Positions 1-21,078 of a stretch of DNA of 21,078 nt are shown here, piece by piece. The first letter of the stretch is position 1. The number at the start of each line of letters is the position of its first letter. The translations under genes and the position numbers were made by a program. The DNA lies in IMG/VR virus record IMGVR_UViG_3300043437_000372, positions 1 to 21,078 of that record; one strand, written 5' to 3'. The DNA is from a virus. The notes under the pieces were generated by a model. That model saw only the letters and a list, made by a program, of their open reading frames with translations, was not told the origin of the DNA and ran no database searches.

Positions 1-1
1 G

Positions 2-259
2 GTTGAGAAGGATCTCAGCAAGGACAAGGCGTTCGGGATTGCGTATGACGACCTGAGGTTGATCGAGATCCACGACAAGCAGTGCGAGAGCGAGAGGCTT
101 GATACGCTGATCCACGAGCTACTGCATCTGATGAGGCCCTCATGGAGGGAGAAGGAGGTGATCAGGGTGGCGAACTATCTGAAGAGGCACCTGTGGGCTC
201 AGGGTTATCGCAGGAAGCCGCCGCGGGGAGCTTCTGGTAGCCGGGGAGGGTTTCGATAG
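2..259 (+). CDS. Zinc metallopeptidase-like protein (C-terminal part)
   Basis: The frame is open from the left edge of the window to a TAG stop, so this is the C-terminal part (85 codons) of a longer gene. It carries an HELLH motif (HExxH type, two zinc-ligand histidines and a catalytic Glu) inside LDTLIHELLHLMRPSW, then a helix ending in LWAQGYR. This pattern is seen in small phage-encoded metallopeptidase-like proteins. A TTG at 59 could start a shorter product, but the upstream residues (through DKAFGIAYDDLRLIEI) look coding, so I treat it as truncated by the window. Its last 98 nt overlap the convergent gene on the other strand. The peptidase activity and substrate are inferred from the motif only. 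Confidence 0.72.
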   Translation, partial: VEKDLSKDKAFGIAYDDLRLIEIHDKQCESERLDTLIHELLHLMRPSWREKEVIRVANYLKRHLWAQGYRRKPPRGASGSRGGFR

Positions 260-710
260 GGTGGAGAGCTTCTGCGGGTATCACGTAGCCCTCTGAGCGG
301 TCCTTGCCGTACTTCTGGAGGCGTTCCGGTGTCTTGGCCTCGTGGCCGTAGATCCAGCCTCTGATCCAGAAGTCCGGGGAGGTGCCGGTGATGAGAACCC
401 AGATGGCCTTCTCCGAGTCCTGTCTTCGGAGGATCAGGTCGTGGTCGTGTCTGGTCCTGAGCCTGATCTGAAGGCCGGGGAGGTCGTCGTCCTTGAAGGT
501 GTTGATTCCACCTCCCCAGTAGACGTTCAGGTGTTTGGCCACAGCCATCTCGCCACTGGCCCCCTCCAGATGGACGTTCCATGATGCGCCCTCATGGCCG
601 GCGCATTGCTGGAGTCCTCGTTTGAGCGATGCAAGCTGGCGTAGCATTCCTACGTACGAGCCTATGGCGGCCTCGTACCATGACAGTTTGACTCTCGCTC
701 CGGTATTCAT
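162..710 (-). CDS. Phage protein, possible PD-(D/E)XK-like fold
   Basis: This 182-aa protein starts with an ATG that overlaps the upstream stop (ATGA at 707-710), so it is probably translationally coupled. Residues about 45-115 hold a conserved-looking block, HLEGASGEMAVAKHL, then KDDDLPGLQIRLRTR, then WVLITG. An E...D...[EQ]xR layout of this kind resembles degenerate PD-(D/E)XK nuclease folds in phages, but the usual D/ExK lysine is not clear, so nuclease activity is a guess. The Pro/Ser/Ala-rich tail (last about 30 residues) is encoded antisense to the HELLH gene and is probably not part of the folded domain. It is the last gene of the leftward operon and I see no terminator after it. Confidence 0.75.
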   Translation of the reverse strand: MNTGARVKLSWYEAAIGSYVGMLRQLASLKRGLQQCAGHEGASWNVHLEGASGEMAVAKHLNVYWGGGINTFKDDDLPGLQIRLRTRHDHDLILRRQDSEKAIWVLITGTSPDFWIRGWIYGHEAKTPERLQKYGKDRSEGYVIPAEALHPIETLPGYQKLPAAASCDNPEPTGASSDSSPP

Positions 711-964
711 TGCACGACGAGCTTAACGTGGTCGAACTCGAACATCCATCTTGCTCCGCTTTCCATCAGCACCTCCACCCGGTCTGGGCGCGAGGCGTCT
801 GGTGGCAGGCATTCGCCGTAGCCGCGGTGGCGTGTGTTGTCCACCTCGACCTTGGTGCCGCTCTTGAAGTGCTGCTGCTTGTAGCGTTTGAGGCTGTCCC
901 GGTGGGTGCGGTAGTCCCTGACCAGATCCATGATGCTGTACTCGGCTGGCTGGGGGTCGCTCAT
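707..964 (-). CDS. Hypothetical 85-aa protein, SH3/KOW-like beta pattern
   Basis: The ATG at 964 overlaps the stop of the upstream coiled-coil gene (ATGA), which decides the start; the frame runs further upstream but only as a shadow of that gene. Residues about 35-85 read as short beta strands (GTKVEVDN, RVEVLMESGARWMFEFDHVKL), like small phage SH3/KOW-like domains that begin with a Kx(V)xVDN turn. No catalytic motif is visible. The gene is coupled at both ends, with its stop overlapping the next start. Function unknown. Confidence 0.72.
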   Translation of the reverse strand: MSDPQPAEYSIMDLVRDYRTHRDSLKRYKQQHFKSGTKVEVDNTRHRGYGECLPPDASRPDRVEVLMESGARWMFEFDHVKLVVQ

Positions 965-1803
965 TTGATTGCCTCCTTCTCCCAGTCGCGCAGGGCGATC
1001 ACAACTTGGGGCTGCTGGGTGTCGCTGTAGAGGTAACGCTTGAGGCATGCGCAGAGGTTGTTTCCAACCTTCTTCAGCACCGATATCCTGAGGGACTTGT
1101 GCGACAGCTTCTTGATGTAGCTGGCCTCGTCGGAATCCTTCTCGTGGCGCAGCTTGGCGATGTTGTCGGACATCCGCATGGCCCTCACGTCCTTCTCCAC
1201 GATCTCCTTCCCGCGCTCGGCGCACAGCTGGATGACCTGCTTGACGTTGTTGACCAGACTACACGGTTCCGTCTGCTCAAGACCCCAGTGCCTCAGCGAC
1301 TCGTAGATCTCGGCGTTCGCTGCCACCAGTTCGTTGTTGTGCTCGCGGCAGTCATCCCGGTGCTCTCTGTCGTCCTTGATCCGCTTCGTCAGCAACTCGA
1401 TCTGGTTTTTCAGCATCTCGATCGTCTTGGTCCTGTTCTCAACAGACTCCTTGAGCGATGCGATCTTCCCGTCTTGAGAGCCGATCACCTCCTTTAGAGA
1501 CTTGATCTCGGCCTGCAGCTTATTCGACTTCTCAACTGCATCCATGTACATCCTGAGCGTGGTACTCTTCTCACCTTCCAGCAGTGACTTCTTGTAGTCG
1601 AAGCCAGTCGGCTTCGGAGTGCTGGGCGGAACCGGCTCGGATTGGCTCGCGGTTGCCGTCACGGTCACGCTCGGCTGCGGTGCTGCGGCATCTGACTTCT
1701 GCTCTTCGCAGCTTGCCAGTAGTTCTTTGCGGGCTTCATGGAATGCTGCCGTGGTCTGGCTGCGGATCATGTTGCTGATCAGGTTCGCTTGTCGTCTTGT
1801 CAT
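961..1803 (-). CDS. Coiled-coil protein, unknown function
   Basis: This 280-aa protein has a short basic N-terminal helix (about 1-30), a Ser/Thr/Pro/Ala-rich linker (about 35-65), then a long charged heptad-like region (about 75-250) rich in Lys, Glu, Leu and Ile, typical of an extended coiled coil. No enzyme motif, signal peptide or membrane segment is visible. The ATG overlaps the stop of the preceding 55-aa gene and its stop overlaps the next ATG, placing it in a tightly coupled operon. It could be a structural or scaffold-like oligomer or a regulator, but the sequence does not decide. I do not recognise a family. Confidence 0.78.
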   Translation of the reverse strand: MTRRQANLISNMIRSQTTAAFHEARKELLASCEEQKSDAAAPQPSVTVTATASQSEPVPPSTPKPTGFDYKKSLLEGEKSTTLRMYMDAVEKSNKLQAEIKSLKEVIGSQDGKIASLKESVENRTKTIEMLKNQIELLTKRIKDDREHRDDCREHNNELVAANAEIYESLRHWGLEQTEPCSLVNNVKQVIQLCAERGKEIVEKDVRAMRMSDNIAKLRHEKDSDEASYIKKLSHKSLRISVLKKVGNNLCACLKRYLYSDTQQPQVVIALRDWEKEAIK

Positions 1804-1967
1804 GTGGTCTTCTTTCGGTGTCTGCGGTTGTAGATGGTGATGTCGTTCTTGAGCTTGTAGGCCTTGGCTGCGCGGTGTGCTTCACCAGCCTCGGCTTTGG
1901 TCATAGGGCCGCTGTTGATGCCGCTCTGCACGGCCTTGCTGACGCGCTTGCTGTCGAAGACGTTCAT
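1800..1967 (-). CDS. Hypothetical 55-aa protein
   Basis: The ATG at 1967 is preceded by a strong Shine-Dalgarno AGGAGG (about 1975-1980) at good spacing and also overlaps the upstream stop (ATGA), which fixes the start. The small product is basic, with an N-terminal FDSKRVSKAVQSGINSGPMTKAEAGEAHRAAKAYKLKND helical stretch (positions about 4-43) and a KRRHRKK-like basic tail. No family is recognised. The strong ribosome binding site suggests it, and the coiled-coil gene coupled after it, are well translated. Confidence 0.66.
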   Translation of the reverse strand: MNVFDSKRVSKAVQSGINSGPMTKAEAGEAHRAAKAYKLKNDITIYNRRHRKKTT

Positions 1968-2242
1968 CGCTGGCCCTCCTGTCTCATCATTTCGTCTGCC
2001 ATCAGGTAGGCGCACTCGCCAACCCAACTCACGCTAGACTCATCGTCAGCCAACCCAAGCGTCACGACGTGCGCCACGCATTGACCGGCAAGCCTGTGTC
2101 GGAGTGCCTTCTTGATCATGTCATCCAGCCACTTCTCCCCGCTGTCCGGCACGCAGAGGTGGATCGCCGCGTACTGCCGTCCGGTCAGGAGCATGCTGGC
2201 CTTGTCGCTCATGTCCTTGATTGATGGAGGTGCCTCGCTCAC
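1964..2242 (-). CDS. Hypothetical 92-aa protein (GTG start)
   Basis: I place the start at GTG 2242 because it forms a GTGA overlap with the stop of the DHH-family gene upstream. An internal ATG eleven codons later is the alternative. The protein appears alpha-helical (residues about 30-90) with no recognisable motif; it contains two Cys (about 30 and 60) and ends in a Met/Glu-rich helix. It is translationally coupled on both sides. Function unknown. Confidence 0.62.
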   Translation of the reverse strand: MSEAPPSIKDMSDKASMLLTGRQYAAIHLCVPDSGEKWLDDMIKKALRHRLAGQCVAHVVTLGLADDESSVSWVGECAYLMADEMMRQEGQR

Positions 2243-3243
2243 ACGGCACCTCTGTTCAGGATTTTCTCCAGCTGGCCCAGCGATATGCGGAACCCACATG
2301 CCCCCTTGTGCCCACCGCCCTTGTACTTCACGGCGATCAGCGACAGGTCGTGGCGCGTCTTCCCCTCTATGTGGTAGAGGCTCACCAGCACTTGCTTGCC
2401 GTCGTAGCGCCACGCGAAGCAGGCGTCGTGTTCAGGCTTGATGCCGCCCTTGAGCAGGTCGCTGTTGCCGCGCTGCCCTATGTTCAGGGCGCAGAAGGTC
2501 AGGCCCTCCCACTTGATGGTGTGCGCGTAGGCCGCGCTGTACTCGTCGGCCTGCTTGTCCACGTAGGACTTGATGGAGTAGCCCTGAGCGACTGCGTCTA
2601 ACAGATCGAGGGATTCACTGCGTGCCCCGGTAACGGCACCAAGGAACTCGTTATCGACGAGGCGTCGGTAGGCTGTATCACTCAGTCCCCGAAGTCCGAA
2701 CTGCAACGCCTTGGCATCGGGGTCACGGTGGTCCCAGATGTCGTACTCCCCGGCGAGGCGGATCAAGGCGGGCTCCTTCACCTTGCGGTCGATGAACTCT
2801 TGCTTGGAAGGCAGCACGCCAAGATCACCACCCGGATTGACGAACCACTGCCAGCACAGGCGGCACGCGGCCACACCATCGATGCGGAGGCCTTGGAACG
2901 CTCCGGGGTGCGGCTCAGCGTCACTAGGTGTGGCGTCCCACTTCTCGATGGCGCTCTTGTGGTGGTCAATCCATACGATCTTGTCGCGGAGTCCTGGTCG
3001 CGCCATGAGCTCGTCAACCGAGAGGTCAACAATGTAGATGGCGTCGTAGTCGGCCCAGTCTGCTGGCGCGATGTTATGGTTCACGTTTGACCAGTCGTGC
3101 GGTGGCCTGACCGGCCGTCCATAATCCCACCCGTAGGAGTGGATGGTGGCGTTGGGATGCAGGCGGTTCAGCCAGTAGCGGCAGACCTCGTTCGAGAGCT
3201 TCCCATCGAAGTCGGCGTCGTGATAGATGATTGCGATGTTCAT
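2239..3243 (-). CDS. DHH/DHHA1-family phosphoesterase
   Basis: This 334-aa protein has all the hallmarks of the DHH phosphoesterase superfamily. The N-terminal metal motifs are DADFDG (about 9-14), IVDLS with Asp 73 and the signature DHH at 93-95 (WIDHHKS). A GEYDIWDH segment follows (about 165-172), and a C-terminal DHHA1 motif GGGHKGACGF lies at about 309-318. Such enzymes use two Mn/Mg ions to hydrolyse short RNA, pAp, or cyclic-dinucleotide-derived products (NrnA/GdpP type). The substrate here is not known. The start is put at 3243, right before the strand leading to motif I. An in-frame ATG at 3285 in the same ACACC-ATG context would add 14 residues and include a hairpin. It lies directly downstream of the Tad2-like gene. 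Confidence 0.88.
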   Translation of the reverse strand: MNIAIIYHDADFDGKLSNEVCRYWLNRLHPNATIHSYGWDYGRPVRPPHDWSNVNHNIAPADWADYDAIYIVDLSVDELMARPGLRDKIVWIDHHKSAIEKWDATPSDAEPHPGAFQGLRIDGVAACRLCWQWFVNPGGDLGVLPSKQEFIDRKVKEPALIRLAGEYDIWDHRDPDAKALQFGLRGLSDTAYRRLVDNEFLGAVTGARSESLDLLDAVAQGYSIKSYVDKQADEYSAAYAHTIKWEGLTFCALNIGQRGNSDLLKGGIKPEHDACFAWRYDGKQVLVSLYHIEGKTRHDLSLIAVKYKGGGHKGACGFRISLGQLEKILNRGAV

Positions 3244-3257
3244 GGTGTGAAAGGGGG

Positions 3258-3285
3258 ATGATCCCGAAACGAATTTCGGGATCAT
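3258..3285 (-). promoter_or_regulatory. Intercistronic hairpin with UUCG tetraloop
   Basis: Perfect inverted repeat: 12-bp arms at 3258-3269 and 3274-3285 with a 4-nt loop that reads TTCG on the - strand, so the mRNA has a UUCG tetraloop. It sits 4 nt after the stop of the Tad2-like gene and 14 nt before the DHH-gene start. It is followed by a C-run, not a U-run, so it is not a classic intrinsic terminator. UUCG hairpins in phage intercistronic regions are known to stabilise mRNA or modulate translation. Its role here is inferred. Confidence 0.7.
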
Positions 3286-3289
3286 GGTG

Positions 3290-3532
3290 TCAGGCGTTAT
3301 AGGCCCAATCGTTGGCGAGGAGGTCGGTCTGCGAGGCCAGCCACGGCACACGCGATCCGTTGGGGTAGGCCGGGTGGCCCTTGGGGTACTCGATGTAGAT
3401 GTAGGGCAGCGTCATCTTGCTGTTGGCATCGGGCGTCTGCAGCTGCAGCCACATGCCCTTGCCGTTCCACCCTGATCGGTAGACGGCCTTGCCCTTCTTG
3501 AGCCACTCCAATGCTTGTCCGAAGTTCAGCAT
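3290..3532 (-). CDS. tad2: Tad2-like anti-Thoeris protein (DUF2829)
   Basis: The 80-aa product matches the DUF2829 layout throughout: N-terminal LNFGQALEWLKKGKAV, then RSGWNGKGMWLQLQ, then KMTLPYIYIEY, and the C-terminal VPWLASQTDLLANDW. DUF2829 is the Tad2 family. Characterised phage members act in the infected cell as a sponge that tightly binds the Thoeris second messenger 1''-3' gcADPR, so that the effector ThsA is not switched on. The length is typical of the family. The ATG at 3532 overlaps the end of thyX by 7 nt. That this copy binds the same signal is inference from family; some DUF2829 homologues may bind other ligands. Confidence 0.88.
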   Translation of the reverse strand: MLNFGQALEWLKKGKAVYRSGWNGKGMWLQLQTPDANSKMTLPYIYIEYPKGHPAYPNGSRVPWLASQTDLLANDWAYNA

Positions 3533-4272
3533 ACGTTCTCTTTCTTCATGTTGTTCAGTTCCTGTTTCAGGCGTTCGATCTCGTTCTTGAGCGACTGGAC
3601 CTCGCTCACCCGCAGGCCCATCGCCTCGTGGACCGTCGGGAAATGTTTGGCGAACTCAGCGCGGATCGCCTCGGCCACCTCGCGGTGCTCCTTCTGGGCG
3701 TGCGGTGACGTGCGCTGGTCGAGGTAGTGAATCCACGTCCTCGCGCTACCCTTCATAAACATCCGCGTCTTGGTGGACAGCGGCAGGACGAAGCGGGCGC
3801 TCTCCGGTGCAACACCGCCCTCGATGAGGGTCTCGTAGGCACGCACCGAGTGCTCGACCGCGTGCTTGTAGACAAAGTGCAGGATGTCGTCAGTGGAGAT
3901 CTCCTCACCGCTACCCTGCCGGTTGCCGCCAGCCGCCTTCATCCGCAACCGGACAGGCTCGATGATGGTCTCCAGCTTCCGCACGTCGGCGTACCGCTGG
4001 CTGAACTGCTGGAACCGCGCTGACCAGTGGCGCAGGATCTGCATCGAGATGGAGATGCTGGTCTCGATCTCGACGGTCAGGTCGGCCTGCTCGAACACCG
4101 ACCAGTGGCCCTCGCGCATGCAGAAGTGCAGCAGCTTCGGCCCGGTCTCGTGGTTGTGCTGGTTGTTCGGGTTTGAGACCCGAGCCTCGTAGACGATGAG
4201 CTCGTCTGGTGTGAGCTCGCGACCGTTGTCGGTGACGAGCGACTTGGTGACAGCGACGGAGGAGACTTTCAT
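3526..4272 (-). CDS. thyX: Flavin-dependent thymidylate synthase ThyX
   Basis: ThyX makes dTMP from dUMP using methylene-tetrahydrofolate, FAD and NAD(P)H, supplying thymidylate for phage DNA synthesis. The ThyX motif is at 81-91, RHWSARFQQFS, followed by QRYAD. The family signature is RHR-x7-S, so spacing and Ser 91 are right but the third Arg is Trp. Other family blocks are present: LLHFCMREGHWSVFEQ (about 47-62), ESARFVLPLSTKT (about 157-169) and SARTWIHYLDQR (about 176-187). At 248 aa it has normal length, plus a C-terminal extension (about 220-245) predicted to be coiled coil. The start overlaps the upstream stop (TAATG). Family assignment is firm; activity with the altered motif is untested. 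Confidence 0.92.
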   Translation of the reverse strand: MKVSSVAVTKSLVTDNGRELTPDELIVYEARVSNPNNQHNHETGPKLLHFCMREGHWSVFEQADLTVEIETSISISMQILRHWSARFQQFSQRYADVRKLETIIEPVRLRMKAAGGNRQGSGEEISTDDILHFVYKHAVEHSVRAYETLIEGGVAPESARFVLPLSTKTRMFMKGSARTWIHYLDQRTSPHAQKEHREVAEAIRAEFAKHFPTVHEAMGLRVSEVQSLKNEIERLKQELNNMKKENVC

Positions 4273-4874
4273 TAGGCGTTCAGGGTAATCTCTTCAGCGG
4301 TAGGCCACGCGGTTCCCTCGGCTTTAGCCCAGAAGTTCTTAGCGATCTCCTCGTTGCCACCAGCCAGACGCAGGTACTCGGCCTTGCGCTCAGCGCGAAC
4401 CTTGGCGTTGTACGCTTGCTGACGCACCGCACTGAACTTCTCAAGACACTCTTCGCTCACCTTGTCAAACTCGGTGGTGTCGTCGAAGTATTCCATGAAC
4501 TTCGCCACCTTGGTCTCGTGCTTGCTCACGCCGACGAAGACGGTCTCGACGTTCACTTCCGAATTAACGATCTTCAGGTTGTCGTCCTTGTAGCCGACCT
4601 TCTCGATCTTCACCAAACCCTCCAAAGCAGCGATAGCCTTGGCCTCGTCGAGCCACGCGAAGTCGGTGGCGTACCACCCCTGACGCAGACGGAAGACTTT
4701 GACCGCCTCTGCTGGTTTCTGGTAGCCGCGCCACTCGCTGCGACGTAGCGCCTCAGAGAGCGTGATTGGGGGTTTGATGCCTCGATCGATGGCCTCAAGA
4801 CGGATCGCGTCGTTGAGCTCTTCGTTGGTCAGATCGAGTGTCTCGTTTCTTGTGAGTTGGCTGAATGGTTTCAT
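4272..4874 (-). CDS. Hypothetical 200-aa phage protein
   Basis: I start this at ATG 4874, which lies 12 nt from the conserved promoter palindrome (4887-4899). The longer upstream frame would run through that promoter and the membrane-protein gene. The N-terminal part (about 10-45, LTNEELNDAIRLEAIDRGIKPPITLSEAL) is helical and looks conserved. The middle is mixed alpha/beta, and the C-terminal part (about 140-190) is a charged helix rich in Ala, Lys and Glu. No catalytic motif is recognised. It is the first gene of the unit that continues into thyX. No Shine-Dalgarno is visible, and the mRNA may have only a few leader bases. Confidence 0.75.
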   Translation of the reverse strand: MKPFSQLTRNETLDLTNEELNDAIRLEAIDRGIKPPITLSEALRRSEWRGYQKPAEAVKVFRLRQGWYATDFAWLDEAKAIAALEGLVKIEKVGYKDDNLKIVNSEVNVETVFVGVSKHETKVAKFMEYFDDTTEFDKVSEECLEKFSAVRQQAYNAKVRAERKAEYLRLAGGNEEIAKNFWAKAEGTAWPTAEEITLNA

Positions 4875-4886
4875 GTAGCGGGAACA

Positions 4887-4915
4887 GGTGTAAAACACCA
4901 CGTGTCCAACGTCAA
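4887..4915 (-). promoter_or_regulatory. Promoter with GGTGTNNNACACC palindrome (copy 1)
   Basis: On the - strand a TTGACG -35 (4915-4910) is followed after exactly 10 nt by the perfect palindrome GGTGT-TTT-ACACC (4899-4887). The expected -10 hexamer at 17-nt spacing is TACACC, inside the palindrome. The -35 overlaps the TGA stop of the small membrane protein gene. The start codon of the next gene is 12 nt further, implying a very short leader. Confidence 0.72.
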
Positions 4916-5064
4916 GAGAGTCTGGTGCGTTTTTTTCTGGGTAGCATAACGAACAGGACGCATACACCCAGCGAGAGGGCGATCGGCCACGTCGCGAGGA
5001 TGAAGAGGCCGACGCCGTAGGCCATGCACCAGAGCTCGAGGGCGATTTTCTTGATGAAATCCAT
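4912..5064 (-). CDS. Small membrane protein, 50 aa
   Basis: A short ATG-to-TGA frame (5064 to 4912) fills the gap between the 180-aa gene and promoter copy 1. The product starts MDFIKKIALELW, then has one long or two short hydrophobic segments (about 11-26 and 28-41, rich in Leu, Val, Ala, Phe and Ile), and ends in the basic tail PRKKRTRLS. This fits an inner-membrane protein with a cytoplasmic positive tail. It is too small to assign. Holin-like or host-membrane-modifying roles are possible, but there are no lysis genes nearby. No Shine-Dalgarno is obvious. Confidence 0.55.
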   Translation of the reverse strand: MDFIKKIALELWCMAYGVGLFILATWPIALSLGVCVLFVMLPRKKRTRLS

Positions 5065-5065
5065 A

Positions 5066-5083
5066 GGCTGAGAATCTCAAGCC
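5066..5083. repeat. Imperfect palindrome before small membrane gene
   Basis: GGCTGAGA and TCTCAAGCC are inverted copies with one bulged base, separated by a single A. The palindrome sits in the 20-nt gap between the stop of the 180-aa gene and the start of the membrane-protein gene. The loop is too short for a good RNA hairpin, so a DNA-binding site is the more natural reading. Weak evidence. Confidence 0.3.
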
Positions 5084-5084
5084 G

Positions 5085-5627
5085 TCACTCGCAAGACCAC
5101 ACTTCGTTCGAGAGTTTGAGCCCCGTAGGCCACTGGGGCTCCACGAACGACTTCTCCATGAAGAGCACCTTGTCGGTCGGTTGGATCGTCAGCCTCCCGT
5201 TGTAGAGCTTGATGAACATGAACTCCTTGGCCTGCGATGGGTGCCGAGAAAACCCGTCGTCGATGGGCGCTGCCGTAAAAATGTACTCGCCGTTCAACTT
5301 CTGGTCTTCGCATTTCGCTGAGCACTCAACCCCACGCAGGTAGGTGTACTCGATGGTGGAAAACTCTCGGCCGTAGCAGTCCCATCGCTGAGCTTGCTGC
5401 GGTGTCCAGATCGCATCTGGCTTCTCGTTGAAGGCTATCAGGTGCGGCGGGATCGATCTGTAGACCGCCCCACATTCCAGCATGACCGTGCAGCCCCACA
5501 TTCGGCCCGGTATCGAGACAAGCCCGAACCAGACGCATGGCGCGAAACCTTCACCGCTGCTGATAGCCGCTGCGTCAACGTAGCAGTACTGGTGGTGCGG
5601 CAGCTGTCCTGACTGATGGTAGCTCAA
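5085..5627 (-). CDS. Hypothetical 180-aa phage protein (TTG start)
   Basis: The start is the TTG at 5627, chosen because a strong AAGGAGG lies 7 nt upstream, just after the stop of the previous gene. The protein begins SYHQSGQLPHHQYCYVDAAA and has further conserved-looking segments (PGRMWGCTVMLECGAVYR at about 41-58, RWDCYGREFSTIEYTYLRG at about 80-98, and EYIFTAAPIDDGFS at about 113-126). It ends in LSNEVWSCE. I recognise this pattern from uncharacterised proteins of environmental phages, but no function is known to me. It is rich in aromatic residues and Cys, and mostly beta-like. No signal peptide or membrane segment is seen. Confidence 0.82.
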   Translation of the reverse strand: MSYHQSGQLPHHQYCYVDAAAISSGEGFAPCVWFGLVSIPGRMWGCTVMLECGAVYRSIPPHLIAFNEKPDAIWTPQQAQRWDCYGREFSTIEYTYLRGVECSAKCEDQKLNGEYIFTAAPIDDGFSRHPSQAKEFMFIKLYNGRLTIQPTDKVLFMEKSFVEPQWPTGLKLSNEVWSCE

Positions 5628-5646
5628 TCGATGCCCTCCTTCTTGG

Positions 5647-5898
5647 TTAGACCCACTCGGGTAGCGCCTTCTTGAGTTGAATCAGTGTGCAGTCGGTTCC
5701 GTCAGCGAGGTTGCGGTGCTGGTTCAGGGTGCTGAGGATGGCGGCCTCCAGCGCCCTGTTCCTATCCAGCAGCCTGTTGAGCTCCTTCACAATCGTGAGC
5801 GGGGCGGTGTCAGCGAGCACGGAAAACTCGGGCGTGTGAATCAGGAATCCGTTTCTCGGCGGCATGTGCGGAAGCCGCTCGATGGCGTACCGCCTCAC
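5647..5898 (-). CDS. Hypothetical 83-aa protein
   Basis: The ATG at 5898 overlaps the upstream stop (ATGA) and is also preceded by a strong AAGGAGG (about 5906-5912), so the start is well supported. The N-terminal part (about 1-35) is mixed, followed by a helix rich in Leu, Asn and Arg (about 36-65, LNRLLDRNRALEAAILSTLNQH) that could self-associate. No family is recognised. It lies between two other small unknowns of the RNA-ligase unit. Confidence 0.66.
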   Translation of the reverse strand: MRRYAIERLPHMPPRNGFLIHTPEFSVLADTAPLTIVKELNRLLDRNRALEAAILSTLNQHRNLADGTDCTLIQLKKALPEWV

Positions 5899-6362
5899 GG
5901 CTTGGCCTCCTTTTTAGCCTTTCCCCACCTGATTGATGCGCCGTGGAAAACGGAATCGGAATTATACGTTTCGATGCGGTGGCGCAAATAGCAGATGAGT
6001 TCATCACCTGCAGACTCAAGACGCTTGATGTGCTGCATCGCCTCCGTGTACTTACGAGCCAACTCGGCTGCGATGGTCTCGGCCACATGGTCACCAACGC
6101 ACACGCCGTGCTTCTCGGTCGCGCCGGGGAAGTTCTTCTGGTCGTCCTTGAACCACGGGTAGTCGAGCACCTTTCCACAGGTCTGCTCGATCGTTATGTT
6201 TTGCTTCGCGATTCCGTCACGCAGCTGCATGATCATCGCGCCCAACTCTTCCAGACGCTGAGCGGACTCCGCCACGCAGGCGTTGGCCACACCGTCCTCT
6301 GACTGGATGTCCTCGGAAAGCTGCCGCAACGCTTTGATCAGGGTTTCGGTCTGGGTTTTCAC
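5895..6362 (-). CDS. Hypothetical 155-aa protein (GTG start)
   Basis: I choose GTG 6362, one base after the RNA-ligase stop and about 11 nt behind an AAGGA, rather than the ATG 72 nt upstream that would run into the ligase gene. The protein is mostly helical and acidic: residues about 1-55 form a coiled-coil-like segment, a short tract follows with Cys 64 and a PWFKDDQKNFPG turn (about 70-81), then more helices and a basic tail GKAKKEAKP. No catalytic motif is seen. It is coupled to the following 83-aa gene. Function unknown. Confidence 0.7.
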   Translation of the reverse strand: MKTQTETLIKALRQLSEDIQSEDGVANACVAESAQRLEELGAMIMQLRDGIAKQNITIEQTCGKVLDYPWFKDDQKNFPGATEKHGVCVGDHVAETIAAELARKYTEAMQHIKRLESAGDELICYLRHRIETYNSDSVFHGASIRWGKAKKEAKP

Positions 6363-6363
6363 T

Positions 6364-7341
6364 TCACTGGTCCTTGTAGTTGCGGTTGATGATCTTGAAT
6401 CCGAGAGGGCGACCGATGCCCATGGCTTCTCCATCGATTGGGCGAACGACGATTCCCTCGGCAGGTTTGCCGTCGGGCAGCGTTACGATGTCGGCGACGC
6501 TCTGCAGGTGCTCAATGGTTTCATCGAGAATAACGGTAACCACAGGCACCCATTTGCACTGGAACTTGTCTCGGCACACCTGAGCCATCTCGATGTATCG
6601 AAGCCATTTGCCATTGGCGAGATCACGGATCTGGTAGACGACAAGCGTAGGCTCAGTGAGCTTCAACTGGTTCCCCTGCACACCCGGCCCCATCAACTCG
6701 CCTTGGATGACGCAGTTGGCACCCGGCGGGATGGTCAGCTTCCTCGCAGCGATCCAAAACCCGTTCGAGGCTGATTCCTTGAGCGACAGGTTGCGGCTAC
6801 AGACGTGCGTGATGTTGCCATCGACAACCACGATGGTGCATGAAGAACCGTCCAGCTTCAGCGTGGCAACACACGGCTTCGACAGCGTGTGCTTCACGAT
6901 ATCAGGATGGCTCAGGCCGTTGTCCTCGTCCGTCTTCGGGGCGTAGGAGGTTGGGAAAGCTCCAGCCACCTCACCGGACAGGCACGCCGGAATCTCTTTC
7001 TCGTGCTTCTTGATGCCCAGTTCGCCGCCAACGTCAGCGCCTTCCTGCCACCCACGGACGTGCTCAGGCAGGATCGAGAGCGGCTGGACAAGTCCCTGAC
7101 TGTACTCGCCGCGCAGGCGGATCGTGTTGAGCCGAATCGGCTTGTCGCCCTTCTTGAGGAACGCCGACCACTCGGCATCGGGCAAGATGGTGTCGATGGG
7201 GATGAAAACGACGGACTCACCGGCCTTGAACTCGCCCTTGCGGACGATGATCTGCCACCCGAGAACCTTGGCGATTTCGAGCGAGTCTGCGTTGGAGTGA
7301 GGTGCAATCTCCTTGATGACCTCGATGCTGGCTAGTTTCAT
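6364..7341 (-). CDS. RNA ligase, DraRnl (Rnl5)-like
   Basis: This 325-aa protein fits the Deinococcus radiodurans RNA ligase type, which has an N-terminal OB domain before the nucleotidyltransferase domain. The OB part (about 1-110) includes the family run RLRGEYSQGLV (about 75-85). Ligase motif I is KLDGSS with nucleophile Lys 162, motif IV is EGIVVRP near the C-terminus, and motif V is FKIINRNY. Such enzymes use ATP to form a ligase-AMP and seal 3'-OH/5'-phosphate RNA nicks. In phages RNA ligases can mend tRNAs cut by host nucleases, but which RNA this one mends is unknown. The start at 7341 is the first ATG past the preceding stop (19-nt gap, no clear Shine-Dalgarno). Confidence 0.9.
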   Translation of the reverse strand: MKLASIEVIKEIAPHSNADSLEIAKVLGWQIIVRKGEFKAGESVVFIPIDTILPDAEWSAFLKKGDKPIRLNTIRLRGEYSQGLVQPLSILPEHVRGWQEGADVGGELGIKKHEKEIPACLSGEVAGAFPTSYAPKTDEDNGLSHPDIVKHTLSKPCVATLKLDGSSCTIVVVDGNITHVCSRNLSLKESASNGFWIAARKLTIPPGANCVIQGELMGPGVQGNQLKLTEPTLVVYQIRDLANGKWLRYIEMAQVCRDKFQCKWVPVVTVILDETIEHLQSVADIVTLPDGKPAEGIVVRPIDGEAMGIGRPLGFKIINRNYKDQ

Positions 7342-7360
7342 GTGGTTTCTTGGTGTGCTG

Positions 7361-7621
7361 TTAGTTATTCCCGAAACCAGTGTCTTCTGATTCGGCAACC
7401 TGCTTGGCCTTCTCTCTGATGATCTCCTTCTGCATTCGCGCCCACTCATCGACCTGACCAATCCTGGCATAGAAGTTACCCGTACCCATTCCTATGTACG
7501 TTGTATCACCGGTTTCTCGGTTGTGAGATGTGGTGAACACCTGAATGGTGTCGAACCTGTCGGTAATGCTCTCGATCAGGCTCTGAATTAGTTCCTGTTT
7601 TTCTTCGTGGTCTGCGTCCAT
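7361..7621 (-). CDS. Hypothetical 86-aa protein
   Basis: The ATG at 7621 overlaps the end of the HTH gene by 34 nt. An AGAGAG about 10 nt upstream is a weak ribosome binding site. The product is acidic: an N-terminal helix (about 1-25), a short beta-like part (about 26-52, IQVFTTSHN...TTYIGMGTGNFYARIG), then a helix (about 55-80). The middle reads like a small sensor or binding fold but matches nothing I recognise. It immediately precedes the RNA-ligase gene. Confidence 0.66.
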   Translation of the reverse strand: MDADHEEKQELIQSLIESITDRFDTIQVFTTSHNRETGDTTYIGMGTGNFYARIGQVDEWARMQKEIIREKAKQVAESEDTGFGNN

Positions 7622-7956
7622 TTGGTTTGTTCTCTCTTGTGGCCGTTCATAATGCTGCTGATGTAGCTCTCTGCGACGCCGTATTTGGCGGACAGGTCTT
7701 TGAGCAACACCCCCTTCTTTCGCTCTGCGACGATTGATCGGATTTTTTCCTCACTGTGAACGCAGGGCCAATGCGAGTCCCCGCGTTTGTAGATGTCCTT
7801 GGTTGGCAGCTTCTCAAGATACTTGATCCTGTAGAATGTTCTCGTTGAGATGTGCCACTTGCTCGTGATCTCGGCCACGGTGCAGCCCCTCTTCAAATCG
7901 TTGATGACACCCTTGATGTCATCCAACGGTAGACGAATCGGCTTACTGCTTATCAT
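7588..7956 (-). CDS. Double helix-turn-helix DNA-binding protein
   Basis: This 122-aa protein has two homeodomain-like HTH segments: LKRGCTVAEITSKWHISTRTFYRI (about 18-41) and RKKGVLLKDLSAKYGVAESYISSIMNGHKRE (about 76-106). Each has the resolvase/transposase-type pattern of a helix, a TVAEI or LLKDL turn, then a recognition helix. The tail is Lys/Arg/Asn-rich. The ATG at 7956 overlaps the preceding 63-aa gene by 14 nt. The frame continues upstream, but only as a shadow. It could be a transcription regulator or the DNA-binding part of a homing endonuclease, although no nuclease domain is present. A regulator of the palindromic promoters is one possibility. Confidence 0.78.
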   Translation of the reverse strand: MISSKPIRLPLDDIKGVINDLKRGCTVAEITSKWHISTRTFYRIKYLEKLPTKDIYKRGDSHWPCVHSEEKIRSIVAERKKGVLLKDLSAKYGVAESYISSIMNGHKREQTKWTQTTKKNRN

Positions 7957-8134
7957 CGTCTTTGAATGTGAAGTACTCGGTGAGTTCCCGCATGACTGCC
8001 ATGTGGATGTTCTCAGTGAGGTTCTCGACAGTTCTCGGCTGGACTGACGGCGCAGCACTCTCGGTGTTGCGGATGCCTTGACTAACTCCGTCAAGGACTA
8101 GGCGGCTGATGATTGCGTACAGGTTTGGTTTCAT
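7943..8134 (-). CDS. Hypothetical 63-aa protein
   Basis: I start at ATG 8134 (MKPNLYAIISRLVLDGV). The longer frame to 8197 would pass through a strong hairpin and is unlikely. The product is helical, with a hydrophobic N-terminal helix and an acidic tail FKDDDKQ. The start has no Shine-Dalgarno; it sits in an AGAACC-ATG context shared with other genes here. It follows a 143-nt structured gap, so its expression may depend on that leader. Function unknown. Confidence 0.6.
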   Translation of the reverse strand: MKPNLYAIISRLVLDGVSQGIRNTESAAPSVQPRTVENLTENIHMAVMRELTEYFTFKDDDKQ

Positions 8135-8277
8135 GGTTCTGCTGGTGTTAGGAGGAGAGCCCCCCAGTGCCATCGCGCACCAGGGGGCATAGACCACACG
8201 GGCCGGATTGATTCGATCATCCCACTCGGGAGTCGATCCGAACTCGCGACTTTCGGGCGGGGCAAACCGCCCAAAAA
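8135..8277 (-). other. Structured noncoding gap (143 nt)
   Basis: No convincing gene fits here on either strand. On the - strand the gap starts with a GC-rich GGGCGG/CCGCCC hairpin (6-nt loop, about 8249-8266). An AGTCG/CGACT stem follows (about 8231-8251), and the gap ends with a long hairpin at 8160-8187. No T-run follows any of them. It may be a leader RNA element for the downstream 63-aa and HTH genes. Confidence 0.5.
8160..8187 (-). promoter_or_regulatory. 11-bp hairpin upstream of 63-aa gene
   Basis: Arms 8160-8170 and 8177-8187 pair over 11 bp on the - strand: five G-C pairs, two G-T wobbles, then four Watson-Crick pairs. The loop is 6 nt. It lies 25 nt before the ATG at 8134, and CTCCTCC follows it, a pyrimidine run complementary to a Shine-Dalgarno. 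No U-tract is present, so a terminator role is doubtful. Confidence 0.5.
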
Positions 8278-8520
8278 CTACTTCTCGATGCGAACCCCTT
8301 GTCCGTTGCCGTCGATCACCTCGACTGCTCGGATGTTTTTGAGGTTCGTGAAAATTGTGTCTGCCAGTTTGTGGATTGGCAGACCGGTTGACATGATAGC
8401 GTGACCAACCACGTCATTGTATTCGTACTCCTTGAGGAGTCCTGTCTCCGACCGCCAAACCGTCACGGTGCGACCACCTGTGAGGGAAAGACGGGTCACG
8501 CTGGAGATTGTCTTGCTCAT
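8278..8520 (-). CDS. Hypothetical 80-aa protein
   Basis: The ATG at 8520 makes an ATGA overlap with the upstream stop, fixing the start. The N-terminal half (about 3-35) looks like beta strands (SVTRLSLTGGRTVTVWRSE). A short helical part follows (about 40-68), then a strand near AVEVIDGNGQGVRIEK. No motif is recognised. It is followed by the structured gap. Confidence 0.65.
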   Translation of the reverse strand: MSKTISSVTRLSLTGGRTVTVWRSETGLLKEYEYNDVVGHAIMSTGLPIHKLADTIFTNLKNIRAVEVIDGNGQGVRIEK

Positions 8521-8618
8521 CTCAAACGCATCTCCAACTGGCCGATGGCATGATGCCATGTCTCATCAAGGCTGATACGCTCAACCTTGCGGCTGTACTT
8601 CTGCCTGAAGCAGATCAT
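8517..8618 (-). CDS. Very small protein (33 aa) or longer nested frame
   Basis: An ATG at 8618 overlaps the stop of the RHH-like gene (ATGA), giving a coupled 33-aa product, MICFRQKYSRKVERISLDETW and a short helix. The same frame is open upstream to an ATG at 8792, and its last part before 8618 (GGLRVTAWVEKG) reads like a beta strand continuous with the small protein. The true product may therefore start further up and overlap the RHH gene by up to about 180 nt. No GTG or TTG lies between to settle this. Unknown function. Confidence 0.45.
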   Translation of the reverse strand: MICFRQKYSRKVERISLDETWHHAIGQLEMRLR

Positions 8619-8833
8619 GCCTTTTTCGACCCACGCCGTAACGCGGAGACCACCGACTTGGAGCGTGCCGATTTGGCGCTTTGCTGCGACTCGTCGGACT
8701 GGAACAGGCGATGCCTGACGTACTCGGACCGAGTCATCTGCTTGGAGGCGGAAGACTTGTCCAGTTCCTTCAGCTGAGGCTTGGAGATCCATACTGCGAG
8801 TAGTGCTTGGGATTTTCCCCGTTGGTTAGGCAT
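8615..8833 (-). CDS. Ribbon-helix-helix-like protein
   Basis: This 72-aa basic protein has a likely RHH/MetJ-Arc core at about 7-43: strand SQALLAVWISK, helix PQLKELDKSSASKQ, then the typical second helix MTRSEYVRHRLF. A Ser/Lys/Arg-rich tail follows. RHH dimers bind short inverted repeats through the N-terminal strands, often in their own promoters. The start is set at ATG 8833, 13 nt beyond promoter copy 2. The alternative ATG at 8890 overlaps the upstream stop (ATGA) but would translate the promoter itself into a residue string without RHH character. It is a natural candidate to bind the GGTGTNNNACACC palindromes (inference). Confidence 0.65.
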   Translation of the reverse strand: MPNQRGKSQALLAVWISKPQLKELDKSSASKQMTRSEYVRHRLFQSDESQQSAKSARSKSVVSALRRGSKKA

Positions 8834-8846
8834 CTTCGTTTCGGAA

Positions 8847-8875
8847 GGTGTCTTACACCGAGGTGTGATTGTCAA
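8847..8875 (-). promoter_or_regulatory. Promoter with GGTGTNNNACACC palindrome (copy 2)
   Basis: On the - strand TTGACA (8875-8870), 10 nt, then GGTGT-AAG-ACACC (8859-8847), a perfect palindrome. At 17-nt spacing the -10 would be GACACC, poor by itself. A second half-site-like CACACC lies inside the 10-nt gap. The ATG of the RHH-like gene is 13 nt downstream. Confidence 0.68.
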
Positions 8876-8886
8876 ATCTGAATTGG

Positions 8887-9078
8887 TCATTGGCCCGATT
8901 GAATCGGCCTGAATTTCGCGAGAAACTCAGCTTCGGTTCGCACATAAAACCGCTGCCTCTTGGTGTAGATGATGCACGGCTGCCGGACCTCTCCGATCCT
9001 GAACTCGGCAACAGGGCACACGACTTCAACCACGGTGTTTTGGTTGTGGACACTCTGGTACTTGTCTCCTGGATTCAT
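8887..9078 (-). CDS. Hypothetical 63-aa protein
   Basis: The ATG at 9078 overlaps the stop of the preceding Cys-rich gene (ATGA). The small product looks like a compact beta domain: NTVVEVVCPVAEF, RQPCIIYTKRQRFYVRTEAEFLAKF, with two Cys (about 22 and 34). The ending resembles small phage proteins that carry a YVRTxxEFxxKF tail, but I cannot name the family. It forms a two-gene unit with the 68-aa protein between promoter copies 3 and 2. Confidence 0.66.
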   Translation of the reverse strand: MNPGDKYQSVHNQNTVVEVVCPVAEFRIGEVRQPCIIYTKRQRFYVRTEAEFLAKFRPIQSGQ

Positions 9079-9281
9079 ACGATGCACTTCTGGACTCCGA
9101 GTTTCTCGAGCGCCTTGATGATGCACACTCCGCACCACTTGCCGGCGATTCCGTGAAGGTCGACGCCGTTGTTCGGTGTCGTGTTGATGACTGGCATTGA
9201 GCCTCCGTGAATCGGGCAATGTGGAGGATCGAACTGCTCCATCTTGGAAACGTCGATCTTCTTGTCTGGTGTTTCAGCCAT
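9075..9281 (-). CDS. Small Cys-rich protein, 68 aa
   Basis: The ATG at 9281 lies only 7 nt beyond the promoter palindrome at 9289-9301, so the mRNA may start at or very near the start codon. The protein has CPIHGGSM (about 22-29) and GKWCGVCIIKALEKLGVQKC (about 47-66). The spaced Cys and His residues suggest one zinc site or a small redox or binding role. No enzyme motif is seen. Coupled to the following 63-aa gene. Confidence 0.68.
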   Translation of the reverse strand: MAETPDKKIDVSKMEQFDPPHCPIHGGSMPVINTTPNNGVDLHGIAGKWCGVCIIKALEKLGVQKCIV

Positions 9282-9288
9282 GTGGAAA

Positions 9289-9317
9289 GGTGTAATACAC
9301 CAAATGGTTTATGTCAA
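9289..9317 (-). promoter_or_regulatory. Promoter with GGTGTNNNACACC palindrome (copy 3)
   Basis: On the - strand TTGACA (9317-9312), 10 nt, then GGTGT-ATT-ACACC (9301-9289), a perfect palindrome. A -10 at 17-nt spacing is TACACC. The -35 codes the last residues of the MazG-like protein, and the TAA stop follows directly (TTGACATAA). The next ATG is 7 nt after the palindrome, so transcription would begin about at the start codon. Confidence 0.74.
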
Positions 9318-10025
9318 GGACACGAATTGCATCAGGGCATATCGGAGGTCCGGCCCGGTGTAGGACGGGCTTTTCATCAGCTTCCCGTCCTGATTCTTGA
9401 TGCGGTAGCACCGGTCACCGGTCACGCCTGCGACCTTGGTTTCGGTCCACTTTAGACTCTCGATCTTTAGCTGGTTGTCATGCACCTCGGGCAGCGTCCA
9501 GAGCTTGGTGTCATTGCTGGCGCACACAGCGCCCAGAGCGTCCCAGAATTGCACCGAGTAGTACGTAGACAGCGCGATCAGATCCAGCAGCACCGCCTTG
9601 GCATCAGAGGCCTGCAGCTTGTCCGTATCCTCCACCCCCTTGATGAACAGGTCGACACGTCTCTCAAGGGCAAGCACGTTCATGTCGGTTGACCTCGAGA
9701 ACGAGATGTTGTCGAGCGTGACGCCGTAGGCGTTAAGAAGACCTAGAATCGTGAAAGCCACGTCACCGATATCATCGGCGACATTTTCTCGGATGTTGTC
9801 GATCTTTTTGGTGATGCCCTCCTCGAACAGTGCTGGAACCGAACTGAGCAGTTCGTTGTAGGTGGCGGCGTGGATAATGTACTCGTCATACCACTCGGAC
9901 TTTACGAACCCCAACTGCTTCTTGCAGAACTCGGGATCGCGTTGCGTTGGCGTCTTCGTAACGGGCTGGGCTGCGACATCGCGCTGCCAGTTGTAGACGC
10001 GCTCTTGGTAGGATCTGATTTTCAT
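9309..10025 (-). CDS. MazG-like NTP pyrophosphohydrolase
   Basis: This 238-aa protein has the acidic helices of the all-alpha MazG/phage dUTPase-like superfamily: GFVKSEWYDEYI (about 39-50, Glu 44 and Glu 48) and IRENVADDIGDVAFTILGLLNAYG (about 78-101, with Glu 80, Asp 84, Asp 85 and Asp 88 as likely Mg ligands). Family members hydrolyse (d)NTPs to NMP and pyrophosphate; phage copies may adjust nucleotide pools or (p)ppGpp. The substrate is unknown. The C-terminal region (about 165-238) is an extra domain that I do not recognise. The ATG overlaps the DnaB stop (ATGA), and its end overlaps promoter copy 3. Confidence 0.78.
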   Translation of the reverse strand: MKIRSYQERVYNWQRDVAAQPVTKTPTQRDPEFCKKQLGFVKSEWYDEYIIHAATYNELLSSVPALFEEGITKKIDNIRENVADDIGDVAFTILGLLNAYGVTLDNISFSRSTDMNVLALERRVDLFIKGVEDTDKLQASDAKAVLLDLIALSTYYSVQFWDALGAVCASNDTKLWTLPEVHDNQLKIESLKWTETKVAGVTGDRCYRIKNQDGKLMKSPSYTGPDLRYALMQFVSLT

Positions 10026-11344
10026 TCGTCGAATAGTGATGCTGGGTCGAATCGTGTGAGCTCTGGCCTGAAGCTGAACGGGATGTCCACCCCTGCCTGA
10101 CCCGCCCGTTGCTTGGCGATGAACAGGTTGATTCTCCTCGGTCCAGATTGGGTAGCCTCTGAGTCTTGTTGCTCAGCTGGGTAGAGCATTCCGACAAGGT
10201 CGGCATCTTGCTCAATGGCACCTGACTCGCGCAGATCGCTGAGCCGGGGTTTTCGGTTTCCATCACGCTCAATGGCGCGGTTCAGCTGGGCCAGAAGCAC
10301 GATCGGTATCTTGAGCTCTTTGGCCAGCAGCTTCATGTTTCGGCTGATCGCATCGATCTGTTCGCGCCTCTCCTTGCCCTCAGAGGCCGTGATCAACTGC
10401 AGGTAGTCGATCGCAAGTACCTTCAATCCTGAAGATCGAACCCAGCGACGCGCCTTGGCAGCGATGCTCTGAGCGGTCTGGTTGGGCTTGTCGTTGACCA
10501 TGATCTTGTGACGGGCAAGCCGACTTGTAGCTGTCGTTAGCTTCCTGAGCTCGCCCTCGTTCGGCTGGTTGCGCTCGTCGTACCGCCCGACATCCACCTG
10601 AGACTCGATTGCCAGCATTCGCATGCCCACCTCCTCGGCGCTCATCTCGAGGCTCACGAACCCCGTCTGCACGCCGCTTGAACAGAGTGAGGTCAAAAGA
10701 CTCAAGGTGAACGCCGTCTTGCCGGCACCCGGGCGACCAGCAACCACGAACACCTGACCCGGACGCAGTCCTCCCCTGAGGATTCTGTCCATGAAGGTCC
10801 ACCCAGTTGGGATGGCGTCGCTCTTGCCGGCACAACGCTCCTGAATGAGGTCGATGGCCGAAGTGGCTATCTGCTTGGCGGTGAAGTCGCTGTCAACGGA
10901 GTGCTCATTCCTGATCCCCATCAGTTTGGCTTCAAAACTGTCCAGCACCATGTCCACCTTGGCAGCCCCGGAATAGGCCGTGTTGATGGCCTCTTGCGAG
11001 ATCTCAATGAGCTTTCTGGCCCGCTGTTTGTCCCGTGCAATGTCCAGATAGTAGGGGAGGTTTGATGCGCTCGGAACAGCGTCCATCGCCTCAGACACGA
11101 ACGCAATCCCGCCTACACGGTTGAAAGAGTCGCCCTTGAGCCGGTTCGCGATCGTGACCATATCGATCGGAATGCGGTCGTCCCGCATCTTGATGATGAT
11201 CTCCCACAGGTCATGGCATCGAACATCGTAGAACCAGTCCGCCTTGATGCCTCCGTTTATCGCGTCATCAATGGCGTTGTTGTTCAGCAAACAGCACCCT
11301 ATCACGCCAAGTTCGGCTTCTTGTGAGAACGGAGGCTCTCTCAC
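10022..11344 (-). CDS. dnaB: Replicative DNA helicase, DnaB-like
   Basis: A 440-aa DnaB-family helicase that unwinds DNA at the phage replication fork as a hexamer. The N-terminal DnaB domain is at about 1-105 (EAELGVIGCCLL and ADWFYDVRCHDLWEII). The RecA-like core has Walker A GRPGAGKT at 203-210, FVSLEMS (about 229-235), Walker B IDYLQL at about 312-317, LLAQLNR, and ARL-type RLSDLRESGAIEQDAD. The C-terminal part ends AKQRAGQAG...FRPELTRF. Length is normal for phage DnaB. The start is a GTG overlapping the stop of the preceding gene (GTGA). It lies right after a DnaD-like gene, the usual arrangement for loader plus helicase. Confidence 0.96.
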   Translation of the reverse strand: MREPPFSQEAELGVIGCCLLNNNAIDDAINGGIKADWFYDVRCHDLWEIIIKMRDDRIPIDMVTIANRLKGDSFNRVGGIAFVSEAMDAVPSASNLPYYLDIARDKQRARKLIEISQEAINTAYSGAAKVDMVLDSFEAKLMGIRNEHSVDSDFTAKQIATSAIDLIQERCAGKSDAIPTGWTFMDRILRGGLRPGQVFVVAGRPGAGKTAFTLSLLTSLCSSGVQTGFVSLEMSAEEVGMRMLAIESQVDVGRYDERNQPNEGELRKLTTATSRLARHKIMVNDKPNQTAQSIAAKARRWVRSSGLKVLAIDYLQLITASEGKERREQIDAISRNMKLLAKELKIPIVLLAQLNRAIERDGNRKPRLSDLRESGAIEQDADLVGMLYPAEQQDSEATQSGPRRINLFIAKQRAGQAGVDIPFSFRPELTRFDPASLFDE

Positions 11345-12213
11345 TTGGTGTTTCCTCCAAGCTGAGCCTTGAGTTGGAAGTACCGCTCCTTCATGGCTGC
11401 AAACTCCTGCTTCTGCGCCTCGGTCACCAGATCTCCGAACATCGCCTCATGCCGAGGGTTCGCTACGTGCGCAGAAAGCCGCTCCACGAGGTTTTTAAGC
11501 TCATCTGGGGTGGAGACAGCGGACTTGGCATCAGGACGCGCCATTGGGGCTGTAGCGCCCCAGTTGTTCATCAACGCCAGCGGAGTCAGGATTGCGTCAC
11601 GATAGATCCGCCGATAGCCAGCGACGTGAGCATCGATCATCTCCTTGGTCAGGCTGGGCTCGACCTTCTTGATTCCGGCCAGAGCAACCGCCACCCGCTT
11701 CCACTCGCCCTCGGTCATGCGGCTGGTGTCCGATCCGCAAGCCTTGGCCAGATGGTCCGCAAGCTCGTTCCTTGGGCGCTCTTTCGCGGCATCGCCGCTC
11801 TCTTTCTTATGGTCTTCTTCTATAGTATTCTTAGGTGACGGCTTTCCAGTTACTGGAAACCCGCACTGGTTTTCCGCGCATAAAGGGGTGTTTTGCGCGG
11901 ATTTCCAGTCAGCGGTGGGAGTGTCGGTAAAGGTCCAAATTCGATTTGAAAACCGTCCGTCAGCAGCCGTGTCTGTTTCCTCAAGGGATGCGTACCCAAG
12001 CTCTTTGAGCTCATTGAACACGGCCGCGATGGCGTCACGCCCCTCGCAGCAATGCTCAGTTACCCACGCTTTGGTAACGACCCATTCGTCCATATTGGAC
12101 AGGATCATGCACAGGAGCCCCTTGGCGCGAAGAGACATCTTCTTCCGAAGAAGTTCGTTTGGGATGATGGTGAATCCGCCCTGCTGTCGCTTTACTCGGA
12201 TGATGGTTTTCAT
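11341..12213 (-). CDS. DnaD-like replication protein with winged helix
   Basis: This 290-aa protein starts with a winged-helix/HTH_36-type domain (about 10-75: FTIIPNELLRKKMSLRAKGLLCMILSN, then AWVTEHCCEGRDAIAAVFNELKELGYA), as found in phage replication initiators. A Ser/Pro/Lys-rich linker follows (about 95-150), then a helical C-terminal part (about 155-230) ending in GATAPM. Its place immediately before dnaB suggests origin binding or helicase loading (inference from context). The ATG has no Shine-Dalgarno and lies 9 nt after a terminator-like hairpin, so expression is probably controlled by the leader upstream. Confidence 0.82.
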   Translation of the reverse strand: MKTIIRVKRQQGGFTIIPNELLRKKMSLRAKGLLCMILSNMDEWVVTKAWVTEHCCEGRDAIAAVFNELKELGYASLEETDTAADGRFSNRIWTFTDTPTADWKSAQNTPLCAENQCGFPVTGKPSPKNTIEEDHKKESGDAAKERPRNELADHLAKACGSDTSRMTEGEWKRVAVALAGIKKVEPSLTKEMIDAHVAGYRRIYRDAILTPLALMNNWGATAPMARPDAKSAVSTPDELKNLVERLSAHVANPRHEAMFGDLVTEAQKQEFAAMKERYFQLKAQLGGNTK

Positions 12214-12222
12214 CGGTCGTTG

Positions 12223-12246
12223 AAAAAGCCCGTTTCAGTGAACGGG
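12223..12246 (-). terminator. Terminator-like hairpin before the replication genes
   Basis: On the - strand a CCCGTT/AACGGG stem (arms 12246-12241 and 12234-12229, loop 6 nt) is followed by C and five T. It ends 9 nt before the DnaD-like ATG at 12213. This placement fits an attenuator rather than the end of an operon. Confidence 0.65.
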
Positions 12247-12354
12247 AAAAAAGAACCCCACGTAGTCCGAGGGGGAGAGATCGCTGGGGCGGATCAGCGA
12301 AACCTCGGAAAACGTGGGGCAAAAAACTGTGATTGAACCGCGCCTATTGAACAC
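12235..12354 (-). CDS. Possible 39-codon leader ORF
   Basis: A GTG at 12354 is preceded by AGGAG (12367-12363) at 8-nt spacing and opens a 39-codon frame that crosses the long hairpin. It stops at TGA 12237-12235, which lies exactly in the loop of the terminator-like hairpin. The peptide has no recognisable domain (MFNRRGSITVFCPTF, then a Ser/Pro-rich middle and GFFFPVH). The value is in its position: translation through it would disrupt both hairpins. It may equally be a chance frame. Confidence 0.35.
   Translation of the reverse strand: MFNRRGSITVFCPTFSEVSLIRPSDLSPSDYVGFFFPVH
12247..12319 (-). terminator. Long three-part hairpin with U-tract
   Basis: Nested stems on the - strand: CCCCACGT/ACGTGGGG (12319-12312 with 12263-12256, 8 bp), TCCGAGG/CCTCGGA (12309-12303 with 12272-12266, 7 bp) and TCGCTG/CAGCGA (12300-12295 with 12286-12281, 6 bp). 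Small internal loops separate them and the terminal loop is 8 nt. TTC and six T follow (12255-12247). This could be a terminator, or the body of a structured leader RNA or small RNA. Confidence 0.6.
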
Positions 12355-12377
12355 CCTCGGCTCTCCTCTCACCGATC

Positions 12378-12434
12378 GCCGAAGACACTGACCTTGTAAT
12401 ACACCGCAGACAACCTGTCAACAGTGTCTTCGGC
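12378..12434. repeat. 13-bp inverted repeat framing promoter copy 4
   Basis: Perfect arms GCCGAAGACACTG (12378-12390) and CAGTGTCTTCGGC (12422-12434) enclose 31 nt that contain the whole promoter copy 4. The right arm begins at the base after the -35, inside the last codons of the RuvC-like gene. A read-through transcript from the upstream operon would fold this into a 13-bp stem; a transcript from the enclosed promoter could not. Confidence 0.75.
12393..12421 (-). promoter_or_regulatory. Promoter copy 4 (imperfect palindrome)
   Basis: On the - strand TTGACA (12421-12416), 10 nt, then GGTGT-ATT-ACAAG (12405-12393). The register is the same as in copies 1-3, but the last two bases of the palindrome are changed. 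The -10 at 17-nt spacing is TACAAG. The TGA stop of the RuvC-like gene lies inside the -35. It would start a transcript near 12384 that runs through the leader toward the DnaD-like gene. Confidence 0.7.
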
Positions 12435-12900
12435 CGTACTCCCAGATCAGGAGGGAGTCGGATGTCTTGAGCGTGATCGGAATGCCCGGAAAGAGCTCCT
12501 GAGCACGGCCCTTGAGCTTGTTCTTCCACTCTGTCTTGGAGAGTCCCTTGGAGTTTCCAAGCCCGAGTTCCTTCTGCCACGTCTGCGGAGGGACGCGCTC
12601 GATGCGGTATCCGAGAGCCATGGCGGCACCAAGGACGATACCGAAATTTTCAAACATCACTGCAGCCATTGAGCCGGGTATTCCCTTCCCGCCACCCATG
12701 GGCACAAACCGTGGAAGCTGCTCGATGTGAAGAACAGTGTATCCCTTCAGCACTAGATCGCCCAAGAGCTTGACCGTATCAGTCGGCTCCTGAGGCATTG
12801 GCACTGCGGTCATCGGTCCATCGCCGTTTTTCCATGCAATGCCTCCTGAGGCACCCGGGTCGATGGCAATGTGCCAGTAGTCACTTGGTGGGTTGATCAT
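12418..12900 (-). CDS. RuvC-like Holliday junction resolvase
   Basis: This 160-aa RNase-H-fold protein shows the RuvC pattern. First strand AIDPGASGGIAW has the first acidic residue Asp 14. VLHIEQLP has Glu 60. The GYRIERVPPQTWQKELGL block (about 97-114) is typical, and TSDSLLIWEYG near the C-terminus gives the final Asp 148. Such enzymes cut branched DNA, resolving recombination or packaging intermediates with Mg ions. The length is normal for phage RuvC-like nucleases. It overlaps the preceding Zn-protein gene by 20 nt, and its own stop lies in promoter copy 4. Confidence 0.85.
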   Translation of the reverse strand: MINPPSDYWHIAIDPGASGGIAWKNGDGPMTAVPMPQEPTDTVKLLGDLVLKGYTVLHIEQLPRFVPMGGGKGIPGSMAAVMFENFGIVLGAAMALGYRIERVPPQTWQKELGLGNSKGLSKTEWKNKLKGRAQELFPGIPITLKTSDSLLIWEYGRRHC

Positions 12901-13120
12901 CGGAGAATGCTTCGGGTGGGTAACTGATAAGGCCTGCTTTCACCATGCGTTCCATCATCGGCCAGTTTGGACCACGGCGCGGATCGGCGTTGCACTTGGG
13001 TGCGTACCAAAGTTTGCGGGCGCACTCAACGCAGGTTGGCCTGCCCGACCAGAAGTTTTTGGTCGGCTGAGTGCGCCCGCATCTGATGCAGGTTTTCGTT
13101 AACTCTTCTTTTTGGCCCAT
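12881..13120 (-). CDS. Small zinc-finger-like protein, 79 aa
   Basis: The protein contains CIRCG (about 11-15) and CVECAR (about 30-35), a CxxC-x15-CxxC zinc ribbon like those in phage HNH-associated or replication accessory proteins. It continues with a Trp/Pro/Met-rich tail (GPNWPMMERMVKAGLISYPP). The HNH catalytic residues are not present, so nuclease activity is not supported. The ATG at 13120 overlaps the exonuclease gene by 22 nt, and its end overlaps the RuvC-like gene. It may help one of these enzymes bind DNA (inference from context). Confidence 0.72.
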   Translation of the reverse strand: MGQKEELTKTCIRCGRTQPTKNFWSGRPTCVECARKLWYAPKCNADPRRGPNWPMMERMVKAGLISYPPEAFSDDQPTK

Positions 13121-14061
13121 TCGGGAATGGATACACGACCGCGCACGCCATTTAGAGGGCGCTCCCAGACATCAGTCTTGAAGCACTCTGCGAGAGTTTC
13201 GAGGTGACGCTTGTTGATGGCTCGACCGGCCTCGATTGAATCCGTGTCGAGTTCGAGAGTGATGCAGACGTACGGAGGTAGTTTTTCAGCCACAATGAAG
13301 ACCCACTGACTCTTCTTAACATGAGTCGTGAATGGGTCGTCAGTCGCCGTCAGCATGTTGTACAGATCGATGTACCACGCAGCCTGTTGAGCGTAGCCCC
13401 ACTTCTTGATGGAGTAGGAGAAGTCGTCAGGATTTGCATAGCCTCGATCTACGGTCTTGAGGTCGGCGATCACCTCGGCATTTTTGCTCTTCGGGTCACA
13501 GATGATATCAGCCTTACCCTTGATGCGAATCTTGCGCCCGTTGACCATGATGGTCTTGAACATGGCAACCTCTTTCATCGCGCCACTCATCAGCTGCATG
13601 GCGTCAGGATTCAACTGAACACCACCAGTGATACCACTGATCTGAGTAACCTCATCCTGAGAAAGCATGGTCTTGTGGCCGTGCTCTTTGTTCCAATCTT
13701 CCCACCACTTGATTGCAGCGATCGTTTCGTCGCTTGGTTTCTTGGCGTTGATCTGCGCCGACGTTGGTTTCCTTGGAGCATCGACCGGCTCAAGAACTAC
13801 CTGTTTGGCGTATTCTTCCGCCTCAAGAACCGACAGGTGAGTCAGAGTTCCAATGTACTGAGCGCCCGTCTGCTCAGCACGGTATCCTCCGAACTTCTTG
13901 GAGTAGAAGTGGGCAGGCGAAATAGACATCTCCTTCAGGTCAGAGATCGCGATTGCTGGGTCACGCCTGTACACCGTTTCGTCCAGCAGATGATGGATTC
14001 CATCTGGAACAAGAGTCGGCTCCAGAAACAGAGGAACAGCTTCGGTAGATTGAGTTTCCAT
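13099..14061 (-). CDS. PD-(D/E)XK exonuclease, RecE/Cas4-like
   Basis: This 320-aa protein follows the phage RecB/RecE-type nuclease plan. AISDLKEMSISPAHF (about 38-52) is the substrate-gate helix and GTLTHLSVLE (about 71-80) holds conserved His 75 and Glu 80. KGKADII has active-site Asp 185 and VIADLKT has Asp 200 and Lys 202. WGYAQQAAWY has Gln 225. Such nucleases trim double-stranded DNA ends 5'-to-3' to feed annealing recombination. It lies directly after a Sak4-like ATPase, consistent with a recombination module. The start ATG has no Shine-Dalgarno and sits in a GAACTGAACC-ATG context that recurs at 16769. Confidence 0.88.
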   Translation of the reverse strand: METQSTEAVPLFLEPTLVPDGIHHLLDETVYRRDPAIAISDLKEMSISPAHFYSKKFGGYRAEQTGAQYIGTLTHLSVLEAEEYAKQVVLEPVDAPRKPTSAQINAKKPSDETIAAIKWWEDWNKEHGHKTMLSQDEVTQISGITGGVQLNPDAMQLMSGAMKEVAMFKTIMVNGRKIRIKGKADIICDPKSKNAEVIADLKTVDRGYANPDDFSYSIKKWGYAQQAAWYIDLYNMLTATDDPFTTHVKKSQWVFIVAEKLPPYVCITLELDTDSIEAGRAINKRHLETLAECFKTDVWERPLNGVRGRVSIPEWAKKKS

Positions 14062-14081
14062 GGTTCAGTTCAATCAACGTG

Positions 14082-14948
14082 TCAGGCTGTGGCCTTGGCG
14101 AGGAATGCGGTCGTGTTTGACAGGATCTTCTCGGCGTTGGTTACAGACAGATCCCGGAATGTTTGACCTTCTTTGATCCACCCAAGCGTGACGAGGAACG
14201 TGTTGGCCTTGGGTTCATTAGCGCCGATGACAGCGGTCAACTGCGTCTTCCATAACGGCTCACCACCAGACAGACGCCATGCTTCAAGCTGCGCACCGGT
14301 CTCCTCTGTAATCTGGAAGATCTTGTCAACGAAGAGGCCAGAGCGGTCCTTGCTGACAGCGGCCTGATGGTTGAGAGCCACGTCGAACACGGTGGTGAAC
14401 TCGTATTCGATTCCGTCGCGCATGATCGGTGCGAGGCCGACCTTCTTGATCTGAGTCTTGCCGCGGTCGTCCTTCTCTTGAACGTAGTCCATCTTGGATC
14501 GCATGCAGCAGATGACGTGGGCTGGAGACTGAAGCACGGCCTTGACGATTCCGCCGAACTTATCGCCAGCAATCTTCCAGTTGGTGTAGGAGTTTCCTCC
14601 GCGCTGATCGAGCTTGTCTTTGTAGTCGAGGATTCCTTCCCAGAAGTGCGACGCGCTATCGATGACGATGGCACCATACCCAGCTTCGACAGCCGCGTTG
14701 ACCCCATCGACGAACTTCTCGTTGTCGAACGGAGGAGCAATATCGAGCGTGTCAAAGTCGAAGCGGTCAGCGTACAGGGACGCAGAACGATTCTCGGTAT
14801 CGATGAGCGCGATCTTGCCGCTGGGTCCAACAAGACCCCGAGCGAGTCGCAGCGACGAGTAGGTTTTTCCGGAGCCGGACGGACCAGTGACCGCGAGTTT
14901 CAGGAAGACCTTCTCGCGGGTTGCTTTGCGAAACAGTGGTGTAGACAT
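14082..14948 (-). CDS. Sak4-like RecA-fold ATPase
   Basis: This 288-aa AAA/RecA-core ATPase has Walker A GPSGSGKT (22-29), a conserved IDTEN (about 49-53), Walker B AIVIDS (93-98) and a SASHFWEG continuation. The rest matches phage Sak4-type proteins: ICCMRSK (about 148-154), then KVGLAPIMRDGIEYEF. Sak4 proteins are single-strand annealing partners of phage recombination that act with an SSB. The C-terminal part (about 230-288) is a small helical domain with NAEKILSN. It is first in the recombination unit that follows promoter copy 5, with a roughly 30-nt leader holding a small hairpin and no clear Shine-Dalgarno. Confidence 0.9.
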   Translation of the reverse strand: MSTPLFRKATREKVFLKLAVTGPSGSGKTYSSLRLARGLVGPSGKIALIDTENRSASLYADRFDFDTLDIAPPFDNEKFVDGVNAAVEAGYGAIVIDSASHFWEGILDYKDKLDQRGGNSYTNWKIAGDKFGGIVKAVLQSPAHVICCMRSKMDYVQEKDDRGKTQIKKVGLAPIMRDGIEYEFTTVFDVALNHQAAVSKDRSGLFVDKIFQITEETGAQLEAWRLSGGEPLWKTQLTAVIGANEPKANTFLVTLGWIKEGQTFRDLSVTNAEKILSNTTAFLAKATA

Positions 14949-14960
14949 GGTTTTGAATGA

Positions 14961-14977
14961 CTTGGCTTAATGCCAAG
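14961..14977 (-). promoter_or_regulatory. Leader hairpin upstream of the Sak4-like gene
   Basis: CTTGGC (14961-14966) and GCCAAG (14972-14977) form a 6-bp stem with a 5-nt loop in the short leader between promoter copy 5 and the ATG at 14948. No T-run follows, so translation or stability control is more likely than termination. Confidence 0.45.
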
Positions 14978-14986
14978 CCGAGAGTA

Positions 14987-15015
14987 GGTGTAAAACACCA
15001 CGAGTCAACACCTAA
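14987..15015 (-). promoter_or_regulatory. Promoter-like site with palindrome (copy 5)
   Basis: On the - strand the perfect palindrome GGTGT-TTT-ACACC (14999-14987) has the same core as copy 1. The hexamer in the -35 register is TTAGGT (15015-15010), a poor match, while a TTGACT lies 7 nt too close. The TAG stop of the dNMP-kinase gene falls inside the -35 register, as in copies 1 and 4. So it is clearly the same element, but possibly a weaker or more regulated promoter. Confidence 0.6.
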
Positions 15016-15524
15016 CGAGTTTGGAGATATACGTCTCCCACAGCGGCGAAGCGGCTCACCCGGTCCCAGAGCACATCGATCGAAGAGTCGTTGATGATCG
15101 TGTCATGGATCACACCGCCGTCGTAGAGCTCCTGCAGACGCATGCGCTCCCAATCGGTGGCGGGTTCTACTCCAGGGCGACGGATGCGCAGGATGATGCC
15201 GCCACGTTTGATCCACTCTTTGGCCTCGCGTAAGCGAACCAATCGGGTGTTCACGGCGTAGTTGGGAAGAGAGTTGAAAAACTCTCCCATAACCCCGTCG
15301 TAGTTCACCTCACCCCACTGCTCAAGGATCGGGCGGATCTGCTTCTTTTGGGTGTCGTTCTCAGTGAAAGCTGAGAACCCAAGATGCTGCTGCACCAGCG
15401 AATCGATCTGGCGCTTGATGATGTCACCGAACGCAATGCGCTTCCATCCGAGGTTGATAAGCCTCGTCGCGGCGGCGTCCTTACCTTCACGGGCGTAACC
15501 CGCGAACGCAATCAGGTTAGCCAT
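15012..15524 (-). CDS. Deoxynucleoside monophosphate kinase-like protein
   Basis: This 170-aa P-loop protein starts LIAFAGYAREGKDAAATRL, the GxxxxGK form with Gly 9 and Lys 15 seen in T4-gp1-type dNMP kinases and adenylate-kinase relatives. KRIAFGDIIKRQ (about 28-39) and a central EQWG segment (about 68-71) fit that family, as does RLREAKEWIKRGGIILRIRRPG (about 97-118). The C-terminal DTIINDSSIDVLWDRV is the usual closing block. It would phosphorylate dNMPs to dNDPs for phage DNA synthesis, in line with ThyX elsewhere in the window. It follows the virion-like gene after 7 nt, and its end overlaps promoter copy 5. Confidence 0.86.
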   Translation of the reverse strand: MANLIAFAGYAREGKDAAATRLINLGWKRIAFGDIIKRQIDSLVQQHLGFSAFTENDTQKKQIRPILEQWGEVNYDGVMGEFFNSLPNYAVNTRLVRLREAKEWIKRGGIILRIRRPGVEPATDWERMRLQELYDGGVIHDTIINDSSIDVLWDRVSRFAAVGDVYLQTR

Positions 15525-15531
15525 GAGATGG

Positions 15532-15999
15532 TTAGTTCTGGAACTTCAGAGGGGTCTGAAAGTCGATGGTGAACACCGATGCGGAGGAGGAGACAGTGCC
15601 GTCGAAGTTGATGTACGCCAGCAATGAGCTCGTGGCCGGATTGCCAGTGGGAAGATAGATGATCGCGCCTTTAGCCGTGATGGTCGAACCGCCAGCGCCA
15701 AGGCCCCACTGCACATCGTTGATGTCAACCTGCACGAAATTTCCAGACTGATTGGTGGTGGTCGTAATGTTTCCGAGTACCTTGCCGCCAGTGTCGTAAC
15801 CGGAACCGGACGCTTCAACAGCGCCAGCAGCAAGTGCGTCGCTCAGGTTGATGTGAGCCTTGGAGTGGGTGTAGCTCGACGACGAGCCAAGAAGCAGCAC
15901 TTTGTACGGAGGAGTTGATCCTGCGGGGGTTGTGGCGAGAGTCATGGTCCCAGAGATGATCTGCTCCAGAGCCTTGTTGTAGATGGTGGTCGTAGCCAT
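15532..15999 (-). CDS. Putative virion structural protein
   Basis: This 155-aa protein is rich in Ser, Thr, Gly and Ala, with alternating beta strands (YKVLLLGSSSSYTHSKAHINL, then SGNFVQVDINDVQWGLG, AKGAIIYLPTGN, LLAYINFDG, and VFTIDFQTPLKF). It resembles small phage proteins of the head-decoration or tail-associated kind, in which an N-terminal NKALEQI helix precedes a beta domain. The exact place in the particle cannot be told. It lies between DUF5872-like and nucleotide-kinase genes. A hairpin is present just upstream, and no Shine-Dalgarno is visible at the ATG. Confidence 0.68.
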   Translation of the reverse strand: MATTTIYNKALEQIISGTMTLATTPAGSTPPYKVLLLGSSSSYTHSKAHINLSDALAAGAVEASGSGYDTGGKVLGNITTTTNQSGNFVQVDINDVQWGLGAGGSTITAKGAIIYLPTGNPATSSLLAYINFDGTVSSSASVFTIDFQTPLKFQN

Positions 16000-16012
16000 A
16001 AATCGTTTGGTG

Positions 16013-16034
16013 CCTACACGGTTTCCGTGTGAGG
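16013..16034 (-). promoter_or_regulatory. Hairpin upstream of the virion-like gene
   Basis: ACACGG (16016-16021) pairs with CCGTGT (16025-16030) around a 3-nt loop, extended by CCT/AGG with one bulged base. It lies 13 nt before the ATG at 15999, in the 51-nt gap after the DUF5872-like gene. No T-run follows on the - strand. Confidence 0.45.
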
Positions 16035-16050
16035 CGAAAGTCGGAGTCGT

Positions 16051-16455
16051 TTAGTCGCGGTACTTTGCGGTCTTGCTTGCGATCGATCTTGGTTGGCGGA
16101 CGAACTGTTTTCCAGCCCTCATGCCAGCACGCTTCTTGGCGCTGGTCGCAGCATACTCCGAGTCGCTTAGGGCCTCTCGAGCTTTTCGTGGCAGGTATCG
16201 CTCCCCCGTGGCACCACGGCCGACGACGGAGTTTTTTCCGCTCTTGGTGCCCCAGTCTTCACGGGTCCATTTGGACAGGCTGTTCGACGGAGACTTGGAA
16301 CCCTTGTATGAGCCGCCACGATCCTTGTAACGGCTCACAGCAATTTGAGCCTTGCGGGCGCTCCACTGGCCGGGTCGTCCACCTTTCGATGACGCCTTCA
16401 CCTCGCGGACAATCCGGCTCCACAGAGACGGGTTGGACTTGGATGCAACTTTCAC
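16051..16455 (-). CDS. DUF5872-like basic protein (GTG start)
   Basis: This 134-aa, very basic protein matches the DUF5872 pattern I know from phages and large viruses: WSARKAQIAVSRYK (about 31-44), LSKWTREDWGTKSGKNS (about 60-76), GERYLPRKAREALSDSEYAAT (about 84-104) and QPRSIASKTAKYRD at the end. Its function is unknown. The high Lys/Arg content suggests contact with nucleic acid, for instance a packaged or DNA-coating protein (inference). The start is GTG 16455, forming a GTGA overlap with the preceding basic-protein gene. Confidence 0.78.
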   Translation of the reverse strand: MKVASKSNPSLWSRIVREVKASSKGGRPGQWSARKAQIAVSRYKDRGGSYKGSKSPSNSLSKWTREDWGTKSGKNSVVGRGATGERYLPRKAREALSDSEYAATSAKKRAGMRAGKQFVRQPRSIASKTAKYRD

Positions 16456-16769
16456 CAGAGAATCCTTCTCGCCCAGTAGTTTGCAGAGAACTTGTCGTTC
16501 TTGGTCAACTCGCCACTCTTGTTGCGGATACCCCCTGATCGAGCGAGATAGTTCGCCCTACGCTTGGGATTCTTGTGCTTTGTGAAATCGCTGTATCCGC
16601 GATGGCCAAACGGGACAACCTTGACCTTGTTACCCTTTTTGGCGAGCACCCGTTTCTTGTTGGTGTCTCCAGCAGGAGCGGCCTTGGGCTTGTTGAAGCC
16701 GGGGAACCGTTCTCCCCGATAGATGACACCACCGGACGGAAGACGTTTGACACCCTTGATTGCTGGCAT
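16452..16769 (-). CDS. Basic phage protein, 105 aa
   Basis: The ATG at 16769 is preceded by AAGGAG at about 9-nt spacing. The N-terminal half is Lys/Gly/Pro-rich. The C-terminal half reads KVKVVPFGHRGYSDFTKHKNPKRRANYLARSGG and then LTKNDKFSANYWARRILW (residues about 48-105). This pattern of a VxFG strand, a KHKNPKRRxxYLARS helix and a terminal YWARRxLW is seen in small viral proteins that often accompany DUF5872-like genes. The function is unknown, but the strongly positive charge suggests nucleic acid contact. It is coupled to the following gene. Confidence 0.72.
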   Translation of the reverse strand: MPAIKGVKRLPSGGVIYRGERFPGFNKPKAAPAGDTNKKRVLAKKGNKVKVVPFGHRGYSDFTKHKNPKRRANYLARSGGIRNKSGELTKNDKFSANYWARRILW

Positions 16770-16772
16770 GGT

Positions 16773-17291
16773 TCAGTTCTCCTTGATTTCAACAGTATCG
16801 GCCACGCCATTGCTGGCGTTAACCATCACGTTGACCTGCGTTGGGCCAACCTGAGCACGCGGAGCGAATCCTGGCAACACTACCATAGCCTCAGCTTTGG
16901 CGGTCTCAGCCGCCTGCTGGGCCGACTTGATCAGAAGCTCGGCAGCCTTGTTGGATTCGCTGATCAGGGATGCGTGGACCTTCATCACGCCGATCATCGA
17001 TTCTGGATCAGGAAACTCACGGTTCTCGATCGCAGACTCGCAGAAGTCCATGGCCCTGTCAGTGCGTGCCAGATTCATGGCGAGTCGCGATCTTCCAAGA
17101 TGGATTGCGCCAACCTGAGATACGAACTCGCCAAAAATTCCAGCGGCCTTCAGCTGCTTGGCGTCAATGATATTGAACCCCGCCTCGCGCGCGGCCTTCT
17201 CGGCAACCGCCATAGAGATCGGAGGCTTGCCGCCCACTGGGCGTGCAGGCTGAGTAGCGGAATCGTTTTGTTCAGCTGGGATTGGTGTCAT
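16773..17291 (-). CDS. Hypothetical 172-aa protein near terminase
   Basis: The ATG at 17291 overlaps the stop of the 409-aa gene (ATGA), which favours this start over one 33 nt upstream. The protein has a disordered N-terminus (about 1-25, Pro/Ala/Gln-rich), a helical middle (about 28-140, with AVAEKAAREAGFNIIDAKQLKAAG near the start and a long Ala/Glu/Lys-rich helix near the end), and a short strand-like C-terminus. It might be a small-terminase or scaffold-like protein judged by place and helical build, but no family motif supports that. Confidence 0.68.
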   Translation of the reverse strand: MTPIPAEQNDSATQPARPVGGKPPISMAVAEKAAREAGFNIIDAKQLKAAGIFGEFVSQVGAIHLGRSRLAMNLARTDRAMDFCESAIENREFPDPESMIGVMKVHASLISESNKAAELLIKSAQQAAETAKAEAMVVLPGFAPRAQVGPTQVNVMVNASNGVADTVEIKEN

Positions 17292-17550
17292 TGATCCAGT
17301 TTTTCTTGAGATTGATTTCCACAAGCCAGCACTCCTTGTCCCGTAACTTGGCAGCGAGGGGTATGTAACACCAGCACCCCACTGTCGAGCGGCCTAAATC
17401 CGGGTGCTTCATCGTCTCCCCGTGGTGTCCGCATGTCTTCATCCGCTTGTTGTAAAGCGGACATTTTGAACAGGCGTTCAGCCTTTTCCTCCAGATACTT
17501 CGCGGAGTCCTCGATTCCGAGGAAATCATCAACGCTGCTGTCGCTGCCAT
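17272..17550 (-). CDS. Cys-rich zinc-ribbon-like protein overlapping the 409-aa gene
   Basis: In a frame different from the 409-aa gene, the stretch RLNACSKCPLYNKRMKTCG, then GCWCYIPLAAKLRDKECWLVEI, follows a familiar phage pattern (CxxCPxYN...TCG...GCxCxxxxKA...CW), so I take it as real. Two paired-Cys clusters suggest one or two zinc sites. The start is uncertain: ATG 17550 gives 92 aa and ATG 17529 gives 85 aa, both without a Shine-Dalgarno. It overlaps the 409-aa gene by up to 263 nt and the next gene by 20 nt, very unusual in this window. A past frameshift that lengthened the 409-aa frame is a good alternative. Confidence 0.62.
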   Translation of the reverse strand: MAATAALMISSESRTPRSIWRKRLNACSKCPLYNKRMKTCGHHGETMKHPDLGRSTVGCWCYIPLAAKLRDKECWLVEINLKKNWINDTNPS

Positions 17551-18517
17551 CGTCGCATTCAAGAACCGTTGCAGGGCCAAGGACAGTGGGAGATGCTTGA
17601 ACAAACTGCATACCCCGCTGACCACGACGCCACAGTACTCGGCAAGTCGGCGCAGTCTCTTTTTGAATGTGAGCAGATAATATCTCATAAACGGTCTCTT
17701 CAATTTGCGAAACACGGTTGGCCCAGCGTTTAACGTAAGAGATTGATCCAAGTTGGGCGGCCGACCTCCCCTCTACATCGTCACAGTTCTTTTCCCAGTC
17801 TGAGTCGTGCAACACCTCTACAGTCCAGGAGAAAAGGGGATTTCCTCGACGCATGTGGCACTCGGTCAATTCAGACAATCTCACAACCCTTGATGCGGCT
17901 GTGAACGCCATAGACAGCAGCCTATTTGGCTCTCGCACCATAAGCGCCTTGCGGAGCGTTGGGTATCGTGCGAGCACAATCTCCTTCCAGTTGCGTCGGT
18001 ACGGAACCGCGGCCAATCGGATTGACCCAAGATTCAGCGTATTTCCAGCAAGCAACCATCCAGGAATCGCTTGTGTAATTGCTAAATATGAGACAATTAG
18101 TAGATCTTTGCTAACACCTGAAATTGATGCAACGTGATCGATGAACGGATCTGATGAATGAGTTTTCTTGGTCGGTTTTGCTCGTTTAACTTGCTCAGGC
18201 TCAACCGTTGGTCGCTTTGCCTGACACCCGTCCCAGATGTAATAGAACTCAGGTGTAATTCCTCCAGCCTTGGTGGCAACATGATTGAACGCGCTAACCT
18301 CTAACAACCACCCAGACTTCAACGTGGTTGCACCTTGATGTGTTAGTACCCGCTCAATCTCACCTGACTGAGCAAACCCAAGAGGCACAGCCGGAATGAC
18401 GTGAACGTATCCAACTTCATCCACAACGCAGTGCTGGCATTTGAGTGGAATAGACCAACCAGAATCTCTTACGACCCAGAGTTCGATGTCCCGATCGTTG
18501 CAGTAGATGAGCTTCAT
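17288..18517 (-). CDS. Unknown 409-aa protein after terminase
   Basis: The ATG at 18517 overlaps the terminase stop (ATGA), so it is coupled to packaging-gene translation. The N-terminal part (about 1-95) looks beta-rich (KLIYCNDRDIELWVVRDSGW at the start). A Lys/Pro linker follows (about 100-120), then a mainly helical region with several Trp and Arg (about 125-330). The last about 85 residues lie over the Cys-rich gene in another frame and look less protein-like. Base use appears more AT-rich than neighbouring genes, hinting at recent acquisition. I recognise no family or motif. Confidence 0.7.
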   Translation of the reverse strand: MKLIYCNDRDIELWVVRDSGWSIPLKCQHCVVDEVGYVHVIPAVPLGFAQSGEIERVLTHQGATTLKSGWLLEVSAFNHVATKAGGITPEFYYIWDGCQAKRPTVEPEQVKRAKPTKKTHSSDPFIDHVASISGVSKDLLIVSYLAITQAIPGWLLAGNTLNLGSIRLAAVPYRRNWKEIVLARYPTLRKALMVREPNRLLSMAFTAASRVVRLSELTECHMRRGNPLFSWTVEVLHDSDWEKNCDDVEGRSAAQLGSISYVKRWANRVSQIEETVYEILSAHIQKETAPTCRVLWRRGQRGMQFVQASPTVLGPATVLECDDGSDSSVDDFLGIEDSAKYLEEKAERLFKMSALQQADEDMRTPRGDDEAPGFRPLDSGVLVLHTPRCQVTGQGVLACGNQSQEKLDQ

Positions 18518-19989
18518 TGAGTGAATACAACAGTCGGTTTTTTGGACACTGTAATGGCACGTCGTTCTACATCCATAGGTGTCTCGCTGATGAGCATGTA
18601 GGTGAGCGCGTCGAATATGTGCTTGTTCTTGTCTCCGTCACGGATTGGCTCGGCCCTGTTTGGGCCGGGCTTCATTTCGCGCACCATCTTGATCGTGTTG
18701 TGAAGCTGTGCAGATAGGAAGACGCGCCGGTCGAATAGCAGCTTCTTGAGAAGGCCTATGCGCTGCTTTACGCTGCCAGAGCCTTTCGTAACGGCGTGCA
18801 GGACAATCTTGCCTTGCGACACCTGTCGAACGACGAGCTCGTCGTACACGTCGGAAGCGGCTCGATATCTCCATGCAGAGTTGTCGGACCAATGACGCCA
18901 CAGAACATTGGTTGTTCCGTGGGTGTCCTTGAGGTAGTCCTCCCACCACTGCATCTTCTCCATGACCAACTCAGTGAAGTCAGCGATCGACACCTTGCGG
19001 TCGATAACAACCGCCTCGTCCAAAACATCGAAGATCGAGTTTCCGTCGTCTCCAACCCGTTTGCATGAAATCGAGCAGGCATGGTTCACGTCGCCCAAGT
19101 CCCATCCAGTAAACAACTCGAAGCAGTTTTTTGGAGGAACTATGATCTCGTGATCATCCTCAGTTGCGCTGGTCACGTTACCAACGACATGAGTGCTCGG
19201 CACGAAGACATCTGCGAAATGTCCATTGCTCACGTCCTCAACCCATTCACCCATGACATAGCGAGCGTACAGCTGCTTATCGTACATGTACTTGTTGATG
19301 AGGTCTTGCTTCTCCCGCGGATCTAGGAACGTGTTGTCGTTGAGGCTGAATTGGATGCGCTGGAACTGTGACTCAAACTGCTCGTTGTCGCTCGGTTTGC
19401 GTGTGAGCCAGATTCCTGCCAACCAGTGGTTCACTCCGTTCTCAGGCGGGTTAAGGTCAGCGATGATCTGGTGGTTTTCGTATGGAATCTCAACGACACG
19501 TAGCTGGTCGGTCAGAACATCGAACACGATTCGGTCCTCGAACTGGTCAGCCTCCGATAGCCACAGCAGCGAGAATCGCGTCCCCTTGAACTTGGCTGAT
19601 GCCTCCCAGACGTTCTCCAGTGAATGCAGCTGAACCTCAGACTCGCCACCGTAAGCGTTGCGGACGCGGGCGTAAGACATCTTGGTCGCTACGTCCATCG
19701 TGGGCTCCTTGGTCCACTTCATGCCGATCTTGGCATCCATCCATTGAGGCAAGATGGTCTTCGTGAGGTCTGACCATACGCCGACCTTCCCGTTTTTCAG
19801 GGTCTTAGCAATGATGCCAACGGTGGCGTTGTTGTTCTCGAAAAGGTGGCGTGCAACACGATGTGCAATCGCAAGCGATTTACCCGCTTTACGAGGGCCG
19901 TCCACCATGAGGTATCTGGCATACGAGTTGAATACCTCGAATCCCCGTGGTGAAAGATCAGGCAACCACCGCCCTTGAGTGTCTTGCAT
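18514..19989 (-). CDS. terL: Terminase large subunit
   Basis: The DNA-packaging motor: an ATPase that drives DNA into the procapsid plus a nuclease that cuts the concatemer. In a 491-aa product, Walker A is GPRKAGKS (31-38), Walker B plus catalytic Glu is LLWLSEAD (141-148), and a coupling motif is ADLNPPENG (about 178-186). The RNase-H-like nuclease has FTGWDLGD (Asp 297), HWSDNS (Asp 369) and HIFDALTY (Asp 460). I start at ATG 19989 because conserved residues (RWLPDLSPRGFEVFNSYARYL) begin just after it. ATG 20043 (18 residues longer) is possible; the ATG at 20307 would cross the divergent + strand gene. It is divergent from the portal side. Confidence 0.94.
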   Translation of the reverse strand: MQDTQGRWLPDLSPRGFEVFNSYARYLMVDGPRKAGKSLAIAHRVARHLFENNNATVGIIAKTLKNGKVGVWSDLTKTILPQWMDAKIGMKWTKEPTMDVATKMSYARVRNAYGGESEVQLHSLENVWEASAKFKGTRFSLLWLSEADQFEDRIVFDVLTDQLRVVEIPYENHQIIADLNPPENGVNHWLAGIWLTRKPSDNEQFESQFQRIQFSLNDNTFLDPREKQDLINKYMYDKQLYARYVMGEWVEDVSNGHFADVFVPSTHVVGNVTSATEDDHEIIVPPKNCFELFTGWDLGDVNHACSISCKRVGDDGNSIFDVLDEAVVIDRKVSIADFTELVMEKMQWWEDYLKDTHGTTNVLWRHWSDNSAWRYRAASDVYDELVVRQVSQGKIVLHAVTKGSGSVKQRIGLLKKLLFDRRVFLSAQLHNTIKMVREMKPGPNRAEPIRDGDKNKHIFDALTYMLISETPMDVERRAITVSKKPTVVFTQ

Positions 19990-19998
19990 AAGGTTGGT

Positions 19999-20053
19999 GC
20001 GACTTTCGGTTGTAAAAGAGCAGGGCCGCAGGAAATCCTCCATCGAAAGTCGC
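19999..20053. promoter_or_regulatory. Divergent control region with inverted repeat
   Basis: Between terL (leftward) and the 102-aa gene (rightward) are two inverted arms, GCGACTTTCG (19999-20008) and CGAAAGTCGC (20044-20053), 35 nt apart. They could be a paired operator for both genes or a long-loop hairpin. No good -35/-10 pair is visible on either strand and the GGTGTNNNACACC motif is absent. If terL starts at 20043 the left arm would be coding. Confidence 0.45.
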
Positions 20054-20058
20054 CATCT

Positions 20059-20367
20059 ATGGACTCTATCACACTCAAGCGGGACGGCCTCGACGAATCG
20101 ATCAACTCGCTCGAAGAGGGGGAAACCATGGAGATCCACGGTACTTTTACCGTCATCTCGAAGTCCGACACTGAGATCGTTGGCGAACTCACCGACGTGA
20201 AGAAGTGCGGACACATGGGCGAGGATGAATACGAGCTCGACGACGAGGAAGGGGAAGACGATGGTGGTGAGTACGAGGACGAGTCGAAAGGCAAACCCAT
20301 GATGCACGGCAAGAAGGGCAAGGGCATGGGCATCCTCATTATGATCGGTGGCCCTAAGAAGAAGTAA
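20059..20367 (+). CDS. Acidic hypothetical protein, 102 aa
   Basis: From ATG 20059 the product starts MDSITLKRDGLDESINSLEEGE, with a strand-rich part following (about 25-47, EIHGTFTVISKSDTEIVGELT). An Asp/Glu-rich middle (about 55-75, with CGHMGEDEYELDDEEGEDD) leads to a Lys/Gly/Met tail ending GGPKKK. A second ATG at 20128 has a purine-rich GAGGGGG ahead of it and could start a shorter form. An in-frame ATG at 19975 lies inside terL and is less likely. It is the first + strand gene and directly precedes the portal-like gene. Function unknown. Confidence 0.65.
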   Translation: MDSITLKRDGLDESINSLEEGETMEIHGTFTVISKSDTEIVGELTDVKKCGHMGEDEYELDDEEGEDDGGEYEDESKGKPMMHGKKGKGMGILIMIGGPKKK

Positions 20368-20378
20368 CCTCCTGACAC

Positions 20379-21078
20379 ATGGTCGATCTCGAAGTCCTCA
20401 AGAAGCGCGGCGGAACGGTCGAAGAACTCAAGAAGAAGTTCACGGCCGAGAAGCTCGACGACAAGATCAAGGCGTTGATCGACATGAACTCGTCGCGTAT
20501 CGACGAGGGCATCCAGCGCAACTTGAACGAGGCTAGGACTTGGTACGCGATCGACCAAGCGTTTGATGCTTCGCAGCGTCAGATTACCTACACCCTCGTT
20601 GAGGGACTGCTTTCCAAGGGCACCTCTACGGAGAAGGTGATGGATGCCATGAAGTCGATGGGCCTCACGTCGAGGCTGTCGAACATGCTGCTCCCGCTGT
20701 GCAATTCGGACGGCACCAAGAAGTGTGGACCAGACGGCAAGCCGCTGATGAAGCTGGACATGCCGACGTTCTTTCACATTTTCGTTCCGTTGGTTCAGGC
20801 GTACACGAAGATGCGCTGGGCTAAGCTGTTCAGCGATCGAGACATCTACCCGCTCTACAAGTACGAGCCGGTGTCCACCACGATGCAGAACCGTGTGCGC
20901 TGTGAGATCATCACCAGCCGCATTCAGCGCATGGTTCAGGAAATGGGCTATCGCGAGGACGAGCGTCAATCGATTCTGCAGATGCTCAAGTACGGCGTCT
21001 GCCTGAACTTCCCTGCTGAGGACTTCTACCGCGAGAAGCAGATCTACCTCGAGAACAAGAAGGAGGTTGAGCGCACGA
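20379..21078 (+). CDS. Portal-like protein (N-terminal part)
   Basis: ATG 20379 opens a frame that stays open to the right edge (233 codons visible), so the gene is cut by the window. After an N-terminal helical part (VDLEVLKKRGGTVEELKKKF) come segments typical of portal-type proteins in environmental phages: NEARTWYAIDQAFDASQRQI (about 50-69), LDMPTFFHIFVPLVQAYTKMRWAKLFSDRDIYPLYKYEP (about 127-165) and RVRCEIITSRIQRMVQEMGY (about 172-191). The portal forms the ring at the capsid vertex through which terminase pumps DNA. The place next to terL supports this; the assignment rests on pattern and context. No Shine-Dalgarno is visible. Confidence 0.72.
   Translation, partial: MVDLEVLKKRGGTVEELKKKFTAEKLDDKIKALIDMNSSRIDEGIQRNLNEARTWYAIDQAFDASQRQITYTLVEGLLSKGTSTEKVMDAMKSMGLTSRLSNMLLPLCNSDGTKKCGPDGKPLMKLDMPTFFHIFVPLVQAYTKMRWAKLFSDRDIYPLYKYEPVSTTMQNRVRCEIITSRIQRMVQEMGYREDERQSILQMLKYGVCLNFPAEDFYREKQIYLENKKEVERT

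Follow-up and report, generated by a model that had tools for sequence, protein, structure and literature searches.

A conserved structured leader RNA, probably an RNA gate on phage replication, ahead of a dnaD-dnaB operon

The locus, its promoter and the predicted transcript

The DNA analysed here, termed the window, is the whole 21,078-nucleotide stretch of the IMG/VR virus record IMGVR_UViG_3300043437_000372. On its minus strand, a leader separates a gene for a RuvC-like Holliday junction resolvase from a gene for a DnaD-like protein, whose end is overlapped by a gene for a DnaB-like replicative helicase; these identities were assigned from PHROGs and Pfam (Table 1). The hairpins, T-runs and promoter listed in a preliminary description of the window were all found at the positions given there. 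The leader promoter follows right after the RuvC-like stop codon (12418), and its TTGAC is unchanged in the 13 distinct versions of the leader that we collected. It overlaps a palindrome of the GGTGTnnnACACC type, which is imperfect in the window and complete in the related contigs L006, L017, L165 and L193.

The same promoter type also occurs elsewhere in the window and in its relatives, ahead of several genes, as TTGAC(A)-N10/11-GGTGTnnnACACC with the palindrome placed over the -10 region. Such sites lie on the minus strand of the window near 4899, 8859, 9301, 12405 and 14999, and also in L009, L011, L016, L165, L193 and L034, and the palindrome is probably the operator of a phage regulator. 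At several copies the leader extends just 0 to 15 nt, approximately, ahead of the ATG. A long structured leader is found at the dnaD copy only, the other copies (e.g. 9301, 8859 and 4899) having a short leader and then the ATG.

Two further features of this region were set aside. First, a perfect 13-bp inverted repeat that flanks the dnaD promoter (12378-12390 / 12422-12434) was excluded from the conserved element, as it is degraded in L003 and L005 and missing from L006 and L016. Second, the missing Shine-Dalgarno sequence ahead of dnaD was dropped as a special sign, since most ATG-start genes of this phage, on the minus strand, are without one; several genes that start with GTG or TTG (DnaB at 11344, 5627 and 5898) have a strong Shine-Dalgarno sequence. 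Nucleotide skew gave no clear switch at the leader of the kind that marks a replication origin.

Table 1. Features of the leader and its flanking genes in the window.
Feature	Position	Strand	Details
RuvC-like Holliday junction resolvase, upstream gene	12418-12900	-	PHROG 1770, E 7e-13
Promoter	12393-12421	-	TTGACA 12421-12416, 17-nt spacer, weak -10 TACAAG 12398-12393
Hairpin P1, 7-10 bp, near the predicted RNA 5' end	12352-12387	-	91.5% of cells paired
P1 loop, GATCGGTGAGAGGAGA, 16 nt	12362-12377	-	core GATCG(G/A)TGAGAG(G/A)A in 13/13 versions
U-tract just 5' of P2	12321-12326	-	mostly conserved; 74% identity vs 57% in linker
P2/T1, predicted three-part terminator hairpin	12255-12320	-	11 pairs with two-sided changes in P2a, P2b and P2c; z = -7.7
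P2 bulge, UCUCUCCC, between P2c and P2b	12273-12280	-	invariant; 100% identity, 13 sequences
T1 U-run	12247-12252	-	T-run after hairpin in 13/13 sequences
Optional hairpin T2 and five T	12223-12246	-	CCCGTT-6-AACGGG (12246-12229), then C and TTTTT, 9 nt ahead of the ATG at 12213
DnaD-like replication initiation / helicase-loader protein, first gene 3' of leader	11341-12213	-	PHROG 4707, E 3.5e-13; PHROG 186 (DnaD-like helicase loader), E 3e-5
DnaB-like replicative helicase, overlaps dnaD end	10022-11344	-	PHROG 19, E 2.2e-96; Pfam DnaB_C, E 1.9e-72

The conserved RNA comprises about 142 nt (12387-12246, minus strand), namely, the 5' hairpin P1, a variable linker and the three-part hairpin P2/T1. 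P2 stacks three helices, contains an internal loop (2 x 8) and is followed by the U-run. As the preliminary description had it, T1 is a nested hairpin with stems of 8, 7 and 6 bp (CCCCACGT/ACGTGGGG, TCCGAGG/CCTCGGA and TCGCTG/CAGCGA), which runs into TTC and six T. Its fold, at -38.3 kcal/mol, was matched by none of 200 shuffles, and in 13 of the 13 versions T1 has the make-up of an intrinsic terminator, that is, a G+C-rich stem directly followed by a U-run. The number of terminator-like sites in the window is ordinary (22 vs 18.4 +/- 4.4 in shuffles, no excess), and therefore it is conservation, and not the presence of hairpins, that constitutes the evidence in what follows.

Relatives, covariation and conservation of the leader

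Relatives were gathered from IMG/VR with three proteins (DnaD-like, RuvC-like and the helicase) and a segment of the leader as queries. This yielded about 20 related contigs of uncultured phages and, in addition, a Verrucomicrobia genome bin, with the 13 leader versions among them, every one of which lies between the RuvC-like and the DnaD-like gene, directly ahead of dnaD, and follows the common plan of P1, linker, P2 and U-run. When whole records of up to 70 kb were searched, the RNA was present as a single copy per record, in the same place each time. Searches of IMG/VR with the RuvC-like protein, a DnaD alignment and a relaxed DNA pattern returned no more distant version, and an RNA-model search of 388 genomes of the bin's phylum found no match beyond that bin. 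In the GenBank phage collection there was no close relative, the only blastn match being one of 51 bases in DnaB, and DnaB identity to GenBank phages is at best about 34% among the records listed.

The leader version of the genome bin lies in a prophage-like stretch. In this contig (L203, 6440-6490) the phage genes end near the 3' end of a tRNA (acgggttcgaatcccgtcgcccgctcca) and are followed by chromosomal genes (ParA, PhoH-like and P-type ATPase), likely a prophage attachment junction; ARAGORN made no call for the partial tRNA in L203. Judging from the resemblance of this one binned contig to a prophage junction, the phage group is probably temperate, with Verrucomicrobia as host.

The preliminary description had proposed beforehand that compensatory changes be sought in relatives, and they are present in the T1 stems, together with a U-run in 13 of 13 versions. 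Across the 13 sequences, 93.7% of cells hold standard pairs, and twelve of the 33 pairs have changed on both sides and still pair, values reached in none of 500 shuffles. Cells with two-sided changes amount to 26, against 10 +/- 2.9 in shuffles. Sliding the partners by 1 to 3 columns lowers pairing from 94% to 38-49%. In P2a/P2b, L005 and L006 differ from the window on both sides at eight positions that pair (columns 80, 82, 83, 85, 87, 88, 89 and 90, of which column 85 has no partner in the window itself), and further two-sided changes occur at 75-143, at 99-113 (L017), and at 100-112 and 89-129 in other relatives. P1 is more weakly supported, by one two-sided pair (CG to UA, columns 4-33) and five pairs with one-sided changes, several of which keep pairing. 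RNAalifold, on its own, predicts the same structure. The leader is thus a conserved structured RNA, with compensatory base changes in its stems.

P1, with its almost invariant loop, was missing from the preliminary description; we regard it as an essential part of the leader RNA. The P2 bulge is identical in all versions (mean pairwise identity 100%), and the P1 loop and the P2c arms follow at 94% and 91%; the other arms reach 76-77% and the linker 57%, while the ends of the flanking genes, at 84% and 77%, are below both the P1 loop and the P2 bulge. On this pattern, the two exposed segments and the pairing of the stems both appear to be under selection. In all versions counted, the core GAGAG(G/A) of the P1 loop can pair with UCUCUC of the P2 bulge over 6 bp (five Watson-Crick pairs and one G-U), the sole variable position being a G to A change that turns G-U into A-U. 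Such complementarity is reached in 39% of composition-matched shuffles, and therefore it is no evidence by itself; we offer a kissing contact between P1 loop and P2 bulge as a possible hypothesis.

Separately from this RNA, a recurring sequence, AGCGATCTCTCCCC(G/A)C...TTTTTT, mostly followed by GAGGAGGT and ATGGC and sometimes located at contig ends, was noticed in L079, L085, L087, L095, L096, L103, L120 and L147. It has 14 letters in common with the P2 bulge region, either by chance or as a signal of other phages, and its contigs were rejected as carriers of the leader RNA.

Within the group, L005 resembles the window group on its promoter side and the L006 group in its P2 hairpin (compared with L006 and L011), a mosaic that suggests recombination within the leader.

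The second hairpin behaved differently from T1. The preliminary description had proposed it as a second terminator, and T2 with its five T does exist in the window next to the ATG. However, it is present in just 8 of the 13 versions (window, L003, L006, L008, L011, L016, L033 and L034) and absent from L005, L017, L165, L166 and L193. Among the versions that have it, five (L003, L006, L008, L016 and L033) carry a broken T-run. Its fold is modest (z = -2.3), and its changes include C-G to U-A in L006 and L033 and mismatches in L011 and L034. From the alignment, we conclude that T2 is no conserved terminator.

A proposed gate on dnaD-dnaB and its alternatives

In L005 about 15 nt separate the T1 stem from the dnaD start, in the other versions roughly 20-45 nt, and no promoter-like sequence common to the relatives lies in this interval. 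Since T1 is so close to dnaD, leaving no room for a promoter in L005, dnaD-dnaB transcripts must cross T1, whether they come from the leader promoter or from upstream. Taken with the conservation of loop and bulge, this crossing speaks for regulated read-through, that is, attenuation, rather than for a plain terminator. A terminator that simply ended the upstream operon and regulated nothing would account for the stable hairpin and its U-run close behind the RuvC-like gene; yet a promoter sits between that gene and T1, and such a terminator needs neither an invariant bulge nor a 5' hairpin with a near-invariant loop, which makes this explanation very unlikely.

We therefore favour, with moderate confidence, a cis-acting role in which the leader would be a conserved attenuator heading the dnaD-dnaB operon. 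First, transcription from the TTGACA promoter would produce P1, the linker and the hairpin P2/T1. Second, many RNA polymerases would by default halt at the U-run of T1, setting free an RNA of about 140 nt, so that dnaD and dnaB would be made solely by polymerases that pass T1. Third, read-through would be set by whatever recognises the P1 loop and the P2 bulge, be it a protein, a ligand or the loop-bulge contact. The short RNA, once released, may in addition act in trans. Both termination at T1 in the cell and regulated read-through are what we infer from these features, and T1 could instead be a leaky terminator without regulation.

As for how read-through might be achieved, no conserved antiterminator pairing that excludes the terminator was found, the folds of RNA cut before the 3' arm of P2 differing between relatives. 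A strand-exchange antiterminator between a P1 arm and P2b was considered and rejected, since it is possible in the window group and not kept in L005, L006 and L165.

Translation of the leader offers another route to control, whereby a ribosome on a short leader ORF across P2 would prevent T1 and hand over to dnaD. Most leaders do have some open frame across P2, and its stop overlaps the dnaD start in L006, L017, L034, L165, L166 and L193, but there is no common start codon or frame, and so no conserved ORF. Depending on the relative, reading frames from the common (G/A)TG of the P1 loop stop after 9, 18, 26 or at least 45 codons; the linker and the P2c loop have indels that are not multiples of three; and L165 and L193 have lost the AGGAG-like segment, for which reason the reading of GAGAGGAG as a Shine-Dalgarno sequence was also rejected. 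We thus consider attenuation by a leader peptide to have very little probability.

The suggestion of the preliminary description that the leader is an attenuator or a terminated small RNA is supported by the compensatory changes in T1 and its kept U-run; judged by sequence, the RNA may act in cis or in trans. An RNA acting primarily in trans, with e.g. phage or host mRNAs as targets and the P1 loop or the C-rich bulge as the contacting segment, and with dnaD expressed by incidental read-through, would suit the leader's own promoter, compact structure, two exposed near-invariant segments, U-rich 3' end and internal U-tract. It would suit less well an RNA that always lies directly ahead of dnaD, in one copy per record and nowhere else in the records searched, and the dnaD transcript would still need to cross T1. 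On balance, a primarily trans-acting RNA seems to us unlikely, though it deserves consideration.

Comparison with known RNA families and phage systems

At gathering score, Rfam 15 has no family in the window, in agreement with the failure of the preliminary description to recognise one, and a search of the leader against Rfam returned anti-hemB alone, far below threshold (17.3 bits vs a cut-off of 49.5). C4 antisense RNA (RF01695) had no match in the window or in the leader, the leader being searched with E up to 5. Because there is no Rfam match, and because the main text of a 2010 survey of 104 candidate structured RNAs mentions neither DnaB nor helicase, our reading of the sequence is that the leader is a new RNA family that does a job of a known kind.

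The job is known in that terminators and antitermination guard phage early genes. In lambda, the terminator tR1, with nutR, stands at the entry to the cII-O-P replication region and must be passed; the leader has a predicted terminator in the corresponding place, at the entry to phage replication genes, but its RNA is larger and more structured, and no nut element was identified in it. C4 antisense RNA and the cI RNA of phage P4 are small phage RNAs transcribed from the head of an operon, the latter acting on premature termination ahead of replication genes. The leader shares the position of such RNAs at an operon start, but is without an Rfam match, and its internal complementarity is just 5-6 bp.

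In phage HK022, putL and putR, each about 70 nt with two stem-loops, make RNA polymerase pass later terminators (PMC9378689). Like the leader, they have a pair of stem-loops close behind a phage early promoter and ahead of early genes guarded by terminators; they differ in length, in that the second hairpin of the leader has itself a U-run, and in that its two hairpins are separated by a linker of about 30-40 nt. Processive antitermination of the put kind would require an action of the leader RNA on RNA polymerase.

In the Salmonella prophage Gifsy-1, one promoter yields both IsrK, a short terminated RNA, and a longer read-through mRNA that feeds orf45/anrP and, indirectly, AntQ (PMC4825925). 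The likeness consists in a phage RNA with its own promoter and terminator and with short and read-through forms, which in the leader are predicted from sequence. However, the target genes of IsrK are not replication genes, and the leader is without an Rfam match and without a conserved upstream ORF. A dual RNA of this kind, in which the short terminated form would act on the read-through form of the same transcript, is suggested by the same layout of one promoter, terminator and read-through mRNA (PMC4825925) and by the complementarity of P1 loop and P2 bulge over 5-6 bp. This complementarity is short and not beyond chance, and the leader lacks an Rfam match except for the weak one to anti-hemB, and hence we hold a dual RNA to be quite improbable.

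A more far-reaching form of the attenuator is that P1 loop and bulged terminator hairpin form one tertiary unit, a new family of RNA switch that would sense a ligand, a phage protein or RNA polymerase and decide on the transcription of dnaD-dnaB-type genes. We put this forward tentatively, as an unlikely reading; if true, it would mean control of the start of phage DNA replication at the level of RNA. More generally, the leader probably gates phage replication at the RNA level, and Rfam contains no conserved RNA that shows covariation, has two near-invariant single-stranded elements and would gate a dnaD-dnaB operon. If T1 is regulated, the leader would provide a compact and directly testable control point for the onset of phage replication.

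Follow-up and report, generated by a model that had tools for sequence, protein, structure and literature searches.

A conserved structured RNA at the ruvC/rep junction of uncultured phages, a candidate pseudoknotted terminator of the replication operon

The put RNA of phage HK022 is, by analogy and as far as the cited account describes it, the closest functional parallel to the element presented here. In that account, put is an RNA of ~70 nt with two stem-loops, occurs in two copies per genome and acts via the zinc-binding domain of the RNA polymerase β′ subunit, with one copy (putL) lying just downstream of the early promoter, where it lets polymerase pass terminators before the phage genes (PMC9378689). 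The element compared here lies in a 21,078-nt stretch of viral DNA (IMG/VR record IMGVR_UViG_3300043437_000372, positions 1 to 21,078; hereafter the window), and has phage RNA stem-loops (P1 and P2) after a predicted transcription start, with predicted terminators upstream of phage genes. In contrast to put as described there, however, the RNA is ~140 nt, is present in one copy, and has an internal terminator-like hairpin and a proposed pseudoknot. Since size, copy number and topology differ from those given for put, we do not class the element with the put RNAs.

Pseudoknotted transcription attenuators provide a second comparison, with ZTP-type riboswitches, for example, forming a loop-to-stem pseudoknot by the terminator hairpin. 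A pseudoknot beside a terminator hairpin would similarly couple folding with termination in the element described here, whereas, unlike ZTP-type riboswitches, the element matches no Rfam riboswitch (window at E ≤ 5, five relatives at E ≤ 1) and is directly followed by replication genes only, with no ligand-related gene. Phage small RNAs with intrinsic terminators are likewise a known class, and the element resembles these in its own promoter-like motif, its length, its U-tailed end and its exposed conserved loops, but differs in directly adjoining an essential operon for which no separate promoter is seen.

The genes of the region are read from the minus strand in the order Sak4-like ATPase family protein, exonuclease VIII-like protein, small Cys-rich protein, RuvC-like resolvase, inverted repeat, replication initiation protein (Rep) and DnaB helicase, with those at the junction placed as follows.

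12418–12900, minus strand: RuvC-like Holliday junction resolvase gene, the last of the upstream recombination operon
11341–12213, minus strand: replication initiation protein gene (rep), the first after the RNA, its ATG 9 nt past the U-run of hairpin T2
10022–11344, minus strand: DnaB-like replicative helicase gene (dnaB)

Positions 10500–14500 gave no match at all against 50,697 phage records. Relatives of the resolvase were found at 74 loci in IMG/VR, 20 of which (L003–L022, 71–100% identity) share the junction, save L018, which is cut off within ruvC. A profile of the small Cys-rich protein recovered 24 viral loci and one bacterial locus, with six of the viral loci (L200–L205) forming a sister group in which ruvC again lies 3′ of the Cys-rich protein gene. 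Sak4-like and exonuclease genes are also present on two of these contigs (L146 and L111, the contigs of L200 and L204), and their dnaB is only about 30% identical to that of the window. The Cys-rich protein itself (79 aa, 12881–13120, minus strand) has two CxxC pairs, is 61–66% identical between the two phage groups, and has no Pfam or PHROG match.

A first-pass annotation of the junction had pointed to a perfect 13-bp inverted repeat framing a promoter, and had proposed that transcripts arriving from the recombination operon would fold both arms into a stem, whilst those starting at the enclosed promoter would carry one arm, free to pair with GCCGAGG, giving a possible operon-dependent switch. 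The repeat is confirmed in the sequence, in the orientation claimed, with GCCGAAGACACTG at 12378–12390 (plus strand), its exact complement at 12422–12434, and 31 nt between the arms. These 31 nt consist exactly of a 29-nt motif copy on the minus strand (12421–12393) and two bases (12391–12392), with the base next to TTGACA being the first of the right arm.

12422–12434, minus strand: 5′ arm of the repeat, also the final codons of the RuvC-like gene (..GRRHC)
12393–12421, minus strand: motif copy 4, right half degenerate (ACAAG), a probable phage promoter
12378–12390, minus strand: 3′ arm of the repeat, of which 12378–12386 is the 5′ strand of the conserved hairpin P1

The 13-mer of the repeat is absent from the rest of the record. 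A perfect 13-bp repeat is unlikely to arise at random in a window this long, with 40 dinucleotide shuffles of the window giving a mean of 0.025 perfect inverted repeats of at least 13 bp with loops of up to 100, and none with a loop of up to 40. The window holds two such repeats, the other being a perfect 14-bp repeat with a 39-nt loop (13015–13028/13068–13081) inside the neighbouring small Cys-rich protein gene, where its arms are the codons of the two Cys motifs.

Comparison of the arms in relatives, on which the first-pass proposal had been made to depend, went against the 13-bp stem as half of a switch, with the arms varying without matching change and the intact repeat missing from each of the 12 other distinct relatives. 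A perfect repeat is confined to the window, L003 and L004, the latter two being identical to the window there. L005 and L010 carry CAGCGTCCTCGGC facing an unchanged 5′ arm, leaving two uncompensated A·C mismatches, and L006 and L009 also have two mismatches, with 11 of 13 positions pairable in L006, L009 and L011. The seven remaining distinct rows, outside this subclade, retain 4–8 of 13, giving a range of 4–11 of 13 across the 12 other distinct relatives. In alignment A1 (13 rows, without L224), the inter-arm stem has 5 pairs changed on both sides compared with 4.4 in shuffles (233 of 500 shuffles as high), and is 67.5% paired, slightly above the 63.8% of shuffles (13 of 500 as high). Partition-function folding of the window sequence gives the inter-arm stem a probability of 0.89 and P1 0.07, so that the long stem would beat P1 in the window, and in L003 and L004, as the switch supposes; the stem has a probability of 0.00 in all 12 other distinct rows, however, and the changes found in these relatives break pairs rather than restore them. 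An operon-dependent leader switch is accordingly very improbable. Judged from these comparisons, the inverted repeat is not conserved as a functional unit and is a quirk of one phage lineage; as it is near-perfect in the closest subclade, one or two substitutions would have been enough to perfect it. The repeat could nonetheless act in the window phage's own lineage, as an effect specific to it.

The 3′ arm of the repeat opens a predicted conserved structured RNA of ~140 nt, at about 12386–12247 on the minus strand, which runs from P1, with its near-invariant loop, through a variable linker to P2, with an apical P3, and a U-run.

12353–12386, minus strand: hairpin P1 (CUUCGGC..GCCGAGG), with covariation and the near-invariant loop GAUCGGUGAGAGGAGA
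12366–12370, minus strand: GAGAG of the P1 loop, unvaried in all 12 distinct sequences, proposed from the sister-group analogy to pair with CUCUC of the P2 bulge
12254–12321, minus strand: long hairpin P2 and apical P3, with covariation and the invariant 3′ bulge GCGAUCUCUCCCC
12275–12279, minus strand: CUCUC of the P2 bulge, unvaried in all 12 distinct sequences, the proposed pseudoknot partner of the P1 loop
12247–12255, minus strand: U-run UUCUUUUUU straight after the GGGG of P2, with intrinsic-terminator anatomy, largely kept in relatives
12222–12246, minus strand: T2, a second small terminator-like hairpin (CCCGUUCACUGAAACGGG, CUUUUUC), present in many relatives

The alternative stem that the first-pass annotation drew between the 3′ arm and GCCGAGG is P1, and is upheld, being conserved with covariation. 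In alignment A6 (12 distinct sequences, 36 pairs), 97.2% of cells are paired compared with 92.7% in shuffles and 39–50% in slid controls, and 11 of the 36 pairs have changed on both sides compared with 4.2 in shuffles, with 0 of 500 shuffles as high by either measure. Several pairs of P2 are replaced on both sides in L010 and L021. By covariation, P1 and P2/P3 are thus established as conserved RNA helices. A6 comprises 12 of the 21 RNA-bearing records; outside it, L003, L004, L007, L008, L015, L020 and L022 looked identical to rows that were kept, and L009 and L011 differ slightly from L006.

G·U pairs are frequent on the minus strand, with pair 10–29 being GU in 7 of the 12 sequences of A6, and the covariance model gives the minus strand of the window 152 bits, compared with 19 bits for the plus strand. 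Together, these strand preferences argue that the structured form is a minus-strand RNA. A DNA element, for instance an origin of replication or an operator palindrome, might be expected from the position of the site beside replication genes, but both the one-sided G·U pairs and the strand bias of the model speak against it, making this explanation scarcely credible.

The RNA is found at the ruvC/rep junction of the window, of 19 IMG/VR contigs and of one Verrucomicrobia MAG contig (L224). A strict pattern finds it in 19 contigs, one copy each, these being the contigs of L003–L022 minus L018, and has 0 matches in genome contigs; L224, which was found by protein search and carries the RNA, has base changes that the pattern disallowed. 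In a search of 55 chosen sources, a subset of the loci, the covariance model matched 11 relatives, with one forward copy in each. The RNA is kept though the adjacent Rep protein drops to 53–61% identity. No family of Rfam 15 is matched at the gathering score, with sub-threshold hits only, and literature searches found nothing on such an RNA; by these searches and Rfam, the RNA is previously undescribed.

The ruvC junction of the sister group (L200–L205) carries a different RNA, in which a very stable 31-bp hairpin is preceded by a small hairpin (GGG-loop-CCC) with loop bases complementary to those of the long hairpin's 3′ bulge, forming a pseudoknot of 7 pairs. In alignment A5, with five distinct sequences from all six sister records but L201, a duplicate of L200, these 7 pairs are 100% paired and 4 have changed on both sides, the variants being UUCGCAC/GUGCGAA, GUAGCAC/GUGCUAC and GUAGCGU/ACGCUAC. 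The two elements are alike in occupying the same gene junction and in the pairing of an upstream hairpin loop with the 3′ bulge of a long hairpin. In contrast, they have no detectable sequence similarity, with the R1 model giving no match to L200, L202, L204 or L205 at E ≤ 1, and the sister junction has no promoter motif. Moreover, the 31-bp stem of the sister RNA includes its U-rich tail, and this pairing makes termination in the sister group doubtful. No credible Rfam match was found for the sister RNA.

The sister pseudoknot suggests that the P1 loop GAGAG pairs with the P2 bulge CUCUC in the main group, a pairing that we infer by analogy; both segments are present in all 12 distinct sequences of A6 without any variation. 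An extended pseudoknot, GGAGAG/CUCUCC, was rejected, as it is broken in L016 and L017 (G to A) and in L224 (GGAGAG lost). A local alternative hairpin outcompetes P1 in the folds of L016 and L017 (P1 probability 0.02). A classical antiterminator between the 3′ strand of P1 (CCGAGGG) and the 3′ strand of P2 (CCCUCGG) was also rejected, being visible by eye in the window but lost, again by eye, in L010, L016 and L021. Similarly, a leader peptide from a conserved GTG/ATG in the P1 loop was set aside, since neither length nor frame is kept among relatives, with the reading frame running for 9 to 54 codons or beyond 80 and the invariant block falling in frames 0, 1 and 2.

The motif between the arms, TTGAC-N11-GGTGTNNNACACC, recurs on the minus strand of the window, each time shortly before an ATG.

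9317–9289, minus strand: motif copy, ATG at offset 36 (9281)
8875–8847, minus strand: motif copy, ATG at offset 42 (8833)
4915–4887, minus strand: motif copy, ATG at offset 41 (4874)

The two phage groups together have 40 distinct exact copies, 5 of which precede the RNA, and the first ATG lies at offset 36–42 from the motif start in 31 of the 35 non-RNA copies, compared with about 10% for any position. If TTGAC serves as the −35 element, the start of transcription would fall near offset 36, leaving the mRNAs leaderless or nearly so, and ribosome-binding sites are scarce by eye, consistent with leaderless mRNAs. At the RNA copy, P1 starts at offset 35, beside the range of the ATGs, and the predicted transcript start is at about 12385 on the minus strand. 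The motif is therefore probably a phage promoter family giving nearly leaderless mRNAs, and the first-pass annotation was right to place a promoter-like motif between the arms; the promoter function is deduced here from the constant spacing of motif and start codon. The copy-4 site is missing from the output of a simple sigma-70 scan, and the −10 region of the motif is not sigma-70-like, with a palindrome sitting where the −10 would be. The right half of this palindrome is degenerate in the window, L005, L006, L009–L012 and L014, and intact in L013, L016, L017, L019, L021 and L224. Its degeneracy at the RNA copy suggests that this copy may have escaped the control of a palindrome-binding factor. 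A host regulon for the motif was rejected, the only exact match in Verrucomicrobia MAG G013 being on the phage contig, with one one-mismatch match elsewhere.

At the 3′ end of the RNA, the sequence has the G+C-rich stem followed at once by a U-run that characterises intrinsic terminators. A simple terminator scan (loops of 3–8 nt) lists only T2, the loop of which reads GTTCACTGAAAC, and a sub-stem of P2; T2 is missing from L010, L013, L016, L017 and L224. While P2 with its U-run, and T2, resemble tandem terminators, plain intrinsic termination separating two operons, the leader hairpin having no particular role, would leave unexplained the invariant P2 bulge and P1 loop, the covarying sister pseudoknot and the expression of rep, and is distinctly improbable. 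The invariant block lies 44–75 nt from the rep start in relatives, and the interval from the U-run to the rep ATG is free of motif copies in the distinct main-group relatives aligned. Given this spacing and the lack of a motif copy, rep and dnaB appear to need readthrough, which favours a conditional terminator.

There is, in our estimation, an about even chance that the RNA is a pseudoknotted conditional terminator, a leader of the replication operon governing readthrough into rep and dnaB. Transcription would be initiated from the phage promoter motif that the arms enclose and proceed into the structured RNA, with the P1 loop GAGAG docking on the P2 bulge CUCUC during RNA synthesis. The docked fold, by itself or together with a factor from phage or host, would then set the frequency of termination at P2/T2 relative to readthrough into rep and dnaB. 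The default product would be the ~140-nt RNA, and readthrough would switch on the replication genes. Transcripts from ruvC could additionally mask P1 via the perfect repeat, in the lineage of the window alone.

The main rival to this conditional terminator is a trans-acting phage small RNA, comprising its own promoter, P1, linker and terminator hairpin, whose loops GAUCGGUGAGAG and GCGAUCUCUCCCC would pair with target mRNAs, with rep and dnaB expressed by leakage or from upstream. The predicted start and U-tailed end bracket an RNA of ~140 nt, its most conserved bases are those of the single-stranded loops, with the linker variable, and there is one copy per genome. Additionally, the first ORF of at least 100 aa in L204 starts about 0.2 kb beyond the RNA, so that the sister element is not bound to a single long gene lying immediately next to it. 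A small RNA acting in trans does not, however, account for the position of the RNA immediately 5′ of the rep start in all the distinct main-group relatives aligned, where a spare promoter motif is lacking, and this reading, though possible, is unlikely.

The one bacterial locus (L224) comes from MAG G013, which is labelled Verrucomicrobia. Contig 311 of this MAG (L224/L228) contains 6.6 kb of phage sequence, with 93% identity to L016 across the compared part, and joins it to chromosomal genes (parA, a phoH-like gene and others, named by eye), a join that represents either a prophage edge or an assembly chimera. Among 387 Verrucomicrobiota genomes only G013 matched, the 386 others giving no match under stricter filters. 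Verrucomicrobia are, on this sequence evidence, the likely host. Within the conditional-terminator reading, a fuller picture may be drawn, that of a new class of phage RNA in which the upstream hairpin loop docks into the terminator hairpin as an RNA-only gate, the RNA by itself determines how much transcription reads on into the replication operon, and two sister groups, probably a lineage of Verrucomicrobia phages with mostly leaderless promoters, have kept the architecture whilst replacing all of the sequence; taken as a whole, this picture is unlikely.

The best-known examples of control by RNA folding at a terminator come from a small number of lambdoid phages. Should the leader reading hold, these uncultured phages would also control their replication genes in this way, and the element supplies a covariance model, a clear pair of bases to mutate, and a promoter signature for gene finding in the group.
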